Positions 1-64,000 of a DNA stretch of 64,000 nucleotides are shown piece after piece. This DNA is from Haloterrigena gelatinilytica (GTDB lineage: Archaea > Halobacteriota > Halobacteria > Halobacteriales > Natrialbaceae): positions 1,798,001 through 1,862,000 of the forward strand of contig NZ_JABUQZ010000001.1 of the NCBI RefSeq assembly GCF_013342145.1. The letters are read 5' to 3'. How positions within the stretch are numbered: the first letter of the stretch is position 1; every line of letters begins with the position of its first letter. The position numbers were made by a program, and so were the translations under genes. A model generated the notes under the pieces. That model had not been told where the DNA came from and ran no database searches. It was given only the letters and a program-made list of their open reading frames with translations.

Positions 1-308
1 ACGACGTGCTCACCGTGAGCTTCTTCGCCGCGCTCGAGCACCTGCCCGATTGCAAGGACGCGCTGGCGCCCGGCGGCGTCCTCGTCTACGAACACCACCT
101 TCGCTCGAGCGATCCCGTCGAGGTCGGCCCCTCGAGCGAGCGTTTCCGGTACCGCTCGAACGACCTCCTGCGGGCGTGTCTCGACCTGACGATCCTCTCC
201 TACGCGGAGCGGCGGCGGCCCGTCGCGGGCGGGACGGCCGCGGTGGCGACGCTGGTCGCGCGCAACTCCCGGGGCGGCACCCAGTCGTATCCGATGCTCG
301 AGGAGTAA
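1..308 (+). CDS. Class I methyltransferase, C-terminal part (partial)
   Basis: The reading frame is open at the left edge and ends with TAA at 306-308, so only the last 102 or so residues are seen. The visible part has GGVLVYEHHL followed by a segment ending RYRSNDLLRACLDLTILSYAE, which resembles the last strands of TehB-like SAM-dependent methyltransferases: a strand after the 'leadership' loop, then a C-terminal substrate-side helix and strand. The SAM-binding GxGxG loop would lie upstream of the window. The substrate cannot be judged. Assignment rests on this C-terminal pattern only. Confidence 0.6.
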   Translation, partial: DVLTVSFFAALEHLPDCKDALAPGGVLVYEHHLRSSDPVEVGPSSERFRYRSNDLLRACLDLTILSYAERRRPVAGGTAAVATLVARNSRGGTQSYPMLEE

Positions 309-374
309 CGGGCAGTCGTCGGGGGTTGTCCGTCCGACCGGCGGCGCGTCGACCGCGAACCGCGAGCGGTCCGG

Positions 375-1472
375 TCAGTCGAGAACGTCCTCGATGTCTC
401 GCTCGAGGGCCTCGATACTGTCTTCGATGTTCTCGACCATCATCGTCTGCTCCTCGGTGGCGGCCGCGATGCTCTGTACCGCGGCCGTGACCTCGTCGCT
501 CTGTTCGGCGACCGAGTCGATCATGCCGGTGATCTCCTCCGAACTCGCGGCCTGTTGGTCCGTCGCGGCGGCGATGTCCGTGATCCCCTCGTTGGTCTCC
601 TGGATCGCGCTGCGGATGGTTTCCTGGTTCTCGACGACGCCCTCGATCTCCGTCACGACGGTGGCGATCTCCTCGTTGGTCGTCTCGACGCTGTCGACCG
701 TGTCCAGGGCCGTCTCGCGGATCTCGGCGACGATGGCTTCGATCTCGTCGGCGCGCTCTTTGGACTGCTCCGCCAGGCCCTTGATCTCGTTGGCCACGAC
801 GGCGAAGCCGTTCCCGGAGCCGTCGGCGCGGGCCGCCTCGATGTTGGCGTTGAGCGCGAGCAGGTTCGTCTGGTCGGCGATGTGACACTCCCCTTGCACC
901 TCGGAGAGGCTGTCGGACTGCTCCTCGGCGGACTCGCTGATCTCCTGGGAGTTCTCGGCCATGTTCGTCGCCGCGTCCCGCAGTTCCGCGACGGCGCCCT
1001 CGACCTCGTCGCTCATCTGTTCTTGAAGCTGCGTGATCCGCTCTCGCTGTTCGATCAGCGTCGTCACGCGAGTGAGGACCTCGACGGCGCCGACGACGTC
1101 GCCGTCCTCGCTCGTGATCGGGACGCCGAGCGCGCGGGCGTGTACCGTCTCGCCGTCGGCGCTCTCGGCCGCCCGGATCGATTCCTCCCGGATCGGGCGT
1201 CCGGTCCGGATGACCTCCTCGGCGAGGGTCTCGTCCTCGCCTTCGGTCCCGAAGACATCGTACGCGTGTTTCCCCACGACGTCGCCGGCCGGATAGCCGG
1301 TGATTTCCTCGACGCCGTCGTTCCACCGGGTGATGTAGCCGGAGCCGTCGACGGCGAACGCCGGCTCCGGAAACACGTCGATAAGGCCGGTGAACGCGCC
1401 TCGCCAGAAGGCGGCCGCGTCGTCGTCCGCTCCGGGTTCGATGCTGGGGGGAGTTCCTGTCTCAATCGCCAT
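375..1472 (-). CDS. Soluble PAS / methyl-accepting chemotaxis-like transducer with shortened signalling domain
   Basis: A 365-residue cytoplasmic protein with no membrane segment. Residues about 30-140 form a PAS domain ([18 protein letters not shown], then [10 protein letters not shown]), so it probably senses a soluble ligand or redox state. The remainder is a coiled-coil chemoreceptor signalling domain whose tip, [19 protein letters not shown], is at about 198-216; this tip normally contacts CheA and CheW. Oddly, the helix before the tip is only about 45 residues while the helix after it is about 150. In intact receptors the two arms are similar in length. The join [10 protein letters not shown] suggests an in-frame internal deletion, so signalling may be impaired. 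Start ATG is supported by a TATA-like element 35-44 bases upstream. Confidence 0.85.
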
Positions 1473-1506
1473 GGTGATTCTCGTTTGGAGAACATATCTC
1501 GATACC

Positions 1507-1516
1507 GTTTATAAAC
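1507..1516 (-). promoter_or_regulatory. TATA-like element of the transducer gene
   Basis: The 10-bp palindrome GTTTATAAAC lies 35-44 bases upstream of the transducer start codon, in a GC-rich background. Position and composition fit an archaeal TATA box giving a short 5' leader. Because it is palindromic, orientation is inferred only from the gene. Confidence 0.5.
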
Positions 1517-1934
1517 TGTGGCCGCTCAGCGGATCGGAAATCGCACGAAAGCGGTCGTTATCTGAACTCAATCGTTACTACTCGGAATATTGGTACTAAA
1601 TGAAGGCACTGCGACACCCTATAATGTCGCCCGCGCCGGTGGGATGGCCGTCGACCGCGCTCGAGGGGGCCGGTGCGTCGGTCTCGAGGGCACGGCCGGT
1701 ATTGACAGCGCGCCCTCGCGGAGAGCGACCGACAATTGGTCAATCGTGTAGTTCGCGTCGCCGAACGACCGGGCCGCGAGGCTTCGCCGTCCAATAGGAC
1801 ACGGAACGCTCGCGTATTGACCGTTCCAACTCGAACGACGACGTCGTCACGGCTCTCGACGGCGCATCCGTCGGGCCGACGGTTTATCATCCTTATTGAT
1901 ATTATATTCCTCGTATCCAGTACCGAAACTACTA
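1517..1934. other. Intergenic stretch without recognised gene
   Basis: About 420 bases between the transducer promoter and the promoter of the small winged-helix gene. Open frames here encode arginine-rich sequence with no family resemblance and the wrong composition for a haloarchaeal protein. No RNA gene or repeat was recognised. Confidence 0.5.
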
Positions 1935-1944
1935 TTTTATATAT
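1935..1944 (+). promoter_or_regulatory. TATA box of small winged-helix gene
   Basis: The run TTTTATATAT is centred about 27 bases before the ATG at 1967 in an unusually A/T-rich stretch, which is the spacing expected for a leaderless archaeal transcript. Confidence 0.65.
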
Positions 1945-1966
1945 CTCCGTTATACGTGGTTATACG

Positions 1967-2182
1967 ATGACCAACTGCTCGAGTCGAGGGCTCTTACGGG
2001 TGCTCGACGAGCGCGGCGCGGTCGAAGTGGGGACGCTAGCGGCCACGCTTGACGAGCATCCGGTGACGGTGACGCAGGTGTGTTACGACCTCCAGTCGGA
2101 CGGCCACGTGCGACAGGTCTCGGGGGGCGTCTACACGATCACCGAGGACGGCCGACGGTATCTCACGACGCTCTCGGAGTGA
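1967..2182 (+). CDS. Small winged-helix DNA-binding protein
   Basis: A 71-residue protein. The pattern is helix (RGLLRVLDERGAV), helix (EVGTLAATLDE), a putative recognition helix (PVTVTQVCYDLQSDGHV) and a short hairpin (RQVSGGVYTITEDGRRYL), a minimal winged helix like many haloarchaeal one-domain regulators. The start ATG was chosen because a clear TATA box lies 27 bases upstream; longer in-frame starts would place the promoter inside the gene. Target genes are unknown. The convergent neighbour is an EamA transporter, which gives no functional hint. Confidence 0.7.
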   Translation: MTNCSSRGLLRVLDERGAVEVGTLAATLDEHPVTVTQVCYDLQSDGHVRQVSGGVYTITEDGRRYLTTLSE

Positions 2183-2199
2183 CGTTTTCCCGGACGCCG

Positions 2200-3123
2200 C
2201 TACGCCCGATCCGTAGCGCCGCGGCTGTCCCGCCCGACGGTCGTCAGATAGATCCCCGCGAGAACGACGGCGCCGCCGGCGATCGTCACGGCGTCGGGTA
2301 CCTCGGCGAGCAACAGGACCGCGAGGACCGTCGAGCCGACCGGCTCGCCCAGCCAGGCGACGCTGACGACGACCGACTCGAGGTGTTTTAGCGTCCAGTT
2401 GACGACGGTGTGACCGAAGACGCCGGGACCGACGGCCATGCCGAGAAAGAGCAGCCACTCCCGGGCCGGGTAGGCGACGTAGTCGTGGCCCTGCGCGCCG
2501 ACGAGGACGCCGAGCGTCAGCGCGCAGGCGGCGTAGACGACGGTGACGTACGGGAACAGCGAGACGCGCTGCCGGATCGACCGCCCGGCGAGCACGTAGG
2601 CGGCGACGGTGATCGCCCCCAGCAGCGCGAGGGCGTTCCCGTACGGCGTCGCGTCGGAGACCGGCGCCTCGCCGGCACCGCCAAACGACATCGCGGCGGC
2701 GCCGACGACGGCGACCGCGATGCCCGCGGCGGTGGCGCGATCGAGCCGTTCGCCGAGCACGAGCGCGGCGCCCAGCGCCACGAAGACCGGCTGCGTCTGG
2801 ACGATCGTGACGCTGGCCGCGACGCTCGTGTGGTTCAAGCTCTCGAACCACGCCGCGAAGTGGGCGGCGAGTGCGACGCCGGCGGCGGTCGCCGCAACGA
2901 GGTCGCGCCGCGAGAGCCGCCCGAACTCCTCGCGGGAGCGCACCAGCGCGACGGGGGCGACCATCGCCGTCGTGAACAGGACCCGGTAGAAGGCCACCAC
3001 CGAACTCGGCGCCGCGCTCCAGCGGACCAGCACGGCGCTGGTACTGGCCGCGAACACCGCGAACGCCAGCGCGACCGTCGGCGTCGCCTCGAGTTCCGAT
3101 CGGTTCACGTCGGGTGAATTCAC
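2200..3123 (-). CDS. EamA/DMT-family transporter
   Basis: A 307-residue integral membrane protein with about ten hydrophobic segments arranged as two EamA repeats, for example VALAFAVFAASTSAVLVRW near the N-terminus and TIAGGAVVLAGIYL near the C-terminus. The family (drug/metabolite transporter superfamily) exports or imports small metabolites; the substrate is not predictable. The start was set at GTG (3121-3123); a second GTG five codons later (3106-3108) is an alternative. It is divergent from another EamA gene at 3229, and the two are not close duplicates. Confidence 0.85.
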   Translation of the reverse strand: MNSPDVNRSELEATPTVALAFAVFAASTSAVLVRWSAAPSSVVAFYRVLFTTAMVAPVALVRSREEFGRLSRRDLVAATAAGVALAAHFAAWFESLNHTSVAASVTIVQTQPVFVALGAALVLGERLDRATAAGIAVAVVGAAAMSFGGAGEAPVSDATPYGNALALLGAITVAAYVLAGRSIRQRVSLFPYVTVVYAACALTLGVLVGAQGHDYVAYPAREWLLFLGMAVGPGVFGHTVVNWTLKHLESVVVSVAWLGEPVGSTVLAVLLLAEVPDAVTIAGGAVVLAGIYLTTVGRDSRGATDRA

Positions 3124-3228
3124 GCGGGCTTTCAAACGCGTTCCGAAACCGCCCGCGTGAGCGATAATCACACCCCGTAGACGGCCCGAATCGCCGACGC
3201 TATACGTTCGAGTACGTCTCGTGGGGAT

Positions 3229-4098
3229 ATGGACGAGCGGACAGTCGGAATCTGCTACGTGCTCGCGTCGGCCGTCGGGTTCGGCACCGTCGGGATCTTC
3301 GGGACGCTCGGGGGCGACGTCGGCCTCTCGATTCCGACGATTCTCGCGTTTCGGTTCGCTATCGCGTCGGCGATCCTCTGGAGCCTGCTGGCCGTGCAGG
3401 GTCGACAGAACCTCCTCGGCGGACGATTGCTCGGTTGGGCGGCCCTCCTCGGAATCGGCGGCTACGGCGGCATGAGCGGCTTCTACTTCTGGGGGCTCGA
3501 GCATCTCACCGCGGGACTGGTCGCGATCGTCCTCTTCACGTTTCCGGCGATCGTCGTCGCCGTCACGCTCGTTACGTCGCCCGGCCGGATCAGCGGACCC
3601 CTCGTCGCGGCGCTCTGTCTCTCGCTCGGCGGCGTGGCGCTGATCGTCGGTGCGGACCCCGCCGGCGCCGATCCGCGGGGCGTGATCATCGTGCTCTGCT
3701 CGGCCGTCTGCTACGCCGGCTACATGCTGGGCAGCGAGCGCGTCCTCGAGTCGGTCGATCCGCAGGCGCTGACGGCCCACGTGTTGCCGGCGTCGGGGCT
3801 CCTGTTTCTCGCGATCGGCGCGGCGCGGGGGACGTTCGCGGTGCCGGCGGCGACCGAGACGACCGCGTGGGTCGTGTTGGTCGCGCTCGGTCTGGTCTCG
3901 ACGGCGATCCCGATCAGCCTGCTCTACGCCGGCCTGTCGAGGATCGGCGCGAGCAGGGCGAGCATCCTCAGCACGGTCGAACCGGCGGTCGCCGTCGTCC
4001 TCGGCGCCGCGGTGCTCGACGAACCGGTGACGGCGACGACGGTGCTGGGCGGCGTGCTGGTCGTCGGCGGCGTCGTCGTGATCCAGCGGCGGAGCTAA
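3229..4098 (+). CDS. EamA/DMT-family transporter
   Basis: A 289-residue protein with about ten membrane segments in two EamA repeats: YVLASAVGFGTVGIFGTLGG opens the first, and the second ends in the family's usual STVEPAVAVVLGAAVLDEP followed by a last helix. The STVEPxxA motif with an acidic turn is typical of the DMT superfamily. The substrate is unknown. It is transcribed away from the other EamA transporter (2200-3123) with a shared 105-base upstream region, so the two could share control. It is convergent with the NosL-like gene downstream. Confidence 0.88.
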   Translation: MDERTVGICYVLASAVGFGTVGIFGTLGGDVGLSIPTILAFRFAIASAILWSLLAVQGRQNLLGGRLLGWAALLGIGGYGGMSGFYFWGLEHLTAGLVAIVLFTFPAIVVAVTLVTSPGRISGPLVAALCLSLGGVALIVGADPAGADPRGVIIVLCSAVCYAGYMLGSERVLESVDPQALTAHVLPASGLLFLAIGAARGTFAVPAATETTAWVVLVALGLVSTAIPISLLYAGLSRIGASRASILSTVEPAVAVVLGAAVLDEPVTATTVLGGVLVVGGVVVIQRRS

Positions 4099-4122
4099 CG
4101 GAACGGGCGGCGAGTCCGTCGA

Positions 4123-4710
4123 TCACATGCGGTTGCTGCGATAGATCTCGGCCGTCTCGCGGTCGATCTCGTCGAACTCGATGATATCCTCCTCGGTCAG
4201 GTCTTCGGCGTCGTACGCCTCGAGGAAGGCGACGGCGTCGTCTCTGTCGGCGAACGACCGCGGGTTGATCTTCATCGGATCGTCGACCGCGGTCTCGTCG
4301 GTAATGAGCGCGAAGTGCGCCTCGGTCGCGTCGACGAGGTCGCCCGTTTCGTAGTCGGCAATCCAGGCGCCGGCGACGGGCGAGTCGGACGTCGTGATGA
4401 CGAGATAGGCGAACAGACAGCCCGGCGTATCGAAGGCGGCCCCCGTCCCGTCCTCGTGGGCGACCTGTCCGTGCCAGTTGGGGTAGTCCGCCGGCGTCAT
4501 ATTGCAGATCGGGCAGTTCTGCTCGTCGGTGAACGCGACGGGTTCGTCGCCCGGATGTTCGAGGGTCGGATCGACCGTCCGCTCGTCGTCCTCCTCGTCG
4601 GCCTCACCCTCGTCCCCGCCCAGACAGCCGGCGCTCCCCGCGAGGAGGCCGGTCCCGAGGAAGCCGAGTAGCCGCCGTCGCTCGAGGGGCCGACCGTTCG
4701 GTCCGTTCAT
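4123..4710 (-). CDS. NosL-like lipoprotein (copper-binding type)
   Basis: A 195-residue exported lipoprotein. The N-terminus has an RRR motif, a hydrophobic stretch and a lipobox ending SAGC (Cys at about residue 29), followed by an acidic linker. The body carries the CPICNM motif (Cys66 and Cys69), then YPNWHGQV and FDTPGCLFAYL, which matches the NosL family, whose members bind Cu(I) and deliver it to nitrous oxide reductase or other copper enzymes. No nos genes are near, so a general copper role at the outer face of the membrane is as likely. The inner ATG at 4708-4710 was chosen because it directly precedes the Tat-like signal; a longer frame upstream is arginine-rich. Confidence 0.85.
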   Translation of the reverse strand: MNGPNGRPLERRRLLGFLGTGLLAGSAGCLGGDEGEADEEDDERTVDPTLEHPGDEPVAFTDEQNCPICNMTPADYPNWHGQVAHEDGTGAAFDTPGCLFAYLVITTSDSPVAGAWIADYETGDLVDATEAHFALITDETAVDDPMKINPRSFADRDDAVAFLEAYDAEDLTEEDIIEFDEIDRETAEIYRSNRM

Positions 4711-4870
4711 ACACCGACTACCGCCGCGACGGCCAAAACGAGCGTGGTTCGATCGCCGAACTATCGAATCGGATCCGCGAAACCGGAGCGTCGATGCGGA
4801 GAGACCGGATTGCATCCACCTTACTCGAACCCGTGTCGTCTCTCACTCGAGGGAGATCGTCGTCGGTCTC

Positions 4871-5368
4871 TCACTCGAGGCGCGCCTTCGTCAATCGATG
4901 CCGTTCGCGGAACATGGCCTCGAAGCCGACCGTCGAGAACGGCGTGGCGACGTCGGTGAGACGGCCGACGCCGGCGACGTCGCTGCCCGGGAGTTCGTAC
5001 GCGACGCGATCCCGGAGCACCGTCCGCTCGCCGTCGGCGAAAAACGAGTGGGTGTGCTCCCAGCGGTCGAACGGACCGCGGATCATCTCGTCGCGGAAGG
5101 AGGCGCTGCCGTCACTGCGCTCGCGATCCGTGATCAGCGACGTCCAGTGCTGGCGCGGCCCGACGCCGAGGGGCCGTATCGACAGCGCGAGTTCGGTCCC
5201 GGTCTCGAGTACGTCCGGATCGCGCTCGCCGTCGGGGCCGAGGACCGCCTCGACGCGCAGGTGCATCCAGTCGGGCGTCACCGCTTCGAGGCCCTCGACG
5301 CGCGAGTGAAACGCCCAGACGTCCGCGAGCGGCGCGTCGATCGTCGTCCGGCGTTCGTAGGTCGCCAT
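4871..5368 (-). CDS. SRPBCC (START-like) family protein
   Basis: A 165-residue protein with the polyketide-cyclase/dehydrase pattern: TIDAPLADVWAFHSRVEGLE at the N-terminus, a central strand ending GPRQHWTSLI, the strand-turn FDRWEHTHSF, and a long C-terminal helix (FSTVGFEAMFRERHRLTKARL). Such proteins form a helix-grip fold with a hydrophobic ligand pocket. Neither ligand nor reaction is predictable from sequence. It is flanked by an Lrp regulator and a NosL-like gene on the same strand, with gaps of about 120 and 160 bases, so it is probably transcribed alone. Confidence 0.8.
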   Translation of the reverse strand: MATYERRTTIDAPLADVWAFHSRVEGLEAVTPDWMHLRVEAVLGPDGERDPDVLETGTELALSIRPLGVGPRQHWTSLITDRERSDGSASFRDEMIRGPFDRWEHTHSFFADGERTVLRDRVAYELPGSDVAGVGRLTDVATPFSTVGFEAMFRERHRLTKARLE

Positions 5369-5488
5369 CGCTCCCGACTACGCCGGCCGACGGGAAAACG
5401 GGACGGCCAAACGACCGTCCGGACGGACAGAACGTACCCCACCCACATCGTCCGCTCGGGCGTCGGAGGGGGACGCCGTTCGGACGGA

Positions 5489-5917
5489 CTACTTCAGTCG
5501 TTCCTGGAGGAAAGAGGGATGTGCCGCCGTGACGCCGTCGATCTCGAGTAGCTGGTCGGAGATGATCTCGCCCAGCGCGTCGCCGTCCGCGGCCCGGACC
5601 TCGGCCATCAACATGTGGTCGCCGCTGGAGCTGTACAGCGCCTCGACCTCGTCTAAGTCCTTCAGCGCCTTCGTCGCCTCGACGTAGCGCTCGCTCGAGA
5701 CGTCGATCCCCACCATCGCGATCGTCTTGCTCGAGAGCTTTTTCGGGTCGATGTCGGCCGAGTAGCCGACGATGACGCCTTCCTCCTCGAGCTGGTTGAT
5801 GTACTTTCGAACGGTCGGTTTCGAGACGTCCGCCCGCTCGGCGATCTCGGCGTAGGACGCCTGGGCATCCTCCTCTAACACCTCGAGGATGCGATCTTCC
5901 GTAGCCTGTGTACTCAT
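5489..5917 (-). CDS. Lrp/AsnC family transcriptional regulator
   Basis: A 142-residue protein with an N-terminal helix-turn-helix (DRILEVLEEDAQASYAEIAE, then VSKPTVRKYINQLEEEGVI) and a C-terminal RAM/effector domain (AMVGIDVSSERYVEATKALKD, then GDHMLMAEV). Members form octamers or dimers and bind amino acids to control metabolic genes. The upstream region (5918-5970) is A/T-rich, with TATA-like and short inverted elements including GTATAC, consistent with the autoregulation common in this family. Its targets cannot be read from the window. Confidence 0.92.
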   Translation of the reverse strand: MSTQATEDRILEVLEEDAQASYAEIAERADVSKPTVRKYINQLEEEGVIVGYSADIDPKKLSSKTIAMVGIDVSSERYVEATKALKDLDEVEALYSSSGDHMLMAEVRAADGDALGEIISDQLLEIDGVTAAHPSFLQERLK

Positions 5918-6069
5918 GATAGTCTCTTTTGCTCCGACGGAAAAATATCTTTTGTATACGAAAACGACCGGTACGCAGGGGAAAACACGCTCGAGACGGA
6001 CGTTTCGGGCGTCCGACGGCCGGACCGCCGGACTTATTCGCCACGTGGTCGGAGTGTCGGTATCCCGTC

Positions 6070-6390
6070 ATGGTCGACGCCAATCACGTCAGCGGCGCGG
6101 TCTGGCTGCTCTGTGGCCTCGCAATTCTGTTTCTCGGCTATCTGATCGCCGTCCGCGGCCGGGCCGACCTCCACGCCAACTACGACGAGTCGGTCGATCC
6201 GGCCTACGCCTCCCGGTGGGCCGGCGGGACGGCCCTGGTCATGGGCCTGCTGGTCGTCGCCTACGCGATTCGGGAACTTCTCTACGGCTTCCATCCGTAC
6301 GCGCTCGGCGGCCTCCTCGTCGCGCTGCTCGGCCTGAGCTACCTCTCGAAACTGTTCGCCGGCGGGTTCGGTGCGCGGAGTCGAGACTGA
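6070..6390 (+). CDS. Small membrane protein, three transmembrane segments
   Basis: A 106-residue hydrophobic protein. Helices are visible at about residues 8-28 (VWLLCGLAILFLGYLIAV), 50-68 (AGGTALVMGLLVVAYAIREL) and 75-95. The first helix followed by a short soluble loop and two more helices resembles small DUF3784-like proteins, but that is only a shape match. No function is proposed. The ATG follows the Lrp gene's divergent promoter region by about 150 bases, so the two genes share an upstream region. Confidence 0.7.
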   Translation: MVDANHVSGAVWLLCGLAILFLGYLIAVRGRADLHANYDESVDPAYASRWAGGTALVMGLLVVAYAIRELLYGFHPYALGGLLVALLGLSYLSKLFAGGFGARSRD

Positions 6391-6468
6391 GTCCACCGCT
6401 CGAGTCGTCCTCGCCGGCGTATCGGTCGAACAACAATTGATTTAACAGATCGGTGGTGGGAATGATAT

Positions 6469-7629
6469 ATGCGACAGACACGTCGGGGGTTCGTCGCGCT
6501 CGGGGTCGGTGCGATACCGGTCGCGACGGCGGGCTGTCTCCGCCCTCGCGGCGCCGACGCGACGACGGCCGCGGAGCTCGAACGCCGACTGGGCGACCTC
6601 GACCGTCCGGAGACGATGATCGGCACCGTCGAGACGACGTTCGACCGCGATGGGGCGACGACCGTCACCGTAGACGAGATCACGGCCCGCGCCGGCGGCG
6701 AGACGTACGTCGAAGGGACCACCGACGACGCCACCTTTCGGAACGTCGACGACGGGGAGCGGGCCTGGTTTCACGACCTCGAGCGAAACCGCATCGCGGT
6801 GCTGGGCTCCGAGATGAGCGGCGAGAGCCACATCGATTACAGCTACGGCGAGACGACGACGTACTTCGATCAACTCGATGCGACGGTGCGCGAGGAGACG
6901 ACGCTCGACGGCAGAGACGTCTACCTGGTCCGGTTCGCTCCGCCGCCGGACGAGGTCGTCGAGCGTTCGATCAGCGTCCTCGTCGGCGACACGGAGTTCG
7001 TGATCCCGCTCGAGACGGAAGAGCGCGAGACGACGGAGCTACAGGAGACCGTCGAGCGGATCGACGTCTGGTTCGATCGGGAGACGCTGTTCCCGGTCAA
7101 ACAGATCGTCGAAACGAACGCCGTCGATTACGACGCGATCTACACGTCGCTCTCGCTGAACGAACCGGTCGCGGACGACCCGTTCGCGTTTGACCCGCCT
7201 GAGGACGCTCTCGTCGAAGAACACGTCTTCCCCTACCTCGACCGGTACGACGCGCTCGAGGACGCGGAAGCCGACGCAGGGGTCGCGATGACGGAACCGA
7301 CTCGCCTGCCGGACCGGTTCACTCGCGCGACGGCCGCCGTCGCCGACTACCCGTACGCGGACGACCTGTGGGAGGTCTCGGTCAGGTACGCCGGCGACGA
7401 GAGCGTCGGCGAGTCGATCCGGGTCGGCGCCTGTAACGGCCCCCGCCCGTTCGACGTCGACGGCGAGACGGTCTCCGTCGACGGCGCGTCCGGGACCGTC
7501 GCCGAGAGCGATCTCGGGACGACCGTCGAGTGGCCCTGCGGCGAGCGGACGTACGTCGTCTTCGCGACCGCGTCGGTCGATCGCGAGACGGCGCTGTCGG
7601 TCGCCGAGTCGGTCGACGATTGCGACTAG
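6469..7629 (+). CDS. LolA-like Tat lipoprotein
   Basis: A 386-residue exported protein beginning MRQTRRGFVALGVG with a lipobox TAGC, so it is likely a Tat-exported lipoprotein. The mature part starts with a helix (AAELERRLGDLDRPETMIGT) and alternating strands, then YSYGETTTYFDQL, and a later segment RIDVWFDRETLFPVKQIVET. This 'helix then half-barrel' with a WxDxxxxxPxK-type strand is typical of LolA/LppX-like carriers and haloarchaeal 'outer membrane lipoprotein-sorting' proteins. Since haloarchaea have no outer membrane, the role may be lipid or hydrophobic ligand binding at the cell surface. A paralogue is at 26147-27295. Confidence 0.75.
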   Translation: MRQTRRGFVALGVGAIPVATAGCLRPRGADATTAAELERRLGDLDRPETMIGTVETTFDRDGATTVTVDEITARAGGETYVEGTTDDATFRNVDDGERAWFHDLERNRIAVLGSEMSGESHIDYSYGETTTYFDQLDATVREETTLDGRDVYLVRFAPPPDEVVERSISVLVGDTEFVIPLETEERETTELQETVERIDVWFDRETLFPVKQIVETNAVDYDAIYTSLSLNEPVADDPFAFDPPEDALVEEHVFPYLDRYDALEDAEADAGVAMTEPTRLPDRFTRATAAVADYPYADDLWEVSVRYAGDESVGESIRVGACNGPRPFDVDGETVSVDGASGTVAESDLGTTVEWPCGERTYVVFATASVDRETALSVAESVDDCD

Positions 7630-7708
7630 CGATCGTTGAGACGCTGAGTCGGACCGCGAAAAAACAGCGAATTGTTCCGAACGGCGTTCCCGACCGCGGG
7701 AACGGCCG

Positions 7709-8640
7709 TTACGTGTGACGGTCGAGCAGGTCGTAGCTGCGCTCCCACTCGGCGTCGTCGTCGAAGTAGCGCTCGGCCAGCGGCTGGTCGGGCATCTCGC
7801 CGACGGCGTGTTTCTCCTGGGAGTAGGAGGGTCGGTCATCGTCGACGTAGTACCGACCCGTCAGGACGGTGCCCTCGTTGAGGACGTCCTCGGTCTCGCG
7901 CATCATCTCGGCGGCTTCCGCGCGGTCGTTGACGTCGAAGTCGTAGTCGTCGGACTCCTGGACGTCGACGTACGGGACGTACTGGCGTGCGTCCTTGTTC
8001 CAGGTCGGACACTGCGTCAGGAAGTCCACGTGCGCGAAGCCGTCGTGTTCGATGGCTTCCTTGATGATCTCCTTGGCCTGGTTCGGGTTGACCGCGGCGG
8101 TGCGAGCGATGTAGCTCGCGCCGGCGTTCAGCGACGTCGACAGCGGTCGCAGCGGCGTCTTCGCGCTGCCCGACGGCTGGGTCTTGGACTTGTGGCCCTT
8201 CGGACTGGTGGGCGAGGTCTGGCCCTTGGTCAGCCCGAAGATCTCGTTGTTGAACACGATGTACGTCATGTCGTGGTTCTCGCGGGCCGTGTGGATGAAG
8301 TGGTTCCCGCCGATCCCGTAGCCGTCGCCGTCGCCGCCCGCGGCGATGACCTCGAGTTCGGGGTTGGCGAGCTTCGCGGCCCGTGCGACGGGCAGCGAGC
8401 GGCCGTGGATCGTGTGGAAACCGTACGTGTCCAGGTAGCTGTTCAGCTTGCCGGAACAGCCGATCCCGGTGACGGTCAGCACCTCTTCGGGGGTCTTCCC
8501 GGCTTCGGGAAGCGCCTGTTTCAGCGACTTCAGGACGCCGAAGTCGCCACAGCCCGGACACCAGGTCGGCTGCGGTTCGACACCGGGCGTGAACTCGTCC
8601 TGGTCGATCTCGCGTTCCTCACCGATCGCGTTGCACTCAT
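7709..8640 (-). pseudogene. korB: korB, 2-oxoacid:ferredoxin oxidoreductase beta subunit, start region frameshifted
   Basis: The body is a clear TPP-binding beta subunit: LTVTGIGCSGKLNSY, GGDGDGYGIGGNHFIHTARE (TPP/Mg site) and FNNEIFGLTKGQ. Intact family members begin near MSAFNAIGEE and carry a WCPGCGDFG cysteine motif before this. Here the ATG at 8638-8640 is followed by a 4-base deletion relative to the other copy of the same sequence (start at 8993), so it reads out of frame. In the correct frame there is no ATG, GTG or TTG before GTG at 8482, which would lose about 53 residues including the CPGCG motif. The product would be truncated and probably inactive unless the sequence is in error. 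Confidence 0.85.
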
Positions 8641-8643
8641 TGG

Positions 8644-8829
8644 TTAGTCACCTGCAGCGGGTTCGATTCGTACCTGTGCGGTTGGCTGACGGTCCTCATC
8701 GGCGAGGTTAACCTCGTAGCCCTCGACGATCCGGGCTCGAAGGTTGCTGCTGAACTTCAGCAGGCTGGTCATCTTGTCGCCGAAGCGGCCCAGTTCCTTC
8801 TGGATCAGGCCGCGGAACTGCGCGGTGGC
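8644..8829 (-). pseudogene. Duplicate fragment of korA 3' end (copy 2)
   Basis: This encodes ATAQFRGLIQKELGRFGDKM and ends QVRIEPAAGD, the same as the korA C-terminus at 8997-9190. Compared with that copy it has a 4-base and a 2-base deletion plus substitutions in one short patch (FSSNLRARIVEG in place of FNGNPFEPAEIVEG). Together these keep the frame. It has no start of its own and is fused to the truncated korB copy upstream. Confidence 0.85.
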
Positions 8830-8993
8830 ACCTCTTCGGGGGTCTTCCCGGCTTCGGGAAGCGCCTGTTTCAGCGACTTCAGGACGCCGAAGTCGCCACA
8901 GCCCGGACACCAGGTCGGCTGCGGTTCGACACCGGGCGTGAACTCGTCCCGGTCGATCTCGCGTTCCTCACCGATCGCGTTGAATGCACTCAT
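8830..8993 (-). pseudogene. Duplicate fragment of korB 5' end (copy 1)
   Basis: It starts with a proper ATG and reads MSAFNAIGEEREIDRDEF, WCPGCGDFGVLKSLKQ and AGKTPEEV, the expected KorB N-terminus. It then breaks abruptly into a duplicate of the korA 3' end, adding PPRSSAA and a stop at 8805. This is the intact version of the region that is frameshifted in the full-length korB copy. It sits four bases after the korA stop, the normal korA-korB arrangement. Confidence 0.85.
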
Positions 8994-8996
8994 TGG

Positions 8997-10759
8997 TTAG
9001 TCACCTGCAGCGGGTTCGATTCGTACCTGTGCGGTTGGCTGACGGTCCTCATCGGCGAGGTTAACCTCGTAGCCCTCGACGATCTCGGCGGGCTCGAAGG
9101 GGTTGCCGTTGAACTTCAGCAGGCTGGTCATCTTGTCGCCGAAGCGGCCCAGTTCCTTCTGGATCAGGCCGCGGAACTGCGCGGTGGCGTTCATCTCGAC
9201 GACCAGGACCCCAGGATGATGCCGTAGTCGGCGTCTTCCGGACCGTAGTAGGTCTGGGTCGAGTCCCGCTCCTCGTCGAGTTCCGCGCGGATCGACTCGA
9301 GTTTCTCGAGGCGACGCTCCATCTGGGCGACGCGGTTGTCGGGGTCCTCGCTGATGTGCCCGACGGGGCTGTGCTCGTTACCCGTCGCGAGGTAGCGTCC
9401 GCCCTTCTGGCCGGGGATCGACCGCGGCGCGACGCCGTTCTCGGCGTCCTCGTGGTTGAACCGCTTGAATTTCCCGGAGTTGTCGTGGGCGGCCTCGCGG
9501 AGTTCCTCCTCGGTCAGCGTCGAGCCGAGATCCGGCTGGGGATCGCGGTCGAAGAACTCGACGTCGACGTTGGTGTTCTCGCCGGAGAGCTTCTGGTCGT
9601 AGATGATGATCGCCGGGATCTGGTAGTCCCAGGCGATCTCGAAGGCCAGTCGCGTCTGCTCGTAGGCCTCCTCGATGTTCCCGGGCGCGAAGACGACGCG
9701 CTGGGAGTCGCCCTGGCTCGTGTAGAGGACGTGCTCCAGGTCGGCCTGTTCGGGCTTGGTCGGCATCCCCGTCGAGGGACCCGCGCGCATCGCCTCGATC
9801 AGGACGAGGGGCGTCTCGGTCATCTCCGCGAGCCCCAGCGGTTCGCTCATCAGCGCGAAGCCGCCGCCGGAGGACCCGGACATGGCCTTGACGCCGGCGT
9901 GGCTCGCGCCGACCGCGAGCGCGGCCGCGGCGATCTCGTCCTCGACCTGCTCGGAGACCCCGCCCATGTCGGGGAAGTTCTGGCTGAGGATGGTGAACAC
10001 GTCCGTCCACGGCGTCATCGGGTAGCCGGCGATGAACCGACAGCCGGCGTCGATGGCACCGTAGGCGATCGCGTTCGAGCCCGACAGCAGGGCCTGCTCG
10101 CTCTCGTGGGAGCCCTCGGGCACGCGCAGGTCGTGTTCGAAGTCGTGTTCCTCCCGAGTCATCTCGTAGGCCTCGTGGAGGATCTCGAGGTTCGCCTCGA
10201 GGATGTCCCCGCCCATCGCGTCGGACATCAGGTCCTCGATGTGCTCGAGGTCCATGTCCAGCAGCGCCGCCGTCACACCCACGCCGGCGGTGTTGCGCAT
10301 GACCTCGCGGCCGTGCTCCTTGGCGAGTCCTCGCAGATCAACCGGGAAGACGTGCCAGTCGTTCTCCTCCGCGCGCTCGTGGAGGTTGACGTCCTCGACG
10401 TCCTCCTCGCTGATCAGCCCCTCGTCGTAGACGATGATGCCGCCTTCGCGGAGGTCGTCTAGGTTCTCCGAGAGGGGCTTGATCTCCTCGTTGCCGTAGT
10501 AGGCCTCCTCCTGCGGGTTGCGAGCGAACGAGTCGCCCAGTGACAGCAGGAAGTTGTACCCGTCTCCCCGAGACTGTACCTCCCGATCCGCGGCTCGGAT
10601 CTCGACGTAGGTGTGGCCGCCGCGGATTCGCGACGGATAGTGGCGATGCGTGAATACGTCGAGCCCCGAGCGCATTAGCGCCTTGGCAAAGTTCTGGCTC
10701 GTCGAGTCGATTCCGTCGCCGGAACCGCCCGCGATTCGCCAGATAAGTTCGTCGCTCAT
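8997..10759 (-). pseudogene. korA: korA, 2-oxoacid:ferredoxin oxidoreductase alpha subunit, disrupted near its 3' end
   Basis: From MSDELIWRIAGGSGDGIDST the gene encodes the gamma-type domain (YPSRIRGGHTYVEIRA), then the pyrimidine-binding alpha domain (SGSNAIAYGAIDAGCRF, ISEDP region). It catalyses oxidative decarboxylation of a 2-oxoacid (2-oxoglutarate or pyruvate) with ferredoxin and CoA. The frame runs to DYGIILGSW and then hits TGA at 9191 after SSR. The expected C-terminus, VVEMNATAQFRGLIQKELG to RIEPAAGD, is present at 8997-9205 in another frame. About 40 residues that normally lie between are missing. The join sits in a GTCCTGGTC-type repeat. Start ATG 10757-10759 is supported by family alignment; the longer upstream frame is not conserved-looking. 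Confidence 0.88.
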
Positions 10760-11058
10760 AGTGAAATCAGTGGCCGGTGGGCCGACCGTGCCTGGATTTT
10801 GCTCTACGTGACCTAAAGCCTTTGCTATAGATTGCCATAGATCTATCGTGAGGAATGAACAACCATCCATTTTACCTCATTGCCCTACTCGATTCCTCTG
10901 GGAAATCCGCCAAAATTAGGCATGATTAATAATTTTAAACTTAATTTAGAACTTAGAATATAGGATATTAACGCGCTTGCTGTCAAACTCAGTAACAGGC
11001 GGTTCGCGTAGAACTGGAGGTGGAATTATACGGACGCGAGTGATTGGTGTGCGATACC

Positions 11059-11997
11059 ATGCCAGTATCGCTCGATTCCCAGGTGGAAGCGTTCCTCCAC
11101 GAACTGTCGGACCGGGGACTCCCGCCGCTCTATCGCCTCTCGCTCGAGGAAGCGCGGGAGACGTACCGCGAACTCACCGTCTCCGACGAATTCGTCGACG
11201 CCGTCGGCTCGGTAACCGACCGGACGGTGCCCGGCCCGGCCGGCGAGATTCCGATTCGGATCTACGCGCCGTCGGGCGACGGGCCGTTTCCGCCGCTGGT
11301 GTTCTACCACGGAGGGGGGTGGATCCTCGGCGATCTCGAGACCCACGACGGACTCTGTCGAGCGCTCACGAACGCGACGGACTGCGTCGTGGTCGCCGTC
11401 GACTACCGACTCGCACCCGAACACCGGTTTCCGGCGGCGCTCGAGGACTGTTACGCAGCGACGCGGTGGGTCGCGAACAACCGGACGGCGATCGACGCGA
11501 CGACGGAGGGACTCGCCACCTGCGGCGAGAGCGCGGGCGGCACGCTCGCCGCGGGCGTGGCGCTGCTCGCCCGCGACCGAGACGGCCCGGTGATCGACCA
11601 CCAGACGCTTCTCTATCCGCCCACGAACTACGCGTTCGACACGGACTCCTACGAGGAGAACGCGCAAGGGTACTTCCTCACCCGCGAGGACATGAAGCGG
11701 TTCTGGCGGGGCTACCTCCGGAGCGAACTGGACGGGCGCCACCCCTACGCGTCGCCGCTCCGGGCGGACCTCGAGGGGATGCCGTCGTCGCTGGTCGTGA
11801 CCGCCGGCTTCGATCCGGTCCGAGACGACGGCCGCGCGTTCGCTGACCGGCTGGCGGACGCCGGCGTTTCCGCTCGACACCTCGAGTACGACGAGATGAT
11901 CCACGGATTTCTGCCGATGCTCGACGATCCAGAACTCGACCGCGCGCGGGAAGCAATCGACGAGGTCGGCGCGGCAGTCCGGGGCGCGATCCGCTGA
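11059..11997 (+). CDS. Alpha/beta hydrolase, hormone-sensitive lipase type
   Basis: A 312-residue cytoplasmic esterase-like enzyme. The oxyanion-hole motif HGGGW is at about 84-88, the nucleophile is Ser158 in GESAGG, the acid is in GFDPVRDDG, and the catalytic His is in DEMIHGF near the C-terminus. These mark the GDXG/HSL family, which hydrolyses short acyl or aryl esters. GESAGG in place of the commoner GDSAGG is unremarkable. An A/T-rich element (AATTATAC, 11024-11031) lies 28-35 bases upstream, favouring the ATG at 11059 and a leaderless message. It faces the korA promoter across a 300-base A/T-rich divergent region. Confidence 0.92.
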   Translation: MPVSLDSQVEAFLHELSDRGLPPLYRLSLEEARETYRELTVSDEFVDAVGSVTDRTVPGPAGEIPIRIYAPSGDGPFPPLVFYHGGGWILGDLETHDGLCRALTNATDCVVVAVDYRLAPEHRFPAALEDCYAATRWVANNRTAIDATTEGLATCGESAGGTLAAGVALLARDRDGPVIDHQTLLYPPTNYAFDTDSYEENAQGYFLTREDMKRFWRGYLRSELDGRHPYASPLRADLEGMPSSLVVTAGFDPVRDDGRAFADRLADAGVSARHLEYDEMIHGFLPMLDDPELDRAREAIDEVGAAVRGAIR

Positions 11998-12074
11998 CGG
12001 CCGATTCCCTCGCCGCCCGAAACCGCGGGACGGGAGATACGCTTTAGTAACGGGATGTGATGCGTACCGGTATC

Positions 12075-13564
12075 ATGGGATACGTTATCAAGATGCCGAA
12101 GCTGGGACTCGAGATGGAACGCGGGATCGTCCTCGAGTGGACCGTCGACGAAGGGGAGACCGTCGACGAAGGGGACGTCCTCGTCGAGGTCGAGTCGGAG
12201 AAGAGCATCGGCGAGGTCGACGCCCGCGAGGACGGGGCCCTCCGGCACGTCTACGTCGAAGAGGGCGAGGAGGTACCGCCCGGGACGCCGATCGGCATCC
12301 TGGCGGCGCCGGACGCCGACATCTCGGACCTGCGGGCCGACGCCGAGGCCGAACTCGAGGCGGAAGCGCCCGAGGTCGCGGCGGCCGCCGGTCCGGACGC
12401 CGGCGCGGCGTCGGACGCGCCACAGCGGGAGACGCGGACGCGACGCCCGAGGCGAACGGCGCCGACGGCGGCGACGCGGCCGCCGCGCAGCCCTCCAGCG
12501 GCGGGTCGGACGGGGCGCCCGAGGACCTCAAGGCGTCTCCGCGCGCGCGAAAGCGCGCCGAGGAACTCGAGGTGGACCTGACAGCGGTCGAGGGGACCGG
12601 ACCGATGGGGTCGATCACCGAGGCGGACGTGGAGGCCGCGGCCGAATCGGCCGCCGAAGCGACGGATGCGGAGCCGACTGCGGCCGACGCGACGGACGGC
12701 GAGGAGATCACGGCCTCGCCCCGCGCGAGGAAACGGGCGGAAGAACTCGAGGTCGATCTGACGACGGTCGAGGGGACCGGGCCGATGGGATCGATCACCG
12801 AAGCCGACGTGGAAGACGCGGCCGAGTCGGCGCCGGAGCCCGGAACAGCCCGCTCCGAAGCCGAACGCGAGACCGATATCGAGATTTCGGTGGAACCGAC
12901 CGACGTCGCCGGCGTCCGCCGAATCGAACCCGGTGATCCGCTGACGGATCGGTACCATCGGACGACGGCCGTCGCCGCGCCGGCGGCCGCGAACGCGCTG
13001 TTCGAGGCGACCGAAGCGGTGCGGACGGCCTTCGAGGACGAGGTCACGATGACCGACTTGCTGGTCGTTCTCGCCTCGGCGACGCTCGCCGACCACCCGG
13101 TGCTGAACGGAACGTACGCGGAGTCGACCCATCAGGTCCGAGCGACGCAAAACGTCGCGCTCGTCGCCGGGAGCGACGACGGGCCGGCCTCCGTCGTCGT
13201 TCCGGACGCTCGAAACCGCTCGCTGACGGAGATCGTCGAGGCGCGGCGGACGGTCGACGGCGACGACGCGGACGCCGCCGAAACGGAGCGGGCCACGTTC
13301 ACCGTCGCGAACGCCGCCGAGACCGAGGCGGACGGGCGACTCGTTAATCCGCCGTCCGTCGCGACTCTCGAGGTCGATCCGACCGGCCAGCGGGCCGTTC
13401 CGAACGGCGACGACGTGCGCCTCCGGCCGCTCGTGGTCGCGACGCTGACCTACGACGCGCGAGCGATCGGCGGCAACGAGGCGGCCGCGTTCCTCGAGCG
13501 ACTGTTCGAGCGGGCCGAGCGGGCGTCGGAACTCGTCCTCGGGTCGTACCGCGGTCGTGAGTGA
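12075..13564 (+). pseudogene. 2-oxoacid dehydrogenase E2-like (lipoyl / E3-binding / acyltransferase) protein, frameshifted and lacking the catalytic His
   Basis: The first frame gives a lipoyl domain (MGYVIKMPKLGLEMERG, lipoyl Lys43 in ESEKS) and an Ala/Glu-rich linker. At about 12405-12430 the coding frame shifts by one base; the -1 frame continues with a linker, two peripheral-subunit-binding domains (SPRARKRAEELEVDL, twice) and a C-terminal acyltransferase-like domain ending at 13564. The normal active-site motif DHRxxDG is replaced by DARAIGG, so both the catalytic His and Asp are absent, and the usual GTFT strand reads ATFT. It is convergent with, not part of, the E1alpha-E1beta-AcoX operon. 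If the frameshift is a sequence error, the protein would be about 495 residues. Confidence 0.8.
12533..12832 (+). repeat. Duplicated E3-binding (PSBD) module in the E2 gene
   Basis: Two 120-base copies start at 12533 and 12713. Their translations differ at only a few residues (SPRARKRAEELEVDL, then VEGTGPMGSITEADVE), while the DNA differs mainly at third codon positions. They are separated by a 60-base acidic linker. Synonymous drift with protein conservation points to an old duplication kept under selection. Confidence 0.85.
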
Positions 13565-13576
13565 AAACGGAGATCG

Positions 13577-14596
13577 CTACCGCTCCTCGAGCAGCGGACC
13601 CTCGCGGACCAGCGCGCCCGCCTCGACGGCGGCGCCGAGCGCGGCGTCGGCGTCCACGAGTCGCGGCCCGTCGGCGGTCGGCGTCATCTCGACCGTCGCG
13701 TCCACGACCTCGAGTTCGCGCTCGCCGTCCGCGCCGACGACGCCGTCAGACACGTCGAACGTCGCCGGCTCGTCCCACTCCAGCCGGTCGCGCTCCTCGA
13801 TTCCGATCGTCGCCGTCATCCCGGGCGCGACGATCGCCGAGACCGACCGTGGCGTCGCTTCTGGGTCGTCGAGGCGGAGCGCGACGCCGCCGGGCGCGTC
13901 GGGGGCCAGCGGCTCGAGACAGCCGGCGACGCTCCCGAGGCCGATGTCGCTCGGGTGCGCCCGCGAGACGACGCCCCCGACCAGTTCGGACGGGTCGATG
14001 ACGGCCCGCGTGCCGACGAACGATCGGTCCGTGATCTCGACCGCCGCCAGTCCGGTGAGCCGTTTCTCGCCGTTGACGTCGTCCGCTCGAACGTCGATCC
14101 GGCCGTGGCGATCGGTTACGGTGTCGGCGTCCGCGGCGCCGGTCGCGACCGCGGCCGCGGCCGCTCCGGCGACGGTTCCGTCGACCGGCGTCGGCACGAC
14201 GTTGTTCGTCCCCGTCGAAACGGAGACGACCGGAACGTCGCCGACCTCGAGCGCGACGTCGCGGGTGGTGCCGTCGCCGCCGAGGACGACGACCGCGTCG
14301 GCGTGCTCGCGGAAGCGCGCGGCCGCTCGCCGCGTGTCCGCGGCCGACTCCTCGACCGGCATCTCCACGCGTTCGACCGCGAGGTCGTCGGGCGCCTCGG
14401 AAACGGCGTGGTCGGCGATGCCGCTCCGATCGGGCATGACCGCGACATCCGGCGGCTCGGCGACGACCGCCAGCCCCTCGAGGACGCACTCGGCGACCCG
14501 GCGCTTGGCGTAGTTGTCGACGACGCTCGCGCCGCCGGTGAGCCGACGGATGTCGCGGCCGGCCGCGGGATTCGCGATGAGTCCGACGCGGGTCAC
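13577..14596 (-). CDS. acoX: ATP-NAD kinase family protein, AcoX type
   Basis: A 339-residue protein with the NAD-kinase/diacylglycerol-kinase fold signature: GLIANPAAGRDIRRLTGG at the N-terminus, the nucleotide motif VVLGGDGTTRDVA, then VSVSTGTNNVVP. AcoX proteins are encoded with acetoin dehydrogenase E1 subunits in bacteria. Their exact reaction is unsettled, but they belong to the ATP-NAD kinase family. Here the gene follows E1beta by 28 bases on the same strand, the same order as in acetoin clusters. This context favours acetoin (or a similar diketone/2-oxoacid) cleavage over generic NAD kinase work. Confidence 0.85.
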   Translation of the reverse strand: MTRVGLIANPAAGRDIRRLTGGASVVDNYAKRRVAECVLEGLAVVAEPPDVAVMPDRSGIADHAVSEAPDDLAVERVEMPVEESAADTRRAAARFREHADAVVVLGGDGTTRDVALEVGDVPVVSVSTGTNNVVPTPVDGTVAGAAAAAVATGAADADTVTDRHGRIDVRADDVNGEKRLTGLAAVEITDRSFVGTRAVIDPSELVGGVVSRAHPSDIGLGSVAGCLEPLAPDAPGGVALRLDDPEATPRSVSAIVAPGMTATIGIEERDRLEWDEPATFDVSDGVVGADGERELEVVDATVEMTPTADGPRLVDADAALGAAVEAGALVREGPLLEER

Positions 14597-14624
14597 GCGT
14601 CGGCTCCGTGGCTCGCTGCCATCG

Positions 14625-15632
14625 CTACGTGATCAACTCGATCGCCTCCCGGACGTCGTCGCCGTCGGGGAGGACCTCCTGCTCGAGCGGGGGGCTGAAC
14701 GGCATGTGGGTGTCCGGTGTGCCGATCCGCTGGATCGGCGCGTCGAGGCTGAAGAACGCCTCCTCCTGGACGCGGCTGACGATCTCGGCGTGGACGCCGT
14801 AGGAGAGGGGACTCTCGTCGGCGACCACCAGCCGGCCGGTCTTCCGGACGCTGTCGGCGATGGTCTCCGTGTCCAGCGGGTACAGCGAGCGGACGTCGAT
14901 GACTTCGACGCTGACGTCGTCGGACAGGCTGTCGGCGGTCTGCAGGCTCTCGCCGACGAGCCGCTGGGTCGCCACGACGGTGACGTCCTCGCCCTCGCGT
15001 TCGACCGCGGCCTCGCCGAGGGGTACGGTGAACTCCTCGTCGGTGGGGACCTCGCCCTGCTGCTCGTAGATCATCTTGTTCTCGAAGACGAACACGGGAT
15101 CGTTCGACCGGACGGCGGCTTTCGTCAGTCCCTTCGCCGCAGCGGCCGTCCCCGGCGCGACCGCTTTTAGGCCGGGGAAGTGAGCGATCCAGGCGTGGAC
15201 CGTCCCGGAGTGCTGACTCGCGGCGCCCATGCCGCCGCCCTCGGTCGTCCGGACGGTGACGGGCATCCCCGTCTTCCCGCCGAACATGTAGCGCATCTTC
15301 GCCATCTGGTTCATGATCTGCTCCATCGAGACGCCCATGAAGTCCGAGAACATGAGCTCGGCGACGGGTCGAGTGCCGGTCGCGGCGGCACCCGTCGCGG
15401 CGCCGATGAAACCGGCCTCGCTGATCGGCGTGTCGCGGACGCGTTCGTCGCCGAACTCCTCCCAGAGGCCGCCGGTCACCTCGAGGACGCCGCCGAACTT
15501 CCCGACGTCCTCGCCCATGAGGTAGACGTCCTCGTCGCGCTGCAGTTCCTCGCGTAAGGCCATCCTGATCGCCTCGCGGACGGTCATCGTCTCGGTCTCC
15601 TCGGCGCGCTCGATCTCGGCCTGGGCCGTCAT
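14625..15632 (-). CDS. 2-oxoacid/acetoin dehydrogenase E1 beta subunit
   Basis: A 335-residue transketolase-like beta subunit. It shows TVREAIRMALREELQRDEDV, GEDVGKFGGVLEVTGGL, the metal/TPP-side segment FSDFMGVSMEQIMNQMAKMR, and GGKTGMPVTVRTTEGGGMGA, close to AcoB/PDH-beta. With E1alpha it forms the TPP-dependent decarboxylating (or acetoin-cleaving) E1. Its ATG overlaps the E1alpha stop by four bases (ATGA, 15629-15632), so translation is coupled. AcoX follows. The sequence of the FMGVSMEQI region and the AcoX neighbour favour the acetoin type, but branched-chain or pyruvate substrates cannot be ruled out. Confidence 0.93.
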   Translation of the reverse strand: MTAQAEIERAEETETMTVREAIRMALREELQRDEDVYLMGEDVGKFGGVLEVTGGLWEEFGDERVRDTPISEAGFIGAATGAAATGTRPVAELMFSDFMGVSMEQIMNQMAKMRYMFGGKTGMPVTVRTTEGGGMGAASQHSGTVHAWIAHFPGLKAVAPGTAAAAKGLTKAAVRSNDPVFVFENKMIYEQQGEVPTDEEFTVPLGEAAVEREGEDVTVVATQRLVGESLQTADSLSDDVSVEVIDVRSLYPLDTETIADSVRKTGRLVVADESPLSYGVHAEIVSRVQEEAFFSLDAPIQRIGTPDTHMPFSPPLEQEVLPDGDDVREAIELIT

Positions 15633-16675
15633 CGGCGATCACCTCCGAGCGAGCCGCCGTCCGCGCGGGCCTGACTGGCGAACCGTTCGATCTCGGGTGG
15701 CATCTCGGCGAACATGTCCTCGTAGGCTTCGCTCGGGTCCGGGAGCGGAGCGTCCTGAGCGTACTCGATCGCCTCCTCGATCTCCGCCTCGATCTCGGAC
15801 CGCATCTCCTCGAGTTCCTCCTCGGTCAGCTCACCGCGGTCGATCAACAGGTCCGAGAACCGATCGATCGGGTCCTGTTCCTTCCACTTCTCGATCTCGT
15901 CCTCGTCACGGTAGGGCTGCTCGTCGCCCTCGTAATGGCCGCGGTAGCGGTAGGTCTCGGCCTCGACGATCGTCGGTCCGTCGCCGGATCGAGCGCGCTT
16001 GCGCGCCTCCTCGACGGCCTCGGCGACGGCGGTGACGTCCATCCCGTCGACGGTGACGCCGGGGATGTCGTAGGCGCCGGCGGTGTCGCTCAGGTCGTCG
16101 ACGTTGTGCTGCTCCTCGACGGGCGTCCCCTCACCGTAGCGGTTGTTCTCGACGACGAAGACCGCCGGCAGGTCCCAGGTCGCCGCGAGGTTGATCGCCT
16201 CGTGTACCTGTCCCTGCGCGACGGCGCCGTCGCCGAGGAAGCCGACGGCCACCTGCTCGCGGTCGTCGTAATCGATCGACAGCGCGGCGCCGGTCGCCAG
16301 CGGCGGACCCGCACCGACGATGCCGTTCGCGCCGAGCATCCCGGCGTCGACGTCGGCGATGTGCATCGAACCGCCCTTCCCGTTGCAGTAGCCGTCCTGC
16401 TTGCCGAACAGTTCGGCCATCATCAGCTGCGGGTCCAACCCCTTCGCGATGCAGTGCCCGTGGCCCCGGTGCGTGCTCGCGATGTAGTCGTCGGGCTCGA
16501 GCGCGGCGCACGCGCCGACGCCGACTGCCTCTTCCCCGATGTACAGGTGGACGAAGCCGGGAATCTCTCCGTCGGCGAAGTAGTCGCCGGCCGTCGAATC
16601 GAACTCGCGGATCGTCAGCATTCGACGGAGCGCCTCCCGTCGCCCCTCCTCCGTTTCTAGTGTGTAGTCGGCCAT
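15629..16675 (-). CDS. 2-oxoacid/acetoin dehydrogenase E1 alpha subunit
   Basis: A 348-residue TPP-binding alpha subunit: RRMLTIREFDSTAGDYFADG at the N-terminus, HRGHGHCIAKG, GGSMHIADV, and the TPP motif beginning GDGAVAQGQVHEAINLA and ending VENN. These match AcoA/PDH E1alpha. The ATG at 16673-16675 was chosen over a further upstream ATG because a TATA-like GTTATACAT lies 25-33 bases before it. It heads the operon E1alpha-E1beta-AcoX. No dihydrolipoamide dehydrogenase is in the window. Haloarchaea use ferredoxin oxidoreductases for pyruvate and 2-oxoglutarate, so this complex more likely handles another substrate. Confidence 0.93.
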   Translation of the reverse strand: MADYTLETEEGRREALRRMLTIREFDSTAGDYFADGEIPGFVHLYIGEEAVGVGACAALEPDDYIASTHRGHGHCIAKGLDPQLMMAELFGKQDGYCNGKGGSMHIADVDAGMLGANGIVGAGPPLATGAALSIDYDDREQVAVGFLGDGAVAQGQVHEAINLAATWDLPAVFVVENNRYGEGTPVEEQHNVDDLSDTAGAYDIPGVTVDGMDVTAVAEAVEEARKRARSGDGPTIVEAETYRYRGHYEGDEQPYRDEDEIEKWKEQDPIDRFSDLLIDRGELTEEELEEMRSEIEAEIEEAIEYAQDAPLPDPSEAYEDMFAEMPPEIERFASQARADGGSLGGDRR

Positions 16676-16901
16676 GCGACACACGGTACCATGGATCAAT
16701 GTATAACGCTAACGGTGACCAAAATCGATGCCCGTAGGCGGTCGTTTATTAGTTCGAACGGAGAGGATCGAACGACATGCGCGTACCAGCACACCGAAGA
16801 CGGGACCTCGACCGCTCGCGGTCCGTCGATCACGACGCGGAATCGGAACTGCGGTCGCCGACGCCAGCATCGACGCCGACGTCGATCGAGGTGATCCGCG
16901 A

Positions 16902-17306
16902 ATGATGCCCGAGCGAACCGTCACCGCCCGGAACCCGGAGGGGATGGGCGGGACCATCGAGGCCGGCTCGTTCGAGTGGCGGTTCGACGAACCCGAGTCG
17001 GCCGGCGGCTCGGAGACGGGGCCGACGCCGGTCGACGTCTTCCTCGGCGCGCTGGCCTCCTGTCTCTCCCTGAGCGTTCGCTTCCAGGCGAACAAGCGCG
17101 ACACGCCGGTCGAGACCATCGAGGTCACGACCGAGGCCGAACCCGAACACGGCTCCGTCGACCGCCTCGAGGCGACGATCCGACTCGAGACCGACGCCGA
17201 CGACGAGACGGTCGATCGCCTCGTCGACTTCGGCGAGCGGGGCTGTCACGTCTCGCAGCTCGTCGGGGACGAGACGCCGATGGACGTCGCGTGGGAACGG
17301 CTGTAG
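16902..17306 (+). CDS. OsmC family protein
   Basis: A 134-residue protein with the OsmC/Ohr fold pattern: GPTPVDVFLGALASCLSLSV (helix with the first conserved Cys) and ERGCHVSQLV (second Cys). Enzymes of this family reduce organic or fatty-acid hydroperoxides with the Cys pair. Two adjacent ATGs (16902, 16905) begin the gene. A 42-codon frame from ATG 16777, 25-30 bases after an A/T-rich TTTATTAG element, ends with a TGA that overlaps the 16902 ATG. This could mean a leader ORF or only a longer 5' leader. Confidence 0.88.
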   Translation: MMPERTVTARNPEGMGGTIEAGSFEWRFDEPESAGGSETGPTPVDVFLGALASCLSLSVRFQANKRDTPVETIEVTTEAEPEHGSVDRLEATIRLETDADDETVDRLVDFGERGCHVSQLVGDETPMDVAWERL

Positions 17307-17351
17307 CCGTCGGCGGTCGCCCGGCGGGAACGTCGCGACTGCGCGACCGCG

Positions 17352-17861
17352 CTACTCGGGATAGGTCGCGTCCGCTTCCGGCATCGACTCCACGTTCGCC
17401 GCGGTCTCGAAGATCGCGCCGTTGAGTTCGTCTGCGGTGTCGAAGTACCAGAACTCGGTGCCGCCGTAGTCACCGCTCTGGAGCACGGACAGCCCCGCGG
17501 TCTCGAACTCCTCGACGACCGCGTGAGGATCGTCGAACGCGAAACAGGCGACGTGGTGGAGGCCTTCGCCGTGTTCCTCCAGATGCTCCGTGTAAATGCT
17601 CGGTCCCTCGAGCGGTTCGATCAGTTCGATCATCGTCCCGCCGAGTTGCGCGAGCGCGAGGCGCATCGAGTACTCGTGGGGTTCGCCGCGGTAGATCCGA
17701 TCGGTCAGCGCGGGCGGTTCGAACCGGTGGATCTCCCACGGGCCGATGCCGAGGAGCCCCTCGAACCGGTCCATACCGTCCTCGAGGTCCTCCACCACGA
17801 ACGCGACCTGTGAGAGTTCCGGTATCTCGATGTCAAGTTGTGTGATGTTGTCAACACCCAT
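17352..17861 (-). CDS. VOC / glyoxalase-fold protein, methylmalonyl-CoA-epimerase-like
   Basis: A 169-residue protein with two beta-alpha-beta-beta-beta modules: LSQVAFVVEDLEDGMDRFEG begins the first and LHHVACFAFDDPHAVVEEFE the second. Metal-ligand positions read Gln, Glu (MIELIEP), His (LHHVACF) and Glu (GAIFETA), with Gln in place of the first His, as in some epimerases. LLGIGPWEIHRF resembles the methylmalonyl-CoA epimerase or Glyoxalase_4 subgroup, so the substrate may be an acyl-CoA or another metabolite. The start ATG follows a divergent 90-base gap to aroC. Confidence 0.82.
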   Translation of the reverse strand: MGVDNITQLDIEIPELSQVAFVVEDLEDGMDRFEGLLGIGPWEIHRFEPPALTDRIYRGEPHEYSMRLALAQLGGTMIELIEPLEGPSIYTEHLEEHGEGLHHVACFAFDDPHAVVEEFETAGLSVLQSGDYGGTEFWYFDTADELNGAIFETAANVESMPEADATYPE

Positions 17862-17951
17862 ACACAGGCGTCGACGCGGAACGAGTTACCGTTTGGTACT
17901 GATGTACACGCTTGAGAAAACGACCGATCGGCGCCTCGATCGGCTACCCGG

Positions 17952-19103
17952 TCACTCGTTGTTCGGGTTACTCGGGTGGTAGTCGGTATCGTACTCGCCG
18001 GGCCGGTCGTCGACGCGGTCGGGGTTGAGCCGGCCCGACAGCAGCATGAAGTCAACGAGCGTCAGCGCGAGCATCGCCTCGACGACCGGGACGCCCCGCG
18101 GCGGGAGGACGGGGTCGTGGCGGCCGATAACCTTCTCCTCCTTGATCTCGCCCGTCTCCCAGTCGGCGGTCTGCTGGGACTTGGGGATCGACGTGGGCGC
18201 GTGCAGCGTGACCTCGCCGTAGATCGGTTCGCCGCTCGAGATGCCGCCCTGGATGCCGCCGTGGTCGTTCTCGACGGGCGTCGGATTCCCCTCGGAATCG
18301 AACTCCCAGTCGTCGTTGCGCTCCTTGCCGGTCCACTCGCGGGCCTCGCGGCCGAGGCCGAACTCGAAGCCCGTCGTCGCCGGCACCGCCATCATGGCCT
18401 GGCCGAGCCGCGCGGACAGCGAATCGAACCGCGGCGCGCCGAGGCCGACGGGGACGCCCTGGGCCTCGAAGTAGATGCTGCCGCCGATGGAGTCGCCTTC
18501 CTCCTGGTACTCCTCGATCAGCTCCTGCATCTCCGCGGCGGTCTCGGGGTGGGCACACCGAACGTCGTTCTCTTCGGAGTGTTCCTTGATCTCCTCGAAG
18601 CTCACCTCGGGGGCCTCGACGTCGCCGATCTGGTTGACGTGAGCCTTGAGTTCGATGCCCTCGCGCGCGAGGAGCTTCTTCGCGATGGCGCCCGCGGCGA
18701 CCCAGTTGACGGTCTCGCGGGCCGACGAGCGGCCGCCGCCGCCCCAGTTGCGAGTGCCGAACTTCGCCGAGTAGGTGAAGTCGCCGTGGGACGGACGGGG
18801 CGCCGTGATGAACGGCTCGTACTTGCCCGAGCGAGCGTCCTTGTTCTGGATGACCAGTCCAATCGGCGTCCCGGTCGTGTACCCGTCCTGAATCCCCGAC
18901 TTGATCGAGACGTCGTCGGGTTCGCCGCGGCTGGTCGTGATCATCGACTGGCCCGGCTTTCGCCGGTCGAGGTCCTCCTGAATGTCCTCCTCCGAGAGCT
19001 CGAGGCCGGCGGGACAGCCCGAGATGGTACAGCCCATCGCCTCCCCGTGGCTCTCGCCGAACGTGGTCACCTGGAAGAGGCGACCGAAGCGGTTGCCGTT
19101 CAT
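17952..19103 (-). CDS. aroC: Chorismate synthase
   Basis: A 383-residue enzyme that converts EPSP to chorismate with reduced FMN, the last common step of aromatic amino acid synthesis. It has the family N-terminus MNGNRFGRLFQVTTFGESHG, the RKPGQS motif with the following Arg/Asp-rich FMN loop, the RSSARETVNWVAAGA motif, and the HDPVLPPRGVPVVEAM C-terminal motif. Length is typical. It is separated from the other aromatic genes in this window, aroA (23692-24996) and tyrA (33318-34154). Confidence 0.97.
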   Translation of the reverse strand: MNGNRFGRLFQVTTFGESHGEAMGCTISGCPAGLELSEEDIQEDLDRRKPGQSMITTSRGEPDDVSIKSGIQDGYTTGTPIGLVIQNKDARSGKYEPFITAPRPSHGDFTYSAKFGTRNWGGGGRSSARETVNWVAAGAIAKKLLAREGIELKAHVNQIGDVEAPEVSFEEIKEHSEENDVRCAHPETAAEMQELIEEYQEEGDSIGGSIYFEAQGVPVGLGAPRFDSLSARLGQAMMAVPATTGFEFGLGREAREWTGKERNDDWEFDSEGNPTPVENDHGGIQGGISSGEPIYGEVTLHAPTSIPKSQQTADWETGEIKEEKVIGRHDPVLPPRGVPVVEAMLALTLVDFMLLSGRLNPDRVDDRPGEYDTDYHPSNPNNE

Positions 19104-19334
19104 TACGGCTTCCTGGGAGACGGGGCCACTTAGCGGTGCAGGATCTCCGACGGCCGGTCGCCGCCGAATCGATTCCGTTCCGAGCGACTCGACCGAACGC
19201 GGCGCTCGAGGCGAGCGTCCGTCCCAGCGCTGCGACGAAATGACCGACGGACGGACTCTCCCGAAATCCTGAATTCAGCCGCCTCAACCCACCCAAAATG
19301 TCTTTTCGCCGCGTGATGTAAGTACCATCACACT

Positions 19335-19802
19335 ATGAACCGCCGTTCGCTGCTCGCCGGCGTCGCCGCCTCGGGCACCGCGATCGCGGGCTGCGCCTCG
19401 ATCGAGGCGACGGTTTTTCAGGAGTCGACGACCCCGGAGGTCCCGTCGGATCCCGACGACCCGATCGCTCGCGCGACGATCGGTTCCCCGACGGACGACG
19501 ACTCGCCCCACCGCGTCCGTCTGTGGAACCGAACCGACGAACAGCGGTCGATCGGACTGGACCTCGAGGCCGAGTCGGCCACTTTCGAGGGGGACTACGA
19601 CCTCGAACCCGACGCGCACGTGGTCATCTTTCTCCACGACCAGGCCGAGTACGCCGTGACCGTGACCGTCGACGGCGACGAGGTCGAATCGACGACCCTC
19701 GAGGAAGAGTCGTTCGACGGGCCCTGTCCGGCGACGGAGCTGTTCGTCCTCGAGGACGGCGAGTTCGAGTCGACGTTCGAACCCGAGTCCGACCACTGCT
19801 AG
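19335..19802 (+). CDS. Small haloarchaeal lipoprotein, unknown function
   Basis: A 155-residue exported protein beginning MNRRSLLAGVAASGTAIAGC, with twin Arg, hydrophobic core and lipobox. The mature part is strongly acidic and predicted to be beta-rich (VRLWNRTDEQRSIGLDLE, then AHVVIFLHDQAEYAVTVTV), resembling a single immunoglobulin-like or CARDB-like sandwich. Two Cys residues near the end (FDGPCPATE and SDHC) could form a disulfide outside the cell. No catalytic motif is seen. It precedes an MFS transporter by 42 bases on the same strand. Confidence 0.7.
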   Translation: MNRRSLLAGVAASGTAIAGCASIEATVFQESTTPEVPSDPDDPIARATIGSPTDDDSPHRVRLWNRTDEQRSIGLDLEAESATFEGDYDLEPDAHVVIFLHDQAEYAVTVTVDGDEVESTTLEEESFDGPCPATELFVLEDGEFESTFEPESDHC

Positions 19803-19844
19803 CCTCGAGGACTCGCGGTCGTCCGCCGTCGGAGGCGCGTCTCG

Positions 19845-21059
19845 ATGGCCTTATCCTCGTCTCTCCGAAACCGGCGGACGGAATTCATGCGCTGGCAGTA
19901 TCGGTCGACAGTGCTCGTCCTCTGCCTGCTCGCGTTCTTCGTCACCTACTTCGCCCGGATGGCGATCAGTCCGGTCATTCCGTTCATCGTCGACGACTTC
20001 GCCGTGTCCAACACGCAGATCGGCTTCGCCCTGTCGGGGATGTGGCTCGCCTACGGCCTCTCGCAGTTCCCCAGCGGCGTCCTCAGCGACCGCTACGGGG
20101 AGAAGCGGGTCATCCTCGTCGCCGTCGGCGGGACGTCGATCGCGAGCCTCCTGCTCGCCCTCGCGCCGGCGTTTCCCGCGTTCGTCGTCCTCGCCGTTCT
20201 GCTCGGAGCCGTCGCCGGCCTCCACTACGCCGTCGCGACGACCCTGCTCTCGCGGACGTACGACGAACTCGGGCGCGCGGTGGGAATCCACTCCGTCGGC
20301 GGCCCGCTCGCCGGGCTGGTCGCGCCCGTGGCGGCGGCGTGGGTCGGCGAACGGTTCGGTTGGCGGCCGGCGCTCGCGCTCGCCCTCGGCGTCGGCCTCC
20401 CGGTCTTCGCGCTGTTCGCGTGGCGGATCCGCCCGACCGAGCCGCGACGGCCGGAACAACCAATGCGCGACCGGTTCGAACTCGACGCGCTGGTCGACCT
20501 GCTCTCGCGGCCGGCGATCGTCTTCACGCTCGCGGTCGCCATGCTCGGCACGTTCATCGTCCAGGGGCTGCTCACGTTCCTCCCGACGTTCTTCGTCGCC
20601 CACCACGGCTACTCGGCGACGCTCGCCGGGACGGCCTTCTCCGGGTTCTTCGTCGTGCGAACCGTCGGCCAGTTCTTCCTCGGCGACCTCTCCGATCGGA
20701 TCGGGCGCGACCTCGCCATCGGCGGGTCGATGTTCGCGGGAGCGATCGGCCTCTTCGGGTTGGTGGTCGGGCAGACGCGCGCGACGCTGGCCGCCGCCGT
20801 GGTGCTGGTCGGCGCGGGCTCGAGTTTCTTCGCGGCGCTGGATCCGCGATTCCTCGACCAGTTCGAGACCGCCGAGCGCGGCGCCGGGTTCGGGCTCGTC
20901 CGGACGGTCTACACCGTCGTCGGCGCCGCCGGATCGGTCGGCGTCGGCCTGTTCGCCGACCTGTTCGGGTGGGCGACGGCGTTTCTCATTCTCGCCGCCC
21001 TGTTCTCGGTCACGTTCCTCGCGCTCGCCGCGAACCGGACGTTCGGTCTCGGCTACTGA
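19845..21059 (+). CDS. MFS transporter
   Basis: A 404-residue protein with about 12 membrane helices. The loop between helices 2 and 3 has the MFS signature LSDRYGEKRV, repeated in the second half as LSDRIGRDLAI. The first helix contains YFARMAISPVIPFIVDDF, similar to the haloarchaeal or nitrate/phthalate-type MFS groups. The substrate is unknown. The start could instead be the ATG at 19887 (MRWQYRSTV), which would remove a short basic tail. It may be co-transcribed with the small lipoprotein upstream. Confidence 0.88.
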   Translation: MALSSSLRNRRTEFMRWQYRSTVLVLCLLAFFVTYFARMAISPVIPFIVDDFAVSNTQIGFALSGMWLAYGLSQFPSGVLSDRYGEKRVILVAVGGTSIASLLLALAPAFPAFVVLAVLLGAVAGLHYAVATTLLSRTYDELGRAVGIHSVGGPLAGLVAPVAAAWVGERFGWRPALALALGVGLPVFALFAWRIRPTEPRRPEQPMRDRFELDALVDLLSRPAIVFTLAVAMLGTFIVQGLLTFLPTFFVAHHGYSATLAGTAFSGFFVVRTVGQFFLGDLSDRIGRDLAIGGSMFAGAIGLFGLVVGQTRATLAAAVVLVGAGSSFFAALDPRFLDQFETAERGAGFGLVRTVYTVVGAAGSVGVGLFADLFGWATAFLILAALFSVTFLALAANRTFGLGY

Positions 21060-21188
21060 TCGCACGAGGACGCAGGGTCGCGGACACGCGATCGGTCTCG
21101 GACTCTCGAGACGGCCGTCTCACTCGTCCGGCTCGCGCCGTTGTTGGAGCGGTATAACTTACGGATAACTATGCTAACACGTATACAT

Positions 21189-21200
21189 ATTATTATATAT
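21189..21200 (+). promoter_or_regulatory. TATA-like region and leader hairpin of the DoxX gene
   Basis: The sequence ATTATTATATAT is 45-56 bases before the DoxX ATG (21245). Between the likely start site and the ATG lies a short inverted repeat, GGAAG-TTTT-CTTCC (21224-21237), predicted to fold as a hairpin just upstream of the start codon. Confidence 0.5.
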
Positions 21201-21244
21201 GCATAGCGGTCCTTCTAGGGAGTAGGAAGTTTTCTTCCGCTACC

Positions 21245-21820
21245 ATGACTGCATCCACCATCGCTCCAGACGCTCGCAACACGTTCGAAAGCACCGTCGG
21301 CGGCTACACGGTCGGCGGCCGCGCACACAGCCTGTCGGCCTGGTTCGTCCTCTCGCTCCGGCTCATGATGGGCTGGGCGTTCGCCTACTCCGGCTTCACG
21401 AAGATTGTCGCGGCCGAACCGTTCAGCGCCGGCGGCTACCTGACCAACGTCGCGGCGGCCAACGGTAACCCGCTCGCGGACGTCTTCGCCTGGATGGGCT
21501 CGACGCCGTGGTTCGTCGAGTTCGCGAACGTCGCCGTCCCGTGGGGCGAACTCCTCATCGGCCTCGGACTGCTCGTCGGCGCGCTCGTCCGCCTCGCGGC
21601 GTTCTTCGGCGCGCTCATGATGCTCATGTTCTACTTCGGAAACTGGGACGTCGCCCACGGCGTCATCAACGGCGACTTCGCGTACATGCTCGTCTTCCTC
21701 GCGGTCGCCGCGTTCGGCGCCGGCCGAATCCTCGGCCTCGACGCCCGGATCGAGAACTACGACCTCGGTGGGGAGACGTTGCTCGAGCGCTACCCGCGCC
21801 TCGAGTACATCCTCGGCTAA
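21245..21820 (+). CDS. DoxX family membrane protein
   Basis: A 191-residue protein with four membrane helices: LSLRLMMGWAFAYSGFTKIV, VPWGELLIGLGLLVGALVRL, AAFFGALMMLMFYFGNWD and AYMLVFLAVAAFGAGRIL. The WAFAYSGFTK opening and the GELLIGLGLLVG helix are typical of DoxX/DoxD, the small subunit type of thiosulfate:quinone oxidoreductases. No partner DoxA is in the window, so the biochemical role is open. The promoter is strong-looking and the gene stands alone. Confidence 0.88.
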   Translation: MTASTIAPDARNTFESTVGGYTVGGRAHSLSAWFVLSLRLMMGWAFAYSGFTKIVAAEPFSAGGYLTNVAAANGNPLADVFAWMGSTPWFVEFANVAVPWGELLIGLGLLVGALVRLAAFFGALMMLMFYFGNWDVAHGVINGDFAYMLVFLAVAAFGAGRILGLDARIENYDLGGETLLERYPRLEYILG

Positions 21821-21977
21821 GCGGTCTCCACTCTGACTGTCGTCTATTCTCTCTCGTACGAAAACTGCCCTCTCCCTTCTCCGGCGGCTCTTCCACTTGA
21901 GTAATTATTAAGTCATAACGGTATTTCTGCTGATACGATATGAAATTGACGCACCTGCAGAGGGGTGACAGAGAAAC

Positions 21978-22151
21978 ATGGATGTGATCGTGATCATTAT
22001 GGCAATGTTTTTCTCCTGTATCGTACTCGTCGCACTGATCGAAGCTTGGGGAAACAAGGGCTCAGGCGGGGAGTACCAGTGTCGGAACTGTGGCGAACGG
22101 TTCGATAGCGCCGAGTATTGTCCGGGCTGTGGGATCAAGCTCAGATACTGA
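21978..22151 (+). CDS. Membrane-anchored zinc-ribbon miniprotein
   Basis: A 57-residue protein. Residues 3-23 are a single hydrophobic helix (VIVIIMAMFFSCIVLVALI). After a short Gly-rich linker comes a zinc ribbon with ligands C35xxC38 and C48xxC51 (YQCRNCGERF, then YCPGCGIKL). The design is an N-terminal anchor with a cytoplasmic or surface zinc knuckle. Codon use is less GC-biased than in the neighbours. An A/T-rich upstream stretch (21900-21940) supplies possible promoter elements. Function is unknown. Confidence 0.75.
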   Translation: MDVIVIIMAMFFSCIVLVALIEAWGNKGSGGEYQCRNCGERFDSAEYCPGCGIKLRY

Positions 22152-22228
22152 AACCTGAATCCAATCCAGCGGTTAGACTGCGATTCTTTAACGAATGAGT
22201 GGCTACCAGGAGAAATAGCGCCGCTACG

Positions 22229-23371
22229 TCAGGGCAGTTCGAACTCGATCGCCGCGCCCTGCCCGAAGCCGACGCACTCCGTCGCGATGCCACGGTCGAC
22301 GCCCTCGCGGTTCATCTCGTGGATCAGGGTCACGGGCAGGCGCGCTCCGGAACAGCCCAGCGGATGGCCGATGGCGATCGCACCGCCGTTGACGTTCAGT
22401 CGGTCCATCGGAATCCCCAACTCTCGCGCGGAGTAGAGCGTCTGACTGGCGAAGGCCTCGTTGATTTCGACCAGCCCGTAGTCGTCGATCTCGCGCCCGG
22501 CGCGCTCGAGCAGCCCCTCCGTCGCGGGGACGGGGCCGACCCCCATGATCGTCGGGTCGACGCCCGCGACGTAGCTGGTGCCGACCTCGGCGAGGATCTC
22601 GAGGCCCCGTTCCTCGGCGAGTTCGCGGCTGGTCAGCATGACGCCGGCGGCGCCGTCGGCGATCTGCGAGGCGTTGCCCGGCGTGACGGTGCCGTCGTCC
22701 GTGAAGACGGTCGGCAGTTCGGCGAGCTTTTCAGCCGTCGTGCCGGGCCGGAGCCCCTCGTCCTCGTCGTGGACGCCGTCCCCCGTCTCGATGGGGACGA
22801 TCTCGTCGTCGAAGCGGCCCGACTCGGTGGCCTCGACGGCTCGCTGCTGGCTGCGGGCGCCGTACTCGTCTTGCTCCTCGCGGCTGATGTCGAACTCCTC
22901 GGCGACCTTCTCGGCGGTCATCCCCATCCGGAGGTTCTCCATCCCGTAGGCCTCGTCGAGTTCGGGGTACAGCTCGCCGCTCTCGGCGGCGCCCATCTTC
23001 ACGCGGCTCATGCTCTCGACGCCGCCGGCGACGACCGCGTCGTGGCGGCCCGCGGCGATCGAGTCCGCGGCGCTGATGATCGCCTGCGCCGAGGAAGCGC
23101 ACTGCCGGTCGACGGTGGTCGCCGGGACCTCCTCGCCCAGATCCGAGAACAGCGCGATCTGGCGGGCGATGTTCGTTCGCTGTTCCTCGCGCTGCTGGGC
23201 GCAGCCCCACATCAGGTCGTCGACGTCCTCGCCCGAGAGCCCGGTCTCCGCGAGCATCTCGTCGACCAGCGGAATCGAGAGATCCTCGCTGCGGACGTCC
23301 GCGAGCGCGCCGTCCTCTTTGCCCTGTGCGGTCCTTACAGCGCTAACGATCACCGGTGTGGTGTCTGACAT
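22229..23371 (-). CDS. Thiolase (acetyl-CoA C-acyltransferase)
   Basis: A 380-residue thiolase. Active-site residues are visible: the nucleophile Cys in [11 protein letters not shown], the His in [16 protein letters not shown], and the second Cys in [11 protein letters not shown]. It condenses or cleaves acyl-CoAs, in beta-oxidation or in acetoacetyl-CoA formation for mevalonate or PHA pathways. ATG 23369-23371 was chosen because [15 protein letters not shown] is the usual thiolase N-terminus and a GGAGGA sequence is placed 9-14 bases upstream. No other fatty-acid genes adjoin it. Confidence 0.95.
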
Positions 23372-23475
23372 TGTATAGCACAATCCTCCGTAATTGTAAA
23401 TAGTTAACTTCTCCGGAAAGCGACGGCCGATCCGCCCGGCCGCTGGAGCGGTGCCACCGAACGTCGAGATTCACG

Positions 23476-23727
23476 GCCCTCGAGCCGCGCCACCCGAAAG
23501 CGACGCTCGCCGCCGGAGCGACCGGTGTTGCGGGCTGTCTGAGCGACGACCCCTCCGACGAAACCGACGACGATCAGTCGACGAACTCGAGCGCCGATCC
23601 CGGCGAGTACCTCGCCGTCTCGTGGCGAGGACCGGAGCGAGCGCACCACATCCTACTCGAGCGCTTCGAGATTCCCGAGCAAGAGCCGTCGCTACTGCCC
23701 GTCGTCGCGCTCCAGGGCGACGCCTAA
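23476..23727 (+). pseudogene. Remnant of a lipoprotein gene
   Basis: This frame reads a lipoprotein signal without a start, LAAGATGVAGC, followed by LSDDPSDETDDDQ and EYLAVSWRGPERAHHILLER, and stops at TAA 23725-23727 inside the end of aroA on the other strand. The Tat-like part before the lipobox (RHPKATLAAG) and the lack of an in-frame ATG/GTG suggest that the 5' end is damaged. The 3' end is cut short as well. It is convergent with aroA and overlaps it by 36 bases, which is odd for an intact gene. Confidence 0.5.
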
Positions 23728-24996
23728 CCCCTCGAGCACGTCGAAGAAGCCGGGGAACGAGACGTCGACGTGGTCGGCGCCCTCGACGGTCGTCTCGCCG
23801 TCGGCGACCAGGCCGGCGAGCGCCAGCGCCATGATGATCCGGTGATCGTCGCGCCCGGAAACGGTAGCACCCTCGAGCCGGGAGTCGCCGCCGTGGACCG
23901 TCAGCGAGTCGCGCTCCTCGGTGGTTTCGACGCCCATCTCGCCCAGTTCCTCGGCCATCGCGCTCACGCGGTCGGTCTCCTTGTAGCGGACGTGCTCGGC
24001 GTTCGTAATGCGCGTGTCGCCGTCGGCGACGGCGCCCAGCGTCGCGATCGTCGGCAGCAGATCGGGCGTGTCCTCGACGTCGACCTCGACTCCCGACAGC
24101 GGCGCGCTCGAGACCTCGATGACGCCTTCCTCGCGGTCCCAGTCGACGTCGGCACCCATGCGTTCGACGATCTCGACGATGGCGGTGTCGCCCTGCGCGC
24201 TCGGGTTGGCGCCCTCGATGCGGACGCCGTCGCCCTCGTCGCCGGCGATCGCCCCCGCCGCGAGGGGGTAGGAGATCGACGAGAAGTCGCCGGGGACTGC
24301 GTATTCGCCGCCTGCAGGGCTGTACGTCTGGCCGCCGTCGACCGCGAAGCCGTCGTCGGTGTGGCGGGCGTCGACGCCGAAGTCCGCGAGCACCTCGAGC
24401 GTGATGTCGACGTAGGGCGCGGACTTGAGTTCGGTCTCGAGGTCGATCTCGATCCCCTCGTCGGTGACGGCGCCGGCCATCAGCAGGGCGGTGATGTACT
24501 GCGAGGAGACGTCGCCCGGGATCGAGACCGAACCGCCCGAGAGCGGTCCGGTGACGACCAGCGGCGCCAGCCCGTTGCCCCGCGTGCTGTACGCCTCGGC
24601 GCCGAGCGCGGAGAGCGCCTCGAGCAGCGGTCCCTGGGGTCGCGAGCGCAGCGATTCGTCGCCGGTCAGGACGGTCGTCCCGTCGGCCAGCGCCGCCGCG
24701 GCCGTGACGAGCCGCGTCGTCGTCCCGCTGTTCGCGCAGTCGATGACGTCCGCCGGAACGTCGGGCCGGCCGTCGAAGCCGTCGATCTCGAGGGTCGCGT
24801 TCCCGTCTCGGGTGACGTCGCCGCCGAAGAGGTCCACCGCCCGCGCGGTCGCCTGCGTGTCCGCGCTCCAGAGCGCGTCCCGGACCGTCGCCTCGTCGGC
24901 GTAACCCGCGGCGAGGATCGCTCGGTGCGTGTAGCTCTTCGAGGGCGGAGCCCGTGCCGTCCCCTCGACGCTCGAGGGCGTGATAGTGACGTTCAT
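23692..24996 (-). CDS. aroA: 3-phosphoshikimate 1-carboxyvinyltransferase (EPSP synthase)
   Basis: A 434-residue enzyme joining shikimate-3-phosphate and PEP. Motifs: [12 protein letters not shown] (substrate Lys/Ser/Arg), the NSGTTTRLV loop, [26 protein letters not shown] and [13 protein letters not shown]. Length and motif order are normal for the family. It supplies aroC at 17952-19103. The ATG opens [19 protein letters not shown]. The downstream gene end overlaps a convergent lipoprotein remnant by 36 bases. Confidence 0.97.
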
Positions 24997-25155
24997 GGTC
25001 GCCCTGTGGAGTGGCCCCGCCTTACCGATACCGATCCGTGCAGTCGCCGCGGACGGTGTGGCGGTCGCCCCGTCCGGCGGGTAGCGAGTTTCGCTCGGCG
25101 GAAGCGGTCCGCCGACTCGAGATTTAAGTCGCCCCTTCCGAAACTATGCGGGCGC

Positions 25156-26136
25156 ATGGTTCAGGGAGGACCGGTCGTCCAGGTCGCGATCGTCGTCGGA
25201 ACCGTACTCGGACTGTGGCTCGGTGCCCGGACGCTCGTCGACGCGGTCGTCCGGTTGGCACGCCGGTTCGGCGTCCCCGAACTCACGATCGGACTGACGA
25301 TCGTCGCGATGGGGACGTCGACGCCGGAACTGGTCGTGTCGGCCGACGCCGCGCTCGCGGGCAACGGCGAGATCGCCGTCGGCAACGTCGTCGGATCGAA
25401 CGTGTACAATCTCGCGGTCGTCCTCGGCGCCGCGTCGCTCCTCCGGGTCGTCCCCGTCGAGCGCTCGCTCGTCCACCGGGACGGGATCGCGGCGCTCCTC
25501 GCGACGCTGGTCGCGTTCGGCGCGCTGTTCGATCGGACCGTGACGCGAGGCGAGGGCCTCCTCCTCGGGGCGCTGTTCGTCGGCTACACGCTCTACGTCC
25601 TGCGGGACGAACGAACGGACGCGTCGATCGACACCGAGTACCCCGGGGCTCGAGTCTCGACGGCGGACGCGCCCGCCGACTCGTTCCGCGCTCGCGACGC
25701 GCTCGCGCTCGCGGGCGGACTGGCCCTCGTCCTCCTCAGCGGTCACTTCATGGTCGAAGCCGCGTCGTCGATCGCGCGGACGGCGGGCGTCTCGGAGTGG
25801 GTCATCGGCGGGACGGTCGTCGCGGCGGGGACGTCGACGCCGGAGCTCGCGGTCTCGTTCGTCGCGATGCGCCGCGGTCACATCGGCATGTCGGTCGGCA
25901 ACGCGCTCGGCAGCAACATCTTCAACGTGCTCGGTATTCTCGGGCTCGCGTCGCTGCTCGGGCCGCTCGCCGTCGGCGACGCCGCGATAGAGACCCTCTG
26001 GTGGCTCACGGCGATCACGGCGGCGACGGTCGGCGCGCTCTGGTCGGGCCGTCGACTGTCCCGTCCCGAGGGCGCGCTCCTCGTCGTCTCCGAACTCGTC
26101 CGCTGGACGCTCGGCCTGTTGCGGATCTTCGGCTGA
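25156..26136 (+). CDS. Calcium/sodium antiporter (CaCA family, YrbG-like)
   Basis: A 326-residue protein with ten or eleven membrane helices in two inverted repeats. Each repeat bears the signature: GTSTPELVVS with NVVGSNVYN in the first, and GTSTPELAVS with NALGSNIFN in the second. These are the ion-binding alpha repeats of Na+/Ca2+ exchangers. It would export Ca2+ using Na+ (or K+) gradients, which fits a halophile. The ATG at 25156 follows the A/T-free end of the aroA divergent region by about 160 bases. Confidence 0.93.
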   Translation: MVQGGPVVQVAIVVGTVLGLWLGARTLVDAVVRLARRFGVPELTIGLTIVAMGTSTPELVVSADAALAGNGEIAVGNVVGSNVYNLAVVLGAASLLRVVPVERSLVHRDGIAALLATLVAFGALFDRTVTRGEGLLLGALFVGYTLYVLRDERTDASIDTEYPGARVSTADAPADSFRARDALALAGGLALVLLSGHFMVEAASSIARTAGVSEWVIGGTVVAAGTSTPELAVSFVAMRRGHIGMSVGNALGSNIFNVLGILGLASLLGPLAVGDAAIETLWWLTAITAATVGALWSGRRLSRPEGALLVVSELVRWTLGLLRIFG

Positions 26137-26146
26137 GCGCGAGCGC

Positions 26147-27295
26147 CTACGGACAGCCGATCGAGGCTGCGATCTCTCGGATCGGCTCGCCGTCGACCAG
26201 ACTCGAGACCTCGTAGCTCAGGTCGTCGCAGTCCCAGAAGATGCTCTGTATCCGGCCGTCCCGGTAGTAGGCCGTCCGGCCGTCGATCTCGATCTCCTCG
26301 AGGACGTCCGGATCGAACCGGCCCCGCTCGCGGACGACGACGTAGAGTTCGCGCGCGACGACGTTCGGATCGTTGTACCACAGCGTCGTCGTCACCCCGC
26401 CGTACTTCTCGGCCCGCTCGACGACGGTGATGCGATCGAGGAGGTAGGCGTCGGGGATCGCCGCCTCCGGCAGCTCGTAGGGGACGGCCCCCTCGGCCTC
26501 GTCGATCGAGTCGAAGATCCCCTCCGGTTCCGTTCCGTCCGTGACGACCGTCGCGTCCGCCGGCGGCTGGTAGGTGAACGTCTCCGACTCGACGCCCTCG
26601 TCGATCGCGAGGTCCTCGTAGGTGACGGTCAGCCGGTAGCGGATCTCGTCGCCGTCGCGGACCTCGTTGCGCTCCCTGACCGGATACCGGTACTCGTCGT
26701 CGATACAGATCGTCCGGGTGACCGCGAGGTCCTCGAGATCGTCGGTCGACAGCGGAATGGCGTAGGTCGTATCCCCGACGACGAGATTGAGCCGCCGCCC
26801 GGTCTCCTCGATCGGCGGCCGCGTCTCGACGACGTGGGCCTCCCGGCCGTCGACGGTCGTCGTCCCCTCGTAGCCGAGCCGGTAGTTCTCGAGCAGGCTC
26901 TCGAGGACCCGCAGCGTCCGGTCGGCGTCGACCTTGGTGCCGTGAAACTGGATATCGACGAGCTCCTCCTCGGGGTTGTATTCCCACGTCATCTCGCGGT
27001 TGGTGACGGTGACCGATCCGACCGGCGCGTCCGGATCGGTCGACTCGAGGACCTCGAGGCGCTGCTTGGCCGGCGGTTTGCGGACGACGCGTTCCGTTCG
27101 TTCGACGGCGTCGGACGGCGTCTCGACCGACAGCGTTCGGCGCGCCCTGAGATCGTTCAGGTGGCGACGCGTCTCGATCGCGTCGCGGAGCAGCGCCTCG
27201 CTCGAGGGCCCGTCGTCGGCGGACGGATAGCTCACGCAGCCGGCGAGCGAGACGCCGGCGCCGGCACCGACCGCCAGAAACCGTCGACGCTTCAT
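26147..27295 (-). CDS. LolA-like Tat lipoprotein (paralogue)
   Basis: A 382-residue exported lipoprotein beginning MKRRRFLAVGAGAGVSLAGC. Like the gene at 6469-7629 it has an N-terminal helix (LLRDAIETRRHLNDLRARRT), then strands, a core NREMTWEYNPEEELVDIQF, and a LolA-like strand series. A C-terminal region (RRYLLDRITVVERAEKYG-like, then TTLWYNDP) continues the barrel and adds a DUF4367-like extension ending IAASIGCP. Ligand transport or binding at the cell surface is inferred only from fold. It is convergent with the Ca2+/Na+ exchanger, ten bases from its stop. Confidence 0.75.
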   Translation of the reverse strand: MKRRRFLAVGAGAGVSLAGCVSYPSADDGPSSEALLRDAIETRRHLNDLRARRTLSVETPSDAVERTERVVRKPPAKQRLEVLESTDPDAPVGSVTVTNREMTWEYNPEEELVDIQFHGTKVDADRTLRVLESLLENYRLGYEGTTTVDGREAHVVETRPPIEETGRRLNLVVGDTTYAIPLSTDDLEDLAVTRTICIDDEYRYPVRERNEVRDGDEIRYRLTVTYEDLAIDEGVESETFTYQPPADATVVTDGTEPEGIFDSIDEAEGAVPYELPEAAIPDAYLLDRITVVERAEKYGGVTTTLWYNDPNVVARELYVVVRERGRFDPDVLEEIEIDGRTAYYRDGRIQSIFWDCDDLSYEVSSLVDGEPIREIAASIGCP

Positions 27296-27428
27296 GCACG
27301 GAAGACTGTCGTCGAAATTTGTAAGTTTGTGGGTCGGCCGGTGCTGCCCTCGAGTCCACGGCCGAACGAGCAACGCGAAGGGGGTGCGGACTCGCCGGGA
27401 TTATGTGGACGCCCGTTCCACACCCGCT

Positions 27429-28616
27429 ATGGAACTCGACGTCGACCTCGCCCCGTTGCGCGAGCACCTCGAGACCGACGGGCTGGACGGCTACCTGATC
27501 GACGACGACGCCTCGGACGCCGACCAGCGGTACGTCTCAGGCTTCACGGCGCCTGATCCCTACCAGACGCTGGTCGCCGACGACGGCACCCACCTGCTCG
27601 TCTCGGGACTCGAGTACGGCCGCGCGACGGCGGACTCGAGCGCCGACTCCGTATCGCGGCTGTCGACCTACGACTACCAGGAGCTGGTCGGCGAGCACGG
27701 CGCCTACGAGGCCAAGAACCGCGCGATCGCGGCGTTTCTCGAGGACCACGGCGTCGAATCGATCGCCGTCCCGCAGAACTTCCCGACGGGGACCGCGGAC
27801 GGCCTCCGCGAGCGGGGACTCTCGGTGACGGTCGAGCCCGAGGGGATCGTCGAGACCATCCGCGCGACGAAGACCGACTGGGAAATCGAACAGATTCGCT
27901 CGAGCCAGCGGGCCAACGAGGCCGCGATGGCCCGCGCCGAAGAGCTGATCGCGACCGCCGATATCGAGGACGGCCGTCTGGTGCGGGACGGCGAGCCGCT
28001 GACCAGCGAGCGCGTCACGGAGGCGATCGAGATCACGCTGTTGGGCCACGGCTGCGCGCTCGACGAGACGATCGTCGCCTGCGGCGCCGACGCGGCCGAC
28101 CCGCACGACCGCGGCAGCGGTCCGCTCGCGGCCGACGAACTGATCGTGATCGACATCTTCCCGCGGGACAAGGAGACCGGCTACTTCGCCGACATGACCC
28201 GCACCTTCGCTCGCGGCGATCCGGGCGAGGAAGCCCGCCGGCGGTACGAGGTCACGCGAGAGGCCTACGAGGCCGCCCTCGAGGCCGTCGAAGCGGGTGT
28301 GACGGGGGCCGAGGTCCACGGCGCGGCCTGCGACGTCATCGAGGACGCCGGCTACGACACCCTCCGGAGCGATCCGGACACCGAGACGGGCTTCATCCAC
28401 AGCACCGGCCACGGCGTCGGGCTGGACATCCACGAACAGCCCAGCGTCTCGCCCGCCGGCGGCGACCTCGAGCCCGGCCACGTGATATCGATCGAGCCCG
28501 GTATCTACGACCCCGCCGTGGGTGGGGTCCGCATCGAGGATCTGATCGTCGTCACCGAGGACGGCTACGAGAACCTGACCGACTATCGGGTGGGACTCGA
28601 GCCCAGAGCCGAGTAA
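27429..28616 (+). CDS. M24 family metallopeptidase (Xaa-Pro dipeptidase type)
   Basis: A 395-residue protein with an N-terminal creatinase-like domain and a C-terminal pita-bread domain. Metal ligands are visible: Asp in VIDIFPRD, Asp in YFADMTRTF, His in STGHGVGLDIHE, Glu in SIEPGIY and Glu in RIEDLIVV. It probably cleaves Xaa-Pro dipeptides. It shares a short divergent region with the LolA-like lipoprotein. The start ATG at 27429 opens MELDVDLAPLREHLETDG, a normal length for the family. Confidence 0.93.
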   Translation: MELDVDLAPLREHLETDGLDGYLIDDDASDADQRYVSGFTAPDPYQTLVADDGTHLLVSGLEYGRATADSSADSVSRLSTYDYQELVGEHGAYEAKNRAIAAFLEDHGVESIAVPQNFPTGTADGLRERGLSVTVEPEGIVETIRATKTDWEIEQIRSSQRANEAAMARAEELIATADIEDGRLVRDGEPLTSERVTEAIEITLLGHGCALDETIVACGADAADPHDRGSGPLAADELIVIDIFPRDKETGYFADMTRTFARGDPGEEARRRYEVTREAYEAALEAVEAGVTGAEVHGAACDVIEDAGYDTLRSDPDTETGFIHSTGHGVGLDIHEQPSVSPAGGDLEPGHVISIEPGIYDPAVGGVRIEDLIVVTEDGYENLTDYRVGLEPRAE

Positions 28617-28734
28617 CCGGCCTCTCGATCCGGAATTCGGTGCGGCTCGGATTCGTTCTCCTTCGGTAGCGCGCACCGGGACGTAGTGAGCGATATCGAG
28701 GTCGAACGAAGTGACGACCTCAGGGAAGCGAACT

Positions 28735-28948
28735 GCGTCCCGACACTGCGCGAGGGATGAGCGAGTGAGCAAAGCGAACGAGCGAATCGGCTGGGGAGGG
28801 CGTGGCAATTCCGCGCCGCCACGGTACGCAGGACGCTTCGTACTCGGCCACACTACTATCGTGGCAACGGGGATTTCCACATCCTCCCCAGCCGATTCGC
28901 TCACTCACTCTGTTCGATCGCTCATCCCTCGCGCGGCTTCGGGACGTG
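28735..28948. repeat. Large imperfect inverted repeat with about 88-base arms
   Basis: The left arm 28735-28823 and the right arm 28861-28948 are reverse complements with few mismatches over cores such as GCGAGGGATGAGCG and GCGAATCGGCTGGGG. The loop is about 37 bases. It lies between the end of the M24 peptidase and the end of the renalase-like gene, which are convergent, in a spot without any other gene. It could be a MITE-like mobile remnant or a transcription-boundary structure. Open frames inside it are by-products of the repeat. Confidence 0.8.
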
Positions 28949-28998
28949 GTTCGTAAAACTCACCCCGTCCCGGCGCGCGCCACTGCGAAGCCGGTCGC

Positions 28999-30072
28999 TC
29001 AGTTCGATACGTTCTCCGCGATACGCTCGCCGGTCTCGAGCCCGTTGCGCAACGCGGCGTGGAGTCGCCCCTCGCCGGCGACCCAGTCGCCGAGACAGTA
29101 CAGCCCCGCGTCCTCGGCGGCCCGGACCGGCTCGAGAGCGACGCCGTCCTCGGGCAGCGCGTAGCGCCAGCCCTGGTGGTCAGTCCAGTCGGGCTCGAGC
29201 AGGCGCTCGTCGCCCAGCAGATCGGCGGTCAGTTCGGCGAGGGCCTCGAGGGTCGCGTCGGGGTCGTCGTCGTAGCGGTCGACGGACCACTCGTGGTTGG
29301 CCTGGACGACGAGCAGCGACTCGCCGTCGGGGATGTGTCCCGGCTTGCACTCCTCGCGGCCGATCCACCCGATTTCGTGCTCCTTGTCCGTGTTCACGAG
29401 CGCGTAGTAGGGGAGATCGAGTTCGAACGGGTAGTGGAAGACGCCCGTCCAGATCGTCCGGTAGGGGACGGCCTCGGCCGCGTCGGCGAGCCGTCGCCGA
29501 ACGTCGGGATCGGCGTCCCACTCGGCCGACCGCAGCAGATCGGCGGTCTGTGGCGCCGGCGGATTCAACAGGAGGACGTCGAACGGCCCCCACTGGTCGC
29601 CCGCGTCGTCCTCGAGTCGCCACGTTCCCGCGGCCGACTCTCGAGAAATCGTCTGGACGCGCGTGTTGCGGTGGATCGTCGCGTCGGTGCGCGCGAACAG
29701 GCGTTTGGCGATCTGGGTCAGCCCAGCCTCGTAGGTCCACTTGTGGTCGTCGGCGTCCCGACCCTCGGCGATCTCACCACCGCTATCGAAGGTCCAGACC
29801 GGGTCGGTGACGTCGACCAGCCCGTCAGTCTCGAGGGTCTCCGTGAGCAGGTCGACGACCCGCTCGTCGTCGGATTTGACGTAGTTCGCGCCGTAGTCGT
29901 AGGTCACGTCCGCTCGCCGGCGGGTGGCCGCGCGCCCGCAGAGGCCGCCGGACTTCTCGAGGACCGTTACCGAAACGTCGTCGCTCGCGTCTCGCTTCGT
30001 CGTCGTCCGGTCGATCGCGTACGCCGCGGCCGCGGCGGCCGCGCCGGCGCCGACGATTCCGATGCGCGTCAT
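28999..30072 (-). CDS. FAD-dependent oxidoreductase, renalase/amine-oxidase type
   Basis: A 357-residue flavoprotein. The N-terminus MTRIGIVGAGAAAAAAAYAI is the FAD dinucleotide-binding loop, followed by VLEKSGGLCGRAATRR, and the C-terminus has GLYCLGDWVAGEGRLHAALRNG, the second FAD motif of renalase and amine oxidases. The substrate is unknown. It is transcribed as a single gene; 120 bases separate its start from the rhomboid gene end upstream. Confidence 0.88.
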   Translation of the reverse strand: MTRIGIVGAGAAAAAAAYAIDRTTTKRDASDDVSVTVLEKSGGLCGRAATRRRADVTYDYGANYVKSDDERVVDLLTETLETDGLVDVTDPVWTFDSGGEIAEGRDADDHKWTYEAGLTQIAKRLFARTDATIHRNTRVQTISRESAAGTWRLEDDAGDQWGPFDVLLLNPPAPQTADLLRSAEWDADPDVRRRLADAAEAVPYRTIWTGVFHYPFELDLPYYALVNTDKEHEIGWIGREECKPGHIPDGESLLVVQANHEWSVDRYDDDPDATLEALAELTADLLGDERLLEPDWTDHQGWRYALPEDGVALEPVRAAEDAGLYCLGDWVAGEGRLHAALRNGLETGERIAENVSN

Positions 30073-30194
30073 AATCGACGTTCGAGTCCCGTGACTCAAG
30101 AACCTGCGGACTACCACTACCGCTAACGCTAACAGCGCGGACCGGGATCGAGGGACGGTTCCTCGATCGCACGGGGCGACCGCTCGGCGGCCGA

Positions 30195-32129
30195 TCACGC
30201 CGTCGAGTCGGCGTACGATTCCCGTTCCGCGACGAGTACCTCGGTGTCGTCGACCGACGCGAACAATCGCACGCTCTCGGCCTCGGTATCGGTGCCATCA
30301 CTATCGTCGGCGTCGTCGCTCTCGACGACCGCCGTCGAGAATTCGACGTCACCGATCGACGTCGTCTCGTTCACGTCGGGAACTTCGGCCTCACCGATCG
30401 CGTCTCCGTCGTCCGTGACGCGGAGCAGGAACGCGTCGTCGGTCGGGTCGAGCTCGATCGCCCGCCCGTCGATCGTCGCGCTCGCCCGGACGGAGTCCGA
30501 CGCGAACGAGCGAGTCGTTTCGCCGTCGACGGTGAGATCGACGGCGTAGGCGCTCTCGTTACCGACGACGTCCCAACCGGTTCGCTCCGCGCGGACCGTC
30601 TCCCGCCAACCGAAGCCGCCGATCTCGATCGTCGCGTTACCCTCGTGTGCGATGACCGCTGTGTGTTCCACGACGGCCCAGATCTCGCGATCCGCGTTGA
30701 CCACGATCAGCCCGCTCTGTCGGTTCTCGAGGGGGACGGCTTCCTCGTCGACGTCCTCGGGGTCCGGACCGACGAGCAGTTGCTGACCGGGGGTCACGTT
30801 CCGCTCGTACGTCACCGTGTAGTCCCCGACTTCGACGCCGCCGTCACCCGGGACGGTGTCGTCCCCGACGACGAGCAGGTTGAACGGGACGCTCGGGGCG
30901 GCGATCAGCACCGTCACGGCGACCAGCGTCGCGACCGCGACCCCTCGACGCGTCACCGGGCCCGCGTACACTCGATCGGGGACGACCGGCGGGAGCGCCG
31001 GGAGTGCGAGCACGAACCCGCCGACGAGAAGCAGCCCGATCGTCGGGCCGAGCGGTGCCTCACCGACGGTTACCGTCGCGACGATGGCGGCCACGAGAGC
31101 GATCGCGAGCAGCGCGAGCCAGCCGATCGCGAGTCGGCGACGCGTCGGTACGCCGGGGAGGACGGAGAGCGGCCGCGGCAGCGGGCGAGCGCTGCCCGTG
31201 ATCGCCGCGGTGATCAGCAGCGTTAGGAGGACGACGAGAACGACGCCGGCGCCGCGGTAGAGGACGAACGCGTCGTCGCCGGACCAGACGAGGAGCCAGA
31301 GCGCCTGAACCAGTCCGAGCGCGAGCGTCGCGAAGAACAGGCGCTCGGTCGCCGGTCGTCGGCCCCGCCGGCGTAACAGCGACGCTCCGCAGAGCACGCC
31401 GATCAGAAATCCGAGCAGGTGAGCCTGAAAGCCGATTCCCGCCCACGTCGGCGGTCCGGGCGTTCCCGAACCGAACGTCTCGCGGACGACCGGCTGGCTC
31501 AGTGCCAGATACAGCGTCTGGATCGCGTTCGCGGCGATCGCCGCGACGATCGTCGCGATCGGATACGTCACGACGGCGACGCCGGCGATCGCGAACACGG
31601 CGCCGGAGAATCCCAGTCCGGGTCCGAGCGCGAACACGGACGTCAGGAACGCGGCTGCGAGCAGTGTGATCGGAAACGCGACCAGAGCGCGGACCGGCGG
31701 GCGAGCGAGCAATCCGCCGTCGGTCTCCCCGGTGGCCGTGTCCTCCGCACGGGGGCGCTCCGACGGCGGATAGTGCCCCCACGCGTACTCGACGATCGGC
31801 CCGAACGCGAGCGTCCCGGCCATATTCGCTGCGATGTGACCGGGCGAGCCGTGAGCGATTCCGGCCGTGAGAAGTCCCATCGGATAGAAGTACGACCACG
31901 TGATGAACGGCAGCGTCACCGGATCGCTCACGTGACGGACGTCGCTCTGGACCAGCACGTAGAACGTGACGACGATCGCGACCGTGACGACGGTGCCCCA
32001 CGGCACGCCGTAGACGAACCGGTCCGCGGCGAGCGATCGCCAGCGACCGCGCCCCTCCGTGTACCAGACGAATCCCAGCGCGACGAGTACCGTTACCACC
32101 AGAACGGCCTGCGTCGGTGTGACCGGCAT
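30195..32129 (-). CDS. Rhomboid-family intramembrane protease with large exported C-terminal region
   Basis: A 644-residue protein. The first half is membrane-embedded: His98 and Asn102 in GHIAANMAG, the nucleophile Ser175 in GFSGAVFAI and His237 in FQAHLLGFLIG make a rhomboid catalytic set. More helices follow up to about residue 410. The last 230 residues are acidic and beta-rich (VGDYTVTYERNVTPGQQL and onward), presumably outside the cell. The added domain is not typical of bacterial GlpG; it may bind substrate or the S-layer. Likely targets are membrane protein anchors. Confidence 0.85.
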   Translation of the reverse strand: MPVTPTQAVLVVTVLVALGFVWYTEGRGRWRSLAADRFVYGVPWGTVVTVAIVVTFYVLVQSDVRHVSDPVTLPFITWSYFYPMGLLTAGIAHGSPGHIAANMAGTLAFGPIVEYAWGHYPPSERPRAEDTATGETDGGLLARPPVRALVAFPITLLAAAFLTSVFALGPGLGFSGAVFAIAGVAVVTYPIATIVAAIAANAIQTLYLALSQPVVRETFGSGTPGPPTWAGIGFQAHLLGFLIGVLCGASLLRRRGRRPATERLFFATLALGLVQALWLLVWSGDDAFVLYRGAGVVLVVLLTLLITAAITGSARPLPRPLSVLPGVPTRRRLAIGWLALLAIALVAAIVATVTVGEAPLGPTIGLLLVGGFVLALPALPPVVPDRVYAGPVTRRGVAVATLVAVTVLIAAPSVPFNLLVVGDDTVPGDGGVEVGDYTVTYERNVTPGQQLLVGPDPEDVDEEAVPLENRQSGLIVVNADREIWAVVEHTAVIAHEGNATIEIGGFGWRETVRAERTGWDVVGNESAYAVDLTVDGETTRSFASDSVRASATIDGRAIELDPTDDAFLLRVTDDGDAIGEAEVPDVNETTSIGDVEFSTAVVESDDADDSDGTDTEAESVRLFASVDDTEVLVAERESYADSTA

Positions 32130-32380
32130 CGCGTGTTCTTCGACGCGAACCGGTACAAAGATTGAGTCGGAAATCGCCGACTGTCACCGATTCCGACGGG
32201 ACGGTCGAGCGAACGCCCGCGCCGGCCGAACGATCGAACGGCTTCGGCGACGGCGGGAGACGCGACCGCCGGAGGTACCGATCGTCGACACGGGTCGCGT
32301 ACAGTCGCTGCCGTCGGGCCGCGCCGTCAGAATTTCGAACGGCACGTCGGCGACTCGAGCGCGCTATCGGCCCGAGCGAG

Positions 32381-33112
32381 CTATAGTTCGCGGGCCATCA
32401 TCACCTCGTCGACGGGTTCGCCGTCGATCTCGTAGTGGTCCCGGCGGATCGCCTCGGTGTCCCAGCCGTGTTCGGTGAGGAACTCGAGGGCGCGGTCGTT
32501 GGTGATGGGAACGCTGTTGTACACCTTCCGGTAGCCGTTGGCCTCGGCCCACTCGAGGCCCCGCTGGAGGAGTTTGCTTCCGATCCCGTGTCCCTGGTGG
32601 GCCTCGCGGACGCCGACGGTCTGCTGGGCGGTCCCCCGAAGCTGGTCGACCTGCGGGAGGTCGAGGTGGGTCCAGCCGACGACGTCGCCGTCGATCGTCG
32701 CGACGAAGAACATCCGGGATTTGACGGTGTTGTGCCTGGTGACGGCGTCCTCGTAGAGGAGTTCCTCGGCGATGGCCTCGGCGACGACGTAGGTCTCCTC
32801 GGCCGTGACGTCCCTGATCGTCTCGATGAGCCCGTCGAAGTCGGACTGACGTCCCGGCCGGACGACGAACGTACGGTCGTCGGTCTCGTGTTCGGCGACC
32901 GCGCCGAACTCGACGGCGATCTGCAGCGTGCCGCCGTCCTCCTCGAGATAGCCGTCGGCCTTCAGCGACTCTAGGTGGGACTCGAACTCCGCGGACGGCA
33001 GCGACACCACGTCCATCACCTTGTGTCGCGCGACGGTGCCGTTGCGTTCGACGTACTCGTAGATCCGTCTGCTGGCGTCGGACGAAAACGTCGGCCGCTC
33101 TATCACGCCCAT
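32381..33112 (-). CDS. GNAT acetyltransferase with N-terminal winged-helix-like part
   Basis: A 243-residue protein. Residues about 10-70 read RIYEYVERNGTVARHKVMDV and FESHLESLKADGYLEEDGGT, a helix-turn-helix arrangement. From about 85, FVVRPGRQSDFDGLIETIRD opens a GNAT domain. Its CoA motif is QTVGVREAHQGHGIGSKLLQ, followed by ALEFLTEHGWDTEAI. It would acetylate a small molecule, peptide or protein N-terminus. Fusions of a winged helix to GNAT are common in Halobacteria, possibly making DNA- or RNA-linked acetyltransferases. Confidence 0.87.
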   Translation of the reverse strand: MGVIERPTFSSDASRRIYEYVERNGTVARHKVMDVVSLPSAEFESHLESLKADGYLEEDGGTLQIAVEFGAVAEHETDDRTFVVRPGRQSDFDGLIETIRDVTAEETYVVAEAIAEELLYEDAVTRHNTVKSRMFFVATIDGDVVGWTHLDLPQVDQLRGTAQQTVGVREAHQGHGIGSKLLQRGLEWAEANGYRKVYNSVPITNDRALEFLTEHGWDTEAIRRDHYEIDGEPVDEVMMAREL

Positions 33113-33317
33113 ACGGCCAGTACGGAGAGCGGTGATTTAACATTTGGGAGTAGATAACACACGTCATGGAAATAGCCATTCGGAACGGGACGCTCGACGA
33201 ATCGACGGATGGCCAGCGAACCGACCGGCGGCCGATGAGGGCGCCTCGAGCGAGCGGACGGTCACGGGAGCCGATCGATCGAACCGCTTTTGCGACGCCG
33301 GACGGTAGCAGGGGCCG

Positions 33318-34154
33318 ATGGACGTACTGATCGTCGGCGCGGGGGCGATGGGGACGTGGCTCGGCCGCGCCGTAGACGCGTCGGTGACGTTCGCCGACGT
33401 CGACGCCGACGCCGCGGCCGCCGCCGCCGACGCGGTCGGGGACGACGCCGACACCGCGGCGCTCGAGGGGACCGACAGCTACGACGTGGTCTGTATCGCC
33501 GTCCCGATGACCCACGCCGTCGAGGCCGTCGCCGACCACGCCGACCGGGCCGAGGGTGCGATCGTCGACGTCTCCGGCGTGATGGGGCCGCCCCTCGAGG
33601 CGATGGCGACGCACGCGCCCGATCTCGAGCGGGCGAGCCTCCACCCGCTGTTCGCGCCCGAGCGAGCGCCCGGTTCGATCGCCGTCGTCCGCGACGCCGC
33701 CGGACCGACGATCGAAACGCTCCTCGACGCGCTCGCGGCGCGGGGCAACGACCTCGTCGAGACGACGGCGACGGAACACGACGACGCGATGGAGACGGTC
33801 CAGGCGGCGACCCACGCCGCCGTCCTGTCGTTCGCGCTGGCCGCGGAACCGGTCCCCGACGGCTTCGAGACGCCGATCTACGAGGGGCTGGGGACCCTGG
33901 CCGAGCAGATGACCGAGGGAACCCCTCGCGTCTACGCCGACATTCAGGAGGCCTTCGACGGCGCCGACGCGATCGCCGACGCCGCCGCGACGGTCGCCGA
34001 CGCCGACCGCGAGGAACTCGAGTCCCTCTACCGGGAGGCGGCCGACCGGTGGCAGCCGAACGCGACGGCCGATTCCGACGACCCGAACGGCCGGACGGAG
34101 AGCGAAATGAACGGACAACAGAACAGCGAGACGAACGGAGGATCCATCCAATGA
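33318..34154 (+). CDS. tyrA: Prephenate dehydrogenase
   Basis: A 278-residue NAD(P)-dependent enzyme of tyrosine synthesis. It begins MDVLIVGAGAMGTWLGRAVD (Rossmann loop), has VVCIAVPMTHAVEAVADHA, the DVSGVMGPPLEAM segment and the dehydrogenase motif SLHPLFAPERAPGSIAVV, as in archaeal prephenate dehydrogenases. The last 30 residues are a low-complexity acidic/Gln/Asn tail. Its TGA overlaps the ATG of the following Rsm22-like gene by four bases (ATGA), so the two are translated together. Confidence 0.9.
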   Translation: MDVLIVGAGAMGTWLGRAVDASVTFADVDADAAAAAADAVGDDADTAALEGTDSYDVVCIAVPMTHAVEAVADHADRAEGAIVDVSGVMGPPLEAMATHAPDLERASLHPLFAPERAPGSIAVVRDAAGPTIETLLDALAARGNDLVETTATEHDDAMETVQAATHAAVLSFALAAEPVPDGFETPIYEGLGTLAEQMTEGTPRVYADIQEAFDGADAIADAAATVADADREELESLYREAADRWQPNATADSDDPNGRTESEMNGQQNSETNGGSIQ

Positions 34155-35743
34155 GCGACCAGCGCGAGTCAGTCCGGTCGAACGCGAAGTACCTGCAGAA
34201 CGTCCGCCCGATCGACCCCGACGAGATCTGCGAGTACGTCGAGGGGAACCCGCACCCGGCGGTCGTTCGCCAACACCTCCGCGAACTGGCGCCGGAACTC
34301 GAGTTGGTCGAGCGCGACGACGGCACCTTCGTCCCCGTCGGGGACGATCCCGTGGCGCCGAACCGCGGCCCCGTCGAGCGCTTCCCCGCGGCGTACGAAC
34401 AGCGCCTCGAGGACCTGCTCGTCGAGCGCTACGGCGTCGACTGGCACGAGGACGCCACGGGCGAACTCCTGCGGTCGACGATCCGGCGGTTCAAGCGCCG
34501 CTACCTCGAGCGCCGGCCGGTCGAGTACGACGACGACGTCGCCGCCGGCTACGCGATCTACCACCTGCCGGGCTACTACGCGGCCGTCCAGTACGCGCTC
34601 GACGACCTCGCCGAGCGCGGCCTGCTGGGGCGGTCGCTCCGCGTCCTCGACATCGGCGCCGGCGTCGGCGGCCCCGCGCTGGGGCTCTGTGACTACCTCC
34701 CCGACGACGCCCTGCTCGACTACCACGCCGTCGAACCGAGCGCGGCCGCCGACGTGCTCGAGGAACTGCTCGAGGAGACCGGGCCGAACGTCCACCCGAC
34801 GATCCACCGGACGACCGTCGAGGCGTTCGATCCCGCGGAGGTCGGTTCGGACGGCGGCGCCGCGTTCGATCCCACCGCTCCCGACGACGGCTTCGACCTC
34901 GTCCTCGCCTGCAACGTCCTGAGCGAACTCGAGGAGCCGGCGGCCGTCCTGCGGTCGGCCCTCGAGACGCTCGCGCCCGACGGGACGCTGCTGGCGATGG
35001 CGCCGGCGGACAAGAACACCAGCGTCCGACTGCGCGAACTCGAGCGGGAACTCGAGGACGAGCGGCTGTGGACGCCCGCGGAGATGGGCTTCGACGAGAC
35101 CGATTCCGACGGGGAAGTTGAAGGGGCCGAGGCGGCCGGAGCGGATGACGCCGCTGCCCGCCGCGGCCGGGTGACGGTCTACGGCCCCACCGTCCGCCTC
35201 TGGCCGGGCGAGCGCCCGACGGACCGGGGCTGGACGTTCGACGTCAGGCCCGACCTCGCCGTTCCCTCCTTCCAGCGGAAACTCGACGAGGCGACGCCGG
35301 CCGACGACGCCGAGCACGCCCCCGGCGAGTTCGTCAACGTCGACGTCCAGTTCTCGACCTCGCTGTTGCGCCTCGACGGAAAGCGGCGGATCGCCCTCGC
35401 GCTCGAGACCAGCGACTGGGCGAAGATGGCCGAGATGGACCGGCACGTGCCGAACCGGATCGACCTCGCCGCGGCGAAACTCAGCCGCTCGCTGAGCGAC
35501 GCCGACCGCGACGGCGGCGACCACGGCGGCCGCTCCAACCCGCTGTTCAAGATCAGCGACGGCAGCGAGTCGATCGACCACTACGCCGTCGTCACGTCCG
35601 AGAGCTCGCTCAACCGGCCGCTGCTCGAGGCCGACTACGGCGAGGTCTGCTCGTTCGAACGGATCCTCGCGCTCTGGAACGACGACGAGGAGGCGTACAA
35701 CCTGGTCGTCGACGAGGAGACGATCGTCGACCGCATCGGCTGA
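34151..35743 (+). CDS. Small ribosomal subunit Rsm22-like methyltransferase
   Basis: A 530-residue protein. Residues up to about 150 are acidic helices (ERFPAAYEQRLEDLLVERYG). The SAM-binding region begins LRVLDIGAGVGGPALGL and continues to LVLACNVLSELEEPAAVLR. The C-terminal region has PLFKISDGSESIDHYAVV. These fit Rsm22/mitochondrial-ribosome-associated methyltransferases, which are linked to small-subunit assembly. The start overlaps the tyrA stop. Coupling a tyrosine-pathway gene to an rRNA-related methyltransferase is unusual, although it is common in Halobacteria. Confidence 0.85.
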   Translation: MSDQRESVRSNAKYLQNVRPIDPDEICEYVEGNPHPAVVRQHLRELAPELELVERDDGTFVPVGDDPVAPNRGPVERFPAAYEQRLEDLLVERYGVDWHEDATGELLRSTIRRFKRRYLERRPVEYDDDVAAGYAIYHLPGYYAAVQYALDDLAERGLLGRSLRVLDIGAGVGGPALGLCDYLPDDALLDYHAVEPSAAADVLEELLEETGPNVHPTIHRTTVEAFDPAEVGSDGGAAFDPTAPDDGFDLVLACNVLSELEEPAAVLRSALETLAPDGTLLAMAPADKNTSVRLRELERELEDERLWTPAEMGFDETDSDGEVEGAEAAGADDAAARRGRVTVYGPTVRLWPGERPTDRGWTFDVRPDLAVPSFQRKLDEATPADDAEHAPGEFVNVDVQFSTSLLRLDGKRRIALALETSDWAKMAEMDRHVPNRIDLAAAKLSRSLSDADRDGGDHGGRSNPLFKISDGSESIDHYAVVTSESSLNRPLLEADYGEVCSFERILALWNDDEEAYNLVVDEETIVDRIG

Positions 35744-35770
35744 GCGGCCTTAATATATTGAGACGAAGAT

Positions 35771-35794
35771 CCGAATCGGGCGTTCCCGATTCGG
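35771..35794. terminator. Perfect 10-bp stem-loop after the Rsm22 gene
   Basis: The arms CCGAATCGGG and CCCGATTCGG flank a CGTT loop, 28 bases after the Rsm22 stop. No U-tract follows directly, so it is not a textbook archaeal terminator. It may instead protect the 3' end or act as an operator. Confidence 0.5.
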
Positions 35795-35955
35795 TACGTG
35801 ATCTACGTATTCGTAGCTGGTAGCACGGTTTCTTTATCCATATCAAACCGCGAAACTCGCGTTCAGTCGGGGGAACATGGTAGTCAGGAATCTATCAAGC
35901 GAAGACGGAGGGTCATTCATTATCATTCGTGACGTAGAGTACATGATTAGTGCCG

Positions 35956-36129
35956 ATGCAAATCCAAGAAACTCGGGAAGTCGCGTGTCCGAAATGCGGA
36001 GAGAACAGTAGCGTACCCGTCCCAGAACGAGACGTAGAACTGAAAGTTAGCCCGTACGTCGCCGCGTTCGGTGATCATACGGAACGCAAATGTTCAAACG
36101 AACATACCTTCTGGGTCTACTACTGCTAA
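35956..36129 (+). CDS. Zinc-finger miniprotein (CPxCG type)
   Basis: A 57-residue protein beginning MQIQETREVACPKCGEN. Cys11 and Cys14 (CPKC) pair with a distal Cys46, His50 and the C-terminal Cys57 (KCSNEHTFWVYYC), a plausible four-ligand zinc site. Its codon use is less GC-biased than its surroundings. Another ATG frame at 35877, overlapping it, lacks such motifs. It sits alone in a 450-base region between Rsm22 and the binding-protein gene. Function unknown; many such miniproteins exist in Halobacteria. Confidence 0.65.
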   Translation: MQIQETREVACPKCGENSSVPVPERDVELKVSPYVAAFGDHTERKCSNEHTFWVYYC

Positions 36130-36197
36130 CCCTCCTCTCCTTCTACCGATCGTTCAGTTCGCACGCGAAGTGAACGCGAGCATCGGCGACGTCTCCG

Positions 36198-37352
36198 TTA
36201 GATCTCGCCGTTGACGATGTCCGCGATACGCTGGCGGTCGAACAGCGTTAGCGACTCGTCTCTCAGCGTCTCGAGTCCGTTCCACTCGCCGAACGAATCG
36301 GGGTAGAACTGTCGCGCCGCGGCCTCGGTCTGGAAGAGGTTGACGATCGGTCCCTGGTAAGAGCCGCCGCCGCGATAGAGTCGGTCGTTCTGCACGGCGC
36401 TCAACTGTTTTCCGGTCGGATCTTCGCGCATCGTCTCCGTTCGGGCCTCGAACTCCTCGGTCGAGACGTGCGTAAGCCCGTACTGGAACACGATCGCGTC
36501 GGGGTCGACCTCCAGCAGCTGTTCGTAGTCCCAGTTGGCGTAACTCCCGTCGATGTGGTCGTCGAAGGCACCCCGCATCTCGAGGTCCCGGTACTGTTTG
36601 TGATTGTTGCCCGACTGGAGCGGGTAGGCGTAGAACGACCCCTTCTCGAAGTCGGAGTTGGCCGAGAGGAGGCCGACTGTGGGCCGTTCGTCGGTCGGCG
36701 GCAGCGTCGACTGGATCGTCGACTGCATCTCGTCGTGGACCGTTCGGTACGCATCGTACCGTTCCGATTCGCGGAACGCGTCGGCCACGATCTCGAACGC
36801 CTCGTAGAGCGAGTAGTAGCGGTAGTCGTGCCACTCGTCGCCGCGTCGCCGGATGTAGTTCCCCAGGAAGGGGGCGACTTGACTACTGATCTCGTCGATG
36901 TCCTCGTCCGTCCAGTCGTCGGAAAGAACGCCGAGCCAGTTCGGATCGACCAGGTGGAGGTCACACTCGAGTTCGTAGAAGACCTCCTTGTCGAACCCGC
37001 TGTCGCCCGCGATCTTCGGGACGTCGAGGGAGACGTCGACGCCCGGCAAGTAGTCGTAGACGAACTCGGGGTAGTTCGACGGGTCCCAGAGTCCCCGTAA
37101 CCCGTCGGCCTTGCCGAGTGCAATTCCCATGTCACCGTACGTGCTGAGGAACGACATCCAGGTCTCCGGAGCCTCGTCGAAGGCGACCTCGCCCATCGGA
37201 TCCATCGTCACCGTGTAGGAGCCATCGGATGCGGCTGTTCCGTCGCCGTCGCCGATACAACCCGCGAGCAGGCCTCCGCCGACGACCGCGCCGCCGTACC
37301 TCATGTAGTTCCGCCGCGTCAGTGCCTCGTCTCCGTTGGCGTCGGTTGCCAT
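36198..37352 (-). CDS. Iron-siderophore-type ABC substrate-binding lipoprotein
   Basis: A 384-residue exported lipoprotein: RRNYMRYGGAVVGGGLLAGC is a Tat signal with lipobox. The mature part has the two-lobe helical-backbone design of class III binding proteins (FepB/FhuD/BtuF): PETWMSFLSTYGDMGIALG, then a long helix region, RPTVGLLSANSDFEKG, and VDPDAIVFQYGLTHVS. Metal-siderophore complexes are the probable ligands. No permease or ATPase adjoins it, so it must share a transporter encoded elsewhere. Two iron-box-like palindromes sit upstream (37358-37371 and 37393-37406). Confidence 0.85.
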   Translation of the reverse strand: MATDANGDEALTRRNYMRYGGAVVGGGLLAGCIGDGDGTAASDGSYTVTMDPMGEVAFDEAPETWMSFLSTYGDMGIALGKADGLRGLWDPSNYPEFVYDYLPGVDVSLDVPKIAGDSGFDKEVFYELECDLHLVDPNWLGVLSDDWTDEDIDEISSQVAPFLGNYIRRRGDEWHDYRYYSLYEAFEIVADAFRESERYDAYRTVHDEMQSTIQSTLPPTDERPTVGLLSANSDFEKGSFYAYPLQSGNNHKQYRDLEMRGAFDDHIDGSYANWDYEQLLEVDPDAIVFQYGLTHVSTEEFEARTETMREDPTGKQLSAVQNDRLYRGGGSYQGPIVNLFQTEAAARQFYPDSFGEWNGLETLRDESLTLFDRQRIADIVNGEI

Positions 37353-37357
37353 GTGGT

Positions 37358-37371
37358 TTCGGCTGGCCTAA
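37358..37371. promoter_or_regulatory. Imperfect iron-box half-palindrome, proximal
   Basis: TTCGGCTGGCCTAA, six bases before the start codon of the siderophore-binding protein, matches the distal site TTAGGCGAGCCTAA at 11 of 14 positions (10 if its reverse strand is compared). Regulator binding here would block transcription start or translation. Confidence 0.5.
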
Positions 37372-37392
37372 AAGGTCTAATACGATTCGGTT

Positions 37393-37406
37393 TTAGGCGA
37401 GCCTAA
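37393..37406. promoter_or_regulatory. Iron-box-like palindrome (DtxR/Idr type), distal
   Basis: TTAGGCGAGCCTAA is a 6+6 base palindrome with a 2-base centre, 41-54 bases upstream of the binding-protein ATG. It resembles half of the DtxR/SirR consensus (TTAGG...CCTAA), which haloarchaeal iron-dependent repressors (Idr) use. Its centre is 35 bases from the proximal site. Confidence 0.65.
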
Positions 37407-37621
37407 TCAATTGGCACTATGCGTGGTTCGTGCGCTGCATTCGGCACAATTGTCGCCCGACTCGCGAGGGCGCTTAAAGTAGCGTGGTGGCCACAGCCGC
37501 CCTCGAGCGGGCGACGAGCGATCGGTCGTCGGCGTCACTCGAGCGATCGGCCGCGGAACCGACCCGCCACCCGACCTGCCAAAGCGGTGGGCTTTTCGCG
37601 CCGGCCTCCGAGGCCACCGAT

Positions 37622-38428
37622 ATGAGCGACCCCCTCGAGATCCTGTTGACCAACGACGACGGGATCGACAGCACCGGCATCCGGGCGCTGTACGACGCCC
37701 TCTCGGAGCTGGGCAACGTGACCGTCGTCGCCCCCGCGACCGACCAGAGCGCCTGCGGCCGCTCGATGTCCCACGAGGTCGACGTCGACGACCGCGAGCT
37801 GGGGTACGCCGTCCACGGCACGCCCTCGGACTGCGTCGTCGCCGGGCTGGCCGAACTCGGCCCGTACCCCGACATCGTCGTCGCCGGCTGTAACGAGGGC
37901 GCGAACTTGGGCGAGTACGTTCTCGGGCGCTCGGGAACGATCAGCGCCGCCGTCGAGGCCGCGTTCTTCGACGTCCCCGCCATCGCGACGTCGATGTACG
38001 TCCCGCCCGAACGGGGGCCGCTGAGCGAGATCGACCTGCGGCCCGAGGACTTCGCCGAGGCGACGCGCGTGACCTCCTACCTGGTCGAGAACGCACTCGA
38101 GGCGGGCGTCTTCGAGCACGCGGCCTACCTCAACGTCAACGTCCCGCTGCCCGACGGCGACCCGGCGCCGCTCGAGGTCACCCGCCCCTCGAAGCGCTAC
38201 GAGATGGACGCCGAGCGCGACGGCGACCGCGTCCACCTCCAAGACCGCGTCTGGGAGCGCATGGATCCCGAGACGTTGCCCGACCCCGAGGGGACGGACC
38301 GCCGCGCGGTCGTCGAGGGTCGGATCAGCGTCTCGCCGCTGACCGCCCCGCACTCGACGAACGGCCACGACGGCCTGTCGGCGCTGGCCGACGCGTACCC
38401 GGGATCCGTCGACTCGACGGAGCGATAA
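37622..38428 (+). CDS. surE: 5'/3'-nucleotidase SurE
   Basis: A 268-residue survival protein E. The N-terminal motif EILLTNDDGIDSTGIRALYD carries the metal-binding Asp pair, followed by VVAPATDQSACGRSMS, HGTPSDCVV and VVAGCNEGANLGEYVLGRSG, all family signatures. It removes phosphate from nucleoside monophosphates. The ATG at 37622 was chosen since MSDPLEILLTNDDG is the expected start; upstream in-frame sequence does not look like SurE. Confidence 0.95.
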   Translation: MSDPLEILLTNDDGIDSTGIRALYDALSELGNVTVVAPATDQSACGRSMSHEVDVDDRELGYAVHGTPSDCVVAGLAELGPYPDIVVAGCNEGANLGEYVLGRSGTISAAVEAAFFDVPAIATSMYVPPERGPLSEIDLRPEDFAEATRVTSYLVENALEAGVFEHAAYLNVNVPLPDGDPAPLEVTRPSKRYEMDAERDGDRVHLQDRVWERMDPETLPDPEGTDRRAVVEGRISVSPLTAPHSTNGHDGLSALADAYPGSVDSTER

Positions 38429-38831
38429 TCGACCCGAAACCGAGGTGTGATCGATATGGCCCCCCAGACCGATGAGACGACCCGGCGACGCGCCGACCGC
38501 TACCGAACTGATTTGTATCGGCACGGTGAACGAACAGCCATGGCGAGGGTCGAGATCGAACGCCGAATGCCGACTGTGACCCTCGAGCGTGCCCGAAACG
38601 GCCACTGCGCGCGTGATCCGCTGTGACGTCGCGTCGCGGCGAGACCGCGTGTCTACTCGGTGACGAGATAATCGACTTGCGGGTCGCAAGGCCCGTGCTA
38701 TTCGCCGACCGCAGCGTTACGATAGTCAGACCATAATTAGCAGCTACAGAGATAGGTACCAAATGAAACACAAAAGCAAGGTAGATCGGTATCCAACGGA
38801 CACAACTAGCGACCACGGAGGGTGATCACGG
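38429..38831 (+). other. Long leader region before the winged-helix gene, with a 20-codon frame
   Basis: About 400 bases without a recognised gene. An A/T-rich element (CATAATTAG, near 38732) could be a promoter. After it, ATG 38762 opens a 20-codon frame ([20 protein letters not shown]) ending TGA, eight bases before the ATG of the next gene. It could be a leader peptide, but there is no conservation to judge this. Confidence 0.35.
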
Positions 38832-39218
38832 ATGGTATTCAACGCACTCTGGACCCGGCTTTCGTCGCTCTGGTCGAGCGGTTCGACGGACGAGACGGAA
38901 GACGGCGAGACGACGGGCGAGGAATCGGACGACAGCGAGGACGAAACACTGAGCTACGCCGAGGAGATCGAGTACGGGGTCGACGAACACGACCTCCCCG
39001 ACGAGGACAAAATCCTCAGACTGCTCGTCAAACGCGGCGGTCGCGTCGATCGATCGACCGTCCGCCAGGAGACCGGCTGGTCGGAAGACCGCCTCGAGGA
39101 GGTCATCGACCGCATGGAGGACGAGGGGCAAGTCAGCGCGATCACCGTCGGTCGCAAGCGGGTCGTCTGCCGGCGCGGGTTCGAACCGAAGGGGTATCGC
39201 TCCCACCTCAACGAGTAA
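38832..39218 (+). CDS. Winged-helix protein with acidic N-terminal region
   Basis: A 128-residue protein. Residues 1-50 are a short hydrophobic start ([14 protein letters not shown]) and a very acidic Thr/Glu/Asp/Ser stretch. Residues about 58-120 form a winged helix: [51 protein letters not shown]. The winged part resembles DUF7343-type haloarchaeal DNA-binding domains. The acidic tail could contact RNA polymerase or partner proteins. Targets unknown. Confidence 0.75.
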
Positions 39219-39529
39219 CGGGTCGATGCGGACGCGTTCGGGACGCCGGGGCGATTTCGACGGAGCCGAGGTCGACGGTATTCGCGTTTTCGAAGACTGA
39301 TTTTCCACTGTTGTGTCTGCGTTCCCGACTCGAGCGTCGGTGTCGCGGCGCCGGCACTAGTCGCGTCGCCCTCCACTCGGAACGGTCGACTCGAGTCGGA
39401 TCCGCCTGTAAGTCGAGTCGCCCGGACGGTTGCGGCTGTCGACAGGAGATTCGCCGCGACGGCGCGACCCCGGTGTGGACGGCGTATGAAGGCCGAATCC
39501 GTATCCGTCTGACAGTCGTCTCTAGAGTC
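39219..39529. other. Intergenic stretch without recognised gene
   Basis: About 310 bases between the winged-helix gene and the DUF1328 protein. Open frames are arginine-rich with no family match; no RNA or repeat was seen. Confidence 0.5.
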
Positions 39530-39676
39530 ATGTTAGAACTCGCACTGCTGTTCTTCGTGATCGCGATCATCGCCGGTGCGCTCGGTGCGGGCGGCGTCGC
39601 GGGACTGTCGATGGCCATCGCGAAGTGGCTCGTGTTAGTGTTCGTCGTCCTCGCGGTCGTCTCGCTGTTGCTGTGA
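39530..39676 (+). CDS. DUF1328-type small membrane protein
   Basis: A 48-residue protein of two hydrophobic helices: [20 protein letters not shown] and [20 protein letters not shown]. The AGxLGxGGxAG turn and second helix match the DUF1328/YtjA family of tiny membrane proteins found widely in bacteria and haloarchaea. Function unknown. The ATG is used since longer upstream frames are not membrane-like. Confidence 0.85.
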
Positions 39677-39739
39677 CCGCGGGGGTAACAGGGGAATCGA
39701 TCGCGACCGGCGCGCCGGCCGGTTGCGGGCGATCGACGC

Positions 39740-40060
39740 TTATCCGTAGGCCGGCGTCGACGAGGAACGCCGAAGCGCCAGATCGTCCCGACAGAGAACG
39801 CCGTCGACGAAGAGCCGACCGTCGCTGGTGAGCGTCACTTCGTGGTCGGCGATTTCGAACGTGAACTCCCAGCGACCGCCGTCGTGAGCGGCGAGTTCGA
39901 TCAGGACGGCCGGGTTGATGTACTCGTAGAGCGTGTACTCGACTTCGTCCAGATCGAGGCGATCCGCGGTGGCCAGCGCCTGGACGACGTCCACGATGAT
40001 CTCGTCTTCCGTTCGACGGGAGGGCGAGTCCCGGTAGAACCGCGACCGGCGGTTATCCAT
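39740..40060 (-). CDS. HalOD1 domain protein
   Basis: A 106-residue stand-alone domain: DEIIVDVVQALATADRLDLD, then LYEYINPAVLIELAAHDGG and FEIADHEVTLTSDGRLFVDG. These are the hallmarks of the HalOD1 output domain, which is found at the C-terminus of haloarchaeal signalling proteins and also alone. It probably binds a regulatory partner; the mechanism is not known. No signalling gene adjoins it. Confidence 0.85.
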   Translation of the reverse strand: MDNRRSRFYRDSPSRRTEDEIIVDVVQALATADRLDLDEVEYTLYEYINPAVLIELAAHDGGRWEFTFEIADHEVTLTSDGRLFVDGVLCRDDLALRRSSSTPAYG

Positions 40061-40666
40061 CGTCGACGCCCCGCTCTGAACGCGCCCACATCTGAGCGGC
40101 GATGCTCGCGCCGACGGCCGACGGGCGTCGAACTGGGCGACCCCGACGGACGGATCGCCGGTCGAGGCTCGAGGCGTCGCGTACGAGAGACTGCCGTGCG
40201 TTCCGTCCGCGTCGACCGAACCGCGACGCTGCGATAGCCGATCCCCGGTACGCCACCCGCGTGGAACCCCACCACTGGTCGATCATCGTCACGTGTGGTC
40301 CGTCCAGCGGACCGATAATAAATAGGTTGTCGCTAAATCCGACAGAACGGATTTCTGGAGTGCTGTACGGCGGTCCTGATCGTATCGCTGCACCGATAGT
40401 ATCGGCGTTCGATACCGTCTGTCGTCCGATAACGTGTCGAAACCCGACGGTTCGACCGTCGATCGCGACGGCGCCGCGGTGGCGGCAAACCGCTGTCGGG
40501 CGCCACGAGACCGCCGGCCGAGGTTCGCGTTCGAAGCGAACGGAACGGCAACATCAACTTATTCTCTCTCCTACCGCGTAGAAACAAACCGCAGGATAAC
40601 TCGTTCGACAATCTCCGTTGAATTCCGACGAGACTACTTGTATTTCGCTGTGATTTTCCAAGTAGT
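40061..40666. other. Long intergenic stretch, nothing recognised
   Basis: About 600 bases. Reading frames are short or arginine-rich and show no domain. An A/T-rich spot at 40311-40325 (GATAATAAATAGG) may be a promoter for the HalOD1 gene or for an unseen transcript. No RNA gene was recognised. Confidence 0.45.
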
Positions 40667-40675
40667 AAGTTTAAT
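40667..40675 (+). promoter_or_regulatory. TATA-like element of the zinc-ribbon gene
   Basis: AAGTTTAAT (40667-40675) lies about 30-40 bases before the ATG at 40706, in a locally A/T-rich stretch. This is the position expected for a leaderless or very short-leader transcript. Confidence 0.5.
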
Positions 40676-40705
40676 TCATCCGATCTCCGTTCCCTCGTTT
40701 CGGGG

Positions 40706-40897
40706 ATGGCTCACAAGGACGACGTAACGCGGGTTATGGCAGTGTGCGAAGAGTGCGGATCCGTCTACGCGGCCCGAGAGTGGCCCGACGGGACGGTTCG
40801 CGTCATCGGTCAAGAGGGGTGCTCCTGTGGCGCAACGAGCTTCGAGGTCGCCGACGACTCCGAGGGAGGGTCGCCGTCCGATCCCAGCACCGACTGA
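40706..40897 (+). CDS. Small zinc-ribbon protein
   Basis: A 63-residue protein: MAHKDDVTRVMAVCEECGSV, then VRVIGQEGCSCGATSFEVAD and an acidic Ser-rich tail. The Cys pairs CEEC and CSC make a compact zinc ribbon of the kind found in nucleic-acid or protein-binding miniproteins. It stands alone behind its own promoter. Function unknown. Confidence 0.75.
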   Translation: MAHKDDVTRVMAVCEECGSVYAAREWPDGTVRVIGQEGCSCGATSFEVADDSEGGSPSDPSTD

Positions 40898-41099
40898 CGG
40901 CCGCGAGCGGGGGCGCGGCGCAGATCGAACCGTCATCGGGCCCGATAGTCGTCGTATCGGCCGCATACTGTTGTGGGAGACCGCAGCTGGTCCGTCACCG
41001 TCGACGCGGCCGTCGCCGACCGGCGCGAGCCGCGTAACGTGGAAGACTTGGTCGTCCAGTCACAACCCTAGCCAAGATGCATTCACACGACCACGCGAG

Positions 41100-41501
41100 G
41101 TGGGGACGGTGATCCTCGACGATTCCGAGCGACCGGCGGCGGAGTACGAGGCGCTGGCCGACGCCCTCGAGGAGTTGCGCGAGGAGATCGCGACCGAACA
41201 GCTCCGGGACTCGCGACTCGAGGGGCTGTTCGACGAGGCGACCACGAGCAACCCCTCCATCTGGAACACGGTGACGGCCTTCATCGACGTCGAGGACGGC
41301 GAGGCCGTGGTCACCGAGGAGTCGAAGCTCGCGCAGGGGAGCTGGGCGCCCGAGATCGTCGACGGCTGCGACGCCATGCTGACCGTCGATATCAACTACG
41401 GCCAGATGCCCGACGAGTTCAAATACACCGTCACGAAGAAGCTAGACGAGAAGATCGAGCAGGCGCGGGCGGAAGCCGAGCGCGCTCGAGACGAGGCGTG
41501 A
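41100..41501 (+). CDS. Conserved-looking acidic protein, unknown function
   Basis: A 133-residue acidic protein. It begins with a GTG (41100; a second GTG at 41109 is possible): VGTVILDDSERPAAEYEALA, a helical segment LEELREEIATEQLRDSRLEG, a strand-rich middle TVTAFIDVEDGEAVVTEESK, and a C-terminal helix KLDEKIEQARAEAERARDEA. The alternating design suggests a small structured domain, but no family was recognised. An upstream ATG (41077) opens only a short frame. Confidence 0.6.
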   Translation: MGTVILDDSERPAAEYEALADALEELREEIATEQLRDSRLEGLFDEATTSNPSIWNTVTAFIDVEDGEAVVTEESKLAQGSWAPEIVDGCDAMLTVDINYGQMPDEFKYTVTKKLDEKIEQARAEAERARDEA

Positions 41502-41661
41502 TGGCGCGGTAGCGATCGGGGGGCGGCTCCCCGCGACTCGCTCGCGGTGATCGGATCCGCTCCGCCCCGGTAACGACTCGTTTCTATCGACGACTGTCCT
41601 GCACTCGTTCTCGACTGCGCTGTCACCAGATTCTTCATCGGGAACACCGACGGTGGCGGTA

Positions 41662-43125
41662 ATGGCTGATCGGGACGGCGCGCGGGCAGAAACGGAGACG
41701 ATGCTTCCATCGCGGCAATCCCTGGGGCTGCTCGCGGCCGCTACCGTCCTCGCGGTCGGGACGATGGTTCCCCCGCCGGCGGCGGCGGTGACCGTCGCGG
41801 GACAACGCGCGCTGGCGGTCTTCGCGTCGGCGCTCGTCCTGTGGCTGACGCGGCCGGTACCGTACGTCGTCTCGAGCGTCCTCAGCGTCGCGTTACTGTT
41901 CGCACTGGGGGCGGTCGAGTCGTTCGACGCGGCCGCGACGGGCTTTACGTCGACGCTCGTGTTCTTCCTGCTTCTCCTGTTGCTGCTCGGCGACGCGACG
42001 ACGAGCGTCGGTCTCGATCGGCGATTGGCGCGCCGACTGCTGACGGCGGAGAGCACGCCGCGGCGCGCGCTGCGCTCGGTCGCCGGGAGCGTCCTCGCGC
42101 TGGCGCTGGTGATGCCGTCGGCGATGGCGCGCGCGGTAACGTTCATCCCGATCGTGAAGCGGCTCGCGGCCGCGTTCGGCTCGGGCGACGACGGCTTCGA
42201 AACGGGGGCGTTTCTCGTCCTCGGTCACGTCAACCCGATCGCCTCGATGGCGCTGATGACCGGCGGCGGCATGGCGCTGGTCACCTCCGAGATTATCGCG
42301 ACCTCGGTGCGGCCGATCACCTGGGTCGACTGGGCCGTGTTGATGCTGCCGCCGACGATCGCCCTGTACGCGGCGGCGACGCTCTGTGCGAGTCTGTTCG
42401 CGGCGGTCGACGGCGAGACGACGCTCGGCGCACCCGCCGGGGCGCAACTCGAGGCGGACGGGGAGGGGCCCGCACCCGAGGCCGACGGTGACGAACCGCC
42501 CTCGCTGACTCGGGACCAGCGTCTCGTCGGACTCGTCCTCCTGGGCGCCATCGCGGGCTGGATCGCCGGCTCGTTCGTCGGGATCCCCACGGTGCTCCCG
42601 GCGGTCGCCGCGGTCGTCGCGCTCTCGCTGCCCCAGGTCGGCGTCATCACGGCCGACGATATCGCCGGGGTGAACTGGGGGATCATCTTCCTCGTCGGCG
42701 CGATGTTGTCGATCCTCGACGCGCTGGAGACGACCGGCGCCATCGTGGCGATCGTCGACGCCCTCGCGCGGTGGATCCCGTTCGCGGCGCTCGCCCAGTG
42801 GCAGCTCGTCGCGGCGTTGCTCGGCCTCGCCGTCGGGATTCGGATCCTGTTCTCGACCGGCTCGGCGGCGATCGTGGTCGCGCTCCCGATCGTCCTCGAA
42901 CTCGCGTCCGTCTTCGACGTCAACCGGCTGTATCTGGCGCTGACCGTGTTGCTGGTCGTCGGCTCGACGACGATTCTCCCGTTCAACACGACCGCGGTGC
43001 TGGTGTCGATGGATCGCGGACCGCTGTCGCACCGCGACGTCGCCTCCTTTGGCCTCGTGACGATGGTGCTCGCCGTCGGTGTCGCCGCCGCGTCGTGGCT
43101 CGTCTACTGGCCGTTAGTGGGCTGA
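41662..43125 (+). CDS. SLC13/DASS-family anion permease
   Basis: A 487-residue protein with about 12 membrane helices. The layout is two repeats with re-entrant hairpins: LGHVNPIASMALMTGGGMAL in the first half and VGIRILFSTGSAAIVVALP in the second, and VGSTTILPFNTTAVLVSM near the C-terminus. These are typical of divalent anion:sodium symporters and related SLC13 permeases (dicarboxylates, sulfate). It probably co-transports Na+, which is natural in a halophile. Central loop 230-275 is acidic. The start is taken at the internal ATG (41662). Confidence 0.87.
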   Translation: MADRDGARAETETMLPSRQSLGLLAAATVLAVGTMVPPPAAAVTVAGQRALAVFASALVLWLTRPVPYVVSSVLSVALLFALGAVESFDAAATGFTSTLVFFLLLLLLLGDATTSVGLDRRLARRLLTAESTPRRALRSVAGSVLALALVMPSAMARAVTFIPIVKRLAAAFGSGDDGFETGAFLVLGHVNPIASMALMTGGGMALVTSEIIATSVRPITWVDWAVLMLPPTIALYAAATLCASLFAAVDGETTLGAPAGAQLEADGEGPAPEADGDEPPSLTRDQRLVGLVLLGAIAGWIAGSFVGIPTVLPAVAAVVALSLPQVGVITADDIAGVNWGIIFLVGAMLSILDALETTGAIVAIVDALARWIPFAALAQWQLVAALLGLAVGIRILFSTGSAAIVVALPIVLELASVFDVNRLYLALTVLLVVGSTTILPFNTTAVLVSMDRGPLSHRDVASFGLVTMVLAVGVAAASWLVYWPLVG

Positions 43126-43229
43126 CAACCGATCGCGATAAGCGTGAGGTATATATGACCGGGTCGGACTCTTCCCCGTAGGGAGGGTCGCCAATTCTAC
43201 GCATCGAGTTCACGACGGCGCCGACGGGC

Positions 43230-43883
43230 GTGATGGCAAAGCTCCGGCGAGAGCTGGACGACGTCCGGAGCATCGAGCTCGACAACGCGTTCTACGTCGA
43301 AGACGGGACGTGGATCGAGTCCCTGACCGTCACGTCGAACGCTGCATTCGATCCGAAAGCCGTCGTCGAGGAGATCTCCGGCGTGTCGCTGTTCTACGAC
43401 AGCGAGATCCCGACCGCGTCGGACGACCTCGAGATTCGCCGGCTGACGATCCTGGCCAACGAATCGTACCCGTTCATCCTGAGTCTCGTCCTGCGACAGG
43501 AGGCGATTCCGAACCGGATCGTCCTCCAGAACGACGATTTCGAGGCCGTGGTGACGACCCGCGACTGGGACCAGTTCCGCTCGATGGCCGACGAAGTTCA
43601 GGAGACGCTCGGCGAGTTCGAACTGCTGTCAGTTACACAGAACGAAGATCCCGGCGAACCCCTCGACAGCGGACGGTTGACCGAAGTCCTCGTCTCGAAG
43701 CTCACCGACGAGCAGTTGGCGGTCCTCGAGACGGCCTACGAGAACGGCTACTTCGACATCCCGCGAGAGACGTCGGCGACGGAACTCGCCGACGAACTCG
43801 AGATCGCACAGTCGACGGCGAGCGAACGACTGCGGACCGCGGAGCGAACCCTCCTCGAACTCATCTACGGTCCGCGGGAGTGA
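43230..43883 (+). CDS. Bat/HTH-10 family regulator
   Basis: About 217 residues. The C-terminus is the HTH-10 domain: LTDEQLAVLETAYENGYFDI, then ELADELEIAQSTASERLRTA. The N-terminal part is a regulatory alpha/beta domain (SIELDNAFYVEDGTWIESLT). In-frame conserved-looking sequence (ILRIEFTTAPTGVMAKLRRE) extends upstream of the GTG used here, to about 43194, but no ATG/GTG exists there. An in-frame ATG at 43155 is followed by TAG at 43179, so the true start is uncertain. It lies just upstream of the ABC operon and could control it. Confidence 0.8.
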   Translation: MMAKLRRELDDVRSIELDNAFYVEDGTWIESLTVTSNAAFDPKAVVEEISGVSLFYDSEIPTASDDLEIRRLTILANESYPFILSLVLRQEAIPNRIVLQNDDFEAVVTTRDWDQFRSMADEVQETLGEFELLSVTQNEDPGEPLDSGRLTEVLVSKLTDEQLAVLETAYENGYFDIPRETSATELADELEIAQSTASERLRTAERTLLELIYGPRE

Positions 43884-43944
43884 GGGCGACGCTGGTGTCT
43901 CCGGACTGATAAGATGCGTCGAAATATCACCCGTATCTTAAAGA

Positions 43945-43958
43945 ACGATAGCTATCGT
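43945..43958. promoter_or_regulatory. 14-bp palindrome at the likely start of the ABC operon transcript
   Basis: ACGATAGCTATCGT is a perfect palindrome. A TATA-like ATCTTAAAG (43935-43943) lies directly upstream, so it covers the predicted transcription start. It is a plausible operator; the HTH-10 gene ending 62 bases away is the obvious candidate binder. Confidence 0.5.
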
Positions 43959-44007
43959 CGCCGATAGGGAGTAAAGCAAACCTAGTCACTCCGTAACGTG
44001 GGGGTGG

Positions 44008-45915
44008 ATGACCGAAGAAAATCATGATAGATCGGGCTCCGCGGGCGGCGGCCGACTCACGCGACGCGGCTACGTCGCCACGGCCGCCGCGGCGCTCGGG
44101 ACGAGCGTGCTGGCGGGCTGCAGCGGCAGTCGCGGCACCAGCCTCGAGCCGAACGTGCCCGACGGGGTGCCGGAGACCGTCGAAACGAAGTACTGGCGCG
44201 AGTGGGAGACGATCGACGCCGACTCGCCGCCGCTCGAGTACAGCGCGACGGCCGGCGCGGTACTCGATCGGTTCCCCGTCGAGTTCTCGAGCGAGGACGA
44301 TCCGTGGATGCGCGAACACGCGTTGATGGTCAAGCGAGGGCTCGACGATCTGGGCATCGCCGTCGAACTCAACGACCGTCCGTTGAACCAGCTGTACGCC
44401 CAGAGCTGGGAAACGCGCGGACTCGAGGCGATAATCTCGATGAGCACGCACGGGCCCGACCCGCAGCGGGGACTCGATCCGAACCCCCTGTTGATGCGCG
44501 CGACCGAGGGATCGCTTTCGAACTACGACAATTACTACAATCCCGAATTACAGGAGGTTCTCACGGAACAGGCCCGGACGACCGATCGAGAGAAGCGCGA
44601 GGAACTCGTCGACCGCGCGCAGGAACTGTTCGCCGAAGACGTCGGGGCGCTCATCACGCTGTACCCGAACATCATCACGGCGGTGAACACGGAGCGGTGG
44701 AGCGGCTACGTGGAGACCCCGGGTAACGGTCCGACGATGGACTCGTTCGTCTGGACGGAGGTCAACCTCCAGCCCGAGACGGACAACCGGACCTACGTCA
44801 AGGGCGTCACCACGTCGATGAACTCGCTGAACCTGCCGTGGGCCGCCGGCGGCGCGGAGGCCAATCGACTCACGTTCATCTACGACGGATTGTTCGACGC
44901 GACGCCCGATTTGGACGTGGTCCCCGCACTGGCGACCGGCGGCGATTTCGTCGACGATACGACCGTCGAACTCACGCTGCGCGAGGGCGTCGAGTGGCAC
45001 GACGGCGAGTCGTTCACCGCCGAGGACGTGAAGTTCACCGTCGAACTCTACGAGGAGTACTCCTCTACGAGCCAGGTGCCGTTCTACGACCCGATCGAGT
45101 CCGTCGAGGTACTCGGCGATCACGAGGTCCGGTTCAACCTGTCGAACCCCGACGCCTCGTTCATGACCCAGCGAGTCGTCCGGAGCGTGATCCTCCCCGA
45201 ACACCGGTGGGAGGACGTCGACAACCCGTCCCAGCACAACCCGGACGCCCCCGTCGGCACCGGCCCCTTCCAGTTCGAAGACTGGGAGCAGGGGACCCGG
45301 TTCGAGGCCACGCGCAACGAGGGCCACTGGATGTTCGACGACGACTGGCGGGTCGACGCGCTCGGCGATCAGGCCGAACGCGGGCCCGGCGTCGAAAGCG
45401 TCATCTGGATCAACGTGAGCAACGTCGACGCGCTGATCGGCTCGCTCCAGAGCGGGTCGATCGACGCCATCGGGACGACGCTCTCGACCCTGCAGGCCGA
45501 CCGCGCGGCCAACACCGACGGGATCGAGAAGATGTCCGTCGGTAGTTACGCGCCGCTGAACGCGAAGCTCATGTTCTCCTGTCCGCCGATCCGAGACAAG
45601 GAGTTCCGCGTCGCGCTGGCGAAGACGGTCGACTCGGAGGGGTTCGTCGAGGACTTCCTCCACGGGCAGGCGACGGTCCCGTCCGGAGAGAACCTGATCT
45701 CGTCGCTTACCCAGTGGCACAACCCCGACACGACCGACTACAGCTACGACGTCGACGAAGCGCGAACCGTCCTCGAGCGAGCGGGCTACACCTGGGACGA
45801 CGACGGCAACCTGCGCTTCCCCAACGGCGAGGCGTGGGGTGCGTTCGTCGAGCGCATTCAGCCCGAGAACACCAACGAGCGCCGCTCGGAACTCGACCAG
45901 CCTGACTTCTCATGA
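44008..45915 (+). CDS. ABC substrate-binding lipoprotein (family 5, lobe-permuted)
   Basis: A 635-residue exported lipoprotein: LTRRGYVATAAAALGTSVLAGC is a Tat signal with lipobox. The mature part resembles DppA/NikA-type binding proteins but in a rotated order. Residues about 100-240 (LDDLGIAVELNDRPLNQLYA, YNPELQEVLTEQARTTDREK) match what is normally the C-terminal end of the family. The normal start motif, WHDGESFTAEDVKFTVELY, comes only near residue 330. It feeds the permeases and ATPase downstream. Ligand is likely a peptide or similar solute. Confidence 0.88.
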   Translation: MTEENHDRSGSAGGGRLTRRGYVATAAAALGTSVLAGCSGSRGTSLEPNVPDGVPETVETKYWREWETIDADSPPLEYSATAGAVLDRFPVEFSSEDDPWMREHALMVKRGLDDLGIAVELNDRPLNQLYAQSWETRGLEAIISMSTHGPDPQRGLDPNPLLMRATEGSLSNYDNYYNPELQEVLTEQARTTDREKREELVDRAQELFAEDVGALITLYPNIITAVNTERWSGYVETPGNGPTMDSFVWTEVNLQPETDNRTYVKGVTTSMNSLNLPWAAGGAEANRLTFIYDGLFDATPDLDVVPALATGGDFVDDTTVELTLREGVEWHDGESFTAEDVKFTVELYEEYSSTSQVPFYDPIESVEVLGDHEVRFNLSNPDASFMTQRVVRSVILPEHRWEDVDNPSQHNPDAPVGTGPFQFEDWEQGTRFEATRNEGHWMFDDDWRVDALGDQAERGPGVESVIWINVSNVDALIGSLQSGSIDAIGTTLSTLQADRAANTDGIEKMSVGSYAPLNAKLMFSCPPIRDKEFRVALAKTVDSEGFVEDFLHGQATVPSGENLISSLTQWHNPDTTDYSYDVDEARTVLERAGYTWDDDGNLRFPNGEAWGAFVERIQPENTNERRSELDQPDFS

Positions 45916-46106
45916 GCAGCCAGAACCCAATGTACCACACCACCGATCGTTTCCCGCGACCGTCGCGGGAACGGACCCGATTCGAGGCGAACCGACACCC
46001 CGACCGCGCCGCCGCTCGAGTCGAGCGCACGTCCCTCGACTGGGGCGTCGCCGGCGCGAGAAAGCGGCCGGCGACCGAGCGCGATACCGCGGGTGAGAGC
46101 CGATGA
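45912..46106 (+). CDS. Possible 64-residue ORF bridging the operon
   Basis: ATG 45912 overlaps the binding-protein stop (ATGA) and its own TGA overlaps the ATG of the permease gene (ATGA, 46103). Both junctions are of the translational-coupling type used elsewhere in this operon. The product (MSSQNPMYHTTDRFPRPSRE and onward) is basic and Arg-rich, which is unlike the acidic proteome and argues against a real protein. The DNA also holds a strong palindrome. Either a small coupling peptide or a non-coding spacer. Confidence 0.35.
   Translation: MSSQNPMYHTTDRFPRPSRERTRFEANRHPDRAAARVERTSLDWGVAGARKRPATERDTAGESR
45951..45971. promoter_or_regulatory. 21-bp perfect palindrome between binding-protein and permease genes
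   Basis: Arms TTCCCGCGAC and GTCGCGGGAA flank a single C, 36-56 bases after the binding-protein stop. In RNA it would be a very stable stem near the 3' end of the first gene. Such stems often stabilise the upstream mRNA or reduce downstream expression, giving more binding protein than permease. Confidence 0.7.
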
Positions 46107-47098
46107 GCAAATTCCAGCGGTTCCTGCTCAAGCGACTCGCGATCTCCGTCCTGCTGACGCTGGTCGCGGTCTCGGTCATCTTCGTCGTCCTCCGGCTGCT
46201 GCCGGGGAGCCCCTTCGAGGCGCTCGTCACCTCGGGGAACCTCAATCAGGAACAGATCGACGAGATCCGGGCGATGTACGGACTCGACCAGTCGATCTGG
46301 GTCCAGTACGTCAACTACCTCGGGAGCCTGCTGACCTTCCAGTTCGGCTACTCCATCCTGCGGAGCCAGCCGGTCTGGGACGTCCTCGAGCCGCGGCTGA
46401 TCAACTCGCTGATCCTGCTGGTGCCCGCGCTGGTGACGACGGCGATCCTGAGTTCGATCCTGGGGATGTACGCCGGCTGGAACCGCGGGAGCCGCCTCGA
46501 GAAGTTCAGCATCGTCTCGACGACGCTGCTGCGCTCGACGCCGGTGTTCATCACGGCGATCTTCTTCATCATCGTCTTCGCCTACAACCTCGAGATCGTG
46601 CCCGCGCTCGGGATGCGATCGATCCGGGCGACGCCGGACGGCTACGTCGAGACGTTCGCCTCGCTCGACTTCCTCCACCACTACATCCTTCCGTTTACCG
46701 TCGCCGTCCTCTACTACAGCGGCGACTTCCTGCTGCTGGCCCGCAACGGCGTCGTCGAGAAGCGCGGCTCGGAGTTCCTCAAGCTCCACCGAGCGAAGGG
46801 GCTCACTGAGATGGAGCAACTGGCCCGCGCGGGTCGCAATTCGATGCTACCCATCCTGACCTACTTCACGCTGCGGCTGGGGATGATCTTCCAGGGACTG
46901 ATCCTGCTCGAGGTGGTCTTCAGCTGGCCCGGTATCGGCCGCGAACTCGTCCTGGCCATCCAGCAACAGGACTACCCGCTGGTCCAGGCCGCGGTCTTCA
47001 TCATGGCGCTGGCGGTTATCCTGGCGAATCTGCTTGCAGACGTCCTCTACGCGTACTTCGATCCGACCGTCTCGACGAGCGGAGGTGGATCCGCATGA
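46103..47098 (+). CDS. ABC transporter permease (DppB type)
   Basis: A 331-residue membrane protein starting LLKRLAISVLLTLVAVSVIF, with PGSPFEALVTSG and about six helices. The EAA loop that contacts the ATPase is visible as HRAKGLTEMEQLARAGRNSM. It forms the membrane pore of the importer with the DppC-type partner. The last bases overlap the next gene (ATGA at 47095), so the pair is coupled. Confidence 0.94.
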   Translation: MSKFQRFLLKRLAISVLLTLVAVSVIFVVLRLLPGSPFEALVTSGNLNQEQIDEIRAMYGLDQSIWVQYVNYLGSLLTFQFGYSILRSQPVWDVLEPRLINSLILLVPALVTTAILSSILGMYAGWNRGSRLEKFSIVSTTLLRSTPVFITAIFFIIVFAYNLEIVPALGMRSIRATPDGYVETFASLDFLHHYILPFTVAVLYYSGDFLLLARNGVVEKRGSEFLKLHRAKGLTEMEQLARAGRNSMLPILTYFTLRLGMIFQGLILLEVVFSWPGIGRELVLAIQQQDYPLVQAAVFIMALAVILANLLADVLYAYFDPTVSTSGGGSA

Positions 47099-48015
47099 GC
47101 ACCGAAACGAAACCCACGGCGGAGTTGTACGAGCGCGTCGACGCACTGTGGACGACCGTCCGCGACCAGTTCGCGTTCCTGCGACGGGACCCGATGGCCT
47201 TCGCCGGCATGCTCGTCGTCGCGGCGTTCGTCTTCCTCGGGCTGTTCGGGCCGTACCTGGCCCCGCACGATCCGATCGAACACACCGTTCGCGGCGACGG
47301 CGGCTCCGTGCTCCGGCTCGCCGCCCCGAGCGCTGACGCGTTCTTCGGGACGACGGCGTACGGGAAGGACGTGCTGAGCCAGTTCCTCGCCGGCGCGCGG
47401 CCGACGCTCATCGTCGGCCTGTTCGGCGGACTGGGCACGGGCGCGCTCGGCTTCACCGTCGGCGTCGTCAGCGGCTACTACGGCGGCTGGGTCGACGAGC
47501 TCCTGATGCGCCTGACCGACCTGACGTTCTCGCTGCCGTTCATGCCGATGGCGTTGCTGCTGTTGACGTTCATGACGCCGAACATCTGGCTGATCACGGC
47601 GATCATCGCCGCCTTCCTCTGGAAGATGCCGGCGCGGGTCGTCCGCTCGGAGGTGCTCTCGGTCCGCGAGCGGACGTTCGTCAAGTCCGCGCGCGCCAGC
47701 GGCGCGAGCGACCTGCGGACGATGCTGTACCACGTCGCGCCGAACGTCCTGCCGATCGGCTTTCTCTACACCGCCTACGGCGTCGCCTGGGCGATCGCCG
47801 CGCAGGCGAGCCTCGCCTTCCTCGGCTTCGGCGATCCGACGATGACCAGCTGGGGCCGGATGCTCCGGCAGGTGTTCGCGTCGGGCAACATGCGCGTCGC
47901 GTGGTGGTGGGTGCTCCCGCCGGCCATCGGTATCGCCGCGATCACGACCTCGGTGTTCCTCATCGGCCGCGCCTACGAGGAAGTCATCAACCCCGAAATC
48001 CAGACCGACCAATGA
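47095..48015 (+). CDS. ABC transporter permease (DppC type)
   Basis: A 306-residue membrane protein. The N-terminus has the DppC leader helix (PMAFAGMLVVAAFVFLGLFG) with a periplasm-type loop GPYLAPHDPIEHTVRGDG. The EAA motif is RASGASDLRTMLYHVAPNVL and a final helix segment is SLAFLGFGDPTMTSWGRMLR. It pairs with the upstream DppB-type permease. The stop overlaps the ATPase gene start (48012). Confidence 0.94.
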   Translation: MSTETKPTAELYERVDALWTTVRDQFAFLRRDPMAFAGMLVVAAFVFLGLFGPYLAPHDPIEHTVRGDGGSVLRLAAPSADAFFGTTAYGKDVLSQFLAGARPTLIVGLFGGLGTGALGFTVGVVSGYYGGWVDELLMRLTDLTFSLPFMPMALLLLTFMTPNIWLITAIIAAFLWKMPARVVRSEVLSVRERTFVKSARASGASDLRTMLYHVAPNVLPIGFLYTAYGVAWAIAAQASLAFLGFGDPTMTSWGRMLRQVFASGNMRVAWWWVLPPAIGIAAITTSVFLIGRAYEEVINPEIQTDQ

Positions 48016-50117
48016 CGCTACTCAACGTCGAAAACCTGACAGTCACGTACGCGACCGACGACGAACCAGTCCACGCCGTCAACGACGTCTCGTTCACCAT
48101 CGACGAGGGCGTCAACTACGGCCTCGCCGGCGAGTCCGGCTCCGGGAAGTCCACCGCCGCGGAGGCGCTGCTGGGGCTGCTCCCCGGCAACGGCACCGTC
48201 GAGAGCGGGACGATCGAGTTCAAGGGGACGGACCTCACGTCCCTCTCGGACGCCCAACGGCGGGATATCCTCTGGGAGGACATCGCCTACATCCCCCAGA
48301 GCGCGATGGACTCGCTCGATCCCGTGATGTCGACCGGCGACCAGATCGCCCAGGCGATCCACACGCATCGCAACGTCACGGACGCGAAAGCCCGCGACCG
48401 CGTCCGCGAACTGTTCGAGATCGTCGGCCTCGATCCCGACCGGATCGACGACTACCCCCACGAGTTCTCCGGCGGGATGCGCCAGCGGGTCACCATCGCG
48501 ATGGCCCTGGCCCTCGAGCCCGACCTCATCATCGCCGACGAGCCGACGACCGGGCTGGACGTCATCGTCCAGGACAAGATCATCGACAAGATCCTCGAGA
48601 TCCAAGAGCGGATGGACAGCTCGCTGCTCCTGATCACCCACGAGATCGGCGTCATCGCCGAGACCTGCGACGAGCTGTCGATCCTCTACGGCGGGAAGGT
48701 GATGGAACAGGGCAGCGTCGACAACGTGCTGGTCAACCCCACCAACCCCTACACGATGGGGCTGAAGAACTCCTTCCCGGAGATCGACGAGGGGGACGAG
48801 GACCCCGTCGCGATCCCCGGCTCGCCGCCGAACCTGAACCGGGAGCCGACGGCCTGCGTGTTTCGGGACCGGTGTCCGTTCGCCACCGACGAGTGCGAGG
48901 AGTCCCATCCCGATTTGGTCGAGCTTCCCAACCGGAACCACCGCTCGGCCTGCCATCGCGTCAAGGAGGCCGCACAGATGCGGCAGTCGGCCGACGAGCC
49001 GGAGACGTGGGGCATCCCCGACGACGTCGACGCCGACTCCGAGCGCGGCGAAGTCATCCTCGAGACCGACGCCCTCGAGAAACACTACGAGCAGAGCCAG
49101 CCGCTGCTGGACAAGTTCCGCGGCGCCGACCCCGACCGCGTGAAGGCGGTCGACGGCGTCTCGCTGTCGGTCCGGCGCTCGGAGGTGCTCGGCGTCGCCG
49201 GCGAGTCCGGCTGCGGGAAGTCGACGCTCGGCGAGACGATGGCCCTCCTCGAGGAGCCGACCGGCGGCGACCTGACGTTCGACGGGGAACCCTACGAGTA
49301 CTACCGGGACGGCAACCTCACGGAGTTCCGGCGGAAGGTCCAGATCGTCTTCCAGGACCCCTTCGACTCGCTGAATCCGCGCCAGACCGTCCGCAAGCTC
49401 GTCGGCGAGCCGCTGACGATCCACGACTACCGCACCGACGAGAAAGAGCGGGCTATCGTCGAGACGCTCGAGAAGGTGGGGCTGACCCCCGCCGAAACGT
49501 TCCTCGACAAGTACCCTCACGAGCTCTCCGGCGGGCAGCGCCAGCGCGTGGCGGTCGCCAAGGCGCTCGTCCTCGATCCGGACTTCCTGATCTGCGACGA
49601 GCCGGCGTCGATGCTGGACGTCTCGCTGAAGGTCAACCTGCTGAACCTGCTGCGCGGGCTGGCCGACGCCGAGGACATCGGGATCGTCTACATCTCCCAC
49701 GACCTCGCGAGCCTGATGCAGGTCTCGGATCGGCTGGCCATCATGTACCTCGGGCGGGTCATCGAAGAGGGCGACGTCGATCGCATCGCGGCCCACCCCG
49801 AGCATCCGTACACCGCGTCGCTGCTGTCGGCCGCGCCCGAGAAGGACCCGACCGCGGAGCGGACTCGCGTCCTGCTCGACGGCGAGCCGCCGGACCCGGT
49901 CGACCTCCCCTCCGGCTGCGCGTTCGCTCCGCGCTGTCCGAAGGCCCAGGAGTCGTGCCGGGAGGCCGAACCGGCCATCGACGAGACCGGCGACGAGACC
50001 CACCGGGCGGCGTGTTACTTCCCGGAGAGCGAGGACGGGGCGACCGCGTCGGAAGCGCCCGCGCTGGACGACGACGAGTTCCCGGCCTCGGCGAACACCG
50101 ACTCGGTGGGTGATTGA
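48012..50117 (+). CDS. Fused DppD-DppF ABC ATPase
   Basis: A 701-residue protein with two complete ATPase halves. The first half has Walker A GESGSGKST, signature FSGGMRQR and Walker B LIIADEPTTGLD. The second half, from about residue 370, has GESGCGKST, LSGGQRQR and LICDEPASMLD. Each half ends with a Cys cluster (CVFRDRCPFATDEC and CAFAPRCPKAQESC), the C-terminal oligopeptide-transporter module that can bind an iron-sulfur cluster. A single chain serves both permeases. The fused form is normal in Halobacteria. Confidence 0.95.
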   Translation: MTLLNVENLTVTYATDDEPVHAVNDVSFTIDEGVNYGLAGESGSGKSTAAEALLGLLPGNGTVESGTIEFKGTDLTSLSDAQRRDILWEDIAYIPQSAMDSLDPVMSTGDQIAQAIHTHRNVTDAKARDRVRELFEIVGLDPDRIDDYPHEFSGGMRQRVTIAMALALEPDLIIADEPTTGLDVIVQDKIIDKILEIQERMDSSLLLITHEIGVIAETCDELSILYGGKVMEQGSVDNVLVNPTNPYTMGLKNSFPEIDEGDEDPVAIPGSPPNLNREPTACVFRDRCPFATDECEESHPDLVELPNRNHRSACHRVKEAAQMRQSADEPETWGIPDDVDADSERGEVILETDALEKHYEQSQPLLDKFRGADPDRVKAVDGVSLSVRRSEVLGVAGESGCGKSTLGETMALLEEPTGGDLTFDGEPYEYYRDGNLTEFRRKVQIVFQDPFDSLNPRQTVRKLVGEPLTIHDYRTDEKERAIVETLEKVGLTPAETFLDKYPHELSGGQRQRVAVAKALVLDPDFLICDEPASMLDVSLKVNLLNLLRGLADAEDIGIVYISHDLASLMQVSDRLAIMYLGRVIEEGDVDRIAAHPEHPYTASLLSAAPEKDPTAERTRVLLDGEPPDPVDLPSGCAFAPRCPKAQESCREAEPAIDETGDETHRAACYFPESEDGATASEAPALDDDEFPASANTDSVGD

Positions 50118-50122
50118 GTGAT

Positions 50123-51493
50123 ATGCCCGGCCTCGAGGCGACCGCGATGCTGGCCGATGTCGCTCGCCCGGTAACCGTATCGGGAGCCGTCGGTTTCGAG
50201 CCGTCGACGACCCTCGTGGCCGCCGCCGGCGTCGCGGCGCTGCTGGCGTTACTGGTCCTGTCGGGGTTTTTCTCCTCGGCGGAAATCGCGATGTTCTCGC
50301 TGGCCCACCACCGCATCGAGGCGCTCGTCGAGGACGGCGCGCCCGGCGCCGAGACCGTCCAGGCGCTGAAGGACGACCCCCACCGCCTGCTGGTGACGAT
50401 CCTCGTCGGGAACAACCTCGTCAACATCGCGATGTCCTCGATCGCGACGGGCCTGTTCGCGATGTACACGAGCCAGGGGCGGGCGATGCTGGCGGCGACG
50501 TTCGGCGTGACGGCCGTCGTCCTGCTGTTCGGCGAGAGCGCGCCCAAGTCCTACGCCATCGAGAACACCGAATCGTGGGCACTGTCGGTCGCTCGCCCGC
50601 TCAAATTCTCGGAGTACGCGCTGTTCCCGCTCGTGGTCACGTTCGACGCGCTGACACGGGTACTCAACCGGCTGACCGGCGGCACGGCCGTCGAGGAGTC
50701 GTACGTCACCCGCGAGGAGATCCGGGAGCTGATCCGGACCGGCGAGAGCGAAGGGGTCATCGAGGCCGACGAACGCGAGATGCTCCAGCGCGTGTTCCGG
50801 TTCAACGACACCATCGCGAAGGAGGTGCTGACGCCGCGACTCGACGTCACCGCCGTCGCTCGCGAGGCGACCGTCGACGAAGCCGTCGCGAAGTGCGTCG
50901 AGAGCGGCCACACTCGCCTGCCGGTCTACGACGGCGACCTCGACACCGTCGTCGGCGTCGTCGCGCTCGGCGACCTCGTCGGTGGTCGCGAGTCGCCCGA
51001 CGGCGGCTCGCTCGAGGCCCACGTCGAGGAGACGCTGCACGTCCCGGAGAGCAAGCAGATCGACGAACTGTTCCGCGAGATGCGCCAGCAGCGGGTCGAG
51101 CAGGTCGTCGTCATCGACGAGTTCGGAACGACGGAGGGGATCGTCACCACCGAGGACATCGTCGAGGCGGTCGTCGGCGAGATCCTCGACACCCAAGAGG
51201 CGGAACCGATCGAAACCGTCGACGAGCGGACGGTCAGAGTCGACGGCGAGGTGACCCTCGAGGCCGTCAACGACGTCACCGGCGTCGAGTTCCCGGAGGG
51301 CGAGGAGTTCGAGACGATCGCCGGCTTCGTCTTCAACCGCGCCGGCCGACTGGTCGAGCCCGGCGAGACGTTCGCCTACGACGGCGCCGAACTGACCGTC
51401 GAGCGCGTCGACGACACGCGCATCAGGCGGGTGCGAATCAGCGAGTCGGATCCTTCAGCGGCGGACGGTTCCGGTGTTGTGGCCTCGAGCTAA
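50123..51493 (+). CDS. CNNM/CorC-family hemolysin-like membrane protein
   Basis: A 456-residue protein. The DUF21 membrane domain is at about 25-200 (LSGFFSSAEIAMFSLAHHRI, VGNNLVNIAMSSIATGLFAM). Two CBS domains follow (LTPRLDVTAVAREATVDEAV, then MRQQRVEQVVVIDEFGTTEG), and a CorC/HlyC C-terminal transporter-associated domain ends the protein. Members export or sense Mg2+/Co2+. Start at ATG 50123 leaves a five-base gap after the ATPase gene. An in-frame TTG (50114) is possible but weaker. Confidence 0.9.
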   Translation: MPGLEATAMLADVARPVTVSGAVGFEPSTTLVAAAGVAALLALLVLSGFFSSAEIAMFSLAHHRIEALVEDGAPGAETVQALKDDPHRLLVTILVGNNLVNIAMSSIATGLFAMYTSQGRAMLAATFGVTAVVLLFGESAPKSYAIENTESWALSVARPLKFSEYALFPLVVTFDALTRVLNRLTGGTAVEESYVTREEIRELIRTGESEGVIEADEREMLQRVFRFNDTIAKEVLTPRLDVTAVAREATVDEAVAKCVESGHTRLPVYDGDLDTVVGVVALGDLVGGRESPDGGSLEAHVEETLHVPESKQIDELFREMRQQRVEQVVVIDEFGTTEGIVTTEDIVEAVVGEILDTQEAEPIETVDERTVRVDGEVTLEAVNDVTGVEFPEGEEFETIAGFVFNRAGRLVEPGETFAYDGAELTVERVDDTRIRRVRISESDPSAADGSGVVASS

Positions 51494-51757
51494 CGGTCGA
51501 TTTTCTCCGGCACCATGAGGCGGGCACTCTATTCGATCGCACCGGACGAGACGAGCGCAACCGACCGAGACGTCTCACGGAAAACGACCGTCTGTCGACG
51601 GCGGACGATACTCTTCGCTCGGAATTGAACCCCAGCTACTCTGACAACCTTCCAGTATCGCACTCGGTTATATTCTACTGCTGCATGTCTTAATTATACA
51701 TAGTATCGATTGAGTGGTGAATTATTTCACAAAACACATTACTACCTACTTCTCCGC

Positions 51758-52312
51758 ATGAATATGGACTATTCACGAAGGAAGGTATTAGGGATGAGCG
51801 CTATCGGTCTCAGCGGGGTCGCGGGATGTCTCAGTAGCGACGAGACCGCTGATAGTAATGGAACCGATGAAACTAGCGGGTCGTCAAATTCCGATGCCGA
51901 TAACGACGGTATTCTAGATGCAAACGATGACTATCCCAACGACCCCGACTTGAGTCAAAAAGAAACGAAGTCGGATACCCGAAAAATCGAGGAAGACGAA
52001 TGGATCTATTACGAGTTCGATTTTGATGGCAGCGGGTTCATCGAGTACGATTTCATCGTTCGCGAGGGGCCGGAGATCGACGTTATTTTCATGGACGAAT
52101 CCGAGTACACGTACTTTACTAACGAGGGCCGGTTCTCGTATAAGTCGGCACTCAGTGCGTTCGAGAGCGCTGGAACAACAGTCAGTGGCACGGTCACAGA
52201 GGGATCCTACCGACTGATACTGGACAATTCGAATCTCGGAGAGGCGGCCCCACCAACTAATTTTAGCAACGATGTCGTTACTGTCGAGTTCGACTTGGAG
52301 GTTGGGCGATAA
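51758..52312 (+). CDS. Lipoprotein with a calcium-type DxDxDG motif
   Basis: A 184-residue exported protein. SRRKVLGMSAIGLSGVAGC gives a Tat signal and lipobox. Then comes an Asn/Asp/Ser-rich linker with DADNDGILDANDDYPNDPD, which resembles a thrombospondin type-3 Ca2+-binding repeat. The rest is beta-rich (WIYYEFDFDGSGFIEYDFIV). It sits in DNA of lower GC than the flanking operon. It may be a surface Ca2+-binding adhesin. An ATG six bases later (51764) is an alternative start. Confidence 0.7.
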   Translation: MNMDYSRRKVLGMSAIGLSGVAGCLSSDETADSNGTDETSGSSNSDADNDGILDANDDYPNDPDLSQKETKSDTRKIEEDEWIYYEFDFDGSGFIEYDFIVREGPEIDVIFMDESEYTYFTNEGRFSYKSALSAFESAGTTVSGTVTEGSYRLILDNSNLGEAAPPTNFSNDVVTVEFDLEVGR

Positions 52313-52843
52313 GACTCCTCGAGAGGCCATAACACTCGAGGGCAGGAGATAGCGGTCGGGAATAGCATAGTCTGGGACTACTGTCTGAACAGATTCAGTA
52401 CCAGTTCAGAACGTAGCCATGCCGATCCGTCGGTCGATGCAAGTTGGTCGTACGTCGGACGGTTTGTACTCCCGAAAAGCGAACTTCGGGTGCTCGGATT
52501 GGTACAAAACTGAGAATCGAGGGCAGGAAAGAGACTCTGTCGCTGAATAAGAGCGGACGAGTTGAGTACGATGTCCGATCCCGACACGAAGATCGGGCAG
52601 ACGACCGTGGAGTAGCGTCCACTACTGGTGGGGCAGTTATCGAGGTAGTGTTTGATTTCTTTTAAATTAGCGACCGAGAATCTTGGGAATCCTACTGTTC
52701 TTCCCGTTGATTACGGATTCGGTGAACGATAGTCCGATCCAGCCGAGTAGCTCTCTATTTACGCTGAAAAAACAATGTGATAAATATACGTAATTATATA
52801 GACTAGCAATCATCTTATCCGATATTCTCGATGCGGACGTTGT
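52313..52843. other. Low-GC intergenic stretch, nothing recognised
   Basis: About 530 bases with lower GC than the coding regions. Short frames on both strands show no domain. A/T-rich DNA at 52770-52805 (ATACGTAATTATATAG) is a likely promoter of the nuclease gene. No terminal inverted repeats of an IS were found. Confidence 0.5.
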
Positions 52844-53809
52844 ATGGTTCGACCTTCACGACGCAGTGAAGCAGCGCAGGGCAGTGTATCGAGGCGGAGA
52901 GCGGCCATTGGACTGCTTCTCGTTGGAGTGGTTCTGGGATCACTTGTTACTCCGGTTGCCGGAGCGCAAGCAACGACCGTCAGTCAACAGGCGGACGGCC
53001 AACAGACGTCGTGGACGGTCACGGTGACCTCCGTCACTGATGGTGATACGATGGACGTGAGAATGCCGGACGGGAGCACCGAGACGATTCGACTGCTCGG
53101 TGTCGATACGCCCGAGACCAGTAGCTGGAATACGGAGCCGTCTGAATGGGACAGTATCCCTGAGAGCTCCGACGGTCGGGAATGGCTGGAACAGTGGGGC
53201 GGTCACGCGAGTGACTACGCAGAAGAACGGCTTGCCGGCGAAGAAATATACATCGAAGGCGATCCGGAAGCCGATCGACGCGGCACGTACGATCGGCTGC
53301 TCGTGTACGCGTATCAGTCCAAATCATCCTCGAAATCGTTCAATATGCGGCTTCTCGAGAACGGGTATGCGCGAATGTACGACAGTCAGTTCACGAAACG
53401 ATCAGCGTATCAGGCAGCGGAGTCCGAGGCACGCAACGACGGTATCGGTGTTTGGGACTATGCGACAGGAGATTTCACCGATGATCTTTCGATCTCGACT
53501 ATCCACGCCGATGCCGCAGGGAGTGATAACTCCAATCTGAACGACGAGTATATCGAAGTAACGAACGAGAGGAGTACAGCCGTCGATATGACGGGTTGGA
53601 CGTTCTCTGATGCAGCTGGTCATACCTACTACTTCCCGGCTGGATTTGAGTTGGGTGCGGGCGAATCGGTGACCATCTATACCGGTAGTGGATCGGACAC
53701 GGATTCAGAACTCTACTGGGGTCAAAGTAGTGCGGTCTGGAATAACGACGGTGATACGGTAACCGTGACGAGCGCTGACGGCGAGACGGTCACCACTCGC
53801 GCGTACTAA
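52844..53809 (+). CDS. Exported thermonuclease-like protein with lamin-tail domain
   Basis: A 321-residue secreted protein with an N-terminal signal (AAIGLLLVGVVLGSLVTPVAG). Residues 55-195 are an SNase (Staphylococcal nuclease) domain: SVTDGDTMDVRMPDG, IRLLGVDTPE (catalytic Arg and Asp region), and RGTYDRLLVYAY. A lamin-tail domain (LTD) follows: NDEYIEVTNERSTAVDMTGW, then FELGAGESVTIYTGSG. It would cut extracellular DNA for nutrients or defence. A/T-rich island with less biased codons. Confidence 0.92.
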   Translation: MVRPSRRSEAAQGSVSRRRAAIGLLLVGVVLGSLVTPVAGAQATTVSQQADGQQTSWTVTVTSVTDGDTMDVRMPDGSTETIRLLGVDTPETSSWNTEPSEWDSIPESSDGREWLEQWGGHASDYAEERLAGEEIYIEGDPEADRRGTYDRLLVYAYQSKSSSKSFNMRLLENGYARMYDSQFTKRSAYQAAESEARNDGIGVWDYATGDFTDDLSISTIHADAAGSDNSNLNDEYIEVTNERSTAVDMTGWTFSDAAGHTYYFPAGFELGAGESVTIYTGSGSDTDSELYWGQSSAVWNNDGDTVTVTSADGETVTTRAY

Positions 53810-54277
53810 GCCGCCAAGTAAGCGATCTTCTTTCTCGGATCAGGTCGAAGATACCATCTTGTCTCAGTTGACGTCCGAGGCCGTGGATCAATCACCGAGA
53901 TATTCACGGTTTCGGCTCTGTTGCGTTCGCGCCCTGTATTCAGCACAGCACAAATTAGACTATCGTCAACTCACAGGGGTCAGGTATTCAGTTCACGTGT
54001 CTCCTCACCAGATGTGTTGTATCCGATAATACCGGGAAAGTCAGACAAGAAGTGTCCGCAAGCCCGGTTTTCGCGGACAATTCTCCTCGAGATCGGAGCC
54101 GATGCCCGTACTGACAGAGCGTTCAATCCATTCCCTGTCCGAGACCGTTCGGTGTCGGAGGCCCGGACGGGACGCTAAATAATTAGTCCTCCTCGGCGAC
54201 CGTCGATCGTACTATTGAGAGTCTGGTTCTTCGGTGAGAGGGGTCATTGGTCGAAATGGAACACGGAGGATCCACCA
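53810..54277. other. Low-GC intergenic stretch, nothing recognised
   Basis: About 470 bases after the nuclease gene. A short inverted repeat, TGTCCGC at 54054 and GCGGACA near 54074, lies in its middle. No family match in any frame. This may be decayed DNA within the island. Confidence 0.45.
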
Positions 54278-54710
54278 ATGGCCGACTACAACGCTACCGA
54301 TGCGATGTCGAGACGGAATGGACTCAAAGCAACCGGGGGGCTGCTCGCCGGGACGACAACGTTCGCTGGGTCTGGGGTCGCTGAGACTGAGGCGGAACCA
54401 GAACCTCAATTCGAGACTGAGTCAGAGCCAGAACCCCAATTCGAGATCGAAGACGCAAACGAGGAGGTCATCGATCCCGGAGCGCGTCCTGTATCCGGGG
54501 TCACGTACTGACCCAGCGGACCCCGAGGTCCTCCTCGACGGCACCTTCATTGACTTCGGCGTCATCGTTCGCGAGGACTCCGTGTGGCTCCTCGAGGACA
54601 CTGGGGACTCGCCAAACCCGTCGAGATGGAACGCCTCGATAAACGGATCTACAGAATGTAGTTCCGCACACGGGACATCCGCTGGCCGTCGAGGGAATAT
54701 CGGGGCGTAA
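54278..54710 (+). pseudogene. Broken Tat-exported protein gene
   Basis: The first frame opens MADYNATDAMSRRNGLKATG with a Tat signal (LLAGTTTFAGSGVAE), then a twice-repeated EPEPQFE segment, and stops at 54511. From about 54480, sequence with a haloarchaeal composition goes on in the +1 frame (DPADPEVLLDGTFIDFGVIV, then WLLEDTGDSPNPSRW) to 54710. A one-base insertion (or two-base deletion) around 54450-54500 would restore a single protein. Probably a decayed gene. Confidence 0.55.
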
Positions 54711-54722
54711 CGCAGCGGTGAT

Positions 54723-56405
54723 TCAGGCGGGTGAGCGCGCCGTGAACGCCAGATCGATCAGCCCATCCGCAGATCCGTGGACCGTGATATTTCCGACTAA
54801 GTGATCGTTAACGTACAACTCGTAGGTCCCGGGGTTGTCGAACGACTCCGTGAGGATCGTTTGGCGGCTTCCGGTTGCCGCGATCGACAGTTCCCGCTGG
54901 TCGACGACGGTATCGTCACGGATGAGCCGCACGGTGTACGTGCCGTCAGCGCCGCCGACGTTGGTGACGCGTACCACGACGTCGACGCTTTCGCCGGCGC
55001 TGATCTCCGTGACGCTCACGGCCGCGTCGTCGATGCGGAAGTTCGCCTGTTTGATTCCGGTCGCGAAGTCCAACAGTCCCGGCGACTCCGTTTCGAAGAA
55101 GTAGTGCGTCCGACTCTCGTCCACGAGCGTCGTCGGAAGCTCGATCCACTGGCCGTTTTGATGCGTGTACAGGGCCACGTCGTCCGGAGCCTCGTCTCCG
55201 GCCAGTTGATCCTGCCTCACGCGGAAGGTGATGGTGACGTCCCGAAGGTCCTCGTTCGCGATGGTGCTGTCCATCGAGACGAACGCCACCTCCTCGGTTC
55301 CGTCGGCGGGTTCGAACGCAGGCGCCCCTTCGAACTGCGCGTCCCGTTTCGTGACGTTGATCGAGAACTCCCCGCCCCGCTCAGGGGTGTACGAGAGTGC
55401 GTCGATCGCGACGGTATCGTCTCGAGTGGCCGGCCACGAGATGTTGAGCGACTGCGTCGCGTTCGGCTCCGCGTCGACGACGGATGCGTTCACGTGCGTC
55501 CGGTCCGTTTTGATGTGCGACGGCGAGACGCGGGCCACCGTCGGCGTGTTAGTGAGCCACAGGTTCCGCTGTGGCTGCTCGGGGTCGTCGCTCAGGATGT
55601 GCATCGTCGCGAACCGCGCCGCCGGTTCCGACTGCGTAAATCGCACGGGAACCTCCCGACTCTGTCCCGGTTCGATCGTGAACGGACCGCTAGCCGCCGG
55701 TTCGAAGGCGGCTCGATCGGGACCGACGATTCGCAACGCGTCGACGGTCAGCGGTGCAGTCCCGTTGTTCGTGAGGGTGAACGTCTCCGCAACCGTCTGG
55801 TCTGTCACGTTCGCGAACTGGAGTTGCTCCCGGTCGACTTCGATGTCCGGTGTGACGCCAGTCCCGGTCAGATCAGCGGTCGCGAGCGGTCCGGTAGCTC
55901 GCTCGAGCCGAAGCGTCGCGCGATGAGTGCCGTCGCGGTCGGGGCTGAAGACGACCGTTACGTGCTCCGTTTCGCCGGGTTCGATCGACGAGACGGGACC
56001 GTCGGTAACGGTGAAGGCGTCAGCATCGTCCCCCTCGATCGTGGCGTCGGTCACCGTCACGGGATCCGGCCCGATATTGAGGATTGGCACTTCGCGAGTC
56101 GCGTTCGATCCGACTGCGGTCCGGCCGAAATCCGCCGTCTGGGCGGTACCGAACGCGACGCGTGCAGCGTTCGAACCCGGTTCGAGTGCGTTCGCTTCGT
56201 CGGCGCCATCGACTCGAGCGGCATCGGAATCGCACGCACACTGCTTCTGTGCGCTTTCGATCGACGGTTCGCTCGGCGCGGCACCGGCTGCACCGTCGGC
56301 CGCCCAGACGACGCCGCCGGTCAACGCACCCGTCACCGAAAGGACGGTGAGACACACCAACAGCCTCCTCGAACGGTTCCCGATGGTCGTGCTCAATGTT
56401 AACAT
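54723..56405 (-). CDS. Surface protein with choice-of-anchor D and PGF-pre-PGF-like domains
   Basis: A 560-residue exported protein. The N-terminal signal is LLVCLTVLSVTGALTGGVVW. Two choice-of-anchor D-type immunoglobulin-like domains follow (DFGRTAVGSNATREVPILNI; VTDQTVAETFTLTNNGTAPL). A PGF-pre-PGF-like region spans about residues 370-460 (FRVRQDQLAGDEAPDDVALY, THYFFETESPGLLDFATGI), then a CARDB-like domain. No C-terminal membrane anchor or PGF tail is present, so it may be released or bound non-covalently. The choice-of-anchor D modules are often in archaeal surface and signalling proteins. Confidence 0.8.
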   Translation of the reverse strand: MLTLSTTIGNRSRRLLVCLTVLSVTGALTGGVVWAADGAAGAAPSEPSIESAQKQCACDSDAARVDGADEANALEPGSNAARVAFGTAQTADFGRTAVGSNATREVPILNIGPDPVTVTDATIEGDDADAFTVTDGPVSSIEPGETEHVTVVFSPDRDGTHRATLRLERATGPLATADLTGTGVTPDIEVDREQLQFANVTDQTVAETFTLTNNGTAPLTVDALRIVGPDRAAFEPAASGPFTIEPGQSREVPVRFTQSEPAARFATMHILSDDPEQPQRNLWLTNTPTVARVSPSHIKTDRTHVNASVVDAEPNATQSLNISWPATRDDTVAIDALSYTPERGGEFSINVTKRDAQFEGAPAFEPADGTEEVAFVSMDSTIANEDLRDVTITFRVRQDQLAGDEAPDDVALYTHQNGQWIELPTTLVDESRTHYFFETESPGLLDFATGIKQANFRIDDAAVSVTEISAGESVDVVVRVTNVGGADGTYTVRLIRDDTVVDQRELSIAATGSRQTILTESFDNPGTYELYVNDHLVGNITVHGSADGLIDLAFTARSPA

Positions 56406-56713
56406 GTCTCTCGAATGGAGCTACGATCAGCCGGTTATTAGATGGACGGGTGTGCTCGAGCGATTACAATTCAGTATCTCGGTGATAGTATTGGCGAGAG
56501 ACGGGATCGGTCGTGGACGCTGCTAGGTTGCTATCGGCGTCTCGAGGCGTGCACCGTGGCCAGAGACGGCTCCGCGCAGCAATGTCTCAGGCAAAAACGT
56601 GCGGCCGAGCCGGTAGTGCTAGCTGTCTAGAGCGGGTCGCGAGATCGCGCACTCGGCTATTTAGCTAGGTACGCTTCGGTAACGGAGGTCCATCGTCCAA
56701 TTGGAGAACGACA
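56406..56713. other. Intergenic stretch without recognised gene
   Basis: About 310 bases between the surface-protein start and the first small acidic gene. It should hold the divergent promoters of both, but no strong TATA box stands out. No RNA gene or repeat was recognised. Confidence 0.45.
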
Positions 56714-56890
56714 ATGACCGACACCACCGACACCCGCGACCCCGACGAATTCGAGATCGAGCCAGTATCGTCGATCCCGGCGACGCACGATGCGATCGAG
56801 TTTCGCGACGAGATGCTCGTCTACGATCGTAACGACCCCGACCGGTGGGTGCAGTCGACGGAGAGCATCTCCCTGAAGGAGTTCCGGTGA
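56714..56890 (+). CDS. Small acidic protein, DUF7331-like
   Basis: A 58-residue protein: MTDTTDTRDPDEFEIEPVSS, then IEFRDEMLVYDRNDPDRWVQ and STESISLKEFR. The segment LVYDRNDPDRWVQSTE is similar to IQDRENDQAWIQSTH of the gene at 57143-57307. The pattern, a short acidic protein with a strand-turn-strand and Trp-x-Gln-Ser-Thr, resembles the DUF7331 family of Halobacteria. Function unknown. Confidence 0.7.
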   Translation: MTDTTDTRDPDEFEIEPVSSIPATHDAIEFRDEMLVYDRNDPDRWVQSTESISLKEFR

Positions 56891-57142
56891 GAACCGACGC
56901 CGGCGAACGACATCGGCCTCCCCGCACCTGAGCGGCGCCTTCTCGGCACCGATTGGCACGGCGTCGGTCGGAGAAACCGACATTGTCGGCAGTCTACGCA
57001 TCACGTGAATAGTCTCGAGGGCCAGCAGGACCGAGCGTGAGCAACATCGGCGTTCGCCAGGCTCTCCGTGGTATCGTGCGACCGGAATACCGGCGGTTTC
57101 GGACGTTACAATCGATCGCCGATTCGCCGCGAAAGATGCCGA

Positions 57143-57307
57143 TTACCGAGAGGCCGGGACGGCGTGCGTCGACTGGATCCACGCCTGGTCGTTCTCCCTG
57201 TCCTGGATGACGGACACCGATTCGTCATCCATCGTGTACTCGATGTAGCGGTACTGTTCGAAGGGGTCGTGCTCCGCGGCCGAAGCGGTCGAATCGTGTT
57301 CGGTCAT
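57143..57307 (-). CDS. Small acidic protein, DUF7331-like (second copy)
   Basis: A 54-residue protein: MTEHDSTASAAEHDPFEQYR, then YIEYTMDDESVSVIQDREND and QAWIQSTHAVPASR. The DRxNDxxWxQST motif matches the gene at 56714-56890. The two genes are convergent and separated by about 250 bases. They were probably duplicated long ago, since only the motif is preserved. Confidence 0.65.
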   Translation of the reverse strand: MTEHDSTASAAEHDPFEQYRYIEYTMDDESVSVIQDRENDQAWIQSTHAVPASR

Positions 57308-57503
57308 CGGTGGTCCCTCGTAACTACACGTGGTGCTACGGAGTGGAGCCTCGAGGAATCAGCCGCTTAGTATCCAAACCAACGGTCGCATCCGGACCCC
57401 TAGCTATTGAGCGTGGAGCGGCGAGCGGCGATTGGAATACTAAGGAGGGGTTCCTTCGGAGACGCCAGCCGTCCGATCGTACGCAAACGGGTGAACCGAG
57501 ACC

Positions 57504-57764
57504 ATGAGCGAATCCGACACGTCCGATTCGACCGCGACCCGGACCGCGGCCGCGCTGAGCGACAAGCAGCGTCGCATCCTTCGGTACCTCCGCGGGCAGA
57601 GCCAGACGAACACCTACTTCAAGTCCCGTCTCATCGGCGACGACTTGGGTATGAGCGCCAAGGAAGTCGGCGTGAACATGCCGGCGCTCGTCGACGGCGA
57701 GTTCGACGTGACCGTCGAGAAGTGGGGCTACTCCAGTTCGACGACGTGGAAGGTGACGAACTGA
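57504..57764 (+). CDS. Winged-helix protein, DUF7123-like
   Basis: An 86-residue protein: LSDKQRRILRYLRGQSQTNT, YFKSRLIGDDLGMSAKEVGV, then VEKWGYSSSTTWKVTN. The segment YFKSxxIxDxLGxSxKEVG followed by an IEKWxYxSxTTWxV wing is typical of the DUF7123 winged-helix family of Halobacteria. DNA-binding is likely; targets unknown. It lies 180 bases upstream of the Bat-type regulator. Confidence 0.78.
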   Translation: MSESDTSDSTATRTAAALSDKQRRILRYLRGQSQTNTYFKSRLIGDDLGMSAKEVGVNMPALVDGEFDVTVEKWGYSSSTTWKVTN

Positions 57765-57944
57765 CCGCATCGCACGACGCTCCGGCAACGCGCACCCTCG
57801 TTTCTCTCGACGACCGATCCATCTGGGCCCGTATCGGTTGCGCCCAGCGGACAGTGGCGACGAGCCGTCCCGTTTGACGACCGGCTCCCGGCGAACGTCC
57901 CCGTCGACTCGAGGCGTCCGTTCGCCCCCTCTCCCACCGCCAGC

Positions 57945-59585
57945 GTGGAAAGATTCACGTACAATAGTGCGCTATCGACTAGCATGGAGGGGGTCCTCGA
58001 CGGGGTCACCGACGGCGTGCTCGTCGTCGACACCGACTGGCGGATTACGACGGCTAACGCTGTCGCGGCGGACCTGCTCGAGCGAGAGCGCGACACCCTC
58101 GTCGGGGCCGATATCAGGGACGTGTTCCCGCGATCGTTCGCGGCGACGTTTCACGAGCACTTCGGCGGCGACGATCCGGAGCCGACCGAGATCACCTTCG
58201 AGGAGTACTTCCCGGAGCTAGACGTCTGGCTTCGCGTTCGGACGACGACGATCGGAGAGCGGTTCGCGGTCTACTACCGAGACGTGACCGACCGGAAAGC
58301 CCTCGAGGGCGACCTCGAGGATCGGGAGGCGGAACTGGCCCGCCTCGAGCGGATCAACAACATCGTCCAGAAGATCATTCGGGACCTCGTCGGGGCTACG
58401 ACCCGAGAGGAAGTCGAGGAACTGGTCTGTAAGCGGCTCGCGGAAACCGACCTGTACGAGTTTACGGTGATCGGCGAGCGAGAGATGACGGGTGAACAGA
58501 TCGTCTGTCGAACGGCGGCCGGCGAGCACGACGGGATTCTCGACCTCATCGTCGAGAGCGGTGCCGACGCCGACGGCTCGAGGGGACCGGAGTTCGCGAC
58601 GATGGAGACCGGGGAAACGCGAGTCGTCCGCCATCTCGTGGACGACGAGTCGGTTCCCGAACCGGTCCGCCGAGAAGCGTTCGCTCGCGGATTGCAGTCG
58701 AGCATCGTCGTCCCGCTCCGGTACGGGAACACCACCTACGGGGTGTTGAGCGTCTATGCACTCGATCCGGACGCCTTCAGCGAGCGCGAACGGGAGAGCC
58801 TGGAAACGCTCGGCGTAACCACCGGGTTCGTCATCAACGCGACTCGCCAGCGCAACCTGTTGCTCTCGGATACGGTCATCGAACTCGCGTTCCGTATCAC
58901 CGACGCCTTCTTCGCGACGGCGTCCGCGCAACTCGATTGCGAACTCGCGGTCGAAGGCATCGTCCCGTTAGACGCTGCGTCGTTACTCTGCTACGTTCGC
59001 GTCGACGGTGCCGAACCCGATGTGCTCCTCGAACTGGCCGACGATCGATCCGACGTCGACGCCGGTCGCGTGATCCACGAGTCCGCTACCGAGACCGGCG
59101 GATTCGCCGAGGTTACGGTGTCCGGACGGTCGCCGATCGTCACGTTAGCCACGTACGGCGCAACCGTCAGAACGGCGGAGTTCGATCGCGGAACCGGCCT
59201 GATCGTCGCGGAAGTGGCGCCCAGCAGCGACATTCGAGAAGTCGTCGAGGCCGTCGGCGAGCGGTTTCCCAGATCGGAATTACTGTCGAAACTCGACCGC
59301 GAACGACCGATCGAAACGGTACAGGAGTTCCGGAGCGGGCTCCACGAACGCCTGACCGACCGCCAGCGAAACGCCCTCCAGATGGCGTACTACGGCGGGT
59401 ACTTCGAATCGCCGCGAGACAGCACCGCCGAGGAACTCGCCGAGACGCTCGGAATCAGTTCGCCGACGCTTCACCATCATCTCCGAGCGGGGCAGCGGAA
59501 ACTCCTCGACGCCTTCTTCGACGACGACGCGGAGTACGAACGGCCGGTTGCGGTCGACGACCGCCAATCGAGGCGAAACGAATGA
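57945..59585 (+). CDS. PAS-GAF-HTH-10 (Bat-type) regulator
   Basis: A 546-residue protein. PAS domain: VTDGVLVVDTDWRITTANAV and YYRDVTDRKALEGDLEDREA. A GAF domain spans about 140-300 (GLQSSIVVPLRYGNTTYGVL). A Bat-type middle domain (HTH-associated) and a C-terminal HTH-10 domain (LTDRQRNALQMAYYGGYFES, then LAETLGISSPTLHHHLRAGQ) follow. It starts with GTG; ATG 57984 is the alternative. It overlaps the next histidine kinase by four bases (ATGA at 59582), so both are made from the same message. Confidence 0.9.
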   Translation: MERFTYNSALSTSMEGVLDGVTDGVLVVDTDWRITTANAVAADLLERERDTLVGADIRDVFPRSFAATFHEHFGGDDPEPTEITFEEYFPELDVWLRVRTTTIGERFAVYYRDVTDRKALEGDLEDREAELARLERINNIVQKIIRDLVGATTREEVEELVCKRLAETDLYEFTVIGEREMTGEQIVCRTAAGEHDGILDLIVESGADADGSRGPEFATMETGETRVVRHLVDDESVPEPVRREAFARGLQSSIVVPLRYGNTTYGVLSVYALDPDAFSERERESLETLGVTTGFVINATRQRNLLLSDTVIELAFRITDAFFATASAQLDCELAVEGIVPLDAASLLCYVRVDGAEPDVLLELADDRSDVDAGRVIHESATETGGFAEVTVSGRSPIVTLATYGATVRTAEFDRGTGLIVAEVAPSSDIREVVEAVGERFPRSELLSKLDRERPIETVQEFRSGLHERLTDRQRNALQMAYYGGYFESPRDSTAEELAETLGISSPTLHHHLRAGQRKLLDAFFDDDAEYERPVAVDDRQSRRNE

Positions 59586-60760
59586 CCGGTCGCAGCAACC
59601 GGCGGGACGGGGCCCCCTTCGAACGGCGACGCGACGACCTGCCCGCCCCGCTCGTCGCCGACGGCGGACCGACGCGACGCCTCTTTCGGCGTTTCCCCGA
59701 CCCGCTCCTCTACTACGAGGTCGAAGGCGGAACCGCCGTAGTGCGCGCGGTCAATCCCGCGTTCGAGACGGCCTTCGAGGTCGGCGAAGCGTCGATCAGG
59801 GACGCTCCCCTCCGCGAACGCCTGCTTCCCCGACCGACTGACCGTGACTCCGGTCCGCGCTGGGAACTGGCGACCGCCGCGGGGAACGCGACGCGACCGT
59901 CCGAGGGAGACGAGCCGGACGCAGGCGCGACCGGAGCGGCGATCCTCGAACAACTCGATGCGGGCGAACGAGTGACCGTCGGGATTCGCCGCGGAGCCGA
60001 CGACGAGCGGCGGTACTTCCGTCTCGAGGCCATCCCGTCTCCGGACGAGGACGGAGACGGTGGTGGGGACGCCGGCGGCTACGTCGTCTACACGACCGTG
60101 ACGGAGTTACGCCGGCGCGTCGACCGCGTGACGACGCGCGCCGACCGGCTCGAGCGAGTCGTCAACGTCGCGGCGCACGATCTCAGAAACCCGCTGGAGG
60201 TCGCGAAAATCCGCCTCGAGGCAGCTCGCGATACGGGCGAGGACGTTCACTTCGAGAAAGTCGAGGGCGCGCTCGATCGGATCGAGCGGCTGATTCGGGA
60301 CGCGCTCTCGGTCGGCGGGACGGAGGTCGAACCGAGCGGTAGCGTTGCCGTCGGCGATATCGCCGAAACGGCGTGGGAGACCGTCGAAACGGCCGATGCC
60401 GCGCTCGTTCTCGAGGCCGACCTCCCGACGGTCGAGGCCGACGCCGAGAGGCTCCAGCAGGTCTTCGAGAACGTATTCCGAAACGCGGTCGAACACGGCG
60501 GTCGGGACGCGACCGTGACGGTCGGCGGCCTGGACGGCGGGTTCTACGTCGCCGACGACGGGCCGGGCGTTCCCCCCGCGGAGCGCGAGCGAGTGTTCGA
60601 ACCCGGTTACTCGAGCGGAGACGGTACCACCGGATTGGGACTGGCTATCGCCCGCCAACTCGTCGAAGACCACGGCTGGAACGTGACGCTCACGGCCGGC
60701 GACGCCGGGGGCGCGCGCTTCGAGTTCCGCGGGGTCGAGACCGATGAGAGAGCGCCATAG
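59582..60760 (+). CDS. Histidine kinase with PAS-like domain
   Basis: A 392-residue soluble kinase. A PAS-like region is at about 30-170 (LLYYEVEGGTAVVRAVNPAF). The phospho-acceptor His199 is in VNVAAHDLRNPLEVAK. The catalytic domain has the N box NVFRNAVEHGG, G1 DDGPGVPPAERERVFEPGYS and G2 TGLGLAIARQLVEDHG. It is coupled to the Bat-type regulator gene (four-base overlap), so it may control or be controlled by it. No receiver domain is attached. Confidence 0.92.
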   Translation: MTGRSNRRDGAPFERRRDDLPAPLVADGGPTRRLFRRFPDPLLYYEVEGGTAVVRAVNPAFETAFEVGEASIRDAPLRERLLPRPTDRDSGPRWELATAAGNATRPSEGDEPDAGATGAAILEQLDAGERVTVGIRRGADDERRYFRLEAIPSPDEDGDGGGDAGGYVVYTTVTELRRRVDRVTTRADRLERVVNVAAHDLRNPLEVAKIRLEAARDTGEDVHFEKVEGALDRIERLIRDALSVGGTEVEPSGSVAVGDIAETAWETVETADAALVLEADLPTVEADAERLQQVFENVFRNAVEHGGRDATVTVGGLDGGFYVADDGPGVPPAERERVFEPGYSSGDGTTGLGLAIARQLVEDHGWNVTLTAGDAGGARFEFRGVETDERAP

Positions 60761-60776
60761 GCGGCTGCCGTGACGG

Positions 60777-61349
60777 CTACCCTTCGCCCCGATTGATCGC
60801 GGTGAACGTCTCGACCATTCGATCGAAATCATCCCGCGGCACCTCCAGTCCCTCGCGAAGTTTCGCGACCCGACGTTGCATGCGGACGTACTCGCTCGAC
60901 TCCTCGAGCTGTTCGGGCGTGTGTTCGGCCTCGAGTACCGAGAGTTTCGCCGTGAGGCTGAAGAACTCCGAGAGCGGATCGTCGTAAGACGCGGCGGTCG
61001 CCTGTTGTTCGACTGCCGCGAAGAGATCGTCCTTCTCGATCGGCTTACACAGGTAGTCGTCGAACGGCATATCGACGATATCGAATCCGGGATTCACGGC
61101 CGTTACCATGATGACCTGGCAGTCGTGTCCCCGATCGCGGATCTCCGTTAACACCTTGTCGCCGGAGAACGGCATCCGTCGATCCAGCAGTACCACGTCG
61201 ACGGTGTCGTCCATCTCCTGGAGGCACTCCTCGCCCCCGTACGCCGTCCGGACGTCGTCGTACCGCCGCCGAAGACGGAGCGCGTACGCGTCCGCCACCT
61301 CGCGCTCGTCGTCGACGACGAGCAGTGTCGGGCTCTGATCGTGGTACAT
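60777..61349 (-). CDS. HalX-type response regulator
   Basis: A 190-residue protein. The receiver domain has PTLLVVDDEREVADAYALRL, the phospho-acceptor Asp56 in DVVLLDRRMP, and the Lys in DDYLCKPIEKDD. A C-terminal HalX domain follows (LSVLEAEHTPEQLEESSEYV to the end), a helical output used by haloarchaeal regulators. It is convergent with the histidine kinase before it and divergent from the membrane kinase at 61491, so it could serve either. Confidence 0.92.
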   Translation of the reverse strand: MYHDQSPTLLVVDDEREVADAYALRLRRRYDDVRTAYGGEECLQEMDDTVDVVLLDRRMPFSGDKVLTEIRDRGHDCQVIMVTAVNPGFDIVDMPFDDYLCKPIEKDDLFAAVEQQATAASYDDPLSEFFSLTAKLSVLEAEHTPEQLEESSEYVRMQRRVAKLREGLEVPRDDFDRMVETFTAINRGEG

Positions 61350-61490
61350 GCTAACGAATATCCTAGAGGAGTTCGCCCGTGACCGAGTTATAGCTTTCGT
61401 GCGCGGCCGGTCGCGGATGTCCGACGCGTTCGTTGCGTGCCCTTAAGTGCGCGCACCGAGTACTATGATGGTTGTTACCACAAACCAGTG

Positions 61491-63215
61491 ATGGAAGTCC
61501 GATTACGAACGAAATTCGTCGTCATCCTCGTCGCGATCACGCTCGTGCTGAGCGGGACGGTTCACTGGACGCTCGAGTCGTACAAACGCGACGTCGTCGA
61601 CGACGAACAACGGCGAACCGACGAGACGGCCTCGTTGGTCGCCGAGCAGATCGACGAAACGATCTGGGAGCACCGAGATCGGATCGGGTTGGTCGCGTCG
61701 CGGCCCGAGGCTCGGCAGTTCGATCGGAGCGGTCCGTTCCTCGACGCGTTTCTCGACAACTCTCGCTTCTACTCGGCGCAACTCGTCGACGCCAACGGAA
61801 CGGTCGTCGATTTCCGCGGCTCCGTTACGGCAGGGACGAGACGCTCGGCGATCGGATCCGACCGAAGCGGAACGCCGTACGTGGAGCGGGCGCTTCGGGG
61901 CGAAACGTACGTGAGCGACGTCGAATACGCCGAGCGAGCCGACAGGCCCGTTCTCGTATTCAGCGCGCCCATACTGGACGGCTCGGGTGTTCGGGGCGTC
62001 CTTGTGGGTGCCATGTACCTCGACCGGCAGACGATCTTCGACGCGATCCCGCCGCTCGAGACGAGTTCGCAGACGGTCACTATCGTCGGAGACGGGATCG
62101 TTCTCAACGAGAACGAGCGGACGTTCAATGAGGGGATCGAAAGCTCCTCGACCGTCGAGTCGACCGGGTGGGAGGTCACGGTCACTCGAGATCGGACGCT
62201 GCTGGAGGACCGATTGGATCGGTTAGCCGCGCTCCAGACGCTGGTGCTGGTCGTCGTGGTGCTCGTCATGGTCGGGTTCGGGTACTGGCAGTACGCCGTG
62301 AGCCTCCGCCAAACCGAGCGGTTGCTCGACGGATTCGACCGACTCGGCGAGGGCGACTACGATAGTACGGTGTCGCTGCGCGGCGGCGCCGAGTGGGAAC
62401 GGATGAGCGACGGCTTCAACGAGTTGGCGGCGACGCTGCGAGCGCGCGAGTCGGAACTCCGGGAGCGCCGGCAGCGCCTCGACGTCCTCTATCGCGTGTT
62501 GCAGCACAACATCCGCAACCGAATGAGCATCGTTCTGAACTACGCGGATCTCATCGCCGACGAGGCCGCGGACGAAACGGTCGTCGGCGCGGCGGAGACG
62601 ATCCACCGGGCCGGGCGAGACATCACGGGCTTGAGCCGGAAGGCGCAACAGATGAAAAACGCGCTCGAGGCCGATCCCGATCGGAGGCCCGTCGACGTGG
62701 CCTCGCTCGCGGCCGACGCGGTCGCGGAGCTTCGCGAGGAATACCCCGACGTTACCGTGACCGCGTCGCTACCGGACGAGGCGTGGGCGATGGCGCTTCC
62801 CTCGGTGCGGCTGGCAGTCGAGAACGTCTGCGGGAACGCCTGCGAACACAACGACAGCGACGACCCGCGCGTCGAAATAGCGGTGACCGCGACGGGCACC
62901 GAACCGGACGTCGACCGCGATCCGGCCGACGAAAACGGCGGGCGAGTTCGCATCGAGGTGGCGGACAACGGCCCTGGCATTCCGGAACAGGATCGCGCCG
63001 CGATCGACGAGGGGCGCGAGACGGCGCTCGAGCACGGGAGCGGGCTCGGCCTCTGGCTGACCTACTGGGTGGTCGACAACTCCGGCGGAACGCTCCGGTT
63101 CGCCGACAACGACCCGCGCGGGTCGATCGTGATCATCGACCTCCCGCGAGCGGCGCCCCGACGCGGCGACGCGAACGCACCGGACCCGTCGAACCGCGTC
63201 GACGACCGGCCCTGA
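61491..63215 (+). CDS. Membrane histidine kinase with extracellular sensor domain and HAMP
   Basis: A 574-residue kinase. TM1 is at about 9-28 and TM2 at 248-267. Between them is a Cache-like external sensor (FYSAQLVDANGTVVDFRGSV, then GVLVGAMYLDRQTIFDAI). A HAMP linker follows (LLDGFDRLGEGDYDSTVSLR). The H box is VLQHNIRNRMSIVLN with His339. The kinase domain shows NVCGNACEHN, ADNGPGIPEQD and GSGLGLWLTYWVVDNSGG. It likely senses a small solute outside the cell. The HalX response regulator is divergent. Confidence 0.92.
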   Translation: MEVRLRTKFVVILVAITLVLSGTVHWTLESYKRDVVDDEQRRTDETASLVAEQIDETIWEHRDRIGLVASRPEARQFDRSGPFLDAFLDNSRFYSAQLVDANGTVVDFRGSVTAGTRRSAIGSDRSGTPYVERALRGETYVSDVEYAERADRPVLVFSAPILDGSGVRGVLVGAMYLDRQTIFDAIPPLETSSQTVTIVGDGIVLNENERTFNEGIESSSTVESTGWEVTVTRDRTLLEDRLDRLAALQTLVLVVVVLVMVGFGYWQYAVSLRQTERLLDGFDRLGEGDYDSTVSLRGGAEWERMSDGFNELAATLRARESELRERRQRLDVLYRVLQHNIRNRMSIVLNYADLIADEAADETVVGAAETIHRAGRDITGLSRKAQQMKNALEADPDRRPVDVASLAADAVAELREEYPDVTVTASLPDEAWAMALPSVRLAVENVCGNACEHNDSDDPRVEIAVTATGTEPDVDRDPADENGGRVRIEVADNGPGIPEQDRAAIDEGRETALEHGSGLGLWLTYWVVDNSGGTLRFADNDPRGSIVIIDLPRAAPRRGDANAPDPSNRVDDRP

Positions 63216-63250
63216 TAATGACTTTCACGCTCCGTTCCCTACCTCTAGCT

Positions 63251-64000
63251 ATGCCACTGGATACCAGGGTCGGCGGGGACGGGTTCGATCCCGGCGGCGA
63301 CGCAGTGGCCAGACGACGGCTTCTGAAGGCGGTCGGGGTCGGAACGACGGTCGGCATCGCCGGTTGCGGGCGCGACGGCGGTGACGAGGACGAAGACGGA
63401 GACGACAGCGGCGACGCGGAGTTGATCGGACCCGACGGAACGCAAGTGGAACTGCTACTCGCGTGTATCGAGGGGAACGACGCGGTGGAGACGGCCGCCG
63501 AGATCATCGCGGCGGAGGTCGCGGATCTCGGCGTCGCGGTCTCCCTCGAGCGCGTCAGCTACGATCGGCTCCTCCGGCAATACGTGCGAAACCGGTACCT
63601 CGGAGACGGCGACCCCGAGTGGACTGCGGGGCCGAACAACGCCGGTCCGCGCGAGGAAACCGCGAGCGAATCGGCCTGGGACCTCATGTTCGGGGTCGCG
63701 TTCAACACGTATCCGCGAACGCCCGCCGCGATCGACGCGTTCTGGCTCGAGCGGGCGCCAACTAACTACTACGGGTACGTTCCCGAGACCGACATCGAGT
63801 CGCGGCTCGAAGCGTTCCGCACGACGACCGATCCGGACGAGCGGCGAGCGCCGATCGCCGAGGTCCTCGGCGCGTTGAGCGAGGAGCAGCCGGTGAATTT
63901 CCTCGCGATGTCGGACGACGTTATCGGGTACCGACGCTCGGTTCGCGGTCCGGTCGAAGCCTACGGGGGGAACTGGGACAGCGCGACCTGGTACGTGGAC
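63251..64000 (+). CDS. ABC substrate-binding lipoprotein, family 5, lobe-permuted (partial)
   Basis: The first 250 residues of an open-ended frame. A signal with twin Arg and lipobox (ARRRLLKAVGVGTTVGIAGC) is followed by an Asp-rich linker. Then come AAEIIAAEVADLGVAVSLER, ERAPTNYYGYVPETDIESRL and RTTTDPDERRAPIAEVLG, which is the sequence expected near the C-terminus in ordinary DppA-like proteins, with NFLAMSDDVIGY and VRGPVEAYG next. This is the same permuted order as in 44008-45915. The rest is outside the window. The gene lies 36 bases after the membrane kinase and may belong with it. Confidence 0.82.
   Translation, partial: MPLDTRVGGDGFDPGGDAVARRRLLKAVGVGTTVGIAGCGRDGGDEDEDGDDSGDAELIGPDGTQVELLLACIEGNDAVETAAEIIAAEVADLGVAVSLERVSYDRLLRQYVRNRYLGDGDPEWTAGPNNAGPREETASESAWDLMFGVAFNTYPRTPAAIDAFWLERAPTNYYGYVPETDIESRLEAFRTTTDPDERRAPIAEVLGALSEEQPVNFLAMSDDVIGYRRSVRGPVEAYGGNWDSATWYVD

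Follow-up and report, generated by a model that had tools for sequence, protein, structure and literature searches.

Paired iron-box-like palindromes around the predicted promoter of an orphan siderophore-receptor gene in Haloterrigena gelatinilytica

How is a siderophore-receptor gene controlled when no transporter gene stands beside it, and which transporter could its product serve? The question is raised by a predicted lipoprotein gene in the window, the whole 64,000-nt stretch of Haloterrigena gelatinilytica DNA analysed here, which is preceded by two similar palindromes, boxes A and B. We consider it highly probable that the twin boxes are operators of an iron-sensing repressor of the DtxR family (FerR/Idr type) placed around the core promoter of the orphan receptor, which would be made in iron shortage and pass its siderophore to a shared transporter encoded elsewhere.

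The locus and its predicted receptor

A preliminary description of this DNA had placed two palindromes, with centres 35 bases apart, just before the start codon, and both positions and spacing are confirmed. The features of the locus are as follows.

37393–37406, minus strand: box A, predicted upstream operator; TTAGGCGAGCCTAA in the window, TTAGGCTCGCCTAA on the minus strand; a perfect TTAGG-N4-CCTAA palindrome
37372–37392, minus strand: 21-bp spacer with predicted core promoter; BRE/TATA order as in the consensus of 31 haloarchaeal spacers of 22 bp
37389–37386, minus strand: CGAA, BRE-like, inside the spacer
37382–37376, minus strand: TATTAGA, TATA-like, at −30 to −24 from the ATG
37358–37371, minus strand: box B, predicted downstream operator; TTCGGCTGGCCTAA in the window, TTAGGCCAGCCGAA on the minus strand; one mismatch
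36198–37352, minus strand: predicted orphan siderophore-binding lipoprotein, 384 aa; PF01497 (Peripla_BP_2), lipobox LLAGC with Cys32

Relative to the ATG at 37352, box A covers −54 to −41 and box B −19 to −6, and the gene starts 6 nt past box B. The spacer between them may act as promoter, as judged from its letters; CGAA and TATTAGA are compatible with an archaeal BRE/TATA pair, and the transcript of the gene is probably leaderless. With up to three mismatches allowed, the box pattern has six matches in the whole window, against 6.8 expected by chance; box A has no mismatch, box B one, and the remaining four two or three. Both boxes are identical in the same-genus orthologue L050 (93% identity), and box B is given weight for its spacing and for its full conservation in this nearest orthologue. 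The divergent surE gene (start 37622) was weighed as a possible target of the two palindromes but not adopted, the nearer of them lying 215 nt off.

The protein matches PF01497 with E = 1.2e-8 and 35.2 bits against a cut-off of 27.5. Its AlphaFold2 model has a pLDDT of 85.7, with low confidence for residues 1–41, and a Foldseek search of the PDB with this model retrieves class III siderophore-binding proteins at E about 1e-12, namely YfiY with schizokinen (3tny), HtsA, CeuE and FeuA. The identity to these structural matches is only 12–19%, and a sequence search for a PDB relative of the receptor gave none at E ≤ 0.1. By its predicted model, the window lipoprotein has the fold of class III (FhuD/BtuF-type) siderophore-binding proteins, in line with the earlier assignment, which the PF01497 match also bears out. 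It could instead bind another solute or pair with another partner. While the fold is common to the four known proteins and the window receptor, the window gene lacks an adjoining transporter: no permease and ATPase genes are adjacent, and no FecCD gene is found anywhere in the 64,000-nt window, as the preliminary description had held for the immediate neighbourhood.

The receptor has a match at E ≤ 1e-60 in 82 of 121 genomes searched (its own included), and the best matches of 59–93% identity in 11 other genomes were taken as orthologues. In seven of these relatives (L080, L081, L082, L083, L084, L086, and L088), the 19–20 kb stretch around the orthologue contains about 3–11 receptor genes and one FecCD permease, the distance between this permease and the receptor group being 0.4 to about 7 kb. 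In the other four (L079, L085, L087, and L089), the orthologue is an orphan with its own double box, and no other receptor or permease gene is found within the stretch. A double box stands before the orthologue or leads the array in the 11 relatives, save where the stretch ends before the lead gene of the array. Where both are visible, receptor group and permease are often under separate double boxes. The largest groups, of about 8–11 receptor paralogues near a single FecCD permease, are seen at L084:57–12704, L083:5354–14888, and L086:3443–16695. In addition, a near-identity plasmid search found six haloarchaeal plasmids with receptor genes.

These neighbourhoods bear on the alternative that survives best, namely that the gene is iron-regulated but is no accessory to a shared transporter, being either the relic of a receptor array or a surface siderophore holder. 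The orphan state here and in four of the 11 relatives would suit such a role. However, the four orphan orthologues (59–93% identity) have retained both their open frame and a double box, and in seven relatives the orthologue stands beside several receptors and one permease, which makes this alternative unlikely. An accessory receptor sharing a transporter remains the preferred reading, and such sharing is supported by the seven relatives, out of 11, whose orthologue has a permease within the same 19–20 kb.

Box sites across the genome

The genome (4.55 Mb, three contigs) was searched for the boxes. The sequence TTAGGCNNGCCTAA occurs at four places and its reversed control at none. The exact pattern TTAGGNNNNCCTAA (TTAGG-N4-CCTAA) occurs at 15 places, compared with 0.16 expected under a first-order model built from the window. 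When one mismatch is tolerated, the pattern is found at 27 places and the reversed control at 44; one-mismatch sites therefore carry no weight alone.

The surroundings of all 15 exact sites, one of which lies in the window, were examined with genes called by a simple codon-usage script, and by those calls every one of the sites is intergenic. Across the genome, they adjoin mostly iron genes. This association agrees with the previous suggestion of a DtxR/Idr-like operator pattern, for which a genome search had been proposed as a check. An exact site stands in front of six of the eight PF01497 receptors in the genome, and two of the three FecCD permeases over the cut-off lie in site-bearing operons (one more FecCD match falls short of it). 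Exact sites accompany receptor, permease and ATPase genes in L016 and L020, and two receptors flanking a FAD/NAD(P) oxidoreductase in L018. The site in L021 leads a hydroxamate-siderophore synthesis operon composed of aminotransferase, decarboxylase, IucA/IucC-FhuF, and lysine/ornithine monooxygenase genes. Regulators are also found at exact sites, a DtxR-family gene in L019 and a protein carrying a FilR1 domain in L016. Sites with no known iron role nearby lie next to genes for a Macro domain or DUF7331 protein (L017), a methyltransferase or DUF7090 protein (L022), and a DUF7551/7552 or PHP protein (L023).

Among the 13 site-bearing promoters, five have a second box at 34–36 bp, one of which (L018) carries two mismatches in that second box, and one has it at 26 bp. 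The other seven lack a second box even when up to two mismatches are allowed; the pair is thus not needed for every target. Most of the 12 further one-mismatch places were also inspected, and they were used only for pairs and for two dps neighbours. In these two cases, one-mismatch boxes at L017:6786 and L024:2622 precede dps/ferritin-type genes by about 110 and 50 bp. Their position could be due to chance, or could hint at opposite regulation or at a regulator that is not purely repressing.

The double box in Halobacteria and in marine archaea

The arrangement of the two boxes was followed in other genomes with an exact double pattern allowing 6–36 free bases, that is, 31 spacings. It is found in 65 of 101 genomes sampled from the same family and in 127 of 194 genomes (45 of 65 genera) sampled from the class, with none for the reversed control in either sample; 67 of the 194 class genomes lack an exact double site. 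Among the pairs listed (75 in each sample), the centres are 34–36 bp apart in 67 family pairs and 55 class pairs, the two samples overlapping in the own-family genomes and the pairs being related by descent. The 36-bp spacing alone accounts for 48 and 34 of the listed pairs, respectively, and minor groups among them lie near 20–21 and 26–29 bp.

A scan of a collection of 84,980 species with the double pattern restricted to 20–22 free bases yielded at least 117 stretches with 120 pairs. Among the matches listed, the only bacterium is Ruoffia tabacinasalis (L192:4054), a low-GC Gram-positive species; the remaining ones belong to Halobacteria and relatives (including Halorutilus and Actinarchaeum), Poseidoniales/Poseidoniia, Marine Group III, and euryarchaeal bins. 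The first 80 stretches, with 81 pairs, were searched mechanically for genes whose start codon lies no more than 60 nt from one or the other end of the pair. An acceptable ORF was obtained for 69 pairs, 55 haloarchaeal and 14 marine, and for 12 there was none.

In the haloarchaeal promoters, all from named genomes, the start codon lies 4–8 nt past the second box in 40 of 55 cases, the 55 ORFs including probable non-genes (7 with a GTG start, 10 beyond 20 nt). The 31 promoters whose spacer measures 22 bp and whose start lies at 4–10 nt share a spacer consensus, CGRAR at positions 5–9 followed by TTWTAW at positions 13–18. Of the 55 encoded proteins, 23 match PF01497, four aminotransferase III and one FecCD. 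Further Pfam matches are to DUF5059 (6), plastocyanin-type (6), DUF7552 (6), and DUF7551 (5), and other families are matched once or twice each. The proteins with DUF5059 or the plastocyanin-type copper domain, named by BLAST similarity to L093, are those of L093, L097, L161, and L134, plus L091 and L111. A DUF7551/DUF7552 gene stands behind a double box at L023:6515–8604, near a PHP-domain gene, with similar starts in L117, L124, L127, L129, L146, and L165; from their promoters, we propose that these genes are part of the iron regulon.

The same geometry bears on whether both boxes matter in the window. The alternative in which only the perfect box A is functional, with box B and the pairing incidental, would account for the mismatch in box B and for the single-box promoters of the genome. 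However, the nearest orthologue has kept both boxes unchanged, and the spacing peak is far from uniform. Moreover, in 30 loci with 53 receptor genes, a double box stands in front of 17 of the 25 genes that do not immediately follow another receptor gene, compared with one of the 28 internal genes; some of the eight misses are start-mapping or locus-edge cases, for example L068, where the pair lies further upstream. We therefore regard a lone functional box A as improbable and retain the paired operators.

The marine promoters differ in detail. The start lies 16 nt past the second box in 8 of the 14 cases, and by eye it is often preceded by a Shine-Dalgarno-like stretch. In 11 of the 14, a TATA-like stretch begins 2–3 bases past box A in a 20-bp spacer. 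In L131, L135, L143, and L162, the second box is followed by a third, which begins one base past it. Of the 14 marine proteins, the ten scanned all match an iron-protein model (transferrin 5, Fea1 3, FTR1 2).

L105:3159–5273, L108:3950–5029, L109:4364–5413, L138:5980–7035, and L149:3238–4287: transferrin-like lipoproteins behind a double box; PF00405, also PF12974; Poseidoniales or related bins
L102, L135, and L167: Fea1-type low-iron proteins behind double boxes, marine archaea
L131 and L162: FTR1 permeases behind double boxes, marine archaea

The transferrin-like protein of L105 has two lobes. The phosphonate-binding-protein model, which all five transferrin matches also hit, outscores the transferrin model in L105 and L108, ties with it in L109, and is outscored by it in L138 and L149. 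The best PDB match of the L109 protein is 1blf (E = 2.7e-29), and its best 60 rows are lactoferrin, ovotransferrin, serum transferrin and their kin. It retains the stretches SCHTG...SAG..IPMG, DGG, and YYGYSGA-KCL, which we take to be the anion and iron-ligand regions of transferrins; its predicted structure is poor (pLDDT 49). A literature search for archaeal transferrins yielded no report among the matches listed, two papers having matched only through the word "transferring" or through iron in another context. It is an evenly balanced proposal that the box-BRE-TATA-box arrangement at 34–36 bp is one stereotyped archaeal iron switch, common to haloarchaea, where it would serve siderophore receptors and their arrays, and to Poseidoniales and Marine Group III, where it would serve transferrin-like lipoproteins, Fea1, and FTR1; the module would then have persisted while the uptake chemistry around it was replaced entirely.

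Candidate regulators and proposed mechanism

PF01325 has 12 matches in the genome, among which three, at genome places 873436, 1743440, and 2735730, are clear DtxR homologues (E below 1e-13), here termed L029, L030, and L031 without regard to that order. L030 (1743188–1743616) has a match at E ≤ 1e-25 in all 194 class genomes, with matches of only 1e-33 to 1e-39 in five of them that may be paralogues. L029 is composed of 226 residues with HTH, metal-binding, and FeoA domains. L031 is a short homologue of 133 residues, whose metal-binding domain is matched only at E = 0.0027.

L031 is itself preceded by an exact box, and its homologues occur in the receptor-array stretch of four of the 11 relatives. 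At L019:7578–7728, the ATG of a leader frame of 43 codons comes 5 nt after the box, and the stop of this leader overlaps the start of the DtxR gene (L031) in the sequence ATGA, which suggests that leader frame and L031 are translationally coupled. At E ≤ 1e-20, L031 is found in 71 of the 194 class genomes. Double sites are present in 62 of these 71, compared with 65 of the 123 genomes without L031 (Fisher p = 8e-7, kinship ignored). Among the pairs listed, L031 lies 391–454 bp from a double box in nine genomes, which suggests that it is itself a target. L031 was considered as the regulator, but 65 genomes have double sites without it; it is thus more likely a target or co-regulator than the sole binder. 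L030 or L029 is a likelier binder of the boxes than L031.

That the operators belong to a DtxR homologue sensing manganese or zinc rather than iron is the least probable alternative and a very doubtful one: the best solved relative of L029, 5zr4, is named only a metal-dependent regulator, and SloR, ScaR, and MntR, which are manganese regulators, are also matched, but so are the putative iron-dependent repressor 8pvt, IdeR, and DtxR, while the genes at the sites mostly encode siderophore receptors, FecCD permeases, and siderophore-synthesis proteins, joined in marine archaea by transferrin-like, Fea1, and FTR1 proteins, and no manganese/zinc transporter families were found among the proteins scanned.

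Under control by an iron-sensing repressor, the receptor gene is very probably turned on when iron is scarce. When iron is present, the metal-loaded repressor would occupy both boxes, box A just upstream of the BRE/TATA and box B between the TATA and the start of the probably leaderless transcript, and TBP/TFB and RNA polymerase would be blocked. In iron shortage, the repressor would leave and the receptor would be produced. From the lipoprotein, the ferric siderophore would then pass to one of two FecCD/ATPase transporters whose box-controlled operons lie in other parts of the genome. The receptor thus probably serves a transporter encoded elsewhere, and the sharing is further supported by the presence of six box-linked receptors for two box-linked permeases.

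The bacterial DtxR/IdeR operator, a 19-bp TTAGG-type consensus, has the same TTAGG/CCTAA arms. In contrast, two separate 14-bp palindromes, 34–36 bp apart, are placed here around an archaeal TATA box. MDR1 of Archaeoglobus fulgidus is likewise an archaeal DtxR homologue with several operators, located near the start site, and represses by blocking polymerase recruitment; the number of sites and the targets differ from those described here.

Both the iron signal and the receptor surplus were already known in haloarchaea, as excerpts of two papers on Haloferax indicate (PMC11349517, PMC7407949). The former, citing Leyn and Rodionov 2015, describes a ferR regulon signal before all fhu operons of Haloferax volcanii and eleven receptor paralogues for two permeases (PMC11349517, excerpt), a likewise iron-linked signal before siderophore receptors and permeases, with a similar surplus of receptors. 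In iron starvation, 5 of the 11 receptors rise more than 4-fold and one of the two permeases 12.7-fold; however, the siderophore-synthesis protein IucC falls 10-fold, which speaks against a simple picture (same excerpt). According to the excerpted text of PMC7407949, a six-gene siderophore (iuc) transcript is strongly induced at low iron in Haloferax. A link of the double site to HVO_A0467, the most iron-induced H. volcanii protein in the PMC11349517 excerpt, through the box-led CARDB genes of L099 and L140 was dropped; on the L099 contig, an MMPL gene comes no closer than about 4.5 kb, and none was found for L140. A literature search for the motif or the double operator in haloarchaea found neither described among the matches listed; the FerR motif of Leyn and Rodionov 2015 lay outside this comparison, and the geometry is not claimed to be unpublished.

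The window locus is an unexceptional part of the iron regulon of haloarchaea, and the twin geometry and its marine counterpart are more interesting than the single locus. The strict box-TATA-box geometry, and its use before the transferrin-like, Fea1, and FTR1 genes of marine archaea, are possibly new. The double box offers a simple sequence-only rule by which archaeal genomes can be screened for candidate genes of the iron-starvation response, and it suggests a way in which an orphan receptor can be coordinated with transporters elsewhere. If functional, the geometry would represent a compact archaeal repression design. Its marine branch suggests that uncultured marine archaea take up iron by a transferrin-type route.
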